From Gemmatimonadaceae bacterium (GTDB lineage: Bacteria; Gemmatimonadota; Gemmatimonadetes; Gemmatimonadales; Gemmatimonadaceae): DNA of 64,000 nucleotides. Location: the NCBI GenBank assembly GCA_019637355.1, contig JAHBVT010000001.1:2511192-2575191 (forward strand), written 5' to 3'. Shown here one piece after another: positions 1 through 64,000 of the stretch. Each line of letters starts with the position of its first letter. Within the stretch, counting starts at the first letter, position 1. The translations under genes were made by a program, and so were the position numbers. The notes below the pieces were generated by a model. The model saw nothing but the letters and a program-made list of their open reading frames with translations, was not told where the DNA came from and made no database searches.

Positions 1-33
1 CACGGCACATCCCCTACGCGGGTCCTGCGACGG

Positions 34-648
34 CTAGCCGACGGCCCAGCCCGCCGTCACCAAGGCCTCGCGGATTGCGCGCAAAGCGTGCGTCATCTGC
101 GCCTCGATCGTCTTGGTCGAGATATCGAGCGCCGCCGCAATCTCGGCATAGCTCATGTGCCGATCTCGGCTCATCTCATAGATGGCGCGCCGCCGCGACG
201 GGAGCGCCTCGACCGTGCGCCGCACCACCCGGGTGAACTCCTCCACCTCGAACGACTCGCTTGGCTGCTGCACGGCGTCCCTTTCGGTCTCCGCCAATCG
301 ACGGGCCTCGTCCGCCGCCCAGTCGTCGCGTACCTTCTGGTGTGCCGCCAGCGAGAGTGCGCGGTTCCGGGTGGCGGCATAGAGATAGGCCTGCAGCGTC
401 GAGTGCAGCGCGAGCGCCTCCCGCTTCGTCCACAGCGCGACGAACACGTCCTGTACCAGCTCCTCCGCCAATGCCGCCGATCCGGCGAGCGACGTCGCGA
501 AGCGCTGGAGCGGTAGCGAGTATGTACGGAACACAGCCTCGAAGGCGGAAGCGTCCCCGTCACGAAGCGCCGCGACCCACCGCGCGTCGCGTGTGCGTCG
601 CGCCTCGCGGGCGCGTTCCTGCTCCGACAGCCAGTCTGGTGAGCTCAA
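34..648 (-). CDS. ECF-type RNA polymerase sigma factor (FecI-like)
   Basis: This 204-residue protein has the two-domain layout of an extracytoplasmic-function sigma factor, which directs core RNA polymerase to alternative promoters. Region 2 spans roughly residues 35-105 (FEAVFRTY...LVQDVFVALW) and region 4 roughly 145-198, with the helix-turn-helix MSYAEIAAALDIS followed by TKTIEAQMTHAL. The highly charged N-terminus and region 4 resemble the FecI-like group known from Bacteroidetes-type systems. Any anti-sigma partner would lie to the left of the window. The family call is firm; the regulon is unknown. Confidence 0.92.
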   Translation of the reverse strand: MSSPDWLSEQERAREARRTRDARWVAALRDGDASAFEAVFRTYSLPLQRFATSLAGSAALAEELVQDVFVALWTKREALALHSTLQAYLYAATRNRALSLAAHQKVRDDWAADEARRLAETERDAVQQPSESFEVEEFTRVVRRTVEALPSRRRAIYEMSRDRHMSYAEIAAALDISTKTIEAQMTHALRAIREALVTAGWAVG

Positions 649-1048
649 CCGTATCGTCTGTACGCGATCGTGGGGGCTTGACGGGACTTTGGAATGGTAT
701 GGAAATCTTCAAGGCGGAGTGCATTGTGCGGGCTCCACCCTCAAATACGACGGCTGACGGGTTCGAACCCCCTACGCTTGCCGAGAGCGCACGAACCAAG
801 GAGGTCGAATCACGTCAGACGGCGCGGCTGCGAGGCGGCAAGATGTTCACCCGATTTAATGGACACCGCAACGGCCTAGACGGAAGTTCCGAGCAGGAGG
901 TGGTCCAGGAAGAAGACAGGACCCCGGGCGTACAGCCAGGAGTTCCGCGCCGAGCCGGCGGCAGCGATGTGGGCGGGGTAGCCGTCTCGGATTCGGCGAC
1001 CGCAGGAATCGTGTCGCCATTCGGGCCGCCGTTTCGCAATCATTCAGT
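649..1048. other. Intergenic stretch without an intact gene
   Basis: These 400 bases between the divergent sigma factor and decarboxylase genes hold no convincing intact gene. They contain a palindromic GGGTTCGAACCC at 759-770 and a probable insertion-sequence relic at 854-981, annotated separately. Confidence 0.6.
854..981 (+). pseudogene. Relic of an IS3-family orfA (left end plus N-terminus)
   Basis: The bases ATTTAATGGACACC at 854-867 resemble the end of an IS3-family element. About 45 bases further on, the frame starting at 910 reads KKTGPRAYSQEFRAEPAAA before a stop at 979-981. Y(S/T)xEFRAEAV is the usual start of IS3 orfA transposases. No downstream transposase domain is present, so this would be a decayed remnant. 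The match is short and the call is tentative. Confidence 0.35.
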
Positions 1049-2521
1049 ATGCCCCTCTCGCCGCAGAACCCCGCCCCGCTGGATCCCGCCGACTGGGACG
1101 AGTACCGCCGCCTCGCGCACCGGATGCTCGATGAGTCGCTGGACTACCTCCGCGACGTGCGCGAGCGCCCGACCTGGACGCCCACGCCGGCCGCAGTGAA
1201 GTCCGCGATCCACGACGAGCCGCTGCCGCGGCAGGGGCGCGGTGACGCGGCGGCCTACGACGACTTCCTGCGCCTCGTGCGCCCCTACCCCAACGGCAAC
1301 ATCCACCCGCGCTTCTGGGGTTGGGTGATGGGCACCGGCACGCCGCAGTCGGCGATGGCCGACTTCCTCTCGTCGGTGGTGAACCCGCAGATGGGCGGGC
1401 TCGACCACGCGCCGGTGTACGTGGAGCAGAAGGTGGTGAAGTGGTTCGCCGAGCTGATGGGCTTCCCCAAGACGTCGGGCGGCATCCTCATCAGCGGCGG
1501 CACGATGGCCAACGTGCTCGGCCTCGCGGTGGCGCGGCGTGCGCGCGCCGGCTGGGACATCCGCAAGCTCGGCGTCGCCGGCGGCCCGCCGCTGCGCGTG
1601 TACGCCAGCGGCGAGGTGCACAGTTGGCTGGCCAAGGCCTGCGAGTTCCTCGGGATGGGCAACGAGGCCTTCCGCCGCGTGCCGGCGCGTGGGGATTTCA
1701 CCGTGGACGTAGAAGCGATGGCGCGGCTGATCGCCGAGGACCGTGCCGCGGGCCACGCGCCCGTGTGCATTATCGCGACCGTGGGCACGGTGCAGACCGG
1801 CGCCAGCGACGACCTCGTGGCGCTCGCCGACCTCGCGCAGCGCGAGAAGCTCTGGCTGCACGTGGACGGCGCCTTCGGCGCGATGGCCGCGCTGGCCGAT
1901 GCACCCGAGGCCAAGGCCGCGGTGCGCGGACTCGAGCGCGTCGACTCGGTGGCCTTCGACCTGCATAAGTGGGGCTATATGCCCTTCGACGTGGCGATGC
2001 TGCTCACGCGCGAGGACACCGACCTCACGGCGACGTTCCAGAACCAGGCGCCGTACCTGACGGCGATGCCCGGCGGACTCAGCGCCAGCGGCGGCATCTA
2101 CTTCAACGACCGCGGTATCGAGCTCACGCGCAGCTTCCGCGCGCTCAAGGTCTGGATGACGCTGCGCGCACAGGGCAGCGACCTGCTCGGCCAGCACATC
2201 GGCCGCAACGTGGCGCAGGCGCAATACCTCGCGGGCCTCGTCGCCAAGGAAGCGGAACTCGAGCTCCTGGCACCGGTGCCACTGAACATCGTGAACTTCC
2301 GCTTCCGCGCGCCGGGGCTCGACACCGACGCACTCAACGCGCTCAACCGACAGATCCTCGTGCGGCTGCAGGAGGATGGCATCGCGGTGCCCAGCGGCAC
2401 GGTGATCCACGGGCAGTACTCGATCCGCGTGGCGATCACCAACCACCGTTCACGCGACGAGGACTTTGACCTGCTGGTGCGGGAGACGCTGCGGCTCGGG
2501 CGCGAGCTGGCGAGGCCCTAG
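1049..2521 (+). CDS. PLP-dependent group II decarboxylase (aromatic-L-amino-acid decarboxylase-like)
   Basis: This 490-residue cytoplasmic enzyme belongs to the pyridoxal-phosphate group II decarboxylase family (glutamate, aromatic amino acid and tyrosine decarboxylases). The cofactor lysine is K307 in DLHKWGYMPFD. The upstream LHVDGAFGA carries the aspartate that contacts the pyridine nitrogen, and SGGTMANVLGL is the phosphate-binding region. The N-terminal NIHPRFWGWVMGTGTPQSAMADFLSSVVN is typical of the family. The substrate cannot be read from the sequence. The ATG at 1049 has no obvious Shine-Dalgarno sequence, but the protein length fits the family. It stands alone on the plus strand and converges on the EVE-domain gene. 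Confidence 0.9.
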   Translation: MPLSPQNPAPLDPADWDEYRRLAHRMLDESLDYLRDVRERPTWTPTPAAVKSAIHDEPLPRQGRGDAAAYDDFLRLVRPYPNGNIHPRFWGWVMGTGTPQSAMADFLSSVVNPQMGGLDHAPVYVEQKVVKWFAELMGFPKTSGGILISGGTMANVLGLAVARRARAGWDIRKLGVAGGPPLRVYASGEVHSWLAKACEFLGMGNEAFRRVPARGDFTVDVEAMARLIAEDRAAGHAPVCIIATVGTVQTGASDDLVALADLAQREKLWLHVDGAFGAMAALADAPEAKAAVRGLERVDSVAFDLHKWGYMPFDVAMLLTREDTDLTATFQNQAPYLTAMPGGLSASGGIYFNDRGIELTRSFRALKVWMTLRAQGSDLLGQHIGRNVAQAQYLAGLVAKEAELELLAPVPLNIVNFRFRAPGLDTDALNALNRQILVRLQEDGIAVPSGTVIHGQYSIRVAITNHRSRDEDFDLLVRETLRLGRELARP

Positions 2522-2546
2522 CTCCCAAGCTCGCGCTGGCCAGACC

Positions 2547-3017
2547 TCAGGGCGCCACGCCCGCATACTTGCAGACGATTGCCCACTCCTTGGCCGTGAC
2601 CGGCTGCACGCTCAGCCGCGAGCCCCGCTGCAGCAGCACCATCTTCTCGAGCCCCTTCACCTGCTTGAGCTCGGCCAACGTGATCAGCCGCGGCATCGCG
2701 CGCAGGGCCTTCACGTCCACCATATACCAGGTCGGCTTGTCGGGATCGGACTTCGGGTCATAATGCTCGTGCCCCTTCTCGAAGGCCGTCCAGTCGGGGT
2801 AGCCCTCCTTGACCACCTCGCAGATGCCGGCGATGCCGCTGGGCTCGGCGTTGGAGTGGTAGAAGAAGCAGCGATCGCCCTTCTTCATCAGGTCCCGCAG
2901 CGTGTTGCGCGCCTGGAAATTGCGCACGCCGTCCCAGTAGGTGGTCTTCTTGGGGGACTTTTCGAGATGGGCGTAGGAGCACATCTCGGGTTCGGACTTG
3001 ATCAGCCAGTAGTTCAT
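2547..3017 (-). CDS. EVE domain-containing protein (THYN1-like)
   Basis: At 156 residues this is a single EVE domain, a PUA-like fold thought to bind modified bases in nucleic acids. The N-terminal MNYWLIKSEPEMCSYAHLEK and the internal WDGVRNFQARNTLRDLMKKGD are the family signature, followed by FFYHSN and a C-terminal VQPVTAKEWAIV. The length matches stand-alone bacterial EVE proteins. The ATG at 3017 lies directly next to the 27-bp inverted repeat upstream. The cellular role of bacterial EVE proteins is not settled. Confidence 0.93.
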   Translation of the reverse strand: MNYWLIKSEPEMCSYAHLEKSPKKTTYWDGVRNFQARNTLRDLMKKGDRCFFYHSNAEPSGIAGICEVVKEGYPDWTAFEKGHEHYDPKSDPDKPTWYMVDVKALRAMPRLITLAELKQVKGLEKMVLLQRGSRLSVQPVTAKEWAIVCKYAGVAP

Positions 3018-3031
3018 AGCTTGGTGTGTGG

Positions 3032-3096
3032 GACGGATGACGGATGACGGATGACGGACGCTTCAAGCTTCCGTCATCCGTCATCCGTCATCCGTC
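3032..3096. repeat. Perfect 27-bp inverted repeat built from GGATGACGG units
   Basis: The arms 3032-3058 (tandem GGATGAC units) and 3070-3096 are exact reverse complements separated by 11 bases. RNA from either strand would form a long hairpin. It lies between two minus-strand genes and could end or process the transcript from 4413. The same unit recurs at 10623, 13762 and 16860. Confidence 0.9.
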
Positions 3097-3105
3097 GAGT
3101 CTAAC

Positions 3106-4413
3106 TCACGCGATCCCCGACCGAATCGCCGCACCCACCGCCCTAACGAACGTGTCCAACTCATCCACCGTCGTGTAGATGCTCGGCGTGATGCGGATGC
3201 CCTTGAACTCGGGGTGGACGATCGGCGTGTTCACGATCTTGTAGCGGCTGAGCAGCCAGTTGCCCAGCGCGCCGGGCTCGATGCCCTCGACGTTGAACAT
3301 ACAGATGGCGCCGGCTTTGTCCGGGCCGAGCTCGGTGAGCACCTGCACGCGCGGGCTGGCCTGCTTGAGTGCGTTGGCCCAGCGGTCGCGCAGGTAGCGC
3401 AGGCGCGCCACCTTCCGGTCCACGCCGATGCCGCGGTGGAAGGTCAGCGCCGTGCTCACCGCGTTGAAGTTGGCCTGCGGGTGCGTGCCGATCTGCTCGT
3501 ACTTGCGGATGTTGGCCGTGTCCTTCTCCTCGGCGGCCATCAGTGGCCAGAGGCCGGGGATCTTGTCGCGGCGCACGTAGAGGAAGCCCGCGCCGATGGG
3601 CGCGTGCAACCACTTGTGCAGCGAGGTGCCGTAGTAATCACACTCCAGCTCATCACGCGAGAACGGAAAGTGCGCGAAGGCGTGCGCACCGTCCACGAAC
3701 ACCGGGATGCCGCGCGGGCGCGCCAGGCGCACGATGTCGCGGATCGGCAGGATCTGGCCGGTGAGATTGGTGATGTGCGGCAGCTCGATGGCCTTGGTGC
3801 GCGGCGTCATCTGCTCGGCGATGCGGCGCACCAGCACCGCCGGATCCGTCAGCGGCACGGGGAAGCTGACTTCCTTCAGCACGATGCCGTCGCGGCGCAC
3901 CCGCTGCTGCCAGGTGACGATCATCCGCCCGTAGTTCTGGTTGGTGATGATGACTTCGTCGCCGCGCTGGAGGTCGAGGCCGAGGATCATCGTCTCCAGC
4001 GACTCGGAGGCGTTGCGCGTGACCGCCATCTCCTCGGTGTCGCAGCCGAAGTCCTTGGCCAGCTCGCGGCGCGTGCTCTCCATCCGCGGCTCGAGAACGC
4101 GCCAGTTGTGCTCCACCGGCAGTTCGTTGACGAACTGCAGGTCGCGCACCATCTGCTGCAGCACGTGCGTCGGCGTCGGCGAGATCCCCCCGTTGTTGAG
4201 GTTGATCATCGTCCGGTCCATATCGAAGGCGCGCTGGATATGGCTCCAGTACGTCTCGTCGTCGGCGAGTTGCTGCGCGCTGCGTTCGCCGGCCACCAGC
4301 TCGGCCTCGAACACGCGGCGGAAGGCGGTCTCGTTGAGCGCCGGCAGCGCGGCGATGCCCGCGGAGGCGCCGGTGAGCCCGGCAAGGAAGTGGCGGCGGG
4401 AAGTCAGGGGCAC
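3106..4413 (-). CDS. Class V aminotransferase (isopenicillin-N-epimerase-like), probably exported by Tat
   Basis: This 435-residue protein is a fold-type I PLP enzyme of the class V aminotransferase/CsdA superfamily, closest in style to isopenicillin N epimerase-like proteins. The N-terminus reads SRRHFLAGLTGASAGIAALPA, a twin-arginine signal, which suggests export as a folded holoenzyme. The PLP lysine is K267 in GTSLHKWLHAPIG, and D241 in VFVDGAHAFAHF is the pyridine-N partner. INLNNGGISPTP near residue 70 is the substrate-entrance motif. The gene is last in a minus-strand run that starts at the sigma factor at 7416, 34 bases after its neighbour. The reaction is unknown. Confidence 0.88.
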   Translation of the reverse strand: MPLTSRRHFLAGLTGASAGIAALPALNETAFRRVFEAELVAGERSAQQLADDETYWSHIQRAFDMDRTMINLNNGGISPTPTHVLQQMVRDLQFVNELPVEHNWRVLEPRMESTRRELAKDFGCDTEEMAVTRNASESLETMILGLDLQRGDEVIITNQNYGRMIVTWQQRVRRDGIVLKEVSFPVPLTDPAVLVRRIAEQMTPRTKAIELPHITNLTGQILPIRDIVRLARPRGIPVFVDGAHAFAHFPFSRDELECDYYGTSLHKWLHAPIGAGFLYVRRDKIPGLWPLMAAEEKDTANIRKYEQIGTHPQANFNAVSTALTFHRGIGVDRKVARLRYLRDRWANALKQASPRVQVLTELGPDKAGAICMFNVEGIEPGALGNWLLSRYKIVNTPIVHPEFKGIRITPSIYTTVDELDTFVRAVGAAIRSGIA

Positions 4414-4447
4414 CGCAGGAGCTCCGGTCGAGGGGTGGGCCGACGCC

Positions 4448-5599
4448 TCAAGGTATCACGACCAGGCCGGCCTCGCCGCCGTAGTCGTCGCGCACACGCG
4501 CCAAGTTGCGCGGCGCACGCCACTCGCCGCCGTTCACCTGCACCGCCACGCGGTACTTGCCCGGCTCCAACTGCACCCGCGCCACCCACACGCTGCCTTC
4601 GCGCTCCATCCGGATCGGACGCCAGTCGCTGAAGTCGCCGGCGATGACGATCTCCAGGTCGGCCGCCGCGAACACGCGCACCTCGAGCTCGCCGCCACCG
4701 CCGACGAGGCGCTCGACGCTGGCACGCGCAATCAACGAGCGCTCGAGCACCGGCAGCGGCTTGGGTCCCAGCGACACGCGCACCGACGCAGTGATGAGGT
4801 CGGCCTGCGGCAGGCCGCGCAGCGGATCGGCGAGCTGGCGGCCCGCTGTGCCCACCAGCGCCACGCGGTCGGCAATCTGCAGCGTGCCGCTCCACGTCAG
4901 TGCCTCGAAGACGGCGTCGGTGCCGGCCGTGCCCACGCGCGAGGTATAGGCCACCGCGAGGTCGTGCGGGCCGTAGCGCAGTTGCGCGAAGATCTGGCCA
5001 TCGCGGAAGTCGAAGGTCTCGTCGTCCGGGTCGCGCGTGACGCCCGACGCGAAGAGCAGCGGCCAGTCCGCGGACTTGAGCCGCGTCACCACCGCCGAGA
5101 GGTACAGCGGACCCCAGCGTTGCCAGAGGCCGAGGTCGAGCGCGGTGGACCGCGAGTACACGCCGTCGCGGTCCGTGGCGCCGATGCCGCCGCCGACCCA
5201 GGCGCCGTAGTTCTGCGCCACCAGGTGCTGCCGCGTAAAGAAGTTGCCGTTGCCACCGCGTCCCGCGCTGCGCAGCGAGAACGAGGCGCCGGCGATGCCG
5301 ACCTCCGAACGCAGGCGTTGCGCCGGGCCCCAACCGATGTCCACCGCCGCCACGCCCTGCGCTGCGGCCAGCGAGTCCTGCGCATACGTGAGGTTGGCGC
5401 TGGTGACGAAACCCAACCACTCCGACGCCGGCCGCCACAACAACGCGAGCAGCGCGGCATTCTCCTGGGAGAAGCCGCGCTGGGTCACCGACGCAAAGCC
5501 GCCTTCGAGGCGGAGTTCAGGATGCCGCTGCGCGCCCGCCGCCGAGGCGACGAGCACCGAACCGAGGACGAGCCCCAGTGCGGCCGCGCGGCGCGTCAC
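4448..5599 (-). CDS. Secreted beta-rich protein with C-terminal glycogen-binding (AMPK1-CBM/CBM48-like) domain
   Basis: The protein has 383 residues. A signal peptide (cleavage after ...ASAAGA) precedes about 270 residues of alternating beta-strand sequence that resembles an outer-membrane barrel or similar periplasmic fold. Residues of roughly 295-375 form an E-set/CBM48-like domain, with EIVIAGDFSDWRPIRMER and GKYRVAVQVNGGEW as its signature. The gene starts 8 bases after its upstream neighbour and belongs to the sigma-factor unit ending at 7416. The neighbour at 6267 carries the same type of domain. A role in surface glycan sensing or binding is inference only. Confidence 0.7.
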   Translation of the reverse strand: MTRRAAALGLVLGSVLVASAAGAQRHPELRLEGGFASVTQRGFSQENAALLALLWRPASEWLGFVTSANLTYAQDSLAAAQGVAAVDIGWGPAQRLRSEVGIAGASFSLRSAGRGGNGNFFTRQHLVAQNYGAWVGGGIGATDRDGVYSRSTALDLGLWQRWGPLYLSAVVTRLKSADWPLLFASGVTRDPDDETFDFRDGQIFAQLRYGPHDLAVAYTSRVGTAGTDAVFEALTWSGTLQIADRVALVGTAGRQLADPLRGLPQADLITASVRVSLGPKPLPVLERSLIARASVERLVGGGGELEVRVFAAADLEIVIAGDFSDWRPIRMEREGSVWVARVQLEPGKYRVAVQVNGGEWRAPRNLARVRDDYGGEAGLVVIP

Positions 5600-5607
5600 G
5601 CCGGCAC

Positions 5608-6270
5608 TTAAGGCCTCGTGCCGCGGGGAGCGAGCGCGGCGGCGGCGGCGGGTGACGGGAGCAGCGACATCACCCCGCGAGCCCGCACCTCCAACGCCGC
5701 ATCGGGCGTCAGGCCGGCCGCCACGTCGGATTGCACCGACGCGCCGAGTCCGGCGATCTGCGTCGGGGTCGCGCCCCGCCGCATCAGTTGCGTAATCTGC
5801 TCGAGCGCGTTGGACGCGGGGACCCCGCGCGCGACGAGCTCGGTGAGCACGTCGAGTGGCATCGCCACCGACTGCCCGGCCGGGTACGCGGCGCGGATCT
5901 GTCGCAGCATCGGGGCGGGGACACCGACCGCCAGGGCATCCGCCCCGGCAATCACCTCCGCTTCCGATGGCGAGGGAGCGAGAAGGTCCCGCGCCTGCTC
6001 GAGGCGCCTGGCCAGCGAAACCACGGCGGCCCGGATGCGCTCCCCGGCCGCTTGCTTCGTGACCCCTTCCTGAGCCTTCGCGACGAGGGCGCGCACCGGC
6101 AGCCCTCGCGAGGCGGCGCGCGAAATCTCGCGCTCCACGGCCTCACGCGTCCTTGCGTCGGCGATGCGCAGCTCCGACACCCCAGCCTGCTGCGCGGCAG
6201 CGGACTCGGGTGCGAACGCGCTGGTGAGCACCAGCGCGGCGAGCATTGTGGCGACTCGCGGCATAGTCAT
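5608..6270 (-). CDS. Secreted alanine-rich helical protein of unknown function
   Basis: This 220-residue protein has a clear signal peptide (MLAALVLTSAFAPESAAAQQ) and an otherwise helical, Ala/Arg-rich body without a family I recognise. Its start codon overlaps the stop of the membrane protein upstream by 4 bases, so the two are translationally coupled and probably work in the same unit as the sigma factor. Confidence 0.7.
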   Translation of the reverse strand: MTMPRVATMLAALVLTSAFAPESAAAQQAGVSELRIADARTREAVEREISRAASRGLPVRALVAKAQEGVTKQAAGERIRAAVVSLARRLEQARDLLAPSPSEAEVIAGADALAVGVPAPMLRQIRAAYPAGQSVAMPLDVLTELVARGVPASNALEQITQLMRRGATPTQIAGLGASVQSDVAAGLTPDAALEVRARGVMSLLPSPAAAAALAPRGTRP

Positions 6271-6866
6271 CGGGCAAAGACCATCACGACGGATCCCTCG
6301 CGGCCGTAATCCGCGTCGCCCGACTTGGGCGCGCGTGGATCGGCCACGAGCAATGTACCGTCAATCACGTACGCATACACGTGCCGGCCCGGCGGCAGGG
6401 GCACGGTGGCCGTCCACATCCCGGCCCCCACGCGCTGCATCTCCACCTCGCCGACCTTCCAGTCGTTGAAGTCGCCCACCACCGACACGCGCTCGGCGCT
6501 GCCGGCCTCGTACACGAACTGCGTCGGCACGCGCATCTCGCCGTCGTCGGAGGCCAGCTGCACCGGGAACTCGCCGGTGGGCGAGCCGCTGGCGGCGATC
6601 GGCGCCGGCGGCGTGGCCGTCGTCACCGCACCGCGCGTCACGAAGCCCAGGGCCAGCGCCACCACCGCCACCGCGCTCGCGCCCAGCCCCGAGAGCGCCG
6701 GCACGCGCCAGGCGTCCCAACTGCGGCTCCACCACGACGGACGCGGCGAGGCCCACACCGCCTGCAGCAGGCGACCCACCGCCTGCGGCGACGGCGCGGC
6801 GGCCGCATCGGCGCGCAGCGTCGCGCGCACCCGTTCGATCACGCTGTCCCGTTCGCGTTCACTCAT
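6267..6866 (-). CDS. Membrane protein with periplasmic CBM48-like domain, candidate anti-sigma factor
   Basis: The protein has 199 residues. A cytoplasmic N-terminus of about 50 residues is followed by one transmembrane helix (ALSGLGASAVAVVALALGF) and a C-terminal glycogen-binding E-set domain (VSVVGDFNDWKVGEVEMQ; GRHVYAYVIDGTLLVADP). Its start overlaps the end of the ECF sigma gene by 8 bases, the position and topology expected of an anti-sigma factor. It has no zinc-binding HXXXCXXC motif, so an anti-sigma role is inferred from context and not from the sequence. Confidence 0.75.
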   Translation of the reverse strand: MSERERDSVIERVRATLRADAAAAPSPQAVGRLLQAVWASPRPSWWSRSWDAWRVPALSGLGASAVAVVALALGFVTRGAVTTATPPAPIAASGSPTGEFPVQLASDDGEMRVPTQFVYEAGSAERVSVVGDFNDWKVGEVEMQRVGAGMWTATVPLPPGRHVYAYVIDGTLLVADPRAPKSGDADYGREGSVVMVFAR

Positions 6867-7416
6867 CGCGCATCATCTCCGTAAGCCGGGCCCGCAGGGT
6901 GTCGCAGGCGCGCTTCACGCGCATCCGCAGGGCGCTCAGCCCCACCCCCGTCACCACGGCGATGTCCTCGTATGCCATATCCTCGACGTGCCGCAGGAGG
7001 AACGCCTCCTTCTGCTCCGCCGGGAGCGTTTCCAACAACCGGTACACCTCTTCCGTCCAGTCCTTCTCCTCGTCCGTCACCGCGCCGATCCGGTCCGGCA
7101 CGTCGCCGTACTGGATCACCCCCACGTGCCGCTTGCGCTTGGCGAGCAAGGTCCGGCAGCGGTTGGCCAGGATGCGAAAGAGCCAAGGCTCGAAGCGCGC
7201 ATCGTCGCGGAACCGCCGCAGGTTGTGATAGACCCGCACGAAGGTGTCCTGCACCGCTTCCTCGGCGTCCTCGCGGCTACCCACCATATGGAGGGCGAAG
7301 CGAAGCGCTCGCGGATACGTCGCATCCACCAACTGGGCGAAGGCCTGCCGATCGCCTGCCTTGGCCCGCAGGGCCAGGGTGGGATCGAGCGAGGGCGCGT
7401 TGTAGGAATCGTCCAT
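6859..7416 (-). CDS. ECF RNA polymerase sigma factor (RpoE-like)
   Basis: This sigma factor of 185 residues has region 2 at about 20-90 (FAQLVDATYPRALRFALHMV; EEAVQDTFVRVYHNLRRF) and region 4 at about 125-180 (LPAEQKEAFLLRHVEDMAYEDIAVVTGVG). I chose the ATG at 7416 because the frame upstream has no homology. It is the first gene of a five-gene minus-strand unit running to 3106, and ECF factors commonly autoregulate such units. The divergent YggT gene begins at 7579. Confidence 0.93.
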   Translation of the reverse strand: MDDSYNAPSLDPTLALRAKAGDRQAFAQLVDATYPRALRFALHMVGSREDAEEAVQDTFVRVYHNLRRFRDDARFEPWLFRILANRCRTLLAKRKRHVGVIQYGDVPDRIGAVTDEEKDWTEEVYRLLETLPAEQKEAFLLRHVEDMAYEDIAVVTGVGLSALRMRVKRACDTLRARLTEMMRDE

Positions 7417-7578
7417 AGGCAAGGTTTTGGGAGGATACCCCTGCCGCTCCCCCCCTCGCCACGGCGCGCCTCCGACAATCGCCCCGTCCAGCGTGTGGTC
7501 TGTCACGCCATCCAATACCCCAAAGGGACAGGTCGTGTCACATTTCGAGGCGTTTTTTCGCCTATCTTTCGGTTTCCT

Positions 7579-8172
7579 ATGGTAGAGATCATCCTGTTCC
7601 TGCACGTCGTCCAAGTGCCTCTCCGCATTGGACTTGCGCTGCTGCTCCTGATCGCGGCGGCGCTGGCGCTGGCGTCGTGGCTGGAGCGTAGTCGGCGCAT
7701 TTCACCTTTCGGCGCCGTGGCACGCGGAATTCGCGCCTCACTCGACCCCCTGCTCGCCCCCATCGATCGTTTGGTCGCGCGGGGGGGAGGTCAGCGGACC
7801 TCCACTCCGTGGTGGGGCGTATTCGCCGTGCTCGTCGCGGGGGCGCTGTTGCTGGGAACGCTGGAGTTCGTCCGCAACGTGCTCGCGGGTGTGCACTACG
7901 CGGGTGCGCAGGGCCCGAGCGGCGTACTCGTCCTGCTGCTGAGCTGGAGCTTCACGCTGCTGCAAGCGGCGCTGCTCGTACGGGTGATCACCTCGTGGGT
8001 CGGCGGCACGTACAGTTGGATCGGACGCACGGCGTACCGCCTCACCGAGTGGATGCTCGGGCCCATCCGCCAACTGCTGCCACGCATCGGCGTGGTGGAC
8101 ATCACGCCGCTGGTGGCCTGGTTCGGCATCTCGCTGCTACGCGGCGTGCTGATGGGCGCTATCGGCGGCTGA
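7579..8172 (+). CDS. YggT family membrane protein
   Basis: This 197-residue integral membrane protein carries two copies of the YggT motif region. The C-terminal copy is the clearest (VRVITSWVGG, YRLTEWMLGPIRQLLPRIGVVDITPLVAWFGI). Four to five hydrophobic segments are visible. YggT proteins have been linked to osmotic tolerance and envelope assembly, but the biochemical role is open. The ATG at 7579 sits in the intergenic region shared with the divergent sigma factor. Confidence 0.85.
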   Translation: MVEIILFLHVVQVPLRIGLALLLLIAAALALASWLERSRRISPFGAVARGIRASLDPLLAPIDRLVARGGGQRTSTPWWGVFAVLVAGALLLGTLEFVRNVLAGVHYAGAQGPSGVLVLLLSWSFTLLQAALLVRVITSWVGGTYSWIGRTAYRLTEWMLGPIRQLLPRIGVVDITPLVAWFGISLLRGVLMGAIGG

Positions 8173-8315
8173 GCGCTCGGTGAAGCCGGTCACCATCGGC
8201 GCGCTGCGCGCCACGTCTCGGGGTACCGGTGACTGCGGCCGCGTTCCTGCGTCAGTGGTGTGGAGACCCACGCCCGTCGGTTGCCCGACCACTGCCCCTG
8301 ATTCAATCTGAGACA

Positions 8316-9605
8316 ATGACTGCATCCATCCGTTCCGCCGCCCTGCTCGTCGCCACCACCGGACTCCTTGCCGCCTGCGGCGAGGCGGCCACCGACGCCA
8401 CCTGCGACACCGTGGGCAGCGGCACGTTGACCGTGAACATCGGCGGCCTGCCCGGCGGTCTCGCGGCAGACGTCGTCGTGAGCGGCCCGGGCGGCAGCTT
8501 CAACCTCGGCGCCAGCGGCACGCTCCCCGGCCTCGCGGCCGGCGCGTACACGATTCTCGCGGCGAACGTGTCCCAGACGGACTCGATCGCCGATCGCATC
8601 TTCCGCGGCACGCCGCCGGCCAATCCTGTCTGCGTACGCGACGGCGGCACGCGCACCGTGTCGGTGCCGCACGCGCAGATCGCGACCTCGCAGAAGGTCT
8701 GGGTCGGCGCCGGATTCTATTCGATGGGCTTCGCCACTTCGCAACTCAGCGCCACGGCCACGCTGGCGCCGAACGTCACCTCGGGCACGCGCGGCGGCAC
8801 GGGACTCCTCTTCGATGCCTCCGGCAACCTCTGGCTGCTCGGCCAGAGCACGGCCGACCCCACGGTGATGCGTTACCCAGCCTCGGCGCTGGGCACCACC
8901 GGCAACCCGCTGCCGGACCGCTCCATCACCATCTCCGGCGTGAACTGCGACGGGCCGGGCGCGCTGGCCTTCGACGTCGCCGGCAATCTCTGGGTGAGCA
9001 TCGGCTGCCAAGGGCGTGTCGTGCGTCTCACGCCGGCGCAACAGGGCACGAGCGGCGTCATCGTGCCCTCGGTGCAGATCACCAACCTCACGCGCCCGGT
9101 GGGCTTGGCCTTCAACGGGCTCGGCGACTTGTGGGTGGGCGACTCGACGCACCTGCGGCGCTACGACGCGGCGCGCCTCACGGCAAGCACCGGCGCGGCG
9201 GCGGACCTCTCGGCCAGCTTCACCACCCCGACGCCGCGCGTGGCCGGACAGTTCGCGCTCAGCGTGCGCAACCTCGGCGTGGATGCCGGCGGCGAGCTCT
9301 GGGTGAGCGCCCCCGCGCAGCAAGTGCTGTATCGCGCCGAGGCCGCCGTCCTCGGCGGGACCGGAACATCAGCGAACGTGGTCAGCCGGATCGTGTACCT
9401 CACCGAGTTCGCCTCGCCGCGCGGCTTCGCCTTCGACAACACCGGCGCGCTGTGGGTGGGCTACACGCAATCGGCCTTCGCGCGCTTCGCGCCCACGCAG
9501 CTCGAGGCCAGCAGCACGCCGGGCGCGCCGACCGTGCCGGGCCGGATCTTCGCGTCCGGGAACATCCTCGGCTTCGCCGACGACGTGGGGATGTACCGGC
9601 CCTGA
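8316..9605 (+). CDS. Lipoprotein with NHL/SMP-30-like beta-propeller repeats
   Basis: The protein has 429 residues. A lipobox (LLAAC) near residue 22 marks an outer-membrane or periplasmic lipoprotein. After a carboxypeptidase-regulatory-like beta domain, repeated blades of the form GLLFDASGNLWLLG, ALAFDVAGNLWVS, GLAFNGLGDLWVG and GFAFDNTGALWVG indicate a beta-propeller. I start at the ATG 8316, which gives a proper signal peptide. Propellers of this type mostly bind ligands; no catalytic residues can be assigned. Confidence 0.8.
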   Translation: MTASIRSAALLVATTGLLAACGEAATDATCDTVGSGTLTVNIGGLPGGLAADVVVSGPGGSFNLGASGTLPGLAAGAYTILAANVSQTDSIADRIFRGTPPANPVCVRDGGTRTVSVPHAQIATSQKVWVGAGFYSMGFATSQLSATATLAPNVTSGTRGGTGLLFDASGNLWLLGQSTADPTVMRYPASALGTTGNPLPDRSITISGVNCDGPGALAFDVAGNLWVSIGCQGRVVRLTPAQQGTSGVIVPSVQITNLTRPVGLAFNGLGDLWVGDSTHLRRYDAARLTASTGAAADLSASFTTPTPRVAGQFALSVRNLGVDAGGELWVSAPAQQVLYRAEAAVLGGTGTSANVVSRIVYLTEFASPRGFAFDNTGALWVGYTQSAFARFAPTQLEASSTPGAPTVPGRIFASGNILGFADDVGMYRP

Positions 9606-9662
9606 GCGGGGGTGGCTTGCCATCCGTTCATCCGGATGCTAGGATATAGCCCACAACCGAGT

Positions 9663-9716
9663 CCGTGGCGATTTCGAGGCAACTTGCGGCCACGTTAAAC
9701 ATTCCGCTAAAGCGCC
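9663..9716 (+). promoter_or_regulatory. SAM-II riboswitch upstream of metF
   Basis: The segment contains CGTGGCGATTT, then TTGCGGCCACGTTAAAC and then CGCTAAAG. This is the conserved order of the SAM-II (metA) riboswitch: the P1 stem CGTGGC/GCCACG and the pseudoknot strands around GTTAAAC and GCTAAAG. SAM-II binds S-adenosylmethionine and lowers expression of methionine synthesis genes, which fits metF and metH downstream. Confidence 0.9.
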
Positions 9717-9754
9717 AGCCCGGTGCGCCTCGTCGCCCCGGGCTTTGGTGTTTT
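9717..9754 (+). terminator. Terminator-like hairpin between SAM-II aptamer and metF
   Basis: AGCCCGG at 9717-9723 pairs with CCGGGCT at 9738-9744 and is followed by a T-rich tail (TTGGTGTTTT). It ends just before the metF Shine-Dalgarno CAGGAG. It could serve as expression platform or simply shield the leader. Confidence 0.5.
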
Positions 9755-9764
9755 CAGGAGCACT

Positions 9765-10655
9765 GTGAGTCCCGCGTCCGTCGCATCCATCGAGGTCTCG
9801 TTCGAGTTCTTCCCGCCCAAGACGGCGGAGATGGAACAGACGCTGTGGAAGTCCATCCAACGCTTGGCGCCATTGGCGCCGCGCTTCGTCTCGGTCACCT
9901 ACGGCGCCGGCGGCTCCACGCGCGAGCGCACGCACCACACGGTGCGGCGCATCCTGTCCGAAACGGATCTCGTCCCGGCAGCGCATCTCACCTGCGTGGC
10001 CGCGACGCGCGAGGAGATCGACGCCGTCGCCGACGACTACTGGGCGGCCGGCGTGCGCCACGTGGTGGCCCTGCGCGGCGACATCCCCGGCGGCGAGACG
10101 GACTACTTCCCCACCCCGGGCGGTTATGCCTACGCCGCCGAGTTGGTGGCGGGGCTGCGCCGGCGACACGACTTCGAGATCTCCGTCGCCGCGTATCCGG
10201 AGACGCATCCCGGGGCCCGCTCCTCCGCCGACGACCTCGACAACCTCAAGCGCAAGCTCGACGCCGGCGCCACGCGCGCCATCACGCAGTTCTTCTTCGA
10301 CAACTGGACTTTCCTGCGCTTCGTGGACCGCGCACGGAAGGCGGGCATCACCGCGCCGATCGTGCCGGGCATTATGCCGGTGACGAACTTCACGCAGACG
10401 GCCAAGTTCGCGAAGACCGCCGGCACCGCGATTCCGGCTGAGTTCGCGAAGCACTTCGAAGGCCTCGAAGATGACGTCGAGACGCGCAAGCTCGTGGCCG
10501 CGGCCGTGGCGGCCGAGCAGGTCACCCAACTCCAGCAAGCGGGGATCCGGGAGTTCCACTTCTATACGCTGAATCGGGCGGATTTGAGTTACGCGATTTG
10601 TCATTTGCTCGGCCTTCGGCCGGGACGGATGACGGATGCGTTGGGGGACGGATGA
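9765..10655 (+). CDS. metF: 5,10-methylenetetrahydrofolate reductase
   Basis: At 296 residues from the GTG at 9765 (preceded by CAGGAG), this matches the length of E. coli MetF. The enzyme is an FAD-dependent TIM barrel that reduces methylene-THF to methyl-THF, the methyl donor for MetH. Signatures are SFEFFPPKT at the N-terminus, FVSVTYGAGGSTRERT, VVALRGDIP and ITQFFFDNWTFLRFVDRARKAGI. It is preceded by a SAM-II riboswitch and followed by metH. The last residues (GRMTDALGDG) are encoded by the GGATGACGG repeat, so the C-terminal end is not original. Confidence 0.97.
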   Translation: MSPASVASIEVSFEFFPPKTAEMEQTLWKSIQRLAPLAPRFVSVTYGAGGSTRERTHHTVRRILSETDLVPAAHLTCVAATREEIDAVADDYWAAGVRHVVALRGDIPGGETDYFPTPGGYAYAAELVAGLRRRHDFEISVAAYPETHPGARSSADDLDNLKRKLDAGATRAITQFFFDNWTFLRFVDRARKAGITAPIVPGIMPVTNFTQTAKFAKTAGTAIPAEFAKHFEGLEDDVETRKLVAAAVAAEQVTQLQQAGIREFHFYTLNRADLSYAICHLLGLRPGRMTDALGDG

Positions 10656-10690
10656 CGGATGCGTTGGGGGACGGATGACGGATGACGGAC
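10623..10690. repeat. Tandem GGATGACGG-type repeats between metF and metH
   Basis: A 23-bp unit beginning GGACGGATGACGGATGCG occurs twice in tandem and is followed by a further GGACGGATGACGGATGACGG. The repeat supplies the metF C-terminus and stop region and fills the metF-metH spacer. Confidence 0.9.
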
Positions 10691-10709
10691 GCTCGGCTCG
10701 GAGTGAGCG

Positions 10710-14411
<3,702 letters not shown>

Positions 14412-14495
14412 CCTTCACCGGCCGGCGTCCCTCGTGGCAGCACCGCGGGAGGGTTTGCGGCGGGTCCGCGCGCGGCAGGGTAGATTCCCCCGTTG

Positions 14496-15650
14496 ATGTC
14501 CGACACCCAACGCCGTGTCCTGATCGTCGACGACGATGCCGCCGTCCTGCAGGCATCGTCCATCCTGCTGAGCCGAGCCGGCTTCGTCGTCGACGCCGTC
14601 GACTCGGGCGAGGTCGCGCTGCGGGCGCTGCAGGACCGCAGTTACAGCGCCATCCTCTCCGACATCAATATGGAAGGGATGAGCGGCCTGGACCTGCTGC
14701 GGATGATCCGCGAGCGGGACCTCGACACGCCGGTCATCCTCATCACCGGCGGCCCGTCGCTGCAGACGGCGATCGACGCGATGGCCTGGGGTGCGCATCG
14801 CTACCTGCTCAAGCCCGTGGCGCCCAAGGAGCTGATCGAGGCCGTCACCCGTGCGGTGCTGCTCTCGGACCTCGCCCGCCTCAAGCGCGAGGCCTTCGCG
14901 CTGCGCGGCGCCCACGGCCTGCCCGTGGATGATGAGAAGGCGCTCGACGCGTCGTTCACGCGTGCGCTGGACCGCCTCGCGATCGTCTTCCACCCGATCG
15001 TCTCGATGCGCGAGCGCCGAGCCCTGGGCTTCGAGGCGCTGGTCCGCTCCACCGAGCCCACGCTGCAGCACCCCGAGGCCCTGCTCGGCACCGCTTCGCT
15101 GCTCGGTCGCTCCGATGAGCTCACCCGCGCGATCTACACCAAGATCGCCGAGCAGGCGCAGCGCATTCCCGAGGATCGCCTGCTCTTCGTGAACGTGCAT
15201 CCGCCCGACCTGCTCGACCATTCGCTGCACGGCATCGGCTCGCCGCTGGCGCCCTTCGCCGACCGCATCGTCCTCGAGATCACCGAGCGGGCGAGCATCG
15301 AGCGGATGGGCGACATCACCAGCATCGTGAAGAACCTCCGCCTGCTCGGCTACCGTCTGGCCGTGGACGACCTCGGCACCGGCTACGCGGGGTTGTCCAG
15401 CTTCACGCAGCTCAGTCCCGAGATCGTCAAGCTCGACCGCTCGCTGGTGGAGGGCATCGACGAGAACCCCACCAAGCAGCGTGTGGTGCGGGCAATGCTG
15501 CAGCTCTGCGAGGACCTGCAGATGCAGGCCATCTGCGAAGGCATCGAGAAGGCCAGCGAACGGGACGCGCTGGTGGCGATGGGGGCGGATTTGCTGCAGG
15601 GCTACCTCTTCGGCCTGCCTGCGCCACATTTCGACGACCCCCCGATCTGA
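14496..15650 (+). CDS. Response regulator with EAL-domain c-di-GMP phosphodiesterase output
   Basis: This two-domain protein has 384 residues. Residues 1-125 are a REC receiver (VLIVDDDAA, phospho-acceptor in SDINM, K in LLKPVAPKE). About 150-384 is an EAL domain with the intact EALVR motif, NVHPPDLLD, EITER, DDLGTGYAGLSS and VKLDRSLV, so hydrolysis of c-di-GMP is likely. The ATG at 14496 is preferred over a TTG one codon earlier. No histidine kinase is adjacent. Confidence 0.93.
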   Translation: MSDTQRRVLIVDDDAAVLQASSILLSRAGFVVDAVDSGEVALRALQDRSYSAILSDINMEGMSGLDLLRMIRERDLDTPVILITGGPSLQTAIDAMAWGAHRYLLKPVAPKELIEAVTRAVLLSDLARLKREAFALRGAHGLPVDDEKALDASFTRALDRLAIVFHPIVSMRERRALGFEALVRSTEPTLQHPEALLGTASLLGRSDELTRAIYTKIAEQAQRIPEDRLLFVNVHPPDLLDHSLHGIGSPLAPFADRIVLEITERASIERMGDITSIVKNLRLLGYRLAVDDLGTGYAGLSSFTQLSPEIVKLDRSLVEGIDENPTKQRVVRAMLQLCEDLQMQAICEGIEKASERDALVAMGADLLQGYLFGLPAPHFDDPPI

Positions 15651-15692
15651 CCGCCTCAGGGCGGTCCGTCTCCCCCCGACCGCAACGCCAGA

Positions 15693-16859
15693 ATGTCGCC
15701 CGACGTCGCCACCCCCCGCCCCGCCCTCACCCTGCTCTCCGACGACGAGCAGGCCTTCAAGTCCGCCGTCGCCGAGTTCGTGGACGGCGAGGTTCGTCCT
15801 CGCCTCGCGCAGATGGAGCGTGAGGCCAAGCTCGATCCGGCGCTGATCAAGGCCTACTTCGAGATGGGCCTGATGGGCATCCAGGCCCCCGAGGCCCACG
15901 GCGGCGCCGCCGGCTCGGTGATGATGGTGACACTCGCGGTCGAGGAGATCTCCAAGGCCGACGCCTCCAGCGCGATTATGGTGGACGTGCAGAACACCTT
16001 GGTCGCGCATCCGTTGCTCGCGGCGGCCACCCCGGAGCAGTTGGCCAAGTGGATGCCCGCGCTGTGCAGCGGCACCGTCGGCGCCTACGCGCTCTCCGAG
16101 GCCTCGAGCGGTTCGGACGCCTTCGGCCTGCAGACGCGCGCGCTGAAGGTGGCCGGCGGCTGGAAGCTCAACGGCCGCAAGCTCTGGATCACCAATGGCG
16201 CCGAGGCGGGGCTGTTCATCCTCTTCGCGACCGTGGACCCGGCCAAGGGCTACAAGGGCATCACCGCGTTCATCGTCGAGCGCGAGATGCCGGGCTTCAG
16301 CGTCGGCAAGAAGGAGGACAAGCTCGGCATCCGCGCTTCAAGCACGACCGAGCTGATTCTTGAAGACGTATTCGTCCCCGACTTCAACGTGCTCGGCCCC
16401 GTCGGCCAGGGCTACAAGATCGCCATCGAGACGCTGAACGAAGGGCGCATCGGCATCGGCGCGCAGATGATCGGCGTGGCGCAGGGCGCGCTCGACGCGG
16501 CCGTCACCTACGTGAAGGAGCGCCAGCAGTTCGGGAAGCCGCTGGCGGACTTCCAGGCGGTGCAGTTCCAGTTGGCCCAGGCGGCCACCGAACTCGAGGC
16601 GGCGCGGCTGATGGTGTACAACGCGGCGCGGCTGCGTGATGCCGGCGAGGACATCGCCCAGGCGGGCGCGATGGCGAAGCTGTATTCGAGCCAGGTGGCC
16701 GAGCGCGTGACCTCGCTGTGCGTGGAGCTCTTCGGCGGCTACGGGTACACCAAGGACTACCCGGTGGAGAAGTTCTATCGCGACGCCAAGATCGGGACGA
16801 TCTACGAAGGCACGTCGAATATGCAGTTGGCGACGATTGCGAAGGGGATGCTGAAGTAG
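15693..16859 (+). CDS. Acyl-CoA dehydrogenase (short-chain type)
   Basis: The 388-residue flavoprotein has the full acyl-CoA dehydrogenase fold: N-terminal helical domain, middle beta domain (YALSEASSGSDAF; WITNGAEAGLFILFA) and C-terminal helices (RQQFGKPLADFQAVQFQLA). The catalytic base lies in GTIYEGTSNMQL, the position used by short-chain and short/branched-chain enzymes. It takes electrons from acyl-CoA to electron-transfer flavoprotein. It stands alone between the EAL regulator and a repeat directly after its stop. Confidence 0.95.
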   Translation: MSPDVATPRPALTLLSDDEQAFKSAVAEFVDGEVRPRLAQMEREAKLDPALIKAYFEMGLMGIQAPEAHGGAAGSVMMVTLAVEEISKADASSAIMVDVQNTLVAHPLLAAATPEQLAKWMPALCSGTVGAYALSEASSGSDAFGLQTRALKVAGGWKLNGRKLWITNGAEAGLFILFATVDPAKGYKGITAFIVEREMPGFSVGKKEDKLGIRASSTTELILEDVFVPDFNVLGPVGQGYKIAIETLNEGRIGIGAQMIGVAQGALDAAVTYVKERQQFGKPLADFQAVQFQLAQAATELEAARLMVYNAARLRDAGEDIAQAGAMAKLYSSQVAERVTSLCVELFGGYGYTKDYPVEKFYRDAKIGTIYEGTSNMQLATIAKGMLK

Positions 16860-16880
16860 GACGGATGACGGATGACGGAA
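16860..16880. repeat. GGATGACGG repeat after the acyl-CoA dehydrogenase gene
   Basis: GACGGATGACGGATGACGGA starts directly after the TAG stop codon of the preceding gene. It is the fourth locus of this dispersed unit. Confidence 0.9.
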
Positions 16881-16927
16881 GGGGTGCGCCGACCTGGTTG
16901 GTGCGTCGCCGAATCCGAATCGTCTCG

Positions 16928-17365
16928 TTATCCCGCGCGACTGAGACTTAGCCGCACCGACACAAGCTGACTCCCCCGCCCGGCGTTGAAGTCGCCCCAG
17001 AGCCCCTCACCGCCGAGCGAGATCGGCATCCGCACGCGCTCACGCTTCAGTTGACCCGTCACCAGCTCGCCGTCGAGATCGGCTTCGATTACCCACGTCG
17101 TGCCGAGCCCGAGGAATCGTGCTGGAAGACTCGGGTTTCGGATGATGCGGCCGTTGCGCAGCGTCGCGCCGCCGGCAGTGCCGCGCACGCTGGAGTCCGC
17201 GGCGATCTCGATGGACACCTCGATTCCATTGGGTGCACCGGGACTGCGGACCTCGGCGCGGCCTTCCCAGCGGCCGACCGGGAGATCCGGGACCTGCGCC
17301 TTCGCCCCAGACGGAGCGAGCGCGAGGGCGGCGACCAGCACGACTCGGACAGACAGACGCTGCAT
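16928..17365 (-). CDS. Small secreted protein of unknown function
   Basis: The protein has 145 residues with a signal peptide ending near ...APSGAKAQ. The mature part is a beta-rich domain (GRWEGRAEVRSPG; VRGTAGGATLRNG; GELVTGQLKRERV) of the kind found in extracytoplasmic lipocalin-like hypothetical proteins. No catalytic motif is visible. It is separated from its minus-strand neighbour by about 80 bases. Confidence 0.65.
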   Translation of the reverse strand: MQRLSVRVVLVAALALAPSGAKAQVPDLPVGRWEGRAEVRSPGAPNGIEVSIEIAADSSVRGTAGGATLRNGRIIRNPSLPARFLGLGTTWVIEADLDGELVTGQLKRERVRMPISLGGEGLWGDFNAGRGSQLVSVRLSLSRAG

Positions 17366-17442
17366 CCTGTGAATCTACTGCGTCAGCGAACGCACGGCGC
17401 GATCTGCCCTAGGGTGCTGGCCGCCTCCTCTCATTGGTCAAC

Positions 17443-18102
17443 CTACTGTCGGTGGTACGCGAGCCCGGCCTGCTGCGCCTGACCGATGGCGATGACCATC
17501 GCCGGGACAATCTCGACGCCAGGCAGGACGTTGGCCTTGAGATCGGCCGTGACCACCTCGGCATCGAGGCCGCGGGCGTTGGCGAGCAACGACGCGAAGA
17601 TGCCGAGCGCGTTGTTGCAGACGATGAAGCGCGTGCCGCGCTGCTGCAGCGCCTCGATGCTCGCGGCGGGAATCGTCATCCCGAGGATCTGCGGCGAGGT
17701 CCGCCACGGATTGGCGCTTCCGCCGGTGCCCGGCTCCACGCCGATGCCCTGCAGGAATTCGGCGATGCGGTACTTGGTCCACATCTCGTCGCGCAGGCCG
17801 TGGAAGGTCGTGGCGCCGTAGAACGTGCCCACCGTGTTCAGCTGCGCGTCGGTCACGTTGTACGCGCGCTGGTAGGTGTTCAGGTAGTTCATAATGTGCA
17901 CCAGCGGGATGCCGCCGCCGGGCTGCGGGGAATCGAAGAGCTGACGGTGCTTGCCGTTCAGGTTCTGGAGCCAGGTGTCCTGGAACTCGGGCTGCACGGA
18001 CGCCGCGCTGGCCTCTGGCGTCGACTGCACCGCCACTGCGGCAATGACGGCGGCGAGGCCGAAGGTCGCCACGGCAAGCGCGCGACGGGTGGAACGAATC
18101 AT
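17443..18102 (-). CDS. Exported DsrE-like protein
   Basis: At 219 residues it begins with a signal sequence (RRALAVATFGLAAVIAAVAVQ). The C-terminal half (RFIVCNNALGIFASLLA; VVTADLKANVLPGVEIVPAMVIAIGQAQQAGLAYHR) has the arrangement of DsrE/F-like proteins, including a cysteine in the segment where sulfur-relay members carry theirs. An extracytoplasmic sulfur-handling role is possible but not shown. Confidence 0.6.
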   Translation of the reverse strand: MIRSTRRALAVATFGLAAVIAAVAVQSTPEASAASVQPEFQDTWLQNLNGKHRQLFDSPQPGGGIPLVHIMNYLNTYQRAYNVTDAQLNTVGTFYGATTFHGLRDEMWTKYRIAEFLQGIGVEPGTGGSANPWRTSPQILGMTIPAASIEALQQRGTRFIVCNNALGIFASLLANARGLDAEVVTADLKANVLPGVEIVPAMVIAIGQAQQAGLAYHRQ

Positions 18103-18208
18103 CTGAACCTCCTGATGCGAGTGGTCGGCGACGCAGCCCGGACCGTCCGGCGCCCGCCATCAGGAAGTGCGCGACTTGCCCTCCAGACCCGACATCACTG
18201 GCCGCTGG

Positions 18209-19666
18209 CTACTCGGCGGCGCCTCTGCGGGCCGTGCCGAGGCTAACGAAGATGAAGGTCAGCAGCGATGCCACAAGCGTGAGCCCCGTCACCGTCACGC
18301 CCGTCGGCAGCGTCATCCACTTGAGCCAGGCAGCCGTCTCCAGCGCCAGCGTCGCCGCGAGTCCCAGCACGAGCGACGCGATCGCGCCCTCGCGCGTTGC
18401 GCCCTCCCACGTGAGGCCGATGGCCAGCGCCGGCACCAACGTGCAGGCGAAGAGCCCGTACCCGAAGATCCCGAGGAACGCCACCAGCGTCCCGCTCAGC
18501 TGGGCCATCGTGGCTCCGGCGACGCTCAGCGCCACCGTCCACACCCGTCCTCGGCGCAACCAGGTCTCGTCGCGCCGCTCGCGCCCCAGCGCGCGCGGAA
18601 TGTCGTGCGTGATGGCGGCCGCGCCGATGCTCAGGAACGAGTTCACGGTGCTCATAATGGCCGCGGCGACGCCGGCGAAGACCAGCGCGGCCACCACGGA
18701 GGGAACGTACCCGAGCAGGAAGCTGGGCGTCGCGTCGTCGGCGCGCGCGAGCGCCGGCAGCTCGCTGTTCACCACGAGCGCCTTCACCGCGATGCCGACC
18801 CCGACGAAGAGCAACTGCGCCAGCAGCATCGCCACGGTCATCAGTGCCGGGTACCAGCGCAGCCGCCGCAGGTCCCTGAGCATATAGTACTTGTGCGCGA
18901 TGTGCGGCTGCCCGAGCGATCCCACCGCGAACACGAAGAAGAACGACAGCGCGACCATCGCGCCGCGCGTGCCCCAGGGACCGAGGAACGTAGGGTCCAC
19001 CGACTCGATCGCGCGCGTGATGGCGGCGAGTCCGTTTCCGGAATCGAGCGCGAAGATGAACACCACGCTGCTCGCCACGGCCATCAGGCCGCCCTGGAAC
19101 ACGTCCACCCAGATGCCGGCGAGGATGCCGCCGCTCGCAGAGTAGGCCAGCGTGATCGCCGCGCCGATCCAGATGCCGGGCCCGAGCCCGACGCCGAACA
19201 GCGCGTCCACCACGAGACCGAGCGCGAGCAGGTTCGTGGCGAGGTAACCGATCACGCCGATGACGATGGCCAGCGCGCTCAGGCCCTGCGCCGCAGGCGA
19301 GTCATAGCGCAGGCGAATCGCGTCGGGCACCGTCACGAGCCGGTGGCGTTCGCCGAGCACCCGCATCCGCTTGCCGAGCACCAGCGCGCCGAAGGTGTTG
19401 GTGAGCGCCGCCGGCAGCACGATGAACAGCGCCGTGAGTCCAATGGAGTAGACGAGGCCCGGCCCGCCGATGAACGCGAATCCCGAGAGTGTGGATGCCA
19501 TCGCCGCCAGCGCGAAGGGCAGCAGGCCGATGCCGCGGCCGGCGACGAAGAAGTCCTCCGCCGTGCGCGTGCGCCGCGCGGCCCACCAGCCGATGAGCGC
19601 GCAGGCCGCGAAATACGCGAGGCCCACCGCCACGATCATTGGCCGCGCTGCCAGGTCAGTCGGCAT
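18209..19666 (-). CDS. Sodium:solute symporter (SSF family)
   Basis: This 485-residue transporter shows about 13 hydrophobic segments and the SSF hallmarks: RTAEDFFVAGRGIGLLPFALAAMASTLSGFAFIGGPGLVY in helices 1-2, and VFAGVAAAIMSTVNSFLSIGAAAITHDI in the helix 8 region with the Ser/Thr sodium-site residues. It couples sodium entry to uptake of an unknown solute. I start at the ATG 19666, so it overlaps the small membrane gene upstream by 11 bases, and the two are likely co-translated. Confidence 0.92.
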   Translation of the reverse strand: MPTDLAARPMIVAVGLAYFAACALIGWWAARRTRTAEDFFVAGRGIGLLPFALAAMASTLSGFAFIGGPGLVYSIGLTALFIVLPAALTNTFGALVLGKRMRVLGERHRLVTVPDAIRLRYDSPAAQGLSALAIVIGVIGYLATNLLALGLVVDALFGVGLGPGIWIGAAITLAYSASGGILAGIWVDVFQGGLMAVASSVVFIFALDSGNGLAAITRAIESVDPTFLGPWGTRGAMVALSFFFVFAVGSLGQPHIAHKYYMLRDLRRLRWYPALMTVAMLLAQLLFVGVGIAVKALVVNSELPALARADDATPSFLLGYVPSVVAALVFAGVAAAIMSTVNSFLSIGAAAITHDIPRALGRERRDETWLRRGRVWTVALSVAGATMAQLSGTLVAFLGIFGYGLFACTLVPALAIGLTWEGATREGAIASLVLGLAATLALETAAWLKWMTLPTGVTVTGLTLVASLLTFIFVSLGTARRGAAE

Positions 19667-20045
19667 CGTCCAGCACGTCGCGGTCGAAGCACAACGCGTA
19701 CGCCACCGGCAGCAGCACGAGTGGCACCAGACCGGTGAACAGCAGGAGCAGCGCCGTGCTGCGCGGCAGGCCGAACAGCACCGGTCCGCCGCTCGCCGGC
19801 GGTTCGTGCAGCAACCCGACGGCGAAGCCCGCGAAGGTGCACGCGCAGGCCACGAGCACTGCCGCCGCGAGCCGCGGCGCCCGCGGCCCGGCGCCGAGCA
19901 AGCCGAGCCCGGTGAGCACGAGCGTGGCGCCAGCGGCCAGCAACCACGGCGCGGCCGGCGAGCCGGCACCGAAGCTCAACGCGTATGCCATCGCCACGGC
20001 GACGGCACCGACTGTCAGCAGGGCGATCGAAATCGAGCTTCGCAT
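19656..20045 (-). CDS. Small four-helix membrane protein, partner of the symporter
   Basis: A protein of 129 residues with four hydrophobic helices (ISIALLTVGAVAVAMAYAL; WLLAAGATLVLTGLGLLG; AAAVLVACACTFAGFAVGLL; STALLLLFTGLVPLVLLPVAYA). Its end overlaps the start of the SSF transporter by 11 bases. Small membrane subunits often accompany SSF transporters, so an accessory role is inferred from position. Confidence 0.65.
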   Translation of the reverse strand: MRSSISIALLTVGAVAVAMAYALSFGAGSPAAPWLLAAGATLVLTGLGLLGAGPRAPRLAAAVLVACACTFAGFAVGLLHEPPASGGPVLFGLPRSTALLLLFTGLVPLVLLPVAYALCFDRDVLDDAD

Positions 20046-20063
20046 CGCCCGAAAGCTAGCGGC

Positions 20064-21287
20064 CTACCGCGCCGCTGGGCGCAACTCGTAGACGCCGATA
20101 CGCTGCTCGCCCGACGGCCCTTCTTCGATCAGCCAGGCGCGGTCGCCCCTCGTGGCCACCAGCTGCGTCGCATACGGGAACGCCACACGGCCGATGTACC
20201 CGCCGCTGCTGCTATCGAAGAGGTCGTAGGTGTTCCGCTCGCGCCAAGTGAGCAGCGGACGCGCATCACCAGCCGATCGCGGCGGAATGTCGCGCGGCTC
20301 GGCGACGACGTGGACCTGTACCCAGAGCCGATCGAGCTCGTCCATCCGCAAGCTGCGCAGGAACGGCTTTAGCTCGGGAATCGGCGCCAACTGTTGCTGC
20401 GGATTGCGGTTCCCCAGATACTCGCGCCACGCCTGCCATTCCGCCCGCTCTCGGTCGGCGTAGCGCACCGCAGCATCGTCGCGCGTGAACTCCAGCGTGC
20501 GATCACCTCGCACGACCTTCAGGTGGTAGCGCCGCGGGCTTGCCGTCACGATCGCGCCGTCGAGGCCGATCGCATACATCGAATCAGATGGGATGGCCGA
20601 GTACGTCCCGTCGTTCGTACCGAGCCCGAAGCCGCGCCCACCACTCATTCCCGGCGCCGGCACTTGGACCGAATCGACGCGGCGTCCGCGCCGATCGATG
20701 ATCACCATCTGCGCAGGAAGGTCGTACTCCATCGCGTCCGGTGTCGGGATCCAGGCCTTGCGCCAGTAGCGACCGCGTCGGTCCACATAGAACGTGCCGG
20801 GGCCGCCGAGACCGCCGTACACGTTCACGCGGATCACGTCGCTCGGTTCGTCAGCGGCTGTGAAGCGCACTAGGCGACCGTTCGGCGGATCGTTGACGAC
20901 AATCCCGCCATCCACATCGATGGCGATGTCGTAGCACCCTTCGTACTCCCCTGGCCCGGCACCCGTGCGACCGACCGTGCGCACGAACACGCCCGTTGAG
21001 TCATAGCGGCGAATCGTGTGATCGAAGAGATCACAGGTGTAGAAGCCGCCATCCGGCACCGCGACGATACTGTACACGCGACCGAAGGCATACTCAGGCG
21101 GCCCCTCAAGCTCGCCGATCGCGAACAGCTTCACCGCCTCGATCGCACCGGTCCCGACCCGGAGCGCGGATCCTGGAATCGCCGATCCCGGCGTCCCATC
21201 ACCACGCATACTGTCGTCCGACGAACCGCAGGCCACGGCAACCAGCGCAATCCCCACGCAACAAATCAAAGAAAGGGCCGATCGCAT
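20064..21287 (-). CDS. Six-bladed beta-propeller lipoprotein
   Basis: The protein of 407 residues starts with a lipoprotein signal (LVAVAC, C20). Its body has propeller blades of the 6-bladed TolB/NHL type (VYSIVAVPDGGFYTCDLFDHTIRRYD; GVFVRTVGRTGAGPGEY; GGIVVNDPPNGRLVRF). I use the ATG at 21287, the first that gives a signal peptide. A cassette gene at 36030-37085 encodes a protein of the same general type with the same GxGAGPGE loop. Confidence 0.8.
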   Translation of the reverse strand: MRSALSLICCVGIALVAVACGSSDDSMRGDGTPGSAIPGSALRVGTGAIEAVKLFAIGELEGPPEYAFGRVYSIVAVPDGGFYTCDLFDHTIRRYDSTGVFVRTVGRTGAGPGEYEGCYDIAIDVDGGIVVNDPPNGRLVRFTAADEPSDVIRVNVYGGLGGPGTFYVDRRGRYWRKAWIPTPDAMEYDLPAQMVIIDRRGRRVDSVQVPAPGMSGGRGFGLGTNDGTYSAIPSDSMYAIGLDGAIVTASPRRYHLKVVRGDRTLEFTRDDAAVRYADRERAEWQAWREYLGNRNPQQQLAPIPELKPFLRSLRMDELDRLWVQVHVVAEPRDIPPRSAGDARPLLTWRERNTYDLFDSSSGGYIGRVAFPYATQLVATRGDRAWLIEEGPSGEQRIGVYELRPAAR

Positions 21288-21401
21288 ACCCGCAATCCTG
21301 CACCTCGGCGCAGCACGCAGCAAGACATCCGCCCTGCGCAAGCAGAAGGAGGCGCAGCCGCAAGCGGCCACGCCCCCTTCCGTCTTCAGTCTTCCGTCCT
21401 G

Positions 21402-24176
21402 CTATCGAGAACCAATCAACCCATTGAACACGAGCTTAAACGTCCCCGCCGGCTGCGCCCTAAACAGCGCCTCCGGCCCAATGAGTCGCACCGTGCCACG
21501 CCCCACGCGGGCATCAGCGGCGGCCACACCACCCTCGAGATACGTCTCCCCCCACGCCCAGCCGCTGCGCAGCGAGTTCGGCGTGTCGAACCACATAATC
21601 GGCGTGATTCCCTTCTGCAGCGCGTACGGCGCGAGGCGGAACACCGGCGAGTTGTCGAACATCACAATCGCGCGCGGCGTCATCCCGCGGCCCGCGGCCG
21701 TGGTCGTGTCCACCGCTACTTCGAGCAGCGAGCCCGGCACGTAGAACTTCTCTCTGCCCAGCCCCTGCTCCTCGCCCGTGGGCATCCGCTCCACGAGATG
21801 GTTGCTCAGCGGCAGACCCAGATGCTGCGCCAGGTTCGTCGAGCTGCCGATCGTGATCACCATTCCGCCGTTCTCGGCGAAGCGCTTGATCTGCGGGATC
21901 GTGCGCTCGGCGGTCACGCTGCCCAGCCAGCGGCGATACTCGGCCGGGATGCTGGCCGTGTCCATCGCGCCGCCGCCGCCGAAGCCGCCGCCCCCACCGC
22001 CACCGCCGGCGCGAAGCGCCGGGATCGCACCGTCCACGAAGACCAGCGCGTCGTACTTGCTGTTCAGGTTGCCCGCGTCGAGTTCCTGCGGGAACACCAC
22101 CGTGAACGGGAACTCGTACTGCTCCAGCAGCCAGCGCGTCCAGCCGCTCGGCATCGAGCCGCCGTAACGGTCCCAGAGGCCGATGCGCATCGGACGCACG
22201 GCCGTCGCGCCGCTGGCGTTGCCCGCCGCGAACGAGAGGCCGAGTTCCTGCGCCGCGCGCTGCACGATCGGACGGCTCGTGCCCGTCGCCGGGATGATCC
22301 AGGTGCCGTCGCCGCGGCGCAGCACCTGCGCGTTGGCCTTGAGCAGGCGGTTCACGACGATGAACGCGTCGTTGTGGGCCGCCGAGAGCGCCCAGGTATT
22401 GCCGCCGGCCACCGTGCCGGGCGCGGGACGCAGGCGGTTGGTCGGCGCGATCTTCTCGAACGGTCCGTCGAGCGCGTCGAGCACGCGGTCGTACTGCACG
22501 CCCATCTGCATCGCCAGCGTCCAGCCGGCGTTGTCGTAGGGCGGCGTCGGCGGGCCACCCGGCACGCGGAAGTCATTCGGGTGATCCTGCGGCTCGAACA
22601 TATCCAGCACGTGGGCGCCGAAGGCCTGGCCCACCTTCACCACATACGAGCCGGCGGGGTACTGCTTGCCGCCGTGCGAGAACGCCGCCGTCGCGCGATG
22701 CACGTCCACGCCCGCCTTCTGCAGCGCGACGAGGAAGCGCACTGCCGTCGGGAAGTCCCGCTGGTTGCTCGGCAGGATGTAGGCGCGCGGGTCGCGGTTC
22801 TCCCGCGTCTTCATCGACGCCATCATCTCCTGCGCCGCGGCACCGGTGCGCTGCATCGCCGCGTTGCCGAAGCCGCCGAGGAAGGCCATCGGGTTGTCCG
22901 CCTGCTGCTGGGCGCGGCGCGCGCGGTTCTCTTCCTCGATGCGCGCCTGTGCCGCCGCGTTGCGCTTCGGCCAGATCGTCCAGCTGTCGCTGTTGCCCTG
23001 GGCGATGCGGTCGTTGCCCATCTTCCAGATGTTGTACAGGAAGATCTCGCGGTTGCGCGAGACCACGTCCAGCACCGCCTTGTTCGCCGTCACCGAGTAT
23101 TCCACCGACTGGCGGAACTTCCACGGACCCGGGTTCACCGGCAGCGGCTGGTCGGCGCTGCTGATCTGCCGGTTGGCGATGAACGGGATCTCGATCGGCG
23201 TCGGGTTGCCGATCGTCTCCGTGAGCAGGCCGATCATATTATGGAAGTACACCGTCGTGCGCAGGCCGCCGTTCCACCAGGTGGAGTAGCCGGCGCCGAG
23301 TCGCATCACCACGCCGCCCTTTTCTTCCTGCACGAAGCGGTGGTGCATCGCGCCGCCGACCACGTCGAGGCCGGTGCGGATCAGCGGGTGGATGTTGAAG
23401 TTCATCGGGTCGCGGAACGGCGGCGCGAACATCACCGTGCCCGCCGGGCCCGTCTGGTGGTGGTTGTACATCACCTGCGGATACCACTCCGTGTACAGCA
23501 CGCGGTTCATATTCTCGGACTCCGGCATCGCCGCGAGGTAGAAGTCGCGGTTGTTGTCGTGGCCGATGTACTTCTGGTAGAGCCGCGGCACGCCGCCCGT
23601 GCTGCGACGGCGCTGGTCCGGGTTGCGCATATACCAATCGCTGACGAGTTCCATCCCGTCCGGATTGGCGTGCACCATCACGATGATCAGGTCGTTGAGG
23701 AAGCGCAGCGTCTCCTCGTCCGTGCCGCTGACCAACTGCCAGTTGGTCTCGATCAGTTGCTGCGCGCCGAGCACTTCCGTGGCGTGCAGGCCGCCGTCAA
23801 TCCAGACGATGCCCTTGCCCTCGCGCGCCAGGCGGCGGGCCTCCGCCTCGCTCACGCCCTCGGCGCGGGCCAAGCGCTCCGCGATCTGCCGGTAGCGCTC
23901 GCGGTTGCGGAGGTTCTCCGGGCTCGAGACGATCGCCATAATCTGCGGTCGGCCCTCGGCCGTCGTGCCGATCGTGTCGAGGATCATCCGGTCCGACTCG
24001 TTGGCGAGGCGGATCCAGTATTCGTGGAACTTGCTGTAGTTCGGCAGCACGTAATCGGCGCCGATCTGGTGGCCGAAGAACTGCTCCGGTGAGGTCAGCC
24101 GCGGCTGCTGGGCGGCGAGCGGGAGGGCGGCGAGCGCGGAAAGCGTCAGCGCGTGGCGCAGGAAGCGCAGGGACAT
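21402..24176 (-). CDS. Secreted M14-family zinc carboxypeptidase
   Basis: The protein has 924 residues with a signal peptide (LTLSALAALPLAAQQ). The M14 domain lies in residues of about 40-380. H131 and E134 in GGLHATEVLGAQQ are two zinc ligands, and YNHHQTGPAG provides the third histidine region. VMVHANPDGMELV and IGHDNNRDFYL are substrate-binding segments. The remainder is a long beta-rich extension with a run of about 13 glycines and alanines near residue 720. It probably digests peptides outside the cytoplasm. It is divergent from the M24 peptidase at 24357. Confidence 0.93.
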   Translation of the reverse strand: MSLRFLRHALTLSALAALPLAAQQPRLTSPEQFFGHQIGADYVLPNYSKFHEYWIRLANESDRMILDTIGTTAEGRPQIMAIVSSPENLRNRERYRQIAERLARAEGVSEAEARRLAREGKGIVWIDGGLHATEVLGAQQLIETNWQLVSGTDEETLRFLNDLIIVMVHANPDGMELVSDWYMRNPDQRRRSTGGVPRLYQKYIGHDNNRDFYLAAMPESENMNRVLYTEWYPQVMYNHHQTGPAGTVMFAPPFRDPMNFNIHPLIRTGLDVVGGAMHHRFVQEEKGGVVMRLGAGYSTWWNGGLRTTVYFHNMIGLLTETIGNPTPIEIPFIANRQISSADQPLPVNPGPWKFRQSVEYSVTANKAVLDVVSRNREIFLYNIWKMGNDRIAQGNSDSWTIWPKRNAAAQARIEEENRARRAQQQADNPMAFLGGFGNAAMQRTGAAAQEMMASMKTRENRDPRAYILPSNQRDFPTAVRFLVALQKAGVDVHRATAAFSHGGKQYPAGSYVVKVGQAFGAHVLDMFEPQDHPNDFRVPGGPPTPPYDNAGWTLAMQMGVQYDRVLDALDGPFEKIAPTNRLRPAPGTVAGGNTWALSAAHNDAFIVVNRLLKANAQVLRRGDGTWIIPATGTSRPIVQRAAQELGLSFAAGNASGATAVRPMRIGLWDRYGGSMPSGWTRWLLEQYEFPFTVVFPQELDAGNLNSKYDALVFVDGAIPALRAGGGGGGGGFGGGGAMDTASIPAEYRRWLGSVTAERTIPQIKRFAENGGMVITIGSSTNLAQHLGLPLSNHLVERMPTGEEQGLGREKFYVPGSLLEVAVDTTTAAGRGMTPRAIVMFDNSPVFRLAPYALQKGITPIMWFDTPNSLRSGWAWGETYLEGGVAAADARVGRGTVRLIGPEALFRAQPAGTFKLVFNGLIGSR

Positions 24177-24356
24177 CGCGTACGACTCCAGGTGGGAGTG
24201 AAGGTCAGCCCTAAGCTACGCGGCTACGGCGGCCGGCGTTGGGGAGCGTGGGCAACCTCCCGGCCCTCCGGGACGGTCGGGACGCTGGGAGCTGTTGGTA
24301 CTGGGCAGTTTGCGGCTGGGGTATACAGATTGCTGGTGTCCCGAACCCACTCCGGA

Positions 24357-25829
24357 ATGCCGCGCCGCCTCGTCACTGCCTTTTTCGCACTGTTCCTCGC
24401 CCTCCCCTTGGGGGCGCAGATTGCCCAGCGCGAGTACGCCGAGCGCCGCGAGGCCCTGCTCGAGCGCCTCAACGACGGCGCCATCCTCGTGCTCGGCGCG
24501 CCAGAGGCCGCGCACGATTACCTGCCCTGGTCGCAGTCGCGGCCCTTTCTATATCTGACCGGCTTCGCCGAACCCGACGCCGCGCTGCTGCTCGCGCGTG
24601 TCGATGGCAGCCTGCGCGCCACCCTCTTCGTGACCCCGCGCGATCCCGCGCAGGAGGTGTGGAGCGGCATCCGGCTCGGCGTGGAGGGCGTGCGCCCGCG
24701 GACCGGGATGCAGGGCCGCAACGTCGCCGAGCTCAGGAGCGTGCTCGACTCCGTGCTGCGCAGCGACTCGCAGCTCTGGATCGTCGGCGACTTTAGCGGT
24801 GGCCCCACTTCCCTCTCTCCGCACGAGCAGTTCGCCAACGCCCTGCGCGCCGCGCATCCCACGCGGCGCATCACCGACGGCACCGGCGCCGTCGCGTCCC
24901 TGCGCGGGAAGAAGAGCGCTGCTGAGTTCGAGCGTCTGCGTATCGCCGCCGAGATCAGCGCGCGCGGGCATCTCGCCGCCATCGCGCTCGCCCAGCCCGG
25001 CGTCGGCGAGTGGGAGCTCGAGGCCGCCGCCGCTGCCGTGTGGCGTCGCGAGTCCGGCGACTTGCCTGGCTACCTGCCCATCGTCGGCAGCGGGCCCAAC
25101 TCCACCGTGCTCCATTACAACGCCAACAGCCGCATCGCGCAGGCCGGCGACGTCATCGTGATGGATATGGCCACCAACTTCGATGGCTACGCCGCCGACA
25201 TCACCCGCACCATACCCGTCAGCGGCCGGTTCACCGCCGCGCAGCGCGAGATCTACGATGTCGTGCTCGCCGCGCAAAAGGCCGCCGAGTCCATCGTCGC
25301 GCCAGGTGCGCGTGCGCAGGCGATGACTGCGGCTGCCAACGACGCGCTCGCCCGCGGCCTCAGCCGCCTCGGCCTCATCGATTCACCTACTGCCACCTAC
25401 GACTGCGGCAGTGAGGCCCGTCCGCGCCGCTGCCCTCAGCTCAGCCTCTTCTATATGCACGGACTCGGCCACGGCATCGGCCTCGACGTGCACGATCCTG
25501 ACCAGTACTACGAGACCGGTGTCATCCAGGTCGGCAGCGCGTTCACCATCGAGCCTGGCGTGTATGTGCGCAGCGTGCTGCCCGAGATCCTCCCCCGCAC
25601 GCCTGACAACCGCGCGTACCTCGCGCGCATCGCGCCCGCGTTGCAGCGATATGGTGGCATCGGTGTGCGCATCGAAGATGACTATCTCGTGACTGCGCAG
25701 GGGGTTGAGCGGCCGTCGGCCATCGTGCCGCGGGAGGCCGACGAGATCGAGCGGCTGATGCAGGCTCCGCGGACGCCGCGGGATGCGGAGGCAGCGGCGC
25801 GGGTGCAGCGGTATCGGGGGGCGCCGTAG
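24357..25829 (+). CDS. Secreted Xaa-Pro aminopeptidase (M24B)
   Basis: This 490-residue protein has a signal peptide (LVTAFFALFLALPLGAQ), an N-terminal creatinase-like domain and a C-terminal pita-bread fold. All metal ligands are visible: the two aspartates in VIVMDMATNFDGYAADITRT, the histidine in HGLGHGIGLDVHD, and glutamates in TIEPGVY and GVRIEDDY. It would release N-terminal residues before proline. The start at 24357 is chosen for its signal peptide. Together with the divergent M14 enzyme it suggests extracytoplasmic peptide scavenging. A strong terminator follows. Confidence 0.94.
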   Translation: MPRRLVTAFFALFLALPLGAQIAQREYAERREALLERLNDGAILVLGAPEAAHDYLPWSQSRPFLYLTGFAEPDAALLLARVDGSLRATLFVTPRDPAQEVWSGIRLGVEGVRPRTGMQGRNVAELRSVLDSVLRSDSQLWIVGDFSGGPTSLSPHEQFANALRAAHPTRRITDGTGAVASLRGKKSAAEFERLRIAAEISARGHLAAIALAQPGVGEWELEAAAAAVWRRESGDLPGYLPIVGSGPNSTVLHYNANSRIAQAGDVIVMDMATNFDGYAADITRTIPVSGRFTAAQREIYDVVLAAQKAAESIVAPGARAQAMTAAANDALARGLSRLGLIDSPTATYDCGSEARPRRCPQLSLFYMHGLGHGIGLDVHDPDQYYETGVIQVGSAFTIEPGVYVRSVLPEILPRTPDNRAYLARIAPALQRYGGIGVRIEDDYLVTAQGVERPSAIVPREADEIERLMQAPRTPRDAEAAARVQRYRGAP

Positions 25830-25893
25830 CCGTCGCGAGGGGCGCCAGGCGTCGATTGGCGGCTTGTGTGTCGATTCGGCTGGAAGCAGGAAG

Positions 25894-25923
25894 GGGCGCG
25901 GCCTGATGGTCCGCGCCCTTTTT
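25894..25923 (+). terminator. Rho-independent terminator
   Basis: GGGCGCGG at 25894-25901 pairs with CCGCGCCC at 25911-25918 across a 9-base loop, followed by five T residues. It ends the M24 peptidase transcript and insulates the cassette array to the right. Confidence 0.9.
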
Positions 25924-26164
25924 CTCGGCTGACGAGGTCGCGCGATGTGGATGGATTAGTGCGAGTTGCCTGCAGCATAATTCCGTAACATAGCCGGACC
26001 CGCTATAGCCTAGGTGTGTGGCAGAAGTCGTGCTTGCGCAGGGGGTTAGCGTGAAGTGAGGTTTGGGATAGTGTGAGTTCCCTGCAAGGATAGTCGGCGG
26101 AATAGTCAGGGGACTCTGTGTTCGTTTTTCGTATAATCCACGTTATCCGGAGTGAGATACATCA
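25924..26164. other. Left boundary region of the cassette array, no gene
   Basis: No open frame of interest and no integrase are present. Two related direct repeats, TAGTGCGAGTTGCCTGCAGC (near 25958) and TAGTGTGAGTTCCCTGCAAG (26068-26087), lie about 110 bases apart. A candidate attI-type core with a TATAAT box closes the region. Confidence 0.6.
26132..26148 (+). promoter_or_regulatory. Candidate attI-type core site with overlapping promoter -10 box
   Basis: TATAAT at 26132-26137 is followed at once by CAC-less core GTTATCC at 26142-26148, the same GTTAT core that ends every attC. The bases to the left lack the GCAGCAGAAGC arm of attC, so this looks like an attI or its remnant. Only a weak -35 (GGGACT at 26110-26115) can be proposed. 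Confidence 0.45.
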
Positions 26165-26770
26165 GTGAGTAACGAAGATCTCGGGCGGCGCGCGCTCGGC
26201 CTCTTGCTCGCGCTCAACGGCGCGATGTTCGTGGTGGAGGTCGTCAGCGGCTGGCGCGCCGAGTCCATGGGGCTGATCGCCGACGGCCTCGATATGGGCG
26301 CCGACGCCGCCGTCTATCTGCTCGCCCTGCTCGCCATCGGCGCCGCGGAATCCCAGAAGCTGAGTGCCGCGCGCTTCGCCGGTCGGGTGCAGCTGGGGCT
26401 CGCCATCCTCGCGATGCTTGAGCTCGGGCGCCGGGCCATCATGGGCAGCGCACCCGAACCGCCGGCGATGATCGGCATCTCGCTCGTCGCACTCGCCGTC
26501 AACGTTGCCTGTCTCGCGCTCCTCCGCCGCCATCGGCACGGGGAGGTGCATCTGCAGGCCGCCTGGATCTTCTCCGCGACCGACGTGCAAGCCAACCTTG
26601 GAGTGCTGCTAGCGGGCGTGCTCGTAGCGCAACTCGACTCCGCTGTGCCAGATCTCGTCATCGGCTTCGTCGTCTGCGGCCTCGTCCTGCGCGGGGCTGT
26701 CCGCATTGGACGGCGCGTGCGCGCGGCCGAGATCGCCGCCGGTCCCGACGCGCTCGTGCGACCCGGATAA
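26165..26770 (+). CDS. Cation diffusion facilitator-like membrane protein (membrane domain only)
   Basis: The 201-residue protein has six hydrophobic segments and CDF features: LGLLLALNGAMFVVEVVSGWRAESMGLIADGLDMGADA carries the DxxxD metal site of helix 2, and LQAAWIFSATDVQANLGVL matches helix 5. The cytoplasmic C-terminal domain of CDF transporters is missing, so it resembles the short cation-transporter family. The GTG start at 26165 lies 17 bases after the candidate attI core. Being first in the array, it would be the cassette best expressed from an array promoter. Its stop is the TAA of attC1. Confidence 0.8.
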   Translation: MSNEDLGRRALGLLLALNGAMFVVEVVSGWRAESMGLIADGLDMGADAAVYLLALLAIGAAESQKLSAARFAGRVQLGLAILAMLELGRRAIMGSAPEPPAMIGISLVALAVNVACLALLRRHRHGEVHLQAAWIFSATDVQANLGVLLAGVLVAQLDSAVPDLVIGFVVCGLVLRGAVRIGRRVRAAEIAAGPDALVRPG

Positions 26771-26902
26771 CGACGCTTGCTGCTGATGAACGCGGTGCGG
26801 ATGCAGTGGTGGGGCGGCCGCCTTGTGGAGCATGGGACGGCCTAGCGGCCGCCCCACCACTGCTTTCTATTGAAGCGTTCACAGCAGAAGCCCACGTTAT
26901 GC
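26765..26902 (+). repeat. attC1
   Basis: R'' GGATAAC to R' GTTATGC. The central arm is a long palindrome around TAGCGGCCGCCCCACCACTGC. The TAA at 26768-26770 ends the transporter gene. Confidence 0.92.
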
Positions 26903-27082
26903 GGAAGCTCCAGCGGGCAGGCAGCTTCCGCCGCGCCCTGCCGCAGATCAGGCGCAGGGGCGCGGGTCCAACGAACTTCTTTGGTTTGGCTGTCGTGCGT
27001 GCTCATAGCGCAGTGCGCGCCCGCTGCGACTGCGGTCCGCGTCGTCGCACGGCGCCGAATCGCGGCGCAGCCGAAAGGCTCC
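26903..27082 (+). repeat. Noncoding cassette, family C copy 1
   Basis: These 180 bases contain no convincing gene. They begin with GCGGAAGCT and AGCTTCCGC as perfect hairpin arms and share GCAGATCAGGCGCAGGGG and CGGGTCCAACG with the cassette content at 59799-59977, which is one base shorter. Confidence 0.7.
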
Positions 27083-27200
27083 GCATAACGCCGCTTGCTG
27101 CCGATGGCCGCAGCTAGGGATGGCCTGGGCCGAAGCGGCCTAGCGGCCGCAGGGCCCAGGCCTCTTATTGGAGCGTCCACAGCAGAAGCACACGTTATGG
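27083..27200 (+). repeat. attC2
   Basis: R'' GCATAAC to R' GTTATGG, with the short central arm GGCCTGGGCC...GGCCCAGGCC that recurs in attC25, 26, 28 and 29. Confidence 0.92.
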
Positions 27201-27218
27201 CGACTACCTGACGAATAG

Positions 27219-27734
27219 ATGAAGTTCACTCCAGCGCAGGTAGCCAAGACATGGAATCGCGTCATGGAGAGTTCGCCGAAGGAGTGGGCGAAGCTTGAGG
27301 CGCGCTCCGGCCCGTTCCAGGATGAGCTGACGGGCTTCGTGTTGGGGTTCACGTATCAGCTCAGCGATGACGCACAGGAGCTGGCGCGAGACTGCATGGT
27401 CGCGTGCTACGAGATCTACCGCGAGCACTTCCCCGTCATCCGCAAGGCGACGGATGAGCAGATCATGGCGCACTGGCAACGGTGTCGCGCACGCATCGCG
27501 GACGCGGAGGCGCTGACCGATGCGGGGGCGCCGCTGCAGCAAATGTACGGCGGCTCGCCCCAGCCCCTCCTGTTCGAGGCGGTAATCGATGGCCTCCTCC
27601 CGCCCGATCCCGATGAATTGGACGCGGAGGAGGCGTACGCGCTCGACGATGAGGAGTTCTGGGACGTGCTCGCCGTGCTCGACACCGTCATTGCCGTCCT
27701 CGATGAGTGCGCCCAGACGGCTCCTGCGCCATAA
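27219..27734 (+). CDS. Cassette-encoded protein of unknown function
   Basis: The 171-residue protein is soluble and acidic toward the C-terminus (PPDPDELDAEEAYALDDEEFWDVLAVLD). I recognise no family. The N-terminal half looks helical (FTPAQVAKTWNRVMESSPKEWAKL; VACYEIYREHFPVIRKATDEQIMAHW). The gene fills its cassette: it starts 18 bases after attC2 and its stop is the TAA of attC3. Confidence 0.75.
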   Translation: MKFTPAQVAKTWNRVMESSPKEWAKLEARSGPFQDELTGFVLGFTYQLSDDAQELARDCMVACYEIYREHFPVIRKATDEQIMAHWQRCRARIADAEALTDAGAPLQQMYGGSPQPLLFEAVIDGLLPPDPDELDAEEAYALDDEEFWDVLAVLDTVIAVLDECAQTAPAP

Positions 27735-27867
27735 CGACGCTTGCTGCCGACAGCTGCGGGTGCGGAAGCAGTTGTGGGGCGGCCGCCCTGTAGGGCATGG
27801 GACGGCCTAGCGGCCGCCCCACAACTGCGTCTTATTGGAGCAGCTGCAGCAGAAGCACACGTTATCG
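27729..27867 (+). repeat. attC3
   Basis: R'' CCATAAC to R' GTTATCG with the TAGCGGCCGCCCCACAACTGC-type long arm. It supplies the stop codon of the gene at 27219. Confidence 0.92.
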
Positions 27868-28104
27868 CGACTTGTGCCGGGGGACAGGCGATCCGCTGCA
27901 TGCGCGTCGCGGGAAGTGCGTCGTGATCCGCAAGTTCGTCGCCAGTGCTTTGGGGGTCCACGCCGAACGGTTCCGCGCGCGTGTGTCCCGCCAGATGCCG
28001 CGACCTGCGGACGGAGCCTGGCGGACGACCCAGGCCGCTCGACGGGCATGGCTTACGCATCCCGCGCGGTTTGTGCGCTCCGCCGCGCGCGCCGACGACG
28101 CGCG
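27868..28104 (+). repeat. Noncoding cassette, family B copy 1
   Basis: 237 bases, beginning CGACTTGTGCCGGGGGAC and ending in Arg-codon-like GCGCG runs before attC4. Six further copies exist in the window. No frame has a start codon with a ribosome binding site. Confidence 0.75.
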
Positions 28105-28243
28105 CGATAACGACGCTTGCTGCCGACAGCTGCGGCTAGGGAAGCAGTTGTGGGGCGGCCACCCTGTAGGGCATGGGACGGCCTAGCGGCCGCCCCACAA
28201 CTGCATCTTATTGAAGCAGCTGCAGCAGAAGCTCACGTTATCG
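28105..28243 (+). repeat. attC4
   Basis: R'' CGATAAC to R' GTTATCG, long-arm type; almost identical to attC5 and attC6. Confidence 0.92.
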
Positions 28244-28480
28244 CGACTCGTGCCGGGGGACAGGCGATCCGCTGCATTCGCGTCGCGGGAAGTGCGTCGT
28301 GATCCGCAAGTTCGTCGCCAGTGCTTTGGGGGTCCGCGCCGAATGGTTCTGCGTGTGAGTGTCCCGCCAGATGCCGCGACCTGCGGACGGAGCCTGGCGG
28401 ATGACCCAGGCCGCTCGACGGGCATGGCTTACGCATCCCGCGCGGTTTGTGCGCTCCGCCGCGCGCGCCGACGACGCGCG
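28244..28480 (+). repeat. Noncoding cassette, family B copy 2
   Basis: 237 bases, nearly identical to copies 1 and 3. Copies 1-3 with their attC sites form a tandem array with a 376-bp period. Confidence 0.75.
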
Positions 28481-28619
28481 CGATAACGACGCTTGCTGCC
28501 GACAGCTGCGGCTAGGGAAGCAGTTGTGGGGCGGCCACCCTGTAGGGCATGGGACGGCCTAGCGGCCGCCCCACAACTGCATCTTATTGAAGCAGCTGCA
28601 GCAGAAGCTCACGTTATCG
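28481..28619 (+). repeat. attC5
   Basis: R'' CGATAAC to R' GTTATCG; 376 bases after attC4 and nearly identical to it. Confidence 0.92.
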
Positions 28620-28856
28620 CGACTTGTGCCGGGGGACAGGCGATCCGCAGCATTCGCGTCGCGGGAAGTGCGTCGTGATCCGCAAGTTCGTCGCCAGTGC
28701 TTTGGGGGTCCGCGCCGAATGGTTCTGCGTGTGAGTGTCCCGCCAGATGCCGCGACCTGCGGACGGAGCCTGGCGGACGACCCAGGCCGCTCGACGGGCA
28801 TGGCTTACGCATCCCGCGCGGTTTGTGCGCTCCGCCGCGCGCGCCGACGACGCGCG
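28620..28856 (+). repeat. Noncoding cassette, family B copy 3
   Basis: 237 bases, differing from copy 2 at only a few positions; a recent duplication. Confidence 0.75.
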
Positions 28857-28995
28857 CGATAACGACGCTTGCTGCCGACAGCTGCGGCTAGGGAAGCAGT
28901 TGTGGGGCGGCCACCCTGTAGGGCATGGGACGGCCTAGCGGCCGCCCCACAACTGCATCTTATTGAAGCAGCTGCAGCAGAAGCTCACGTTATAC
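28857..28995 (+). repeat. attC6
   Basis: R'' CGATAAC to R' GTTATAC. The IS30 element begins about 5 bases after this core site. Confidence 0.92.
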
Positions 28996-29000
28996 GGACT

Positions 29001-30221
29001 GGATTCAAAGGGTCGATGCAACACCTTCATTAGTACTCTCCTTGGAGGTAGTTGCGATGTTCATCCCTAGCCCACACGGCTACACCTGGCAGCAGCGCGC
29101 AGAATTGTGGGCGCGCTACCGTGCCGGTGACTCGGTCCGCGAGATTGCCCGCGACCTCGCGAAGGATCCCGGCGCGCTCCACGGCGTGATTCGCCTGCAG
29201 GGCGGCATCGCGCCGCGCTTGCGTGCGCGATCCGCGTTGGCCCTCTCGCTCGAGGAGCGCGAACTCATCTCGCGCGCACTGGCCGCGGGGCACTCCTATC
29301 GCGCGATCGGTCGCACGCTCGGCCGCGCCGCCTCGACCATCAGTCGTGAAGTGGCGCGACACGGCGGGCGCACCGCGTATCGCGCCGTGCGGGCCGACGA
29401 CGTCGCATGGCAATCCGCGCGTCGGCCGAAGGCGTGCCGACTGGCGTCACGCCCGCGGCTCCGGTATCTCATTGCAGCGAAGCTGAAGCGCAACTGGTCC
29501 CCCGAGCAGATCAGCGGATGGTTGCGCACGACGTACCCTGCTACGCCGGAACTCCACGTGTCGCACGAGACGATCTATCGCTCGCTGTATGTCCAAGCGC
29601 GCGGGGTCTTGAAGAAGGAGCTGATGAAGCACCTGCGCACGCGACGCGTGGCACGGCGCGCGCGCGCGTCCACGCGCAAAGGCCAAGGGCGCGGCCGCAT
29701 CGTCGATGCGATCCCGATCAGCGCGCGCCCCGCGGAGGTGGAGGACCGGGCCGTGCCGGGCCACTGGGAAGGTGACTTGCTCGCGGGCGGCGGGAACACG
29801 CATATCGCGACGCTCGTCGAACGCACGTCGCGCTTCACCATCCTCATCAAGGTCGCGAGCAAGGAACCGGCGAGCGTCGTGCCCGCACTCATCCGCCAGA
29901 TTCGCCGACTCCCGACGCACGTGACGCGCTCGCTCACGTGGGACCGCGGCACCGAGCTCGCCCACCACAAGCGCTTCACCATCGCGACCGGCGTGCAAGT
30001 CTACTTCTGTGATCCCTCGAGTCCGTGGCAGCGCGGCAGCAACGAGAACACGAACGGCCTCCTCCGCCAATACTTCCGCACCGGCGCGAGCCTCGCCAAC
30101 GTTACGCAGCGCGACTTGAATCGCGTCGCCGACCAGCTCAACGGACGCCCGCGCAAGACGCTCCAGTTCCAAACCCCCGCGGCCGTCTTCGACGCCGCTG
30201 TTGCATTGATTGCTTGAATTC
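29001..30221 (+). mobile_element. IS30-family insertion sequence
   Basis: Imperfect terminal inverted repeats of about 23 bp flank the transposase: GATTCAA...GATGCAACA at 29001-29023 and its complement TGTTGCATTGA...TTGAATTC at 30199-30221. No target duplication is obvious. The element lies directly after the attC6 core site. Confidence 0.85.
29057..30217 (+). CDS. IS30-family transposase
   Basis: The 386-residue DDE transposase has an N-terminal helix-turn-helix region (AELWARYRAGDSVREIARDL; YRAIGRTLGRAASTISREVARHG) and an rve-type core. The triad lies in GHWEGDLLAG (D), SLTWDRGTELAHH (D) and GSNENTNGLLRQYF (E), the typical IS30 arrangement. I choose the ATG at 29057 because GGAGG at 29044-29048 is well spaced before it; a TTG at 29042 is in frame upstream. 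It appears intact. Confidence 0.93.
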   Translation: MFIPSPHGYTWQQRAELWARYRAGDSVREIARDLAKDPGALHGVIRLQGGIAPRLRARSALALSLEERELISRALAAGHSYRAIGRTLGRAASTISREVARHGGRTAYRAVRADDVAWQSARRPKACRLASRPRLRYLIAAKLKRNWSPEQISGWLRTTYPATPELHVSHETIYRSLYVQARGVLKKELMKHLRTRRVARRARASTRKGQGRGRIVDAIPISARPAEVEDRAVPGHWEGDLLAGGGNTHIATLVERTSRFTILIKVASKEPASVVPALIRQIRRLPTHVTRSLTWDRGTELAHHKRFTIATGVQVYFCDPSSPWQRGSNENTNGLLRQYFRTGASLANVTQRDLNRVADQLNGRPRKTLQFQTPAAVFDAAVALIA

Positions 30222-30527
30222 ATCGGTCCTTAGGAATCCAAGTGCGCCTCGAGCGGCTTCCGACACCCCGCTCCGCGGCTTGAGTAGGGAACCTGAGCGC
30301 GCACATCCTAAGCGCGCTCAGTGCTCCTCATACCAACTTTCTTTTGTCTCTCTCCGCGCCAGCGCTGGCCGACTCAATGACCTCATAGACGCTACCGACT
30401 CGCACGGAGGCACCTCTTGCAAACAGTCGCATGAGCCTTAGGTGATCTGGCGCTAGAACTCCACTCGGTCATTCTGGGTTTTTGGCATTAACCGCGATCA
30501 CATCAAGCGCGCGGCGCCCAATGCGAA
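30222..30527. other. Gene-free stretch after IS30
   Basis: About 300 bases with no convincing gene. A perfect 10-bp hairpin, CTGAGCGCGC at 30293-30302 and GCGCGCTCAG at 30312-30321, has no T tract. It faces the end of the minus-strand lipoprotein gene. Confidence 0.5.
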
Positions 30528-31088
30528 TCAGGGCGACTGCTTCCCTGCGATAACTGGCGCGGCTTTGGTTCTAGGGTCGAAAGCAACGCTGAAGTGGTAG
30601 ACACGGCCGGAAGCCACGGAAATCACCTGAGTCGAAGTCAAGAACGTTCCGTTTGCTTGCTCACTTCCAGCACGGACCGCGGCATCAGATCTTGTCGATG
30701 TTGCCGTCAGTGCAATGTTGTATGTTCCGCTGTCAGCCGCGGGTATGGTGATGACAAACACCTGCGCCTCGTCCTCATCTGCCTCCGGAGCCTCGTCTCC
30801 ATCGATGATCCCACCCGGAATCTCGATCAGTGTCGCATCACCAGGTGCGCGTTGTCCTATTCGTCGGCCCTGCGCATCCGTGACGAGCAACACCCCACCA
30901 ACTGCGGTCAGAACTAGTTGGCGGATGTCCGTGCTAGCGGGCGAGGCAGGTTGGGCGGAGAGTGCGTCGTCTGCCGCGCGCGGTACATCAGCATGCGCTT
31001 CGTGAGCCACTGTTGTGGCTTTGCCATCCTCGCGGCATCCGACGAGGAGCGATCCTGCGAGCAGAACAAAGGGAGCGACGATACGCAT
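30528..31088 (-). CDS. Small lipoprotein with a duplicated extracellular beta domain
   Basis: The protein has 186 residues and a lipobox (SLLVGC, C18). The segment from about 58 to 180 (LTAVGGVLLVTDAQGRRIGQ; IEIPGGIIDGDEAP; AQVFVITIPAADSGTYNIALTATS) is homologous to the middle of the large lipoprotein next to it (LTVVGGTLRVTDPQGRSIGQ; NEIPGGLVDDDEAP). It lies 36 bases after that gene on the same strand, so the two form an operon. Both run against the direction of the array. The function is unknown; it may be a secreted partner or decoy sharing the same ligand-binding domain. Confidence 0.7.
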   Translation of the reverse strand: MRIVAPFVLLAGSLLVGCREDGKATTVAHEAHADVPRAADDALSAQPASPASTDIRQLVLTAVGGVLLVTDAQGRRIGQRAPGDATLIEIPGGIIDGDEAPEADEDEAQVFVITIPAADSGTYNIALTATSTRSDAAVRAGSEQANGTFLTSTQVISVASGRVYHFSVAFDPRTKAAPVIAGKQSP

Positions 31089-31124
31089 CGTTGAACTCCA
31101 ATCAAGTGGGGTCGGGGGTCAACA

Positions 31125-33314
31125 CTAGTTCACCACGGTCCATAGCGCTGGAACAGCCGGAGGAATCCACCCCGGCAGAGACTGATGCCCTTGAATTGCA
31201 CGATAGCGGATTCCAAGGTAGAGCACCTCCGCCCCCGTCGGATAGATTACCTGAGGCGCCCACATTTCTCCGGCGTTGATTCGTGCCCACAGGGCGTACA
31301 CATTGGGCGGTTGCCAATTTGCGAGAGAAGTGTGTGCTTGCCGCGCTTGGTAGTCCTTGTTGTTAAACGAGACTCGAGCGCCTGCCGCGTAGTAGGTGTT
31401 CGCAGACCAAGGAGCGAGAGTCGACGGAGCTACAGCAGGAGCGCTTCCTGAAGAAGGATCGAACGGCACTTCAAAACTGTAAGCCGTGCCCGCGACAGCA
31501 GACAGCGAGGATGCGCTGTTAAGGAAGGAGCCATCTGCTTGCTCGATTGCCGCTCGAACCGAAGCGGTCGCCAAACTGGAGGTTGCTGTGAATACTAGGC
31601 GATAGGTCCCGCCAATCGGCTCGGGAATCGAAATCACGGACACTTGCGCCTCCGCGACTTCGAACTCGTTACCTTGCGATGCTGGAGCTTCATCGTCATC
31701 AACCAAGCCGCCCGGGATTTCGTTAGTAATGGCGCCACCTCGCGTGGTCTGGCCAATTGAACGACCCTGGGGATCCGTTACTCTCAGCGTCCCTCCAACC
31801 ACAGTGAGAATTAATCGCGGCTGCGCAGACGCGACGATGGCTGGCGAAGCCAAAGTGGAAGTTGGTGGTGCGCTCGAAACAGCGTAGCCGCGCAGCTGAA
31901 ACGACCCGTAGGGTTCGAGAGTACCGTCGCTTAGGCTCGGTGCAGGATCAGCGATTGTGAACTCGCTGAGCGATGTGGTTTCTGTTGCATTCCGAGGAGC
32001 CCCCGTGACCACGACGAAGTGAAACCCGCCACTTGTTGCGAGCGATGGCACTCGCACGACAACTGGGTAGCCAGCGCAGACGGACGCTGCAAGCTGCGTT
32101 CGCGGATTGGTTTGTCCCAAACTGACCCATCGCAAACTGCCGCCAGAGAAGGACGGGACTGTTGACTGCCAGTACACTGCTGAACCGCTATAGCCTTCGT
32201 TCGCTATCATGAAGGTGTTCAAGGAGTCAGGCTGCACTGCGTAGCCCGCTGCCGTCAATGCCATCGCTAGAGACGTAAGGGCGCACCCTTTCCGCGCAAT
32301 TGTTGAATTTGTGTTGTCGTACGTGAGGCTTCCCCAAAGCGGATTGCCCTGCGTGTATGGAGTCACAGTGGCCTCGCATCGATCTTCGGCGGGCGGAGTC
32401 CCGATGGACACTGAGTACGCCACGTAGTCGAGGGGTGCCGGCACCAAGACGATTCGGTCGAACGGGCCGGCCACGGTCTTCGTATCGGGCAGATTCACTC
32501 CTCCCTGACCAGAGAAGGCAAAGTCTTGACGAGAGACTTCCACTTCTCCGAGATAGGCGACGACTTGGTTGCCAGCCAACGATGGATCTTCAACAGTCAC
32601 CGTGGCTGTTGAGACTGTGTCGGAAAAGGAAATCGTGATTTCTTCCGAGATTCCCGTGCCTTCCTGACTCTGAAAGTCACCGAATGGATCGCCGGGCGCG
32701 AAGGGGCTGATAGTCCACTGTGTGTTGCCACAGGTACCGGCTTCTGTAATCAGCCTGCAACCGGACGCATCATCTTCACTGTTGGCACGCATCGTTGTTG
32801 CTGTCGACCACGGGGCGACCAGGGACGAAATCTTCGCCCTAGTGTGCATTCGCAGCTCGAAGCGTCCACCGATAGCACGCTCAACATTGGATTCGAGCCA
32901 AATGCTGAGAACCTCGTCGTACCCTGTCAACTCATGTACTACAGGCACGAGGGTCAACTGGCTCAGCCTGATTCTCTCAACGCTTCCTTCCGCTACAACT
33001 CGCAAGAATGCGTCCCGGCCTGCAGCTGAGAGCACGCTGTCGTCAGACACGACCTGAAGGCGAATGAGTTGCCCGGGCTTCCCAACCAATCGCACTTGCG
33101 CGAGGCGAAGAAGCCTTCCGGCGGAATCTGGCTTGGGGATGGCGCCGGCAAGAGGTGCCGGAGACGCAACCAACTCACATCCGGATCGGCAGTCGACGAT
33201 ACCTAGGTCATCCAAATACTCGACTGGTGCTGGCGGAGCGTCAGCGCACGCTGCCATCAGGGCACACGTAGCAACCAAGGTGGTGCGTCGAAGCGAATAG
33301 GGCGTCTGATGCAT
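31125..33314 (-). CDS. Large lipoprotein with C39-like peptidase domain and two CBM5/12-type modules
   Basis: A protein of 729 residues from the ATG at 33314, which follows a good GGAGG. It has a lipobox (LMAAC, C23) and about 290 residues of beta-rich sequence. Next comes a papain-like C39_2-type domain (catalytic Cys in KGCALTSLAMAL, His in GGFHFVVVTGA), then the domain shared with the small lipoprotein at 30528. The C-terminus carries two carbohydrate-binding modules of the CBM5/12 chitin-binding kind (PWSANTYYAAGARVSFNNKD; YPTGAEVLYLGIRYRAIQGH). This suggests a surface enzyme that binds polysaccharide and cleaves or matures peptides. Base use is lower in GC than the host genes. Confidence 0.75.
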   Translation of the reverse strand: MHQTPYSLRRTTLVATCALMAACADAPPAPVEYLDDLGIVDCRSGCELVASPAPLAGAIPKPDSAGRLLRLAQVRLVGKPGQLIRLQVVSDDSVLSAAGRDAFLRVVAEGSVERIRLSQLTLVPVVHELTGYDEVLSIWLESNVERAIGGRFELRMHTRAKISSLVAPWSTATTMRANSEDDASGCRLITEAGTCGNTQWTISPFAPGDPFGDFQSQEGTGISEEITISFSDTVSTATVTVEDPSLAGNQVVAYLGEVEVSRQDFAFSGQGGVNLPDTKTVAGPFDRIVLVPAPLDYVAYSVSIGTPPAEDRCEATVTPYTQGNPLWGSLTYDNTNSTIARKGCALTSLAMALTAAGYAVQPDSLNTFMIANEGYSGSAVYWQSTVPSFSGGSLRWVSLGQTNPRTQLAASVCAGYPVVVRVPSLATSGGFHFVVVTGAPRNATETTSLSEFTIADPAPSLSDGTLEPYGSFQLRGYAVSSAPPTSTLASPAIVASAQPRLILTVVGGTLRVTDPQGRSIGQTTRGGAITNEIPGGLVDDDEAPASQGNEFEVAEAQVSVISIPEPIGGTYRLVFTATSSLATASVRAAIEQADGSFLNSASSLSAVAGTAYSFEVPFDPSSGSAPAVAPSTLAPWSANTYYAAGARVSFNNKDYQARQAHTSLANWQPPNVYALWARINAGEMWAPQVIYPTGAEVLYLGIRYRAIQGHQSLPGWIPPAVPALWTVVN

Positions 33315-33657
33315 GAGTACCTCCTGTGAGGTGCAATTCTGGTGCGGGGTCATTGTTGTGGCAAGTCGCCGTTGCCGACTAAGCCTAGAAGCCGGGAGCG
33401 GGCGGACTTCCCGGAGAACCGCACAATCGGCCTGGTCTACGTGGCGGCTATCCGAACGGCAATCTGCCAGTGTTCGGGTACTGTCGCGGTGGGCGACGCC
33501 ACCAGCCTCGCGGAGGTGCTGGGCATACCTCGTGTGCGCCGTATAACGACGCTTGCTGCCGACAAGCGCGGCTAGTGTAGCGGTTGTGGGGCCACCGCTC
33601 CACTTTTATGGAAGGACTGCGGCGGCCCCACAACCGCATTTTTCTGTGAAGCGGCGG

Positions 33658-33904
33658 CCCGCGTCAAGCCCCAGGTGCGTTGACGCTGTTGCAGTTCTCC
33701 GTTGTGCCTGCGCTGCTCGAGGTGCTGCTCATCCTTCTGTTCGCGCTCGCTCGTGAGGCCCGAGGCCTCGGCGCATTGGGGTCTGCGAAGGAATGGTGGC
33801 GCCAACTATGGGGCGGCTCTCACCTGCGGCCATAAAATGCGTCGCGCTCACCACTCCCGATTCAGTCATCTCGATCCCACGCAGGTCCTGCCCTTACCCA
33901 GCGA
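33658..33904 (-). ncRNA. Predicted guide RNA region (bridge RNA/seekRNA) of IS1111-type copy 1
   Basis: This 247-base noncoding end lies downstream of the transposase gene, where IS1111 elements encode their guide RNA. On the transposase strand, 33841-33830 reads CGCATTTTATGG, identical to the uninterrupted attC target. The segment 33802-33811 (CCAACTATGG on the plus strand) equals the right element-target junction. Confidence 0.65.
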
Positions 33905-34948
33905 TCATGCGGCGGACGCCGGCACGGGCTGCGGCGTCCGCAGGTGGCCCGCGTCGTACGCCCGCTGGTCCCGCCACATCGCATAGAGGATGCCCGCGAG
34001 CCGCCGCGCCAGCGCGACCGCCGCGATCTTCGTGCCGCGGCGATGCAGGATGCGCTGCGCCCACGCCCGCAACACCGCGGTGTCGCTTGACTTGGAGCGG
34101 AGGATGCGCCACGCCGCCTCGACCAGGAGATAGCGCGCGCGCCGGTTGCCCGCCTTCGTGATGTGGCCGAGTCGCCGCTTCTCGCCCGAGCTCCGCTCCC
34201 CGGGCACCAACCCGAGGAAGGCCTCGAACTGGTGCGCCGACGGGAACCGGCCGATGTCATCCGCGATCGCGACGATGCCGCTGGACGTCACCGGCCCGAC
34301 GGCGGGGGCCGTCTGCAGCAGCGCGACGATCGGGTCCGTCCGCCCGAGCGCCGCGATGCGCGCGTCGGCGGCCGCGATCTGCACGTTCAGCGGGGCGAGC
34401 ACCGCGATCAAGGGCGCCAGCTCGGCCGCCAGCACCGGCGAGAGCGGGAGCGCGGTGAGTCGTTCGACAAACCACGCGGCCGTGCTGTTCGGCACGCGCA
34501 GGCCGTCGCGGCGCACGAGGGCCTTGGCGAGCGCGATGCATCGCGTGCGTGTGCGGACCAAGGCCTCGCGCACCGCCAACTCGGCGCGCACATGCCGCCG
34601 CGCCGCCGAGACGCGGTGCGCCGGACGATAGGCGCCGAGCCGGAGCGCGTCAGCCAGGGTCCGCGCATCGCGCTTGTCCGTCTTCACCCGCCGGCTGCGC
34701 GTGGCGTACATCGGCGCGAAGTTCGGGTCGGCGACGACCACCTCGTGGCCCAGCGCCTCCAGGTGACACGCGACCCACTCGCTCTCGGTCGACGCCTCGA
34801 CGAGGATCCGCGCGGGCGGACGCGCGCCCAGCACCGCGGTGAAGCGGTCACGGCTCGTGACGATGCGTCGTTCGGTGACGCCGCCCTGCCCGTCGAGGAT
34901 GCAGAGCTGGCTCTCGCGCTTGTGGAGATCGATGCCTATCATATCCAT
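33905..34948 (-). CDS. IS110-family (IS1111 group) DEDD recombinase, copy 1
   Basis: The 347-residue transposase starts at the ATG 34948 with GGAGG upstream. The RuvC-like N-terminal domain carries the acidic residues in IGIDLHKRESQL, ILVEASTESEWV and KTDKRDARTLAD. The C-terminal transposase_20 domain contains the serine motif GLVPGERSSGEKRRLGHITKAGNRRARYLL. It appears intact and is nearly identical to copy 3. Confidence 0.95.
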   Translation of the reverse strand: MDMIGIDLHKRESQLCILDGQGGVTERRIVTSRDRFTAVLGARPPARILVEASTESEWVACHLEALGHEVVVADPNFAPMYATRSRRVKTDKRDARTLADALRLGAYRPAHRVSAARRHVRAELAVREALVRTRTRCIALAKALVRRDGLRVPNSTAAWFVERLTALPLSPVLAAELAPLIAVLAPLNVQIAAADARIAALGRTDPIVALLQTAPAVGPVTSSGIVAIADDIGRFPSAHQFEAFLGLVPGERSSGEKRRLGHITKAGNRRARYLLVEAAWRILRSKSSDTAVLRAWAQRILHRRGTKIAAVALARRLAGILYAMWRDQRAYDAGHLRTPQPVPASAA

Positions 34949-35123
34949 GGCGGCTGGCCTCCGCAGTGTGCCCCGTCGCGAGACGGTGAGCACGGTAGAT
35001 GGTATGGGGCAGAACCTTGCACCCGTGGATGGGCGGAGGTCCAGCCGCCGCTTCATACCAACTATGGAAGCGCTTGCAGCAGAAGCAAACGTTATCGGGA
35101 CCATCCCAACATCCGTGTAAAGC

Positions 35124-35873
35124 ATGCGCCTCTACGACAAGGATGGGCACGAGATTACAGACTGGCGCAAATGGACGCGGCCCAAGGAAGACTATCAATG
35201 GAAGGCGGGTCGCAGCGCGATGGAGCTTGCACGCTCTTGGTTCACTGCTCCGCAGCCCGTGCTCCCGGCCGAGGTTCGCGAGCTCCTCGACTCGCACCCC
35301 GACACTCGCGATGCGGAGTTCGTGAAGGGATGGCCCGAGCTTGTGACCAAGCTTCCGTTCCCCGGCGAGGGGCGCAATCACGACTTGGTTGCGGTTGGGA
35401 CCGCCGGCCGGTACCGACTGTTGCTTGCCGTTGAGGGAAAGGTCGACGAGCCGCTCGGCGACCTGATCGGCAGCTACTGGCGGAAGTCAAAGAGATCCGA
35501 GAAGTCGAAGGCGTGGAAGCGCATTGACTCTCTCCTTGACGCGGCGTTCGGTCCGAGCGCTCTCGCGACTGACAAGCCGTGGAGTGATCTGCGCTACCAA
35601 CTGCTGACGGCTCTAGTAGGCACCGCAATCGAGGCCGAGAAGCAGGAGTGCAAACTCGCAGTGCTCTGTATCCAAGAGTTTGTGACGCAGTCGGCGGATC
35701 CTGACAAGATCAAAGCGAATGGGGAGGCCCTCTCACAGTTCGTGCGTACGCTGGGTGCGCGCCCACCGAAGGCAGGGGGACTCGCCGGGCCCTTTCCCGT
35801 CCGAGTTCCAGGATCGGACGCGATCATTCCTGTTTTCGTTGGCAAGGCACAATATCGGTGGGCGGCCCGATAA
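35124..35873 (+). CDS. Cassette-encoded protein of unknown function (possibly DUF6946-like)
   Basis: A soluble protein of 249 residues. WKAGRSAMELARSWF near the N-terminus, LPFPGEGRNHDLVAVG, and RYRLLLAVEGKVDEPLGD suggest an enzyme-like fold; the VEGKVDE strand resembles PD-(D/E)XK-type cores, but I cannot confirm a nuclease. The nearest family I can suggest is DUF6946, with low certainty. The stop codon is the TAA of attC8. Confidence 0.7.
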   Translation: MRLYDKDGHEITDWRKWTRPKEDYQWKAGRSAMELARSWFTAPQPVLPAEVRELLDSHPDTRDAEFVKGWPELVTKLPFPGEGRNHDLVAVGTAGRYRLLLAVEGKVDEPLGDLIGSYWRKSKRSEKSKAWKRIDSLLDAAFGPSALATDKPWSDLRYQLLTALVGTAIEAEKQECKLAVLCIQEFVTQSADPDKIKANGEALSQFVRTLGARPPKAGGLAGPFPVRVPGSDAIIPVFVGKAQYRWAAR

Positions 35874-36004
35874 CGACGCTTGCTGCCGACAGCCGCAGGT
35901 AAGGATTGGGTTGGGCGGGGCGTCCGTGATGGCCTAGGCTTGGTTGCGGACGCCCCGCCCAACCCTTCTTATTGGAGCGGCTGCAGCAGAAGCATACGTT
36001 ATAT
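35868..36004 (+). repeat. attC8
   Basis: R'' CGATAAC to R' GTTATAT, with the central arm GGGTTGGGCGGGGCGTCC that recurs in attC11 and, slightly changed, in attC27. Confidence 0.92.
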
Positions 36005-36029
36005 CGACGGTGCGCATTCGGAGAGAGTG

Positions 36030-37085
36030 ATGAGGATCTGCGTGCTCGCGCTGGCCGTCGTGATGGCATCAGGGTGCGCTCGCGACGCGTCGGAGCCTGC
36101 GACCGCTCGCGCGACACACTTCACCATCGCCGTCGACACGCCGTGGAGCGCGGACGCGGCAGTGTTCACGCGCCCGGCCGATATGGTCGTGCTGGCGCCC
36201 GGCGAGCTGGCGGTCCTCGAGTACGCACCCGCGTCCATCGTGCGAGTGTCGTCCGCGACGGATGCCGGTATCACTCGCATCGGCGGGCCGGGCGCCGGTC
36301 CCGGCGAGCTCAGCACGCCCCTGGGCTTGCATCGCCTCGGCGACACGCTGCTGACCCTTAACGCCGGCAACCAGCGCATCGAACGCTACCGGACCGACGG
36401 GACGCACCTCCCCTCACAGCGCGCTCCTGTCGGCTTCGGCCTCGGCCGCTTTGCCTTTGCACCAGATGGCGGCATCCTCCTGCCGACCGCGGGTGCCGAC
36501 GCCACCTTGCTGCGGGTCCTCGATGTGGGCGGCGAGCTCGTCCACCGCATCGGCCAGCTCCGCGCACCCTTCACGCGCACCTTCGATGTCGTCGCGTTCC
36601 GGGCACTGGCCGAACAGCTGCAGGTTCCGGACTACTACGCGAACGACGTCCTTGCCGCCGCGACCGAAGACTCGGTCTATTGGCTCGCCTTCAATGCGTT
36701 CCCCGAGATCATCGCGCTCCGTCCGGCGGGGGACACCGTCGCATCGTTTCGGCTGCCGGACAGCATCGCCACACCGATCTTGCTCGACTACCGGGAACGC
36801 AACCGTACGGAGAAGGATCCGCGGCGCTTCCAGCAGCTGCTGTACTTCGCCGACCTCCGCGTCCACGGTCCGTACGTCTGGGCCCTGCTGCGCAACCCGC
36901 CGATGCGCGATGCGCGCGCCGTCGTCCTGGATACCTCGGGCCGGCTCGTCGCCGACCTCACGTTCTCCGGCGCGTCAGATGTCTGGCGCATCGCACCAGA
37001 CCTCGCCACCGGAGTCATCTATCTGTCGTCCGCGAACACCTCCGAGGTGTATCGAGCGCGGCTCCCAGCGGTCCTCGTCCGATAG
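36030..37085 (+). CDS. Cassette-encoded six-bladed beta-propeller lipoprotein
   Basis: The protein has 351 residues with a lipobox (VVMASGC) and blade-like repeats (MVVLAPGELAVLEYAPASIVRV; ITRIGGPGAGPGELSTPLGLHRLGDTLLTLNAGNQRIERY). It is of the same general type as the chromosomal lipoprotein at 20064-21287. I chose the ATG at 36030 with GGAGAG upstream. The gene ends 5 bases before attC9 with its own TAG. Confidence 0.78.
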   Translation: MRICVLALAVVMASGCARDASEPATARATHFTIAVDTPWSADAAVFTRPADMVVLAPGELAVLEYAPASIVRVSSATDAGITRIGGPGAGPGELSTPLGLHRLGDTLLTLNAGNQRIERYRTDGTHLPSQRAPVGFGLGRFAFAPDGGILLPTAGADATLLRVLDVGGELVHRIGQLRAPFTRTFDVVAFRALAEQLQVPDYYANDVLAAATEDSVYWLAFNAFPEIIALRPAGDTVASFRLPDSIATPILLDYRERNRTEKDPRRFQQLLYFADLRVHGPYVWALLRNPPMRDARAVVLDTSGRLVADLTFSGASDVWRIAPDLATGVIYLSSANTSEVYRARLPAVLVR

Positions 37086-37090
37086 CCGCG

Positions 37091-37225
37091 ATATAACGAC
37101 GCTTGCTGCCGACGAGCGCAGGTGCGGTGGCGGTTGTGGGGCCTCGCCTTCATCTTTTGTAAGGTTTGGCGAGGCCCCACAACCGCATCTTATTGGAGCG
37201 CTCGCAGCAGAAGCACACGTTATAG
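37091..37225 (+). repeat. attC9
   Basis: R'' ATATAAC to R' GTTATAG with a GCGGTTGTGGGGCC...GGCCCCACAACCGC arm. Confidence 0.92.
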
Positions 37226-37246
37226 CGACCACCGGGAGATCCACGT

Positions 37247-38017
37247 ATGGCACGCGGGACCGACGAACTGGCAATCGTGCTTGATCGAGTTGCAAGCATC
37301 CTAGCGGAGAAGGGTCGGTCATTTGCGGCTGCGATACCTACCGTCGACAATGCGCTGTGGATCACGGCTGACAGTGAGGCAGCGCTTCTGTCGTTGGTGG
37401 CTGACTTTGCGTCTGAGCCTCAATGGCTCTTCCTATCCGACTCGACCGTGTTCTCGGCGGAGGACTTGGAGGTTGCCAACGAGTCTGCGGACCCCGATGA
37501 TGCGTTCGCAGCCTCTGCAGTTCGTGCAGCACGTGCGCACGTAGGACATGTCGGAGCGTTGTACATCCATCTGCTCAACCGCTCGACGTTGAGCCAAGTA
37601 GTCTTGAACCTGACCGCGGACTGGTACGCGGCGCTCGACCTGCATCAGCCCAACGACGAAGATGAGCAGGAGTCCGCGCTTTTCGGCTCGCGCAGCATGA
37701 TCTCCGCGAGAGAACCTCTCGACCCTGCGGAGCTCAAGCGCCTTGCTCGCCAAGTGGCGGAGGACAAGGTCTTCCAGGATTCGCCGCAGCCAATGCAGCA
37801 GCAAGTGGCCGCAGCAATCCTCGGCGACAGGATTGACAGGTACGATGTCTCAGCTGTGACAACCGAGGCGTCGCGGATCTGGATCTACGAACTCAAGCCA
37901 GCGCAGAATGCGGAACTTAAGCCCAGAGCGGTCGCATTGCTGAAGCAGGGGATGAAGCGGTCACTTATCGCCGCGGAACTCAACATCCCAGAACGTCGCC
38001 TGAAAGAGATCGTGTAG
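37247..38017 (+). CDS. Cassette-encoded protein with C-terminal helix-turn-helix-like segment
   Basis: The 256-residue protein is soluble. The N-terminal half is acidic with mixed alpha/beta sequence (DNALWITADSEAALLSLVADFASEPQWLFLSD). The last 35 residues (LKPRAVALLKQGMKRSLIAAELNIPERRLKEIV) look like a helix-turn-helix. I recognise no family. It could be a regulator. Confidence 0.7.
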   Translation: MARGTDELAIVLDRVASILAEKGRSFAAAIPTVDNALWITADSEAALLSLVADFASEPQWLFLSDSTVFSAEDLEVANESADPDDAFAASAVRAARAHVGHVGALYIHLLNRSTLSQVVLNLTADWYAALDLHQPNDEDEQESALFGSRSMISAREPLDPAELKRLARQVAEDKVFQDSPQPMQQQVAAAILGDRIDRYDVSAVTTEASRIWIYELKPAQNAELKPRAVALLKQGMKRSLIAAELNIPERRLKEIV

Positions 38018-38021
38018 GGCG

Positions 38022-38156
38022 CTATAACGAAGCTTGCTGCCGACAAGCGCGGGTGCGGTAGCGGTTGTGGGGCCGCTGCTCCATTTTTCGGAAGGACTTC
38101 AGCGGCCCCACAACCGCGTTTTATGGGAGCGCTTGCAGCAGAAGCACACGTTATGC
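38022..38156 (+). repeat. attC10
   Basis: R'' CTATAAC to R' GTTATGC. It contains the uninterrupted sequence CGCGTTTTATGG at the position where IS1111 copies 1 and 3 inserted in sister sites. Confidence 0.92.
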
Positions 38157-38173
38157 GGATGTGAGCCATTATC

Positions 38174-38689
38174 GTGCCGACTCTTAGTCTCACATCGGAT
38201 CTTGCGCCGCCCGAGGCTGCCGCGCGGCTCGCACAGTCGCTCGCAGACGAGCTCGCCGGATTCAGCGTTGACCCAAGGCGTCCGACCGAGTCGCGCGTCG
38301 TCGTGCGGTCGTCACCGCGAGACATCTGGGTCTACATCCTCAGCACTCGCCACGCGTTATCGCACCTCGCACTCTGTGGCGAAGTGTCACAGGCGCCCGA
38401 AGGGGGGAGCATCATCCGCTTCCGACGCCGGCTCGCGGCGTCGCAGTCCTGGTTCACCCGCATTCTGGTCGGCGCCTTCCTCGCGGTCCCCGGCTACCAA
38501 CTTGTCCGCGCGTGGGGGCGCGGCCCACTCGCCGTCGGCATCGCGCTAGGCTTCTTGGCGACTGTGGCTCTCGTGTTGGTCGGCATCTTCTTCATCGGAC
38601 GCGGACGGGCGGAGGCCGACATCGGTGCGCTCGAGACGCGTGTCGGCGAGTTGCTGGAGCGCGAAATGGCCCGGCGCGCCACCGCATAA
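38174..38689 (+). CDS. Cassette-encoded membrane protein of unknown function
   Basis: A protein of 171 residues from a GTG start. A soluble alpha/beta N-terminal part is followed by two hydrophobic helices (TRILVGAFLAVPGYQLV; LAVGIALGFLATVALVLVGIFFIG) and a charged tail. No family is recognised. The stop is the TAA of attC11. Confidence 0.7.
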   Translation: MPTLSLTSDLAPPEAAARLAQSLADELAGFSVDPRRPTESRVVVRSSPRDIWVYILSTRHALSHLALCGEVSQAPEGGSIIRFRRRLAASQSWFTRILVGAFLAVPGYQLVRAWGRGPLAVGIALGFLATVALVLVGIFFIGRGRAEADIGALETRVGELLEREMARRATA

Positions 38690-38819
38690 CGACGCTTGCT
38701 GCCGACAGCCGCAGGTGCGGATTGGGTTGGGCGGGGCGTCCGTGATAGCCTAGGATGGTTGCGGACGCCCCGCCCAACCCTTCTTATTGGAGCGGCTGCA
38801 GCAGAAGCACACGTTATAC
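38684..38819 (+). repeat. attC11
   Basis: R'' GCATAAC to R' GTTATAC; its central arm is nearly identical to that of attC8. Confidence 0.92.
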
Positions 38820-38847
38820 CGACGCGCGCGTTCTTCAGGAGCTTCCG

Positions 38848-39276
38848 ATGACCCCGACGCGCTGCGACGAATGCGGAGCCGAGTACCCGGAGCCCGAGGA
38901 CTCGTGCCAGGCGCGCTTCGACCAGCTCCTCGCCCTCGACCACTCGCGACAGGAGCCGTGGGGCAGCCGCCACGGCCTCGCCTTCGCCGCCTTGGCGCTC
39001 CAGCATCCGCGGCGCTTCCCCGCCGCCTCGGTCGCGCAGTCGCGAGCGCTCATCGAGCGCGTCGTCGTCGCGGGCGAGCCGCTGGCGCGCGTGATCGCCG
39101 AGTTCCGGGCGCACCCGCGACCCGCGGCACCCCTCCCGAGTGCCCGCGCGCACGGCCCGACGTCCTTCGCGGTCACGATCGCCGACCTCGGTTCCTTCGC
39201 GCCCGACACTTATCCCGCCGCGCTCGAGCGCTGGGCCCGCGCCGCGCTTGGCGCGCCCAGCACAGGCGCGGTATAA
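38848..39276 (+). CDS. Cassette-encoded DUF5946-like protein
   Basis: A protein of 142 residues. The N-terminal RCDECGAEYPEPEDSCQARFDQLLALDHS, with its cysteine cluster, followed by GSRHGLAFAALALQHPRRF, matches the pattern of DUF5946 proteins, which have no known activity. I use the ATG at 38848 after TCAGGAG. The stop is the TAA of attC12. Confidence 0.7.
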   Translation: MTPTRCDECGAEYPEPEDSCQARFDQLLALDHSRQEPWGSRHGLAFAALALQHPRRFPAASVAQSRALIERVVVAGEPLARVIAEFRAHPRPAAPLPSARAHGPTSFAVTIADLGSFAPDTYPAALERWARAALGAPSTGAV

Positions 39277-39408
39277 CGCCGCTTGCTGCTGATGAACGCG
39301 GTAAGGATGCAGTTGTGGGGCGGCCGCCCTGTGGGGCATGGGACGGCCTAGCGGCCGCCCCACAACTGCCTCTTATTGAAGCGTTCACAGCAGAAGCACA
39401 CGTTATGC
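39271..39408 (+). repeat. attC12
   Basis: R'' GTATAAC to R' GTTATGC, long-arm TAGCGGCCGCCCCACAACTGC type. Confidence 0.92.
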
Positions 39409-39435
39409 CGACACCGACAGATCTGTGAGGACTCC

Positions 39436-39927
39436 ATGTACTCTCGGTTCATACTACTAGCGTGCCTCATTTCGAGCCTCGGCTGTGCAACGAAGTATCA
39501 GCCGCAGGGCTTTGCTGGCGGTTACTCGGAGTTTCGGGTGGCGGACGATGCGTTCAGGGTGACATTCAACGGCAACGCATACTTGTCCGCCAGCACCGCC
39601 GCTGAATACGCACTTCTCCGAGCTGCCGAAGTCTCCCTAGAGAACGGATTCAACTACTTCGTCATCGTTCAGGAGGGAGCGGCAGTCAACCGGAGCTCCT
39701 ACACGACCCCGACTACCACTTCGACAACCGCAACCGTTGTCGGCAACACTGTGCAAGGTTCCTCGACCACCTACGGCGGGCAGACAACTACGTCCGAGAA
39801 GCACCGCGTTACTCTGACCCTACGCGGGCTCCGTGAGCGTCCTGAAGGGTTTTCTTATGACGCCAGCCTCGTTGCACAGTCTCTGCGTGAGAAGTATCGC
39901 CTCTCGCCGCGACAGGCATCCCCTTAG
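39436..39927 (+). CDS. CC0125/CC1285-family lipoprotein
   Basis: The protein of 163 residues has a lipobox (SSLGC, C17) followed by KYQPQGFAGGYSEFRVADDAFRVTFNGNAYLSASTAAEYALLRAAEVSLENGF, which is the signature of the CC0125/CC1285 lipoprotein family. A Thr/Ser-rich loop lies near residue 100. The function of the family is unknown. It ends 17 bases before attC13. Confidence 0.83.
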   Translation: MYSRFILLACLISSLGCATKYQPQGFAGGYSEFRVADDAFRVTFNGNAYLSASTAAEYALLRAAEVSLENGFNYFVIVQEGAAVNRSSYTTPTTTSTTATVVGNTVQGSSTTYGGQTTTSEKHRVTLTLRGLRERPEGFSYDASLVAQSLREKYRLSPRQASP

Positions 39928-39943
39928 CGCACTGGAACGAGCG

Positions 39944-40083
39944 GCATAACGAAGCTTGCTGCTGATGAACGCGGCGGCGGTACGCAGTTGTGGGGCGGCC
40001 GCTCTGTAGGGCATGGGACGGCCTAGCGGCCGCCCCACAACTGCATCTTATTGAAGCGTTCACAGCAGAAGCACACGTTATGC
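39944..40083 (+). repeat. attC13
   Basis: R'' GCATAAC to R' GTTATGC, long-arm type. It is the last attC before the 9.8-kb metal-resistance block. Confidence 0.92.
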
Positions 40084-40267
40084 CGACCGAGCACCGCTCG
40101 CAGTTCGCGTTTCGAACGAATCATACGCGACTACGCAAAGTCCGTGGCGGGCGACTCACGGACCATCACACGATTGCCACTCTTGCTCGACCGTCGCGCG
40201 TTCTGCCATCGACGGCTCACTGGGCAGGGCTAGCGCCACGGCCTCGGGTAACGTAGCTTACGGTTCG

Positions 40268-40684
40268 ATGCATCATTTTCGTCTCCGTAGTTTGCGCGGC
40301 CTTTCTGCGCTCGTGATCACCCTTTCCTTCGGTCTCCTCACGACCGAATCTATGCTTGCGGACGTCCACGACGGCGACGCGACGCACGAGGAGCTGACGC
40401 GAATCGAGGGTGCTGCGCGACACAACGCGACGCACGTTGCGCACGGAGATCGCGAGGGCGGCTCGATGAACCACGCGGACGATCATCCGGGCGAGCGTGC
40501 GCCTGATGACGCGGGACACGACCGGCACACGTGCCATCACGCGCACGTGCACAGCGGTTGGTTCCATAAGGACGAAGCGTTGAACGGCTGTGCCTCCGCA
40601 GAGCACGAATCGCCGATTGCGTTGCGAAAGCGTATTCCCGCGAGTTGGGACGCCCAACCGCAGCTCCGACCGCCCATCGGCTGA
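40268..40684 (+). CDS. Small exported histidine-rich protein of the metal efflux operon
   Basis: The protein has 138 residues with a signal peptide (GLSALVITLSFGLLTTESMLA) and a His/Asp-rich mature part (VHDGDATHEE; NHADDHPGERAPDDAGHDRHTCHHAHVHSGW). It probably binds divalent metal in the periplasm, like the CzcI-type proteins upstream of czcCBA. It is first in the block and lies about 210 bases before the outer-membrane channel gene. Confidence 0.75.
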   Translation: MHHFRLRSLRGLSALVITLSFGLLTTESMLADVHDGDATHEELTRIEGAARHNATHVAHGDREGGSMNHADDHPGERAPDDAGHDRHTCHHAHVHSGWFHKDEALNGCASAEHESPIALRKRIPASWDAQPQLRPPIG

Positions 40685-40898
40685 GTCTCCCGCGGCGCTG
40701 ACCCCCAGCCACGACGGCTGAGGCGTTCGAACTCGCGCTGCGTGCCCGCCATCGGCGGGCCCCAACAGATCTCGTCGGCCGACCCGTTCGACACCGCGCT
40801 CAGGCGCGATGGTGCCGCTCCGCATCGCGGAACGCGCGCCGTTGCGTCCGACGCACTCGAGCGTGGCGTGCGATGAGATCCTTCGGAGACTCACGCAC

Positions 40899-42281
40899 GT
40901 GTCCCGTGGAATCCCCTCGATCCCGTTCTTCTCAGCGTCTCTGACGCTGCTCTCCCTGCTTGGCGGAACGATCGTCACGCGGTCGGCGAACGCACAGTCC
41001 CCCGCGGCGTCGGCGCGCGCCGACACACTCGTCCTCGCCCTCGACGATATCCAACGGCTCGCTATCGGACGAAGTCCCACACTCCTCGGCGTTCGCCAGG
41101 AGACGGCGATCGCGCGCGGCGCGCTGCGCCAGACGCGCGTGCTGCGATCGAATCCCGAGCTGGCGGTACAGTCCGCCGGAGGAGCGCTCGGGAGCGCCGC
41201 CGACCAACTGCAGTTGACGGTGCTGCAGGAGATCGAGTTCGCAGGGCAGCGCGGCTTGCGTATCGATGCCGCGCGGATCGGGCTCGGGCGCACCGCGTTC
41301 GACGTGCAGGATGCGGCCCGCCTCACGATCGCCGAGGCGAGCGCCGGTTTCTATCGCGCGGTCGCCGCCGATCGTCGGCTCGAGGTAGCAGCGGAGGCAC
41401 TCGCGCTCGTGGAGCGATTGCTCGCCGCGGTGCGGATCCAGGTACGTGAAGGCGAGATCAGCCGACTCGAGGCGAATCTCGCCGAGATCGAGGCCGGACG
41501 CGCACGCGGCCGCGTGCTGAGCGCGCGCCGCGCCGCGGTGAGCGCCGAACTCGAGCTCCGTCTGCTCGTCGGGCTCGATGCCGACACACCGCTCCGCTTG
41601 GTGGCGGACTCGACCGCCGCGTTGCTCACGGACATCGACGCGCTGTCCGGCGACTCCCTCCTCGCGCTCGCGCTCGTCGGTCGTCCCGATCTCGCCGCGA
41701 CCGGAGAGGCGGTGCGGGAGGCGGAGACGCTGCGCGCACTCGGCCGGCGGGAGGCGTTCCCGAACTTGCGCATCGGCGTGGGAGGGAACCGGTCGCCGAA
41801 CGACGGCTCGGTGCAGTTCGGTCCTGCCTTCGGACTGACCCTTCCGTTCTTCAATCGGAACCAAGGACTCGGCGACCAGCGCCGCGCACTCGTGGACCAA
41901 GCGCAGTTCGCGCGTCGCTCAGCGCTGCTGCGTGTCGAGACCGATGTGACCGTCGCCGAGCGGGCGTATCGCGCCGCGGCGGAAGAGGCGCGGGTCTATG
42001 AGTTCGAGGTCCTCGCGCGGGCGCATGAGAACGCCGCGCTCCTCGAGACCGCGTATGGCGCGGGCAAGATCGACCTCTCGACCCTCCTCCTCCTCCGCAA
42101 CCAGCTGCTCGATGCCGAGTTCGGCTTCTGGGACGCTTGGCTCGCCCAGCGCGAGGCGCTCGTGCAACTCGATGCCGCGACCGGCCGGCTCACCCCGTCC
42201 GCCGCCTCACTCCAGCCCATCGATCCCGCGGCGATCCGCCGGCAGGACTCGACCACACCCATCGTCAGGAACACCCCGTGA
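40899..42281 (+). CDS. czcC: Outer-membrane efflux channel of the TolC family (CzcC-like)
   Basis: The protein is 460 residues from the GTG at 40899, chosen because GGAG lies 10 bases upstream and a signal peptide follows at once (SASLTLLSLLGGTIVTRSANAQ). An in-frame ATG at 40809 would add 30 residues. Two outer-membrane efflux repeats are visible with long helical stretches (EIEFAGQRGLRIDAARIGL; LPFFNRNQGLGDQRRALVDQAQ). It forms the exit duct of the CzcCBA tripartite pump. Its stop overlaps the czcB GTG (GTGA). Confidence 0.88.
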   Translation: MSRGIPSIPFFSASLTLLSLLGGTIVTRSANAQSPAASARADTLVLALDDIQRLAIGRSPTLLGVRQETAIARGALRQTRVLRSNPELAVQSAGGALGSAADQLQLTVLQEIEFAGQRGLRIDAARIGLGRTAFDVQDAARLTIAEASAGFYRAVAADRRLEVAAEALALVERLLAAVRIQVREGEISRLEANLAEIEAGRARGRVLSARRAAVSAELELRLLVGLDADTPLRLVADSTAALLTDIDALSGDSLLALALVGRPDLAATGEAVREAETLRALGRREAFPNLRIGVGGNRSPNDGSVQFGPAFGLTLPFFNRNQGLGDQRRALVDQAQFARRSALLRVETDVTVAERAYRAAAEEARVYEFEVLARAHENAALLETAYGAGKIDLSTLLLLRNQLLDAEFGFWDAWLAQREALVQLDAATGRLTPSAASLQPIDPAAIRRQDSTTPIVRNTP

Positions 42282-43465
42282 CCCAGCGTCTCAACCTCCA
42301 GCGACCGCGGCCGGTCGTGCTGCTCTTCGCCCTCGTCGTCGGCGTTGTCTCCCTTGCGTGCGGCGGTGGCGAGGCCACCGCGGACAGCGCGGCACCACTC
42401 GCGGCGGACTCGACGGCCGAGTCCGACGTGGTCGTACTCGACACGACGTCCATCCGACTAGGCGGCATTCGCGTCGCCGTCGTGGATTCGATCACCACGA
42501 GCGGCCTCCAGGTCACTGGCGCCATCACGTATGATGCCAACCGCGTGAGCCACGTCGGCTCGCGTACCGAAGCGCGCGTGCTGGCGGTGCGCGCCGACCT
42601 CGGCGCGCGCGTCGGTGGCGACGCGGTGCTCGCGATGCTCGAGAGCGCGGACGTCGGACAGTTGCGCGCCGAGGAGCGCCAGGGCGAGGAGTTGGTCGCG
42701 ATCGCAAAGGAGAACTTCGCGCGCGAACAGCGTCTCGAGTCCCAAGGCATCTCGAGCCGGAAGGAGTTGCTGCTCGCTGAAGCCGAGCTGCGTCGCAGCG
42801 AGGCGGCGCTTCGCAGCACGGAGGAACGGCTGGCCGTGCTCGGCGCTGCGCACGATCACGGGGCGGGAGCCGCCTACAGTCTGGTCGCGCCCTTCGCGGG
42901 CACCGTCGTCGCGCGCAACGTCAGTCTCGGTGAGGTCGTCGGGCCGACCGACGTGTTGTTCACGGTGGCCGATCTGTCCGTGGTCTGGATCGAACTCGAC
43001 ATTTTCGAGCGGGACTTCGCGCGTGTGCGCGCGGGGCAGTCGGTCGTCGTGACCGTGAGCGCATACCCCGGGCGGCGCTTCATCGGGCGCCTCGCGTATG
43101 TGGGCGAGGTGTTGGACGAGACCAAGCGCACGGTGCGTGCGCGTGTGGAGATCCCGAACGGGAACGCCGCGCTCAAGCCGGGGATGTTCGCGACCGCGAG
43201 CATCCAGGTGGGCGGGGGTGGTCCCGCGATGCCCGTGGTGCCGCAAGCCGCGGTCCAGGAAGTGGAGGGACGCCAAGTGGTGTTCGTGCCCGGCGACGCG
43301 CCGGGTGAGTTCCGGCCCGTACCGGTCGTCGTGGGCGAGACGGTGGACGGGGATCGCGTGATCATCCTCAGTGGTCTGCGACCGGGAAGTCGCGTGGTCA
43401 TCGCTGGCGCGTTCGCGCTTCGGTCCGAACTCGCCAAGGGCGAGATCGGCGAGCACGGCCACTGA
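42278..43465 (+). CDS. czcB: Periplasmic adaptor of RND metal efflux pump (CzcB-like)
   Basis: This 395-residue membrane fusion protein starts at the GTG 42278 and has a lipobox-like VVSLAC. It shows the biotinyl-lipoyl-like hairpin (VGSRTEARVLAVRADLGARVGGDAVLAML), a helical hairpin (ERQGEELVAIAKENFAREQRLESQGISSRKELLLAEAEL) and beta-barrel segments (WIELDIFERDFARVRAGQSVVVTV). It joins the inner-membrane CzcA to the CzcC channel. Confidence 0.92.
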   Translation: MTQRLNLQRPRPVVLLFALVVGVVSLACGGGEATADSAAPLAADSTAESDVVVLDTTSIRLGGIRVAVVDSITTSGLQVTGAITYDANRVSHVGSRTEARVLAVRADLGARVGGDAVLAMLESADVGQLRAEERQGEELVAIAKENFAREQRLESQGISSRKELLLAEAELRRSEAALRSTEERLAVLGAAHDHGAGAAYSLVAPFAGTVVARNVSLGEVVGPTDVLFTVADLSVVWIELDIFERDFARVRAGQSVVVTVSAYPGRRFIGRLAYVGEVLDETKRTVRARVEIPNGNAALKPGMFATASIQVGGGGPAMPVVPQAAVQEVEGRQVVFVPGDAPGEFRPVPVVVGETVDGDRVIILSGLRPGSRVVIAGAFALRSELAKGEIGEHGH

Positions 43466-43482
43466 CCGCCAGAGGATCCCTC

Positions 43483-46400
43483 ATGCGCTCCCTCATCGGC
43501 TTCGTCCTGAATCAACGCCTCCTCGTGCTCGCGATGACCTTGCTGCTGGTCGGCGTGGGTATCTGGAGCGCGTTGGCGCTCCCGATCGACGCGGTACCGG
43601 ACGTGACCAACGTCCAAGTCCAGATCAATACCAACGCGGCCGCACTGCCGCCGTCGGAGGTGGAGCGTCAGGTGACGCTCCCGGTCGAGCTCGCGATGTT
43701 CGGTCTCCCCGACCTCGAGGAGATTCGATCGATCTCCAAGTTCGGGCTCTCGCAGGTCACGGTCGTGTTCGCCGAGGGCACCGACATCTACTTCGCGCGA
43801 CAGCAGGTGCAGGAGCGACTGCAACTGGCGCGCGAGGAGATCCCACCGGGATACGGCACGCCCGAGATGGGGCCCATCTCGACCGGGCTCGGCGAGATCT
43901 TCCAGTACACCGTCTCGGCGGACTCGGGCACCGGCATCGACGCCACTGAGCTGCGCACGCTGCAGGACTGGGTCGTCGCGCCGCAGTTGCGCGCCGTGTC
44001 CGGCGTGGCGGAGGTGAACGCGTTCGGTGGGTTCGAGAAGCAATATCAGGTGTTGGTGCGGCCGGAGGCGCTCGTGCAGTACGACCTCACGCTGCCGCAA
44101 GTGCTTGAAGCGATCGCCGCGAACAACCAGAACGCGGGCGGCGGCTACATCACGCGCGGTGCCGAGCAGCTCGTCATCCGCGGCGTGGGCCAGGTGCAGG
44201 ACCTCGACCAGATCCGCAACATCGTGGTCGCGAGCCGAGGCGGCACACCGGTGCGGGTGGGCGACCTCGCGGAGGTGGTGATCGGGTCGACCATCCGCCA
44301 GGGCGCGGTCACCAAGGACGGGACCGGGGAGGTCGTCACCGGCATCGTGATGATGCGGATGGGCGAGAACTCGCGCACGGTCGTCAACGCGGTCAAGGAG
44401 AAGTTCGCGGTCGCGGCACGCGCGTTGCCGCCCGGCGTTCGCCTCGAGCCCTTCTACGATCGCACGGACCTGATCGGCCGCACGATCGGGACGGTCGAGA
44501 AGAACCTCGTCGAAGGGGCGATCCTCGTCATCGTGGTGCTCTTCGTCCTGCTCGGGAACTTCCGCGCGGCGCTCATCGTCGCGGCGGCCATCCCGCTCTC
44601 GATGTTCTTCGCCCTCAGCGCGATGGTGCAGGCGGGGATCGCCGGCAGTCTGATGAGCCTCGGTGCGATCGACTTCGGACTCGTCGTCGACGGATCGGTC
44701 GTGATGGTCGAGAACGCGATGCGTCGACTCGGCCATCGCAAGCCGGACGAGAACTTCCTCCACACGGTACTCGAATCGTGCGCCGAGGTAGGCCGGCCGA
44801 TCCTCTTCGGCATCGGGATCATCATCGTGGTCTATCTGCCGATCCTCACGCTGCAGGGCATCGAAGGCAAGATGTTCCGGCCGATGGCGCTGACCGTGGT
44901 GTTCGCGCTGGTCGGATCGCTATTGCTCACGTTCCTGCTCACGCCGGTGCTGATCTCGATCTTCCTCAAGGGCAAGGTGACCGAGGAGGACGTCTGGCTG
45001 GTCAAGCGCGCGAAGGCCATCTATCGACCGGCGCTCGAATGGACACTCGCCAACACGCGGCGGGTGCTCATCGGGTCGGGCGCGGCGGTCGTGCTCGCGC
45101 TCGCCGCGGTGCCGTTCCTCGGTTCCGAGTTCATCCCGCGACTGGACGAAGGGTCGTTCGCCCTGCAAGTGCTGCGCCTGCCAAGCATATCGCTCGAGGA
45201 GTCGGTCCGGCAGACGACGCAGTTGGAGGCGATCCTGCTCGAGGAGTTCCCCGACGAGGTGATCGACGTGGTCGCCAAGACGGGCCGCGCGGAGATCGCG
45301 ACCGACCCGATGGGCGTGAACATCAGCGACATCCTCGTGCGGCTCGCGCCGCCGGAACAGTGGACGAAGGCGACCGACAAGGGCGAACTCGAAGCCGTGA
45401 TGACCGAGGCGCTCGCGCGGATCCCTGGCTTGGTGGTGAGCTTCAGCCAGCCGATCGAGCTGCGCGTGAACGAACTCATCGCCGGGGTGCGGAGCGACCT
45501 CGCGATCAAGATCTACGGCGATGATCTCGGCCAGCTCAGCACGACCGCGGAGCAGATCGTCGCGGCGGTGGCCGGGCTGCCCGGCGCCACCGGGTTCAAG
45601 GCGCAGCAACTCGAGGGGCTGCCGCAACTGCAGATCGCGGTCCTTCCGGAGCAGCTCGCGCGCTACGGCATCAACTCCGCCGATGTGATGCAGGTGGTCG
45701 AGGCGCTCGGGGGTGTGCAGGTGTCGCAGGTGCTCGAGGGGCAGCGACGGTTCGCGCTGACCGTGCGCTTCCCTGCGTCGGTGCGCGCGAACGCTGCGTC
45801 GATCAGTCGCATCCTGGTGAGTGCCCCGAACGGGGAACGCGTGCCCCTCGGGACGCTGGCCAAGGTGGAGGAGGTCGGCGGGCCCGCCGAGGTGAGTCAC
45901 GAGAACGGGTCGCGATTGGTGATCGTGGAGGGGAACGTCCGTGGGCGCGACATCGGCAGTTTCGTGGCCGATGTGCGTGCGCTGTTCGACAATGGCACGA
46001 TCACCCTCCCTCCCGGCTACCGGCCCGAGTTCGGCGGTCAGTTCGAGAATCTGGAGCGCGCGAGCAAGCGCCTCTTGCTCGTGGTGCCGATCTCGCTTCT
46101 GCTGATCTTCCTGCTGCTCTTCGCGACCTTCAACTCCTTGCGACAGGCGGCACTCGTGTTCACCGGCATCCCGTTGGCGACCGTCGGCGGCGTGCTCGCG
46201 CTCTTCGCGCGCGGGATGCCATTCAGCATCTCGGCGGGCGTCGGGTTCATCGCGCTGTTCGGCATCGCAGTGCTGAACGGGGTGGTGATGGTCTCCTACA
46301 TCAATGAACTGCGCCAGCACGGCCGTCCGCTCGACGAGGCCGTGCGCGAGGGCGGGATGACCAGGCTGCGTCCCGTGCTCATGACCGCGCTGGTCGCGAG

Positions 46401-46566
46401 TCTTGGCTTCCTGCCCATGGCGCTCTCGAGCAGCGCTGGCGCGGAGGTGCAGCGGCCGCTCGCGACGGTGGTCATCGGCGGACTCATCACCGCCACGCTG
46501 CTCACGCTGCTCGTGCTGCCCCTCTTGTATCTCCTTTTCGAACGTCGACCGGAGACTGCCCCATGA
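43483..46566 (+). CDS. czcA: Heavy-metal RND efflux pump (CzcA/HME family)
   Basis: The 1027-residue proton-driven pump carries the HME-RND features: N-terminal IGFVLNQRLLVLAMTLLLVG, ALPIDAVPDVTNVQVQINT, SKFGLSQVTVVFAEGTDIYFARQ, and helix 4 LMSLGAIDFGLVVDGSVVMVENAMRRL with its acidic proton-relay residues. Two large periplasmic loops and 12 transmembrane helices fit the family length. Substrate is probably Co, Zn or Cd, but this cannot be fixed by eye. Its stop overlaps the next start (ATGA). Confidence 0.96.
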   Translation: MRSLIGFVLNQRLLVLAMTLLLVGVGIWSALALPIDAVPDVTNVQVQINTNAAALPPSEVERQVTLPVELAMFGLPDLEEIRSISKFGLSQVTVVFAEGTDIYFARQQVQERLQLAREEIPPGYGTPEMGPISTGLGEIFQYTVSADSGTGIDATELRTLQDWVVAPQLRAVSGVAEVNAFGGFEKQYQVLVRPEALVQYDLTLPQVLEAIAANNQNAGGGYITRGAEQLVIRGVGQVQDLDQIRNIVVASRGGTPVRVGDLAEVVIGSTIRQGAVTKDGTGEVVTGIVMMRMGENSRTVVNAVKEKFAVAARALPPGVRLEPFYDRTDLIGRTIGTVEKNLVEGAILVIVVLFVLLGNFRAALIVAAAIPLSMFFALSAMVQAGIAGSLMSLGAIDFGLVVDGSVVMVENAMRRLGHRKPDENFLHTVLESCAEVGRPILFGIGIIIVVYLPILTLQGIEGKMFRPMALTVVFALVGSLLLTFLLTPVLISIFLKGKVTEEDVWLVKRAKAIYRPALEWTLANTRRVLIGSGAAVVLALAAVPFLGSEFIPRLDEGSFALQVLRLPSISLEESVRQTTQLEAILLEEFPDEVIDVVAKTGRAEIATDPMGVNISDILVRLAPPEQWTKATDKGELEAVMTEALARIPGLVVSFSQPIELRVNELIAGVRSDLAIKIYGDDLGQLSTTAEQIVAAVAGLPGATGFKAQQLEGLPQLQIAVLPEQLARYGINSADVMQVVEALGGVQVSQVLEGQRRFALTVRFPASVRANAASISRILVSAPNGERVPLGTLAKVEEVGGPAEVSHENGSRLVIVEGNVRGRDIGSFVADVRALFDNGTITLPPGYRPEFGGQFENLERASKRLLLVVPISLLLIFLLLFATFNSLRQAALVFTGIPLATVGGVLALFARGMPFSISAGVGFIALFGIAVLNGVVMVSYINELRQHGRPLDEAVREGGMTRLRPVLMTALVASLGFLPMALSSSAGAEVQRPLATVVIGGLITATLLTLLVLPLLYLLFERRPETAP

Positions 46567-46898
46567 AGATGGTGATCGCATACATCCAACCGTTTATGTC
46601 CGATGCGGTGGAGGCAGCGCTGCATCGCATCGGCGAGCTCTCGGGCGCCACGTTCACGGACGTCCGCGGCTTCGGACGCGGCGGTCACGCCGACGCGCCG
46701 GCGTCCGAGGGCGTGCTCGGTACGGTGCCCAAGGTGCGCGTGGAGGTGGTCGTGCCCGCTGCGCTCGAGGACGAGGTGGTGCGCGCGATCGAGCACGCCG
46801 CGCGCACGGGCAATCGCGGCGATGGGAAGGTCGTCGTGGTCGCGGTGTCGCGCGCGCTGCGGATCGCGACGGGCGATGAGGGCGAGACCGCGGTCTGA
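46563..46898 (+). CDS. PII-like signalling protein linked to metal efflux
   Basis: At 111 residues it has the ferredoxin-like fold of PII proteins (MKMVIAYIQPFMSDAVEAALHRI; GATFTDVRGFGRGGHADAP as T-loop region; VRVEVVVPAALEDEVVRAIEHAAR; GDGKVVVVAVSRALRIATGDEGE). It lacks the uridylylated tyrosine of GlnB. It overlaps czcA by 4 bases, so it is co-translated with the pump and may tune pump activity, as has been proposed for PII-like proteins next to RND genes. Confidence 0.85.
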   Translation: MKMVIAYIQPFMSDAVEAALHRIGELSGATFTDVRGFGRGGHADAPASEGVLGTVPKVRVEVVVPAALEDEVVRAIEHAARTGNRGDGKVVVVAVSRALRIATGDEGETAV

Positions 46899-46972
46899 AG
46901 GAGCTGAACCACCCGGCGACACGCTCGAGCACCCTCGCGCCGGGTCAACCTGTTGGATACTCCGGAGTCACG

Positions 46973-49462
46973 ATGCGACGTGCTGCGCGGCTCGACCTGC
47001 CCCTGCTGCTCCCCGAAGTGAAGGACCTCCGCGACGCGTGCGTGGCGCGACTCATGCGATTGCTTGAACGCCAAGAGGGCGTCGAGAGCGTGCACGTGGT
47101 CGAGGCGAGTGCGGAGCCGGACGGTGAGCCGCCGCACGCGGACGGCGCGACCCGGACGGCGCCGTCAGGGCCGCAGCTCTGCCTGCACTACGATCCCGAC
47201 CGACTCACGCTGACCCAAGTTGAAGCGTTTGCCCACGCGGCCGGTGCGGGGGTGACCGATCGATTCGCGCATATGGTCATCCCGTTCCGTGCGGTCGGCG
47301 CGGAGGATGAGGGGCGACGCATCGAGGACGCGCTCCGTGAACTTCGCGGCGTGAGCGCGGCCGTCGTCAACTTCGCTGGCCAGGTCGTGCGCGTGGAGTT
47401 CGACCGCCGACGCGTCGATCGGGCGCTGATCGAGGCGCGACTGCGCGAGGTCGGCGCAGTGCCGGTCGCGGAGACCGTGGGACAGGAAGGCGCTCCGGCG
47501 TCCGCGGCGGCCGTAGAGGCGGGGGCGAGCGCGGGGGTGACGAGTCCTGCTGCTCCGATGTCGAAGAGTTGGTCTGCCCGCAACCGCACGCTCGCGTGGA
47601 GCATCAGCTCGGGCGCGCTGCTCGTCGTCGGCTGGGCCTTGGGACGATTCACCGAGGCGCCTTCGGCGCTCGCGCTCGCGTCCTTCGCCGCGGCGTACTT
47701 CTTCGGCGCGCGCGACCTCGTGGGCCACTTCATCGCCGACCTGCGTCGGGGGAAGTTCCGCTTCAACATCGACCTGCTCATGGTGGTCGCGGCGGCCGGA
47801 GCGGCTGTGCTCGACGCCTGGCTCGAAGGGGCGTTGCTGCTCTTCCTCTTTAGTCTCGGTCACTCGCTCGAGAAGTACGCGCTCGGCCGAGCACGCCGCG
47901 CCATCGCCGCGTTGGCCGAGCTCGCCCCACAGTCGGCGACGGTGATCCGCGATGGGAAGGAATTGTCGGTGCCCATCAGCGAGGTGGTCCGCGGCGACCG
48001 CGTGGTCATCAAGCCCGCCGAGCGCATCCCGGTGGACGGGGCGGTGCGTGAGGGAAACTCGGCGGTGAATCAGGCGCCGATCACCGGCGAGAGCGTGCCG
48101 GTCGACAAGGCACCGGGCAAGCCGGTGTTCGCCGGAACGGTGAACGGCGAAGGGGCGCTCGTCGTCGAGGTCACCGCCGCGATCGGTGACCGGACACTCG
48201 ACCGCGTCATCAAGCTGGTCTCGGAGGCGCAGACACAGAAGGCGCCGACGCAGCGGTTCACGGACCGCTTCGCGCGGATCTTCGTGCCGATCGTACTCGT
48301 CGCCGATGTGTTGCTGATCGCCATCCCGCCACTGCTCGGCGTCTGGACGCTCGAGGAGTCGTTCTACCGCGCCATGGCGCTGCTCGTCGCGGCCTCGCCC
48401 TGCGCGCTCGCGCTCGGCACACCGGCCGCCGTGCTCTCGGGCATCGCGCAGGCGGCGCGAAAGGGTGTGCTGATCAAGGGTGGAGCGCACCTGGAGTCGC
48501 TCGGCGCGATCACGGTGCTGGCACTGGACAAGACCGGGACGATCACGGTCGGGGAGCCGTCGGTCACGGACCTGCGGCCGACGACCGGTGTGAGCACCGA
48601 CGCCTTGCTCGCGACGGCGGCTGCAGTCGAGCAGCGCTCGCAGCATCCACTCGCGCACGCGATCATCGGTGCGGCCACGAGCGCCGGCGTCGCGGTGCCG
48701 GCAGCTCGTGATCTCGAGTCGGTGACGGGGCGCGGGATCCGTTCGACGATCGCCGGCGTGCGCGTGGAAGTGGGGCGACTGCTGATGTTCGAGGAGCGTG
48801 GCGCGGCGGTGCCGGCGGCGGTGCGCACCGAGGTCGAGGAGTTGGAGAGGGCGGGGCGCAGCACCGTGGCGGTGCTTCGCGGTGACGAGTGGCTCGGCGT
48901 GATCGGCATCGCCGACGAGCCGCGTGCCGATGTACGGCAGACGCTCGACCGGTTGCGTGCGACGGGGATCCGTCGGATCGTGATGCTCACGGGCGACAAC
49001 GCCGGCGTGGGCAACGCGGTGGGGATGGAGGTGGGCGTGGACGATGTGCGCGCGGGGCTCCTCCCCGAGGACAAGGTCGCGGCGATCAAGGAACTCGAAC
49101 GCGAGGGGCGCGTGGCGATGGTCGGCGACGGCGTCAATGATGCCCCGGCGCTCGCGCATGCGACAGTCGGAATCGCAATGGGCGGCGCGGGGACCGCGGC
49201 GGCGCTCGAGACGGCGGACGTGGCGCTCATGGGCGACGATCTCGGCCGTTTGCCGTTCGCGATCGGACTCAGTCGACAGGCGCGTGCGATCATCCGGCAG
49301 AACCTGATCGTGTCGCTCGCCGTGATCGCGTTGTTGATCGTGGCCACGACGACCGGAGTGATCGGGATCGGTCCGGCGGTCGTGGTGCATGAGGGGAGCA
49401 CTCTAGTGGTGGTTGGAAACGCGCTGCGGCTTCTGGTGTATCGGCACGCCAGTACGGGCTGA
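46973..49462 (+). CDS. P1B-type heavy-metal-translocating ATPase
   Basis: The protein of 829 residues has two degenerate N-terminal metal-associated domains without CXXC, then eight membrane segments. Catalytic motifs are complete: PITGES in the actuator, SPC in helix 6 (VAASPCALALGTPAAV), DKTGTIT phosphorylation site, SQHPLAH nucleotide-binding HP and VGDGVNDAPAL. The SPC motif occurs in P1B-4-type (Co/Zn) pumps, whereas Cu and many Zn/Cd pumps use CPX. It closes the metal block and probably moves the same metals from cytoplasm to periplasm for CzcCBA. Confidence 0.93.
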   Translation: MRRAARLDLPLLLPEVKDLRDACVARLMRLLERQEGVESVHVVEASAEPDGEPPHADGATRTAPSGPQLCLHYDPDRLTLTQVEAFAHAAGAGVTDRFAHMVIPFRAVGAEDEGRRIEDALRELRGVSAAVVNFAGQVVRVEFDRRRVDRALIEARLREVGAVPVAETVGQEGAPASAAAVEAGASAGVTSPAAPMSKSWSARNRTLAWSISSGALLVVGWALGRFTEAPSALALASFAAAYFFGARDLVGHFIADLRRGKFRFNIDLLMVVAAAGAAVLDAWLEGALLLFLFSLGHSLEKYALGRARRAIAALAELAPQSATVIRDGKELSVPISEVVRGDRVVIKPAERIPVDGAVREGNSAVNQAPITGESVPVDKAPGKPVFAGTVNGEGALVVEVTAAIGDRTLDRVIKLVSEAQTQKAPTQRFTDRFARIFVPIVLVADVLLIAIPPLLGVWTLEESFYRAMALLVAASPCALALGTPAAVLSGIAQAARKGVLIKGGAHLESLGAITVLALDKTGTITVGEPSVTDLRPTTGVSTDALLATAAAVEQRSQHPLAHAIIGAATSAGVAVPAARDLESVTGRGIRSTIAGVRVEVGRLLMFEERGAAVPAAVRTEVEELERAGRSTVAVLRGDEWLGVIGIADEPRADVRQTLDRLRATGIRRIVMLTGDNAGVGNAVGMEVGVDDVRAGLLPEDKVAAIKELEREGRVAMVGDGVNDAPALAHATVGIAMGGAGTAAALETADVALMGDDLGRLPFAIGLSRQARAIIRQNLIVSLAVIALLIVATTTGVIGIGPAVVVHEGSTLVVVGNALRLLVYRHASTG

Positions 49463-49852
49463 GTTCCGTTGTTATGGCGCGCGAGCCTGCTACACTCTCG
49501 GGCGAGTCTCTGGCGCAGAGGTGCCGACCCGTGCGCGGTGCAGCGCGCATAGCGCAGGGCGATGATGATGCGTTGGCTCAAAGCGCGCGCGATCTCGCCC
49601 CGAACGCCCCTCGTCCGCCGGTCCGGTGAGTGCTTCCGCACGGTCCGGACACAATCCGCTTTGTCGCTCGCAACAGACACGAATATCTCAATGCTTCCGC
49701 TGGCACTGGGGGCGCCTGCCATGACATCGTGCGCTCCGTCGCGTCGCTTCGAGTGCACCGACCAGATCTTGATGCGGGTGAATGGAGTTCTGTCGCCGTG
49801 CGACCGACGAAGCAGGTTGGCGAAAGGTTGATGGCTACTCGGTCGCGCCGCG
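49463..49852. other. Gene-free stretch at the end of the metal block
   Basis: About 390 bases before attC14. Several frames are open, but none has a plausible start or recognisable product. A lone GTTATGG at 49471-49477 resembles a core site but has no attC arms. Confidence 0.5.
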
Positions 49853-49929
49853 GCATAACGAAGCTTGCTGCTGACGGCCACGCTATTGTAGCGCCCGCTT
49901 CGCGGGCGCATCTTTCTGTGAAGCGGCGG

Positions 49930-50175
49930 CCCGCGTCAAGCCCCAGATGTGCTGACGCTGTTGCAACTCTCGATTGTGCCCGCGCGGCTCGAGGTGCTGC
50001 TCATCCTTCTGTTCGCGCTCACTCGTGAGGCCCGCGGCCTCGGCGCATTGGGGTCTGCGAAGGAGTGGTGGCGCCAACTATGGGTCGGCTCTCACCAGCG
50101 GCCATAAGATGCGTCGCGCTCACCACTCCCGATTCAGTCATCTCGATCCTGCGCAGGTCCTGCGTCACGCGGTGA
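49930..50175 (-). ncRNA. Predicted guide RNA region of IS1111-type copy 2
   Basis: The noncoding end contains CCATAAGATGCG at 50102-50113, whose complement CGCATCTTATGG equals the rebuilt attC14 target CGCATCTT+ATGG. CCAACTATGG at 50074-50083 equals the right junction. Copies 1 and 3 have A instead of G at the variable base, and their target has T instead of C. Confidence 0.65.
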
Positions 50176-51219
50176 TCACGCGGTGTGCGCCGGCTCGCTC
50201 GGCGGCATCCGCAGGTGGCCGGCGTCGTAGGCCCGCTGGTCCCGCCACATCGCGTAGAGAATGCCCGCGAGCCGCCGCGCCAACGCCACCGCCGCGATCT
50301 TCTTGCCCCGCCGATGCAGGATGCGCTGCGCCCACGCGCGCAGCACCGCGGTGTCGGCCGCCTTCGAGCGGAGGATGCGCCACGCCGCCTCGACCAGGAG
50401 ATAGCGCGCGCGGCGGTTGCCCGCCTTCGTGATGTGCCCGACCCGGCGCTTCTCGCCTGAGCTCCGCTCCCCGGGCACCAGCCCGAGGAAGGCCTCGAAC
50501 TGGTGCGCCGACGGGAACCGGCCGATGTCATCCGCAATCGCGACGAGGCCGCTCGAGGTCACCGGCCCGATGGAGGGGGCCGTCTGCAGCAGCGCCACGA
50601 TCGGGTCCGTGCGCCCCAGTGCCGCGATGCGCGCGTCCGCGGCCTCGACCTGGACGTTCAGCGGGCCGAGGACCGCGATCAACGGCGCGAGTTCGGCCGC
50701 CAGCGTCGGCGCGAGAGGGACAGCCGTGAGCCGCTCAACGAAGTTCGCGGCCGTGCTGTTCGGCACGCGCAGGCCGTCGCGGCGCACGAGCGCCTTGGCG
50801 AGCGCGATGCACCGCGTGCGCGTGCGGACCAGCGCCTCGCGCACCGCCAGCTCGGCGCGCACGTGCCGGCGCGCCGCCGACACACGGTGCGCCGGCCGAT
50901 AGGCGCCGAGCCGCAGCGCGTCGGCGAGCGTGCGCGCATCGCGCCTGTCCGTCTTCACGCGCCGACTCCGCGTGGCGTACATCGGCGCGAAGTTCGGGTC
51001 GGCGACGATCACCGCGTGGCCGAGCGCCTCCAGGTGACACGCGACCCATTCGCTCTCGGTCGACGCCTCGACGAGGATCCGCGCGGGCGGACGCGACCCC
51101 AGCACCGCCGTGAAGCGGTCACGGCTCGTGACGATGCGCCGCTCCGTCGCGTGCCCTTCCGCGTCGAGGATGCAGAGTTGGCTCTCGCGCTTGTGGAGAT
51201 CAATCCCTATCATATCCAT
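50176..51219 (-). CDS. IS110-family (IS1111 group) DEDD recombinase, copy 2
   Basis: 347 residues from the ATG at 51219. It has the same motifs as copy 1 (IGIDLHKRESQL; ILVEASTESEWV; KTDRRDARTLAD; GERSSGEKRRVGHITKAGNRRARYLL), with scattered substitutions such as a changed C-terminus (RMPPSEPAHTA). It appears intact. Confidence 0.95.
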   Translation of the reverse strand: MDMIGIDLHKRESQLCILDAEGHATERRIVTSRDRFTAVLGSRPPARILVEASTESEWVACHLEALGHAVIVADPNFAPMYATRSRRVKTDRRDARTLADALRLGAYRPAHRVSAARRHVRAELAVREALVRTRTRCIALAKALVRRDGLRVPNSTAANFVERLTAVPLAPTLAAELAPLIAVLGPLNVQVEAADARIAALGRTDPIVALLQTAPSIGPVTSSGLVAIADDIGRFPSAHQFEAFLGLVPGERSSGEKRRVGHITKAGNRRARYLLVEAAWRILRSKAADTAVLRAWAQRILHRRGKKIAAVALARRLAGILYAMWRDQRAYDAGHLRMPPSEPAHTA

Positions 51220-51367
51220 GGCGGCTGGCCTCCGCAGTGTGCCCCGTCGCGAGACGGTGAGCACGGTAGATGGTATGGGGCAGAACCTTGCACCCCGCGA
51301 TGGGCGGAGGTCCAGCCGCCGCTTCATACCAACTATGGAGTGTCCGCAGCAGAAGCACACGTTATCG

Positions 51368-51604
51368 CGACTTGTGCCGGGGGACAGGCGATTCGCAGCA
51401 TTCGCGTCGCGAGCAGTGCGTTGTGATCCGCGGGTTCAGCGATGGTGCTTTTGGGGTCCGCTCCGAACGGTGCTGCGCGCGGGTGTCCCGCCAGACTTCG
51501 CGACCTACGGTCGGATCCTGGCGGACGGCCCAGGCCGCTCGACGGGCATCGCCTACGCATCCCGCGCAGTTTGCGCGCTCCGCCGCGCGCGCCGACGCCG
51601 CGCG
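51368..51604 (+). repeat. Noncoding cassette, family B copy 4
   Basis: 237 bases with the CGACTTGTGCCGGGGGAC start and the CCCAGGCCGCTCGACGGGCAT block of the family. It is more diverged than copies 1-3. Confidence 0.75.
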
Positions 51605-51743
51605 CGATAACGACGCTTGCTGCCGACAGCTGCGGCTGCGGAAGCAGTTGTGGGGCGGCCGCCCTGTGGGGCGTGGGACGGCCTAGCGGCCGCCCCACAA
51701 CTGCGTCTTATTGAAGCAGCTGCAGCAGAAGCTCACGTTATCT
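51605..51743 (+). repeat. attC15
   Basis: R'' CGATAAC to R' GTTATCT, long-arm type. Confidence 0.92.
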
Positions 51744-51755
51744 CGACTGAGATAG

Positions 51756-52424
51756 ATGGACGCACACGTACAGAATGTCTTCCTGTTCGAGGTCGCGAAG
51801 CAATGCCAGTTCGGCGTGAATGCGCACGCTGGCCTTCGCAACGTTCTCGCGCGCCTTCAGGAGCGCCCATCGAAGCTCGACGCCGACACAAGAATCACCT
51901 TACACAACGAGGTGTTTAGGTCGCTGCACTCCCTCTTGGCTCACGCTGGTGTCGTTTCGCGGATCCTCTGGCCTCCGGCCGCCAAGAAGGGAGCGAAAGA
52001 GAGCGCTATTAGCTTCGCGCGCAGAGTAGCCCGTCACGAGCCCACGAAGCGAGCCAACTCATTGCGGACCGCTGTGGGCCTTCCCGACAAGCACCCACTT
52101 CGGAGTCGAGAGCTTCGCGATCACCTTGAGCATCTCGACGAGCGGCTAGATGCATGGGCTCGCGAAGGTGGCGGGAGCATTGTACAAGACCTGATTGGTC
52201 CCGCGAGTGCGATATCAGGAGTGGCGCCGTCAAGCATGTTCCGATGCTACGACCCCGCGTCTGATACCTTCACCTTCCGGGGGGCCACGTACTCAATCGG
52301 TGACATCGCACGAGAGCTGGGGGAAGTAGCAGACGCGTGCATACCCGTGCTTGTAAAGGCTGGCTTCATGAGCTCGGTCAAGCTCGTTCGATGGGATTCT
52401 ACAGGATCCGCGCGCGCGAGATAA
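51756..52424 (+). CDS. Cassette-encoded protein of unknown function, possibly HEPN-like
   Basis: A helical, soluble protein of 222 residues. The pattern LRSRELRDHLEHLDERLDAW contains an RxxxxH-like element and is preceded by long helices, which is reminiscent of HEPN-type proteins, but the match is weak and I cannot assign activity. Its stop is the TAA of attC16. Lower GC than the host genes suggests recent arrival. Confidence 0.7.
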   Translation: MDAHVQNVFLFEVAKQCQFGVNAHAGLRNVLARLQERPSKLDADTRITLHNEVFRSLHSLLAHAGVVSRILWPPAAKKGAKESAISFARRVARHEPTKRANSLRTAVGLPDKHPLRSRELRDHLEHLDERLDAWAREGGGSIVQDLIGPASAISGVAPSSMFRCYDPASDTFTFRGATYSIGDIARELGEVADACIPVLVKAGFMSSVKLVRWDSTGSARAR

Positions 52425-52501
52425 CGACGCTTGCTGCCGACAAGGGATCTTGCTCCAGTTCGGTTGACACTTCCACCTAACCAGACGCGAGGAGGTGTCC
52501 G

Positions 52502-52888
52502 ATGCCGCGGAGCGGTCCGCGCCAGATCTACAAGTACTCGAAGGAGTTCAAGCTCGCCGCCGTGCGCTTGAGCCAGATGCCCGGGATGCAGGTGAAGGCC
52601 GTGGCGACGGCGCTCGGGATCCATCCGTTCATGCTGTCGAAGTGGCGGAAGGACGTGCGCGACGGGACGTTGCGCGGCCGCCTGCCGAAGGCCGCGCCCC
52701 CGGGGCCGGCGCGCGAGATCGCCCGGCTGCAGCAGCTCGAGCGCGAGCACGCGCTGCTGCAGGAGGAGCACGACCTCCTAAAAAAAGCCATCCGGTTCTG
52801 CGCCTCCCGAAAGCGGACGTCTTCGCCTTCATCCACGCCGAGCGCGCGACGTACGGCGTCGCGCGGCTCTGCCGACGCTTCGGGGTGA
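52502..52888 (+). CDS. IS3-family orfA (OrfA DNA-binding protein)
   Basis: This 128-residue product begins RQIYKYSKEFKLAAVRLSQ and contains the helix-turn-helix VKAVATALGIHPFMLSKWRKD, followed by a leucine-zipper-like stretch (LQQLEREHALLQEEHDLLKKAI). At 52780-52786 the frame reads A AAA AAA, a classic -1 slippery heptamer that yields the OrfAB transposase. The residues after the slippery site are probably not significant. Confidence 0.9.
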   Translation: MPRSGPRQIYKYSKEFKLAAVRLSQMPGMQVKAVATALGIHPFMLSKWRKDVRDGTLRGRLPKAAPPGPAREIARLQQLEREHALLQEEHDLLKKAIRFCASRKRTSSPSSTPSARRTASRGSADASG

Positions 52889-53664
52889 CGCGCGCGGGGT
52901 ACTACGCCTGGCGCCAGCGCCACGCGAGCGCGCATGCGGTGCAGGACCGGACCCTGCTGGACCAGATTCGTACGCTCTTCACGCGCCATCACGGCCGCTA
53001 CGGGAGCCCGCGCATCCATCGGGCGCTGCGCGACCAGGGCGTGTGCGTGAGCCGGCGGCGCGTCGCGCGCCTCATGCGGGAAGACGGCCTGCGCGCCAAG
53101 GCCGTGCTCGGCTATCGCGCGAAGGCCGGCGTGCACCGCTTCTTCGCGGCGCAGCCGAATCTCGTGCGGCGGACGACCGCCCCCGCCATCGATCGCATCT
53201 GGGTCGCGGACATCACGTACCTCAAGGTCGGCACCGCGTGGCGCTATCTCGCCGTGGTGATGGACCAGTGCTCGCGCCGCATCCTCGCGTGGACGCTGCA
53301 GCCGCGGCGCGACGGCCGCGTCACGCGCGACGTGGTCGCGGCGGCGCTCCGGCGCCGCCGGCCCGCGGCCGGCCTCATCTTTCACTCCGATCGCGGCAGC
53401 GAGTACCTCGCCGAGTCGCTGCGCACGTTCCTCGCCGCGCACGGCGTGCGGCAGAGCGCGTGCAGCAGCGGGCCCGGCGACAACGCGCACATGGAGTCGT
53501 TCTTCCACTCGCTGAAGGCGGAGGCGACGCGCGGCCGGCACTTCGCGACCGACACCGAGCTCCGCACGACGCTCCGCGAGTACATCCGCTACTACAACAC
53601 CACGCGGGCGCACTCGGCGCTCGCGTACCGCTCGCCGATTGACTTCGAACGGCGTGCGGCCTAA
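52787..53664 (+). CDS. IS3-family orfB (DDE transposase domain, made by -1 frameshift)
   Basis: From the A7 run onward the -1 frame encodes about 290 residues. It opens with the HTH_21-like YGVARLCRRFGVTRAGYYAWRQR, then GRYGSPRIHRALRDQGVCVSRRRVARLMREDGLRAK. The integrase core follows, with the triad in WVADITYL (D), FHSDRGSEY (D) and NAHMESFFHSLKAE (E). It is normally expressed as an OrfA-OrfB fusion and has no good start codon of its own. It appears intact. Confidence 0.9.
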
Positions 53665-53790
53665 CTCATGGTGTCAACGAAAGTGGAGCAACATCCCAAG
53701 CGCGGGTGCGGTGGCGGTTGTGGGGCCTCAGCTTCATCTTGAGCAAGGTCTACTGAGGCCCCACAACCGCATTTTTCTGTGAAGCGGCGG

Positions 53791-54037
53791 CCCGCGTCAA
53801 GCCCCAGGTGCGTTGACGCTGTTGCAGTTCTCCGTTGTGCCTGCGCTGCTCGAGGTGCTGCTCATCCTTCTGTTCGCGCTCGCTCGTGAGGCCCGAGGCC
53901 TCGGCGCATTGGGGTCTGCGAAGGAATGGTGGCGCCAACTATGGGGCGGCTCTCACCTGCGGCCATAAAATGCGTCGCGCTCACCACTCCCGATTCAGTC
54001 ATCTCGATCCCACGCAGGTCCTGCCCTTACCCAGCGA
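53791..54037 (-). ncRNA. Predicted guide RNA region of IS1111-type copy 3
   Basis: The same content as copy 1, with CCATAAAATGCG at 53963-53974 (complement of the rebuilt target CGCATTTTATGG) and CCAACTATGG at 53935-53944. Confidence 0.65.
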
Positions 54038-55081
54038 TCATGCGGCGGACGCCGGCACGGGCTGCGGCGTCCGCAGGTGGCCCGCGTCGTACGCCCGCTG
54101 GTCCCGCCACATCGCATAGAGGATGCCCGCGAGCCGCCGCGCCAGCGCGACCGCCGCGATCTTCGTGCCGCGGCGATGCAGGATGCGCTGCGCCCACGCC
54201 CGCAACACCGCGGTGTCGCTTGACTTGGAGCGGAGGATGCGCCACGCCGCCTCGACCAGGAGATAGCGCGCGCGCCGGTTGCCCGCCTTCGTGATGTGGC
54301 CGAGTCGCCGCTTCTCGCCCGAGCTCCGCTCCCCGGGCACCAACCCGAGGAAGGCCTCGAACTGGTGCGCCGACGGGAACCGGCCGATGTCATCCGCGAT
54401 CGCGACGATGCCGCTGGACGTCACCGGCCCGACGGCGGGGGCCGTCTGCAGCAGCGCGACGATCGGGTCCGTCCGCCCGAGCGCCGCGATGCGCGCGTCG
54501 GCGGCCGCGATCTGCACGTTCAGCGGGGCGAGCACCGCGATCAAGGGCGCCAGCTCGGCCGCCAGCACCGGCGAGAGCGGGAGCGCGGTGAGTCGTTCGA
54601 CAAACCACGCGGCCGTGCTGTTCGGCACGCGCAGGCCGTCGCGGCGCACGAGGGCCTTGGCGAGCGCGATGCATCGCGTGCGTGTGCGGACCAAGGCCTC
54701 GCGCACCGCCAACTCGGCGCGCACATGCCGCCGCGCCGCCGAGACGCGGTGCGCCGGACGATAGGCGCCGAGCCGGAGCGCGTCAGCCAGGGTCCGCGCA
54801 TCGCGCTTGTCCGTCTTCACCCGCCGGCTGCGCGTGGCGTACATCGGCGCGAAGTTCGGGTCGGCGACGACCACCTCGTGGCCCAGCGCCTCCAGGTGAC
54901 ACGCGACCCACTCGCTCTCGGTCGACGCCTCGACGAGGATCCGCGCGGGCGGACGCGCGCCCAGCACCGCGGTGAAGCGGTCACGGCTCGTGACGATGCG
55001 TCGTTCGGTGACGCCGCCCTGCCCGTCGAGGATGCAGAGCTGGCTCTCGCGCTTGTGGAGATCGATGCCTATCATATCCAT
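54038..55081 (-). CDS. IS110-family (IS1111 group) DEDD recombinase, copy 3
   Basis: 347 residues from the ATG at 55081, with the same protein sequence as copy 1 as far as I can compare. The few base differences I noticed lie outside the gene (for example T to C just upstream). This points to very recent movement between the two attC sites. Confidence 0.95.
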   Translation of the reverse strand: MDMIGIDLHKRESQLCILDGQGGVTERRIVTSRDRFTAVLGARPPARILVEASTESEWVACHLEALGHEVVVADPNFAPMYATRSRRVKTDKRDARTLADALRLGAYRPAHRVSAARRHVRAELAVREALVRTRTRCIALAKALVRRDGLRVPNSTAAWFVERLTALPLSPVLAAELAPLIAVLAPLNVQIAAADARIAALGRTDPIVALLQTAPAVGPVTSSGIVAIADDIGRFPSAHQFEAFLGLVPGERSSGEKRRLGHITKAGNRRARYLLVEAAWRILRSKSSDTAVLRAWAQRILHRRGTKIAAVALARRLAGILYAMWRDQRAYDAGHLRTPQPVPASAA

Positions 55082-55263
55082 GGCGGCTGGCCTCCGCAGT
55101 GTGCCCCGTCGCGAGACGGCGAGCACGGTAGATGGTATGGGGCAGAACCTTGCACCCGTGGATGGGCGGAGGTCCAGCCGCCGCTTCATACCAACTATGG
55201 GAGCGCTCGCAGCAGAAGCAAACGTTATACCGACACCCACGCATCGCCCTGCACCCTGACTTG

Positions 55264-55755
55264 ATGCGCCTGAGATCCTGCGCGTTGCTCCTCGGCTCCG
55301 TGTTCATCGCGACCGGATGCCTCGCCCGCAGCGGTGGCGCCCCGCGCCCCCAGAACGCCGGCCGCGACCAGGCGGCTCTCGTGCAGGCCGCTGAACACTT
55401 CCTCCGCGTCTTCGACAACCTCGAGTGGGAAGCGTTCGACGCGACGTGGAGCTCGTCCCGGTCGGTCTTCTTCCCGTTTCGCGACACGCCCGAGCGCGTC
55501 GAGGGTGCCGACGTTGCCTCGCGCTTTCGCCGCTTCTTCGACGAGGTCAAGGCGACGCGCCCCGGACCACCGTATCTGCGCCTTCAGCCACAGGCGTTGC
55601 GCGCCGAAGTGCGCGGCGACGCGGGGCTGGTCACCTTCACGCTCGGGCGACGACCGGGCGACGTTGGACGGCGCACGCTGCTCTTCGTCCGCGAGTCGGG
55701 ACAATGGAAGCTGGCGCATATGCATGCTTCCACCGCGCTCGCCGAAGAGCCGTAG
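55264..55755 (+). CDS. Lipoprotein with SnoaL/NTF2-like domain
   Basis: The 163-residue protein has a lipobox (VFIATGC) and an NTF2-like domain (ALVQAAEHFLRVFDNLEWEAFDATWSSSRSVFFPF; GADVASRFRRFFDEVK; GDVGRRTLLFVRESGQWKLAHMHAS), the pattern of DUF4440/SnoaL-type proteins. It could bind a small ligand in the periplasm. I start at the ATG 55264. It ends 35 bases before attC17. Confidence 0.75.
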   Translation: MRLRSCALLLGSVFIATGCLARSGGAPRPQNAGRDQAALVQAAEHFLRVFDNLEWEAFDATWSSSRSVFFPFRDTPERVEGADVASRFRRFFDEVKATRPGPPYLRLQPQALRAEVRGDAGLVTFTLGRRPGDVGRRTLLFVRESGQWKLAHMHASTALAEEP

Positions 55756-55790
55756 TGGCCGGTCGACCGTGCGGAGCATCGGCGCGCGCG

Positions 55791-55930
55791 GTATAACGAC
55801 GCTTGCTGCCGACGAACGCGGGTGCGGATGGCAGTTGTGGGGCGGCCGCCCTGTGGAGTATGGGACGGCCTAGCGGCCGCCCCACAACTGCTTCTTATTG
55901 AAGCGTTCGCAGCAGAAGCAGACGTTATGC
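55791..55930 (+). repeat. attC17
   Basis: R'' GTATAAC to R' GTTATGC, long-arm type. Confidence 0.92.
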
Positions 55931-55946
55931 CGAGCGGAGTGTGTCC

Positions 55947-56222
55947 ATGGAGTGTGCATTCGACTGTGGTGCCACGCTTCACGCTACGCTTTGGCTCTAC
56001 GGCATGGCGCTCGCGGCCGGGCTCGTGGCATACCGCTGGCCTTGGACAGCAATTCCGCTCGCCATCTATCTGCTGTACTCGCCAGCGGGGATCATCATGC
56101 ACGGATTCCCGTCTCCACGCGACATCGCGATCGCGTACAGCGGGGTCGTCGTGCCGCTCCTCGCCGCCGTGACGCGCCTGGCATTGCGGCGGAGGTCGGC
56201 GCGCCCCGACGGGCCGGCATAA
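55947..56222 (+). CDS. Small cassette-encoded membrane protein
   Basis: A protein of 91 residues with about three hydrophobic helices (ATLWLYGMALAAGLVAY; WTAIPLAIYLLYSPAGIIM; IAIAYSGVVVPLLAAVTRLAL). I recognise no family. The ATG at 55947 is preferred over a GTG two codons earlier because GGAG is 7 bases upstream. The stop is the TAA of attC18. Confidence 0.65.
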   Translation: MECAFDCGATLHATLWLYGMALAAGLVAYRWPWTAIPLAIYLLYSPAGIIMHGFPSPRDIAIAYSGVVVPLLAAVTRLALRRRSARPDGPA

Positions 56223-56354
56223 CGACGCTTGCTGCCGACAGCCGCGGGTGCGGTGGCAGTTGTGGGGCGACCGCCTTATCGTATGTGGGACAGTCGGCGG
56301 CCGCCCCACAACTGCTTTTTATGGAAGCGGCTGCAGCAGAAGCTCACGTTATAC
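56217..56354 (+). repeat. attC18
   Basis: R'' GCATAAC to R' GTTATAC, long-arm type with a changed loop (CTTATCGTATGTGGGAC). Confidence 0.92.
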
Positions 56355-56379
56355 GCATCCGGGACGGTCGCGCGTGTGC

Positions 56380-56408
56380 TTGCGGTCTGTATATGTTCGG
56401 CATATACT
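56380..56408 (+). promoter_or_regulatory. brnTA promoter with palindromic operator
   Basis: TTGCGG (56380-56385) and TATACT (56403-56408) are 17 bases apart. The perfect palindrome GTATATG-TTCGG-CATATAC at 56389-56407 covers the spacer and -10, as expected for autorepression by the BrnA antitoxin. Transcription would start at or next to the brnT ATG. Confidence 0.75.
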
Positions 56409-56414
56409 TAGACT

Positions 56415-56723
56415 ATGCTGGACCTCGCCGCGCTCCTCGCCAACGTCGAAGGCTTCGAGTGGGACGCCGGGAACACCGAGAAGAACGTCCTCGGCCACGG
56501 CGTCTCCCAAGGCGAGGCCGAAGAGATGTTCTTCGTCGCCCCGCTGGTCCTGCTCGAGGACGAGAAGCATTCCGCCAGTGAGCGGCGCTTCCTCATCTTC
56601 GGCCCCACCGGATCGGGGCGCCTGCTCACCGCCGCCTTCACCGTCCGCCGCAAGCTCATCCGCATCATCTCCGTCCGCGACATGAGTCGCCTGGAGCGTC
56701 GCCGCTATGTCGAAGCCCGCTAA
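56415..56723 (+). CDS. brnT: BrnT-family toxin
   Basis: This 102-residue protein is a RelE-fold ribonuclease toxin of the BrnT family. GFEWDAGNTEKNVLGHGVSQGEAEEMFF is the signature N-terminus; the C-terminal part has RLLTAAFTVRRKLIRIISVRDMSRLERRRY. It precedes the antitoxin gene, the usual brnTA order, and overlaps it by 17 bases. It has its own promoter and may have a leaderless message. Confidence 0.93.
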   Translation: MLDLAALLANVEGFEWDAGNTEKNVLGHGVSQGEAEEMFFVAPLVLLEDEKHSASERRFLIFGPTGSGRLLTAAFTVRRKLIRIISVRDMSRLERRRYVEAR

Positions 56724-57018
56724 GAAGCTCAAGGCTGTCCCCAAGTTCCGCTCCGACGAGGAAGCGGGCGCCTTCTGGATGTCCCACGACGCGGCCGAGT
56801 ACCTCGACGTGAGCAAGGCGCAGCCCGTGCGCTTCGCCAAGCTACGCCCGTCGACGGCGACGATCTCGCTGCGACTCCCGCAGGCGATGCTCGAGGAGCT
56901 GCGCGTGCTCGCGAACGAGAAGGATGTGCCGTACCAGAGCCTGCTCAAGGTCTATCTCGCCGAGCGCATTGCGCAGGAGCGGAAGCCGGCTCGCCGACGT
57001 CGGCGCGCGAGCGTATAA
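56707..57018 (+). CDS. brnA: BrnA-family antitoxin
   Basis: A 103-residue protein with the BrnA N-terminus (PKFRSDEEAGAFWMSHDAAEYLDVSKA) and a C-terminal ribbon-helix-helix domain (TISLRLPQAMLEELRVLANEKDVPYQSLLKVYLAERI) that neutralises BrnT and represses the operon. The Arg-rich tail ends at the TAA of attC19. Confidence 0.92.
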   Translation: MSKPAKKLKAVPKFRSDEEAGAFWMSHDAAEYLDVSKAQPVRFAKLRPSTATISLRLPQAMLEELRVLANEKDVPYQSLLKVYLAERIAQERKPARRRRRASV

Positions 57019-57148
57019 CGCAGCTTGCTGCCGACGAGCGCAGGTGCGGTAGCGGTTGGGGAGCCACGGCTTCACTTTATGTGAAGGTCTGCCGCGGCTC
57101 CCCAACCGCTTTTTATTGGAGCGCTCGCAGCAGAAGCACACGTTATCG
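57013..57148 (+). repeat. attC19
   Basis: R'' GTATAAC to R' GTTATCG, arm GGTTGGGGAGCC...GGCTCCCCAACC, nearly identical to attC22. Confidence 0.92.
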
Positions 57149-57384
57149 CGACTTGTGCCGGGGGACGTTGGATCCGACGCACCGGCGTTGCACGAAGTGC
57201 AGCGCGACCCGCGAGCTCGGTGGCTCTTTCTTGGTGGCCCGCTCCGAAGGGTTTTGCGCGCGTGTGTCCCGCCAGGGTCGGAACGCGTGGACGGGTCCCG
57301 ACCGACGGCCCAGTCCGCTCGACGCGCATCCCTGACGGGTCCCGCGCTGCTTCCGCGATCCGCCGTGCGCGACGCAGGCGCGCG
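57149..57384 (+). repeat. Noncoding cassette, family B copy 5
   Basis: 236 bases, a diverged member closest to copy 7. The frame that runs to the attC TAA in 237-base copies is out of phase here. Confidence 0.75.
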
Positions 57385-57527
57385 CGATAACGACGCTTGC
57401 TGCTGATGGTCGCGGTGCGGTAGCGGGGCTGGGGCGGTCGCTGGCGGCGAGCGGGGACGGCGCGGTCTAGCGACCGCCCCACCCCCGCATTCTATTGAAG
57501 CGTCCACAGCAGAAGCTCACGTTATCG
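57385..57527 (+). repeat. attC20
   Basis: R'' CGATAAC to R' GTTATCG; its arm (GGGGCTGGGGCGGTCGCTGG) is unique in the window. Confidence 0.9.
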
Positions 57528-57764
57528 CGACTTGTGCCGGGGGACAGGCGGTCCGCCGCATCTTCGTCGCGAGAAGTCCGGCACGATCCGCAGCCACGGT
57601 GCCAGTGCTTTGGGGGCCCGCGCCGATCAGTCCTGCGCGTGTGTGTCCCGCCAGACTCCTCGACTTGCGGACGGGTCCCGGCGGATGACCCAGGCCGCTC
57701 GACGCACATCGCCTACGCATCCCGCGCTGCTTGCGCGCTCCGCCGCGCGCGCAGACGGCGCGCG
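57528..57764 (+). repeat. Noncoding cassette, family B copy 6
   Basis: 237 bases, intermediate between copies 1-4 and copies 5 and 7. Confidence 0.75.
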
Positions 57765-57903
57765 CGATAACGACGCTTGCTGCCGACAGCTGCGGCTGCG
57801 GAAGCAGTTGTGGGGCGGCCGCCCTATCGAGCATGGGACGGCCTAGCGGCCGCCCCACAACTGCAGCTTATTGAAGCAGCTGCAGCAGAAGCTCACGTTA
57901 TGC
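57765..57903 (+). repeat. attC21
   Basis: R'' CGATAAC to R' GTTATGC, long-arm type; nearly identical to attC23. Confidence 0.92.
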
Positions 57904-57917
57904 GAACACCGCCGGCA

Positions 57918-57946
57918 TTGACGCGTGTCACGTTACGCGTTACATT
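57918..57946 (+). promoter_or_regulatory. higBA promoter
   Basis: TTGACG (57918-57923) and TACATT (57941-57946) are 17 bases apart, with the repeated GTTACGCGTTAC between them as a likely operator. Transcription would start at or next to the higB GTG at 57952. Confidence 0.72.
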
Positions 57947-57951
57947 TTGGC

Positions 57952-58233
57952 GTGATCAAGACCTTCGCTGACCGGCAGACCGAGGAGCTCTTCCGCACCG
58001 GCAAGGCCAAGAAGGTGCCGGCCGACGTCGCCCGCCGGGCGCTCCGGAAGCTCGACGCCGTCGACGCGGCGCTGCAGGTCTCCGACCTCAAGGTGCCCCC
58101 TGGCAATCGCTTGCACGCGCTCAAAGGCGATCGTGCCGGGCAGCACGCCATCTCCGTCAACGACCAATGGCGCATCTGCTTTCGGTTCGCGGACGGCGAT
58201 GCCTACGATGTCGAGTTCTGCGATTACCACTAG
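57952..58233 (+). CDS. higB: HigB-family (RelE-fold) toxin
   Basis: The 93-residue protein begins at the GTG 57952 (IKTFADRQTEELFRTGKAKKVP) and matches the HigB killer-protein family throughout: ARRALRKLDAVDAALQVSDLKVPPGNRLHALKGDRAGQHAISVNDQWRICFRF and the C-terminal VEFCDYH. It is a ribosome-dependent mRNA endonuclease. The toxin-first order with higA 12 bases downstream is characteristic. Confidence 0.95.
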   Translation: MIKTFADRQTEELFRTGKAKKVPADVARRALRKLDAVDAALQVSDLKVPPGNRLHALKGDRAGQHAISVNDQWRICFRFADGDAYDVEFCDYH

Positions 58234-58245
58234 CTGGAGCCTCTC

Positions 58246-58560
58246 ATGAGCATTCCCAACACCAAGCCGCTGGAGCGGCGCCCCATCCACCCGGGCGAGA
58301 TCCTACGCGAGGATTTCCTGCCGGAGTACGAGCTTTCGGTCACGGCGCTCGCCGAGGCCCTGGGCGTGTCGCGGCAGTCGGTCAACGAGCTCCTGCGGGA
58401 GCGGCGCGCGGTCAGCCCCGAGATGGCGCTACGCTTGGGCAAGCTCTTTGGCACGTCGCCGGAGTTCTGGCTCAATCTTCAGCGCAACGTTGACCTCTGG
58501 GACGCGGCGAAGGGACTCCGCCGCGAGATCGCGCACATTCATCCCCTGCAAGTCGCATAA
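58246..58560 (+). CDS. higA: HigA-family antitoxin
   Basis: At 104 residues it has the HigA N-terminus RRPIHPGEILREDFLPE and a helix-turn-helix (VTALAEALGVSRQSVNELLRERRAVSPEMALRLGKLFGTSPEFWLNLQ). It binds HigB and represses the pair. The stop is the TAA of attC22. Confidence 0.95.
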   Translation: MSIPNTKPLERRPIHPGEILREDFLPEYELSVTALAEALGVSRQSVNELLRERRAVSPEMALRLGKLFGTSPEFWLNLQRNVDLWDAAKGLRREIAHIHPLQVA

Positions 58561-58690
58561 CGCAGCTTGCTGCCGACGAGCGCAGGTGCGGTAGCGGTTG
58601 GGGAGCCACGGCTTCACTTTAGGTGAAGGTCTGCCGCGGCTCCCCAACCGCTTTTTATTGGAGCGCTCGCAGCAGAAGCACACGTTATCG
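58555..58690 (+). repeat. attC22
   Basis: R'' GCATAAC to R' GTTATCG; the arm differs from attC19 at one loop base, as far as visible. Confidence 0.92.
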
Positions 58691-58926
58691 CGACTTGTGC
58701 CCGGGGACGTTCGATCCGACGCTCCGGCGTTGGCCGAAGTGCAGCGTGGTCCGCGAGATCGGTGGCTGTTTCTTGGTGGCTCGCTTCGAACAGTTCCGCG
58801 CGTGTGTGTCCCGCCGGGGTCGGAACGCAGGGACGGACGTTGGCCGACGGCCCAGGCCGCTCGACGCGCATCGCCTACGTGCCCCGCGCTGTTTCCGCAC
58901 TCAGCCCTGCGTCCCGCCGGCGCGCG
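58691..58926 (+). repeat. Noncoding cassette, family B copy 7
   Basis: 236 bases, the most diverged copy together with copy 5, yet with the same length and the same conserved blocks (GTGTCCCGCC, CCCAGGCCGCTCGACG). Confidence 0.75.
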
Positions 58927-59065
58927 CGATAACGACGCTTGCTGCCGACAGCTGCGGCTGCGGAAGCAGTTGTGGGGCGGCCGCCCTATCGAGCATGGGA
59001 CGGCCTAGCGGCCGCCCCACAACTGCAGCTTATTGAAGCAGCTGCAGCAGAAGCTCACGTTAGCT
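58927..59065 (+). repeat. attC23
   Basis: R'' CGATAAC to R' GTTAGCT, long-arm type. The core continues GTTAG instead of GTTAT. Confidence 0.9.
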
Positions 59066-59091
59066 GCGCTCATTGGAGGTGGGCTTAGCTC

Positions 59092-59670
59092 ATGGCTGTT
59101 GTTCTGATTTGTCCCAGTTGCCAGCACGCCCGGACGGTGTTCCGAGAACCCGTCGCCACGGAATGCCTGCGGTGCAATCAGCCTCTTCCTCGCGAAGCCA
59201 TTGACGCTGTCAGCTCCAGCTTGGCAGCCGAGGCAGCGCCTCGACCGTTCGGGGTCACTGTCGGTGCCGGCTTCGCGGCGCTATGGGGCGGCGTTGCGTC
59301 TCTCATCATCCTAGGGTCCGTGCTCGGCTCTGGGCCGTTTCGGCTCAATGGAGAGATGGTCACGAAACGTGAGTTCCTCGCAAGCGTACCATTTCTCTTC
59401 ATCGCGGGGGCAGCGGTCTACGCGCTCGGAACCGCCTACTGCGTCTTTAAGCGGCGCTACCCGGCTCGGCGCCTGATGCTGCTGCCTTGGATCGTCGCTA
59501 TTCTTTCGTACTTCGTCGTGCCGCTTCCTGACGAGGCTACTAGATTCGCCGGCGCGGGCATAGGACTCGTGTGCCTCTTGGTGGTGCTCTGGTACCTCTA
59601 CCGCAAGTCGAACGTCAGAGCCTATTTCGACCGCATCGAGGCCGCTGCTCCTGCGCGACCGCGCAGCTAA
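59092..59670 (+). CDS. Zinc-ribbon membrane protein of unknown function
   Basis: This 192-residue protein has an N-terminal CxxC...CxxC ribbon (LICPSCQHARTVFREPVATECLRCNQPL) followed by four hydrophobic helices (VGAGFAALWGGVASLIILGSVL; FLFIAGAAVYALGTAY; LMLLPWIVAILSYFVV; AGAGIGLVCLLVVLWYLY). No family is recognised. The stop is the TAA of attC24. Confidence 0.72.
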   Translation: MAVVLICPSCQHARTVFREPVATECLRCNQPLPREAIDAVSSSLAAEAAPRPFGVTVGAGFAALWGGVASLIILGSVLGSGPFRLNGEMVTKREFLASVPFLFIAGAAVYALGTAYCVFKRRYPARRLMLLPWIVAILSYFVVPLPDEATRFAGAGIGLVCLLVVLWYLYRKSNVRAYFDRIEAAAPARPRS

Positions 59671-59798
59671 CGACGCTTGCTGCCGACGGCCGTGAGTGCG
59701 GTAGCGGGTGGGCGGCCACGCCTTCATTTTCTTTCAGTGGGGCGTTGCCGCCCACCCGCATTTCATTGGAACGGCCGCAGCAGAAGCTGACGTTATGC
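59665..59798 (+). repeat. attC24
   Basis: R'' AGCTAAC to R' GTTATGC with the arm GCGGGTGGGCGGCC...GCCGCCCACCCGC, unique in the window. Confidence 0.9.
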
Positions 59799-59977
59799 GG
59801 AAGGGTCCGAGGGCTGGGAGCTTCCGCCGCGTCGTGCTGCAGATCAGGCGCAGGGGCTCGGGTCCAACGGGTTTTTTTCTTTTGTCCCTCGCGCGTTCGT
59901 ACAGCTCGGTGCGCGCCCGCTGCGAACTCGATCGGTGATGCGCATGTCGCCCACTCGCGGCGCACCGCCTGGCCTCC
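59799..59977 (+). repeat. Noncoding cassette, family C copy 2
   Basis: 179 bases, homologous to 26903-27082. It keeps the opening GCGGAAG...CTTCCGC hairpin, GCAGATCAGGCGCAGGGG and the CGGTGCGCGCCCGCTGCGA block. Its middle has a T-rich insertion (GGGTTTTTTTCTTTTG). Confidence 0.7.
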
Positions 59978-60095
59978 GCATAACGAGGCTTGCTGCCGAT
60001 GGCCGCGGCTAGGGATGGCCTGGGCCGAAGCGGCCTAGCGGCCGCAGGGCCCAGGCCTCTTATTGGAGCGTCCACAGCAGAAGCTCACGTTATGC
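59978..60095 (+). repeat. attC25
   Basis: R'' GCATAAC to R' GTTATGC, short GGCCTGGGCC arm as in attC2. Thus both family C cassettes carry the same attC type. Confidence 0.92.
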
Positions 60096-60123
60096 GGATC
60101 GCCGATGGCTTGGAGGCGTCGAC

Positions 60124-60507
60124 TTGCCACAGAATGCTGAGCATTTCTGGTATTCGCGACCGGTGTTCTTCATAGCCGACCTCGCACGCGCACTCCATTT
60201 CTACGAAGAGCTTCTCGGCTTCACCAAGAAGTGGCACGAGGCCGATGGCGCGGGTACGGTCTGCCAAGTCGACCGGAGTGATTGCGAGATCATCCTCTGC
60301 GAAGACTCCGCACGGACCACGCCGGCTCGCCTGTTCATCGAGTTGAAGCCCGAAGGGCTCGTCGCGCTGAGGCAAGAGCTCGAAGCGCGCTCGGTCCCGC
60401 ACACGATGGCCCGCTGGGGATACGACGTTGTCCGCGTGCTCGACCCCGACGGTAACGAGCTGCTGTTCCCCATCGACGGCACGCAGGATCGGCCCGTGAC
60501 CGCATAA
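60124..60507 (+). CDS. VOC-family (glyoxalase/bleomycin resistance-like) protein
   Basis: A 127-residue protein with the paired beta-alpha-beta-beta-beta modules of the VOC family: FWYSRPVFFIADLARALHFYEELLGFTKKW, AGTVCQVDRSDCEIILCED, RLFIELKPEGLVALRQELEAR and YDVVRVLDPDGNELLFP. The TTG start at 60124 follows GGAGG at 60111-60115. Substrate unknown; related cassette proteins bind drugs such as bleomycin or fosfomycin. The stop is the TAA of attC26. Confidence 0.88.
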   Translation: MPQNAEHFWYSRPVFFIADLARALHFYEELLGFTKKWHEADGAGTVCQVDRSDCEIILCEDSARTTPARLFIELKPEGLVALRQELEARSVPHTMARWGYDVVRVLDPDGNELLFPIDGTQDRPVTA

Positions 60508-60619
60508 CGACGCTTGCTGCCGATGGCCGCAGGTGCGGATGGCCTGGGCCGAAGCGGGCTGGCGCCCGCAGGGCCCAGGCCTCTTATTGGAGCGTCCACA
60601 GCAGAAGCATACGTTATCG
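60502..60619 (+). repeat. attC26
   Basis: R'' GCATAAC to R' GTTATCG, short GGCCTGGGCC arm. Confidence 0.92.
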
Positions 60620-60642
60620 CGACAACCGACTATCTCGTCGCA

Positions 60643-60963
60643 ATGAAGATTTGGGATGTTTCCGACCTCAGCTTCGAGGTGCCAAACGGTTTGGGCGGCC
60701 GCCTCGCTGCGTGCCGCGTGCCTTCCCAGTTGGCCGGCGCCTCCCTCACGCGTCGGTATCGCCCGTTCCGCCCTTCGCCCGATGACTTCTGCGAGTTCCG
60801 CTACCGCGATACAGACTTCATCATTCTTGAGATGTTCGGCGACAACAGCCGCTTCCTTGTTGCTGCGACTGACTCTCCCAGCGCGCGCGCCGCAGTCGCC
60901 GACGTGCGAACAGCCTTTGCCGCCGCCACATGGCTGGGATCGATTCGCGACGCGGCGCGATAA
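60643..60963 (+). CDS. Small cassette-encoded protein of unknown function
   Basis: A protein of 106 residues without a signal peptide or membrane segment (MKIWDVSDLSFEVPNGLGG; DDFCEFRYRDTDFIILEMFGDNSRFLVAA). No family is recognised. No good ribosome binding site precedes the ATG. Its stop is the TAA of attC27. Confidence 0.6.
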   Translation: MKIWDVSDLSFEVPNGLGGRLAACRVPSQLAGASLTRRYRPFRPSPDDFCEFRYRDTDFIILEMFGDNSRFLVAATDSPSARAAVADVRTAFAAATWLGSIRDAAR

Positions 60964-61092
60964 CGACGCTTGCTGCCGATGAACGCGGTGCGGTTTGGGT
61001 TTGGCGGGGCGCCCGTGATGGCCTAGGCCGGTTGCGGACGCCCCGCCAAACCCTTCTTATTGGAGCGTTCACAGCAGAAGCATACGTTATCA
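60958..61092 (+). repeat. attC27
   Basis: R'' CGATAAC to R' GTTATCA with a GGGTTTGGCGGGGCG arm related to those of attC8 and attC11. Confidence 0.92.
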
Positions 61093-61278
61093 CGGTTAAG
61101 AAATTGCCGCGTCATCGAAAGCATTCTGATTGAATCGTTTTCGACAGAATTGCGGCGCGGCGCGCTGGCGCGCGATGCCGGGATGTTGCTTCGCGCGTGC
61201 GATCGGCGATTTTGGTGTCGGCGGCGGCGGCGTGATACGGCGCGCTGAGCTCAGTCTTCCGGCGCATCGGCGCGCACG
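61093..61278 (+). repeat. Noncoding cassette, family D copy 1
   Basis: 186 bases without a convincing gene. The unit with its attC repeats with a 303-bp period and is identical in copy 2 by eye. Confidence 0.75.
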
Positions 61279-61395
61279 TGATAACGACGCTTGCTGCTGA
61301 TGGTCGCGGTGCGGATGGCCTGGGCCGAAGCGGCCTAGCGGCCGCAGGGCCCAGGCCTCTTATTGGAGCGTCCACAGCAGAAGCATACGTTATCA
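61279..61395 (+). repeat. attC28
   Basis: R'' TGATAAC to R' GTTATCA, short GGCCTGGGCC arm. Confidence 0.92.
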
Positions 61396-61581
61396 CGGTT
61401 AAGAAATTGCCGCGTCATCGAAAGCATTCTGATTGAATCGTTTTCGACAGAATTGCGGCGCGGCGCGCTGGCGCGCGATGCCGGGATGTTGCTTCGCGCG
61501 TGCGATCGGCGATTTTGGTGTCGGCGGCGGCGGCGTGATACGGCGCGCTGAGCTCAGTCTTCCGGCGCATCGGCGCGCACG
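61396..61581 (+). repeat. Noncoding cassette, family D copy 2
   Basis: Identical to 61093-61278 as far as I can compare; a recent cassette duplication. Confidence 0.75.
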
Positions 61582-61698
61582 TGATAACGACGCTTGCTGC
61601 TGATGGTCGCGGTGCGGATGGCCTGGGCCGAAGCGGCCTAGCGGCCGCAGGGCCCAGGCCTCTTATTGGAGCGTCCACAGCAGAAGCATACGTTATGC
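61582..61698 (+). repeat. attC29
   Basis: R'' TGATAAC to R' GTTATGC, short arm. Its TTA (61693-61695) is the stop codon of the minus-strand MerC-like gene. Confidence 0.92.
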
Positions 61699-62082
61699 GG
61701 ACTCGCGCGAGTTCACGATCGCACAGTTCCGTCGCGCAATACTGTTCCACGCAGCTCCGACCAGTAGCGCGAGACCGCCGCCGTAAATCATCTGCATCGC
61801 CGGGAATCCATGCACGACAATTACTCCGCTGGCGAGTGACACGGCGCCAAGGCCGCCGAGAATGAACGGCCCCCAGCGTCCGTGCGTTTGCGCGCCTTGC
61901 CAGAATCCCGTGACCGCTACGGCGAGCGCCAACAGCATCACCGGCCAGAGAATCCCGTCGCGCCGTAGGAATCCCAGCCCGAGCACGGTCAGTCCGGCGA
62001 TGATGATCGGCGTGCCGGCACAGCAGAGCGCCGCAAGCACCGCGCCGACCACGGCAGCCGCGTCACGCGTCCCCGCTTTCAC
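61693..62082 (-). CDS. MerC-like mercuric ion transport membrane protein
   Basis: The protein of 129 residues begins at the GTG 62082, which overlaps the stop of the gene upstream (GTGA). It has four hydrophobic helices, and the first carries a vicinal Cys pair (VLAALCCAGTPIIIAGLTVLGLGFL), as in MerC-type mercury transporters. WPVMLLALAVAVTGFWQGAQTHGRWGPFILGGLGAVSLASG follows. It would bring Hg(II) or another soft metal across the membrane. No mercuric reductase is present. Confidence 0.75.
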   Translation of the reverse strand: MKAGTRDAAAVVGAVLAALCCAGTPIIIAGLTVLGLGFLRRDGILWPVMLLALAVAVTGFWQGAQTHGRWGPFILGGLGAVSLASGVIVVHGFPAMQMIYGGGLALLVGAAWNSIARRNCAIVNSRESA

Positions 62083-62363
62083 TGGCGCACCGCCGCGAGC
62101 GCCGCGCGCAGCGCTTCCAAGCTCGGCCCGCCGCCGACGGCGCAGCCCGCCCCGCTCATGAGCGCCTTCCGCTCGACATCGACGCCGTTGATCAGAATCG
62201 TCGGCGACGCGTAGCCCCGGAGTAGCTCCGGCGTGGAGGCACTCCCTGTGTCCCACTCGCTCCACCGTGTCGCGGCCCCCATCTCTGCCAAGGCGTCCCG
62301 CAGCCGCTGACGTGCGGGTGCGGCGTGCGGACAGCCTTCGAAGTACAGGAAATCAATCTGCAT
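62079..62363 (-). CDS. Thioredoxin-like protein of the mer unit
   Basis: The 94-residue protein has a thioredoxin-type start (MQIDFLYFEGCPHAAPARQRLRDAL) with a single active-site Cys followed by Pro-His, and the cis-Pro loop YASPTILINGVDV. A second cysteine lies in SGAGCAVGG. It resembles the 'DF family (seleno)protein' group often found in mercury loci. It sits 2 bases after merR and overlaps the MerC-like gene by 4 bases. Confidence 0.75.
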   Translation of the reverse strand: MQIDFLYFEGCPHAAPARQRLRDALAEMGAATRWSEWDTGSASTPELLRGYASPTILINGVDVERKALMSGAGCAVGGGPSLEALRAALAAVRQ

Positions 62364-62365
62364 CC

Positions 62366-62767
62366 CTACATCCTCCCGTCGGGTTCGAGCGCTTCGAGTA
62401 TGGGGCACTCTTCGGTGACTTGGCGTGCATCACACGCGTGAATCAATCGCTCAAGGATGGTGTCCATCCGTTGCAGCGCCGCCAGTCGCTCGCGGACACG
62501 CTCCCGCGCACTGACGGCGGACCGCCTGACGGGCTCGCAGCGACGGGCCGACCGCACGCGCAGTTCGAGCAAATGGTGAATCTCATCGAGCGTGAACCCC
62601 ATCGCTTGGGCGCGCCGGATGAACACCACGCGGCGCACTGCGTCGGCGGCGTATTCGCGGTACCCGCTGGCGGTCCGCCCTTTGGCCTTCAGCAGCCCTC
62701 GACGCTCATAGTACCGCAGCGTTTGCACGCCGACACCAGCCGCGGACGCGAGCGCCCCGATGCGCAT
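62366..62767 (-). CDS. merR: MerR-family regulator, Hg(II)-type cysteine pattern
   Basis: At 133 residues it has the winged helix (MRIGALASAAGVGVQTLRYYERRGLLKAKGRTASGYREY) and a long dimer helix. It keeps three cysteines in the MerR order: RRCEP, HACDAR and ECPILEAL, the arrangement that binds Hg(II) in MerR. I start at 62767; an in-frame ATG at 62779 would coincide with the predicted transcript start. It opens the minus-strand mer unit. Confidence 0.88.
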   Translation of the reverse strand: MRIGALASAAGVGVQTLRYYERRGLLKAKGRTASGYREYAADAVRRVVFIRRAQAMGFTLDEIHHLLELRVRSARRCEPVRRSAVSARERVRERLAALQRMDTILERLIHACDARQVTEECPILEALEPDGRM

Positions 62768-62785
62768 GGGTAGTTCCATGCATCA

Positions 62786-62816
62786 TGATTAACCCTATAC
62801 GTTGGTATAGAGTCAA
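62786..62816 (-). promoter_or_regulatory. MerR-type promoter with 19-bp spacer
   Basis: On the minus strand TTGACT (62816-62811) and TAATCA (62791-62786) are 19 bases apart. The spacer carries the dyad CTATAC-N4-GTATAG at 62795-62810. The long spacer and centred dyad are hallmarks of MerR-activated promoters. Confidence 0.85.
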
Positions 62817-62849
62817 GTCTCCGTCGGCCCGGTGCGCAACGAAGGGGCC

Positions 62850-62944
62850 GCATAACGACGCTTGCTGCTGTCAGCCACGCTATTGTAGCGCCCGCTGCGC
62901 GGGCGCATTTTATGGAGTGTCTGCAGCAGAAGCAAACGTTATAG
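62850..62944 (+). repeat. attC30
   Basis: R'' GCATAAC to R' GTTATAG, a short site of 95 bases with the arm TAGCGCCCGC...GCGGGCGCA. It contains an uninterrupted CGCATTTTATGG, a perfect match to the guide of IS1111 copies 1 and 3. Confidence 0.92.
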
Positions 62945-62978
62945 CGACTCGACTGATTCGCTCGCATTGAGGCATTGT

Positions 62979-64000
62979 ATGAACACTTCTCGGCTCATCC
63001 GCGTCTTGTCTGAGCTTGATTCGGACCTCTCCTCCGAGGTCCTTCCAGCCATTCAAGCCCTTGTGCAGACTGCGACCACCGCACGCGACACGCCGGCTCA
63101 AGACTTCTCCGAGAAGCTCCAATCCGATCTGTCAGAAGCGCAGGCGATGGCCGAGCGCATGTGGGCCGCTCAGTACCCTCCGAGTGCCCAGAAGATCGTA
63201 GTTGCAGCGGGGCTTGCTCCGCTGTGCGGCGAGGCACTGTCCCGCCGCATTGCCGGATGCTTCGAAGGCGCAGCGATGACGCCGGCCACTGCCGTTCGGA
63301 AACTCACCGAACTTCAGAAGGAGCTCGACGCAGCTCGGCGCAACGCCTCCGCTGTAGTTGCGGGCTTGGCAAAGCTTGGCATCGAGGAGGTAAACCTCGA
63401 AGCGGACGAATACGAGCTTGGCGTGCTACTTCCTGAAACCGCAGCTCACGGCGAGCTCGGAACGGTCAACGAGGAGCTCAAGCATTGGAATCAGATTGTA
63501 CGTGCGTTCCAAGAGGCAGCGGGGGACGAAGAGCGCGAGGTGCGCATTCGCTCGTTCTCTGACGGAAGCCTTCTCGTCTTCCTTGGCGTCGGTGCTTGGG
63601 TTGCACACCACCTCATGACGGCTGTTGAGCGCCTTCTCGCCGCGTACGAACGCATCCTCGACATCCGTCTCAAGCGCGAAGAGCTCGCGCGCCTTGGAGT
63701 TCCACCAACAGAGCTGTCGTTGGCAAAGAAGACAGAGAAGGAACTGATCGAGAAGGAGTCAGCCGCGCTTCTCAAAGATCTTACGCAAGCAATCGCGAAG
63801 GGGACAAAGGCCGAGCGGAAGCAGGAGATCGAAAGTCACCTAAAGGTTGCCGTGAGCTTGGTTGCCAAGTTTCTCGACAAGGGCGGGCAGATCGAGATCA
63901 CTGTTCCGCCGATTGATGACCCGGACGCCGAGAACGAGGATTCCGAGGAAGCTGATGAGGCGAGCGCAAAGGATGGCAAGCCGAGTCGAGAACTGCTCGA
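62979..64000 (+). CDS. Cassette-encoded coiled-coil-rich protein, runs off the window
   Basis: The frame from the ATG at 62979 stays open to the end of the window, giving at least 340 residues. The sequence is mostly helical and charged. One hydrophobic stretch near residue 200 (GSLLVFLGVGAWVAHHLMTAV) could be a membrane helix. Long helices follow (AVERLLAAYERILDIRLKREELARL), ending in an acidic segment (PPIDDPDAENEDSEEADE). I recognise no family. It belongs to the cassette after attC30. Confidence 0.75.
   Translation, partial: MNTSRLIRVLSELDSDLSSEVLPAIQALVQTATTARDTPAQDFSEKLQSDLSEAQAMAERMWAAQYPPSAQKIVVAAGLAPLCGEALSRRIAGCFEGAAMTPATAVRKLTELQKELDAARRNASAVVAGLAKLGIEEVNLEADEYELGVLLPETAAHGELGTVNEELKHWNQIVRAFQEAAGDEEREVRIRSFSDGSLLVFLGVGAWVAHHLMTAVERLLAAYERILDIRLKREELARLGVPPTELSLAKKTEKELIEKESAALLKDLTQAIAKGTKAERKQEIESHLKVAVSLVAKFLDKGGQIEITVPPIDDPDAENEDSEEADEASAKDGKPSRELL

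What the first reader, a model, noticed from the sequence alone, without database searches (positions are those of the whole stretch)
30528..33314. Lipoprotein pair with a shared domain, C39-like peptidase and chitin-binding-type modules in the array
The small lipoprotein is homologous to the central part of the large one, which also carries a papain-like GCALTS domain and two CBM5/12-type modules. The two form an operon against the array direction. The layout (binder plus protease with a common domain) could be a surface-acting toxin, adhesin or processing system.
Basis: partly seen in the sequence, partly recalled or inferred. Interest (0 to 1): 0.52.

Follow-up and report, generated by a model that had tools for sequence, protein, structure and literature searches.

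The report
Modular lipoprotein peptidase with lipoprotein partner
A bacterium of the phylum Gemmatimonadota carries, in a mobile gene array, a membrane-anchored papain-like peptidase next to a small membrane-anchored partner, and relatives of its front part carry other peptidase-like domains with other partner genes, a layout like that of bacterial weapon-and-antidote pairs, though no toxic activity has been shown.

Summary
On the minus strand lie a 729-aa lipoprotein (31125-33314) and a 186-aa lipoprotein (30528-31088), 36 bp apart, inside an attC-type cassette array whose repeats all point the other way. The large protein has a Peptidase_C39_2 domain (above Pfam cut-off; papain-like fold; conserved Q-C-H-D), a domain 51% identical to the small protein, and two CBM5/12 modules.

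New: its ~290-aa N-terminal module, unknown to Pfam, is found in 7 Gemmatimonadota genomes, fused to four different C-terminal domains (C39, M74/MepA-like, JAMM-like, one unassigned). In 6 of 6 testable cases a gene for a secreted protein follows within 36 bp. For the M74-like class the partner family follows the enzyme domain, not the N-terminus (6 of 6 enzymes); partners also occur without an enzyme nearby, in tandem or as mixed sets. That is the logic of polymorphic toxin-immunity systems, nearest to myxobacterial SitA lipoprotein toxins.

For this particular pair the link is weaker: C39 relatives have other partners or none, and the partner is a copy of a domain of the enzyme. I hold 'envelope-acting modular effector with cognate partner' at 0.45 against 'ordinary secreted hydrolase plus accessory lipoprotein' at 0.38. 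No toxicity has been tested.

The parts
31125..33314 (-). Large lipoprotein gene, 729 aa from ATG at 33314 (742 aa by the longest ORF, ending 33353)
   Evidence: Shine-Dalgarno AGGAGG 5 nt upstream of 33314
33246..33314 (-). Signal peptide with lipobox LMAAC; mature protein would start at Cys23
   Evidence: read from the translation; no signal-peptide program was run
32388..33248 (-). N-terminal module (~287 aa), no Pfam family; second half perhaps a jelly-roll
   Evidence: low-confidence model, weak match to ColG collagen-binding domain Z 5.2
31941..32324 (-). Peptidase_C39_2 domain; Q codon at 32349-32351 just before it, catalytic Cys codon 32283-32285, His 32019-32021, Asp 31947-31949
31428..31850 (-). 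Shared domain in the large protein
31287..31409 (-). First CBM_5_12 module
   Evidence: best stretch 649-689
31134..31259 (-). Second CBM_5_12 module (Pfam reports two stretches; limits set by eye)
30528..31088 (-). Small lipoprotein gene, 186 aa; lipobox LVGC
30546..30926 (-). Shared domain in the small lipoprotein; beta-sandwich model
28859..28993 (+). attC-like repeat at the left of the cassette
33543..35095 (+). attC-like repeat at the right, its two halves apart because an IS110-family element sits in it
29042..30217 (+). IS30-type transposase gene inside the same cassette
   Evidence: HTH_38, rve
33905..34950 (-). IS110/IS1111-type DEDD transposase gene (start taken as the Met near 34948)

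Best explanation
The large protein is a membrane-anchored papain-like cysteine peptidase, one member of a small modular family of Gemmatimonadota lipoproteins in which one N-terminal module carries interchangeable C-terminal peptidase-like domains, each encoded next to a secreted partner. The likeliest use is antagonism between bacteria: the lipoprotein reaches the envelope of a neighbour and its C39 domain cleaves an envelope protein or peptide, helped by the CBM5/12 modules, which may hold it to GlcNAc polymers such as peptidoglycan or chitin; the co-encoded lipoprotein protects the producer or controls the enzyme. Shown: gene layout, lipobox motifs, domains, conserved catalytic residues, predicted fold, modular fusion, tight linkage to a secreted partner, mobile-array context, foreign base composition. 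Inferred: transfer to other cells, target, toxicity, immunity. For the small protein I infer that, as a copy of the domain that sits right behind the peptidase, it binds the peptidase or its docking site in trans.
For: N-module in 8 of 288 genomes of the order; one of these (G241) has only its second half, after an M23 peptidase. The other seven carry four C-terminal classes: C39 (G000), JAMM-like (G042, G044), M74-like (G055, G244), and an unassigned HEG...NSHxG class (G252, G445). The next gene encodes a protein with a signal peptide or lipobox (by eye) in 6 of 6 cases that could be tested (G044 runs off its contig); distances from a 22-bp overlap to a 36-bp gap. Partner tracks enzyme: the M74-class partner family follows 6 of 6 M74-like lipoproteins found, four of which (G050, G376, G266, G283) have N-termini other than the full module. 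Partners of the HEG class in G252 and G445 are linked through a homologue in G196 (E 2e-12 and 7e-9). Partners without an enzyme in the fetched stretch: three tandem copies in G016, one in G156, and in G196 an M74-type next to a HEG-type partner; three tandem HEG-type partners after the enzyme in G252. G042 has a second JAMM-type partner preceded by what looks like the last 40-odd residues of a JAMM-class protein. The C39 fold resembles the papain-like toxin of a solved toxin/immunity pair, 9l5u, Z 11.0, though not better than ordinary C39 peptidases. GC of the genes is 58% and 60% against 67% for the window.
Against: No toxicity data of any kind. The C39-plus-shared-domain pair occurs in other phyla without an obvious partner: none seen next to G220/L049, L055, L056. 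In G011 and G283 the C39 gene is followed by an RCC1-repeat lipoprotein, not by a shared-domain one, so for the C39 class the partner does not track the enzyme. Free-standing shared-domain proteins exist without a C39 gene nearby (G059). The catalytic domain here is not at the very C-terminus: shared domain and CBMs follow. Only one N-module/C39 fusion is known (G000). No secretion or transfer machinery was looked for or identified. The JAMM and HEG classes rest on motifs read by eye; Pfam gave nothing for them. The G252 and G445 partners do not match each other directly.
Confidence: 0.45

Rival explanations
1. Ordinary secreted hydrolase: a surface lipoprotein peptidase that digests extracellular or cell-wall-bound protein, with carbohydrate-binding modules for attachment; the small lipoprotein is an accessory protein born by partial duplication.
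For: C39 plus shared domain occurs in Gemmatimonadota, Phycisphaerales, Deltaproteobacteria and Nitrospirae, once with a dockerin-like/PEP-CTERM-like end (by eye), mostly without a partner; other C39 relatives carry repeats that look like SH3 and dockerin domains (by eye); two CBM_5_12 modules fit a polymer-degrading enzyme.
Against: Does not explain the swapped C-termini on one N-module, the tight partner in 6 of 6, partners that follow the enzyme class, or tandem partners without enzyme.
Confidence: 0.38
2. Surface adhesin or processing system: the N-module and CBMs bind a surface, the peptidase matures the small lipoprotein or other surface proteins.
For: The jelly-roll half of the N-module weakly resembles collagenase collagen-binding domain 3B and the C-terminal domain of C. 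perfringens enterotoxin (Z about 5, low-confidence model); shared domain is a beta-sandwich.
Against: Z about 5 is within what unrelated beta-sandwiches give (note); no processing site was looked for in the small protein; the N-module travels with other enzyme classes.
Confidence: 0.12
3. Decaying cassette cargo with no present function, flanked by insertion elements.
For: IS30-type and IS110-type elements sit in the same cassette; foreign GC.
Against: Both frames are open with good ribosome-binding sites and all four catalytic residues are kept.
Confidence: 0.05

Closest known systems
SitA/SitI lipoprotein toxins of Myxococcus (eLife 2017 PMC5562445; mBio 2021 PMC8546572; passages read)
   Same: Lipoproteins; a conserved N-terminal part (~375 aa escort domain there, ~290 aa here) with different C-terminal domains; partner gene in an operon; mobile DNA.
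   Different: SitA C-termini described there are nucleases acting in the cytoplasm and transfer needs TraA/B; here they are peptidase-like, partners have signal peptides, and no transfer system is known. Sequence relation to SitA was not tested.
Cpe1/Cpi1, papain-like cysteine protease toxin and immunity protein (PLoS Biol 2025 PMC12136450; passages read)
   Same: Papain-like C-H-D peptidase; neighbouring gene encodes a partner; structural neighbour 9l5u (Z 11.0), whose title fits that paper, though the code is not in its text.
   Different: Cpe1 acts on GyrB/ParE and is delivered by T6SS or CDI; here a lipoprotein with CBMs.
Peptidase_C39_2 (PF13529) secreted peptidases
   Same: Domain, fold and catalytic residues.
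   Different: Fused to the N-module, shared domain and two CBM5/12 modules; next to a copy of the shared domain.
MepA / Peptidase_M74 (for the relatives with the same N-module)
   Same: Motif H-x2-G-x3-D and a late H in the M74-like class; best sub-threshold hits are M74 and MepA.
   Different: Lipoproteins with an Ig-like part and a dedicated partner; below curated cut-offs.

Membership tests
Peptidase_C39_2 (PF13529) | Score above the curated Pfam cut-off | tested here: met
   36.4 bits against 24
Peptidase_C39_2 (PF13529) | Papain-like catalytic Q, C, H, D | tested here: met
   Q, C, H invariant in 12 of 12 rows; D in 11 of 11 rows that reach it, the 12th ends at a contig edge
Peptidase_C39_2 (PF13529) | Papain-like fold | tested here: met
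   pLDDT blocks 81-96 over the domain; 3erv Z 13.7, 6mpz Z 12.8
Peptidase_C39 of bacteriocin ABC transporters (PF03412) | Peptidase fused to an ABC transporter | tested here: not met
   only CBM_5_12 and C39_2 found in the protein
CBM_5_12 (PF02839) | Score above the curated cut-off | tested here: met
   86.9 bits against 26.2, two stretches
Polymorphic toxin-immunity systems | One N-terminal region with different C-terminal domains | tested here: met
   four C-terminal classes on one N-module in seven genomes
Polymorphic toxin-immunity systems | Cognate partner gene directly downstream that tracks the C-terminal domain | tested here: inconclusive
   met for the M74-like class (6 of 6) and supported for the HEG class; not met for the C39 class, to which this pair belongs
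Polymorphic toxin-immunity systems | Toxic C-terminal domain neutralised by the partner | not testable with these tools
   needs an experiment
SitA lipoprotein toxins | Type II signal sequence with lipobox | tested here: met
   by eye in G000, G042, G044, G055, G252, G445; G244 is cut by its contig end
SitA lipoprotein toxins | Escort domain of one of the SitA families | not tested
   no SitA sequence was fetched
SitA lipoprotein toxins | C-terminal nuclease acting in the cytoplasm | tested here: not met
   C-terminal enzyme domain is a C39-type peptidase; so not filed as SitA
SitA lipoprotein toxins | Transfer by TraA/TraB outer membrane exchange | not tested
   no search for TraA/TraB was made
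Integron gene cassette | Flanked by attC-type repeats in one orientation; integron integrase in the genome | tested here: met
   TIGR02249 match above cut-off at G000:C1:784030, about 1.7 Mb away; attC folding was not tested

The most novel reading that the evidence does not exclude
Gemmatimonadota own a lineage of polymorphic lipoprotein effectors that attack the envelope of competitors with interchangeable peptidases (C39, M74-like, JAMM-like and one unknown) and carry secreted antidotes; some travel in integron cassettes. In this pair the antidote is a trans-acting copy of the enzyme's own neighbouring domain.
Probability: 0.35. Interest if true: 0.75.

Novelty: new variant of a known kind. 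Interest (0 to 1): 0.55.

Why it matters
Polymorphic toxins carried as lipoproteins are known to me only from myxobacteria. A second set in an abundant and little-studied phylum, with envelope-acting peptidases and partly carried by integron cassettes, would give unannotated cassette genes a role in conflict between bacteria. It is directly testable with two genes in laboratory E. coli. Two searches of the open-access papers library, for Gemmatimonadota with polymorphic toxin, and for Gemmatimonadetes with attC, integrase and cassette array, gave 0 papers each; nothing wider was searched.

Tried and rejected
Adhesin reading: the jelly-roll likeness to collagen-binding domains has Z about 5 in a stretch of the model with pLDDT blocks of 32-63, so it is not used. 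Shared domain identity: PDB profile search best E 0.13, Foldseek none at E 0.001, VIA best Z 7.1 to TerD-like proteins, within the range of unrelated sandwiches; left unnamed. N-module: no Pfam, NCBIfam or PADLOC family; PDB profile best E 0.13 to myocilin, taken as chance. Phage origin: no relatives in IMG/VR with A4 or A7, none among phages with the C39 part; on plasmids only CBM matches in 3 records. Rfam: nine matches at E 0.06-0.93, all far below gathering scores, rejected. Promoter and terminator scan: 2 and 3 sites against 1.0 and 2.8 expected, uninformative. Direct homology of G252 and G445 partners: hhalign probability 0.4%, not found; only a bridge through G196. JAMM-type partner elsewhere: 1 of 171 genomes, G042 itself.

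Limits of the counts: the partner profile hit 25 of 288 genomes, but most weak hits cover only its last ~80 residues, a common C-terminal domain; I opened 9 genomes (G055, G244, G156, G050, G016, G196, G376, G266, G283) with the strongest matches and did not open the partner hits of the other 16, among them G200 (query 190-258, E 1e-6). The fused enzymes were found through the partner search or the N-module search, so enzymes of this class without a partner would have been missed. ORFs were filtered by codon-position GC, so short or atypical neighbours could be missed.

Full report
What is there. Two minus-strand genes: a 729-aa lipoprotein (31125-33314) and, 36 bp downstream, a 186-aa lipoprotein (30528-31088). 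The large one reads, from its N-terminus: lipobox, a ~287-aa module without a Pfam family, Peptidase_C39_2 (36.4 bits, cut-off 24), a domain shared with the small protein, and two CBM_5_12 modules (86.9 bits, cut-off 26.2). The small one is lipobox, a low-confidence linker and the shared domain.

Where it lies. The pair sits in a large array of attC-like repeats: 30 matches for each repeat end in the 64-kb window, all on the + strand, so the pair reads against the array. The cassette runs from the repeat ending at 28993 to the repeat starting at 33543, whose far end (35076-35095) is displaced by an IS110-type element; an IS30-type element lies in the same cassette. The genes have 58% and 60% GC against 67% for the window. 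The genome has an integron integrase above the TIGR02249 cut-off, but about 1.7 Mb away. In a genome of the same genus (G011) a relative of the C39 gene, with an overlapping RCC1-repeat lipoprotein gene, also lies between repeats of the same type, there in the array direction. That the host is a Gemmatimonadota species is inferred from named records that are the same loci as genomes of its family.

The peptidase. Q, C and H are invariant in 12 of 12 aligned relatives and D in the 11 that reach it. In the AlphaFold2 model of the mature protein (12-row alignment, mean pLDDT 59.7 because the N-module and CBMs had no relatives in it) the C39 stretch is confident (blocks of 81-96) and VIA-align puts it nearest to a B. 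anthracis C39-like peptidase (3erv, Z 13.7), the PCAT transporter peptidase (6mpz, 12.8), the enzyme Alr0975 (2bu3, 12.3) and the toxin of a papain-like toxin/immunity pair (9l5u, 11.0).

The shared domain. It is a beta-sandwich (pLDDT around 90 over most of it) with no convincing PDB match. In the phylum sample it is in 9 of 395 genomes. It follows the C39 domain directly in G000, G011, G034, G220 and G283, and, of 15 relatives found among 84,980 species genomes, in L049, L050, L051, L052, L055 and L056, which include Phycisphaerales, Deltaproteobacteria and Nitrospirae; L054 is cut by its contig end and the other eight have C39 without it. L049, L050 and L052 are the same loci as G220, G034 and G283. 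Free-standing copies exist in G059, G345 and G379. So the domain is an old companion of this peptidase, and the small lipoprotein most simply a duplicate of it.

The N-terminal module. It is in 8 of 395 genomes of the phylum sample (one of them, G122, at E 2.8e-4 and doubtful) and 8 of 288 of the order sample. Seven genomes carry it in full or up to a contig end; G241 has only the second half, behind an M23 peptidase. Behind the module come different domains: C39 in G000; in G055 and G244 an Ig-like part and a domain with H-x2-G-x3-D and HxH motifs; in G042 and G044 a domain with HTH and PSxxDL motifs like JAMM peptidases; in G252 and G445 a domain with HEG...NSHxG. Naming: the first of these classes matches Peptidase_M74 in one relative at E 0.024 (below the cut-off) and, as a profile, MepA (1tzp) as the only PDB hit, at E 0.091, so M74-like is likely but not proven. 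JAMM-like rests on motifs recalled and read by eye.

Partners. In all six cases where the downstream end is on the contig, the next gene starts between 22 bp before and 36 bp after the stop and encodes a protein with a signal peptide or lipobox by eye. G055 and G244 partners are homologous (31-32%, E 4e-22 for the pair). A profile of these two found relatives beyond their common C-terminal domain in nine genomes including themselves (a tenth, G200, was not opened). In G050, G376, G266 and G283 the relative directly follows a protein with the same M74-like C-terminus but another N-terminus; N-terminal halves of these give at best a marginal match to the module (E 0.001), while all 15 pairs of C-terminal halves match one another (E 1e-6 to 5e-40). 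In G016 three tandem copies fill most of a 3,016-bp contig, in G156 one stands alone in the 7 kb fetched, and in G196 one is followed by a homologue of the G252/G445 partners. In G042 a second copy of the JAMM-class partner lies just behind what looks like the last 40-odd residues of a JAMM-class protein (E 6e-4 for that one stretch). Enzyme-specific partners, tandem partners and partner sets without enzymes are what toxin-immunity systems show; an accessory or chaperone role would not be expected to give lone tandem partners.

Back to the pair in hand. It shares the module and the layout. But the C39 class is the weak case: its relatives have an RCC1 lipoprotein (G011, G283) or no evident partner (G220, L055, L056), and shared-domain lipoproteins occur without C39. 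So the family-level case for effector and immunity is moderate, and for this pair it is an extrapolation.

Comparison with the literature. SitA toxins of myxobacteria are lipoproteins with family-defining N-terminal escort domains, modular C-terminal nucleases, an immunity gene in the operon and frequent location on mobile DNA (PMC8546572 and PMC5562445, passages read). Cpe1 is a papain-like protease toxin with an adjacent immunity gene, whose product blocks substrate binding (PMC12136450, passages read). A classification of papain-like enzymes notes C39_2 as single-domain peptidases with structural decorations (PMC10318531, passages read). This pair works most like SitA by layout but fails the SitA nuclease feature and was not tested for others, so it is not filed there.

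Verdict. Observation confirmed; interpretation partly supported and sharpened. New variant of a known kind if the effector reading holds; otherwise a decorated C39_2 peptidase with an accessory lipoprotein.

Noticed in passing
33543-35095: An IS110/IS1111-type element has gone into an attC-like repeat and parted its two halves; IS1111-type elements that pick attC sites are known (recalled; two 2024 papers on guided target choice seen in a search listing only). The guide RNA was not looked for.
   Followed up: partly
27726-29000: Successive 376-bp cassette units about 95% alike without a convincing gene.
   Followed up: no
26767-62942: Array of some thirty attC-like repeats with the only integron integrase above cut-off in the genome about 1.7 Mb away.
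   Followed up: partly
35124-35873: Cassette gene with a DUF6946 domain, 113 bits.
   Followed up: no
L039:7589-7830; C-termini of the C39 proteins in L004 and L024: A common ~80-aa C-terminal domain ends many proteins of the order, including C39 proteins of G034 and G220 and the G055 partner; perhaps an attachment or sorting domain.
   Followed up: no
L045:10532-11743 and L052:3184-4464: RCC1-repeat lipoprotein gene overlapping the end of the C39 gene by 4 bp in two genera.
   Followed up: partly
L097:3600-3719: Possible remnant of the end of a JAMM-class protein in front of a second partner gene in G042.
   Followed up: partly
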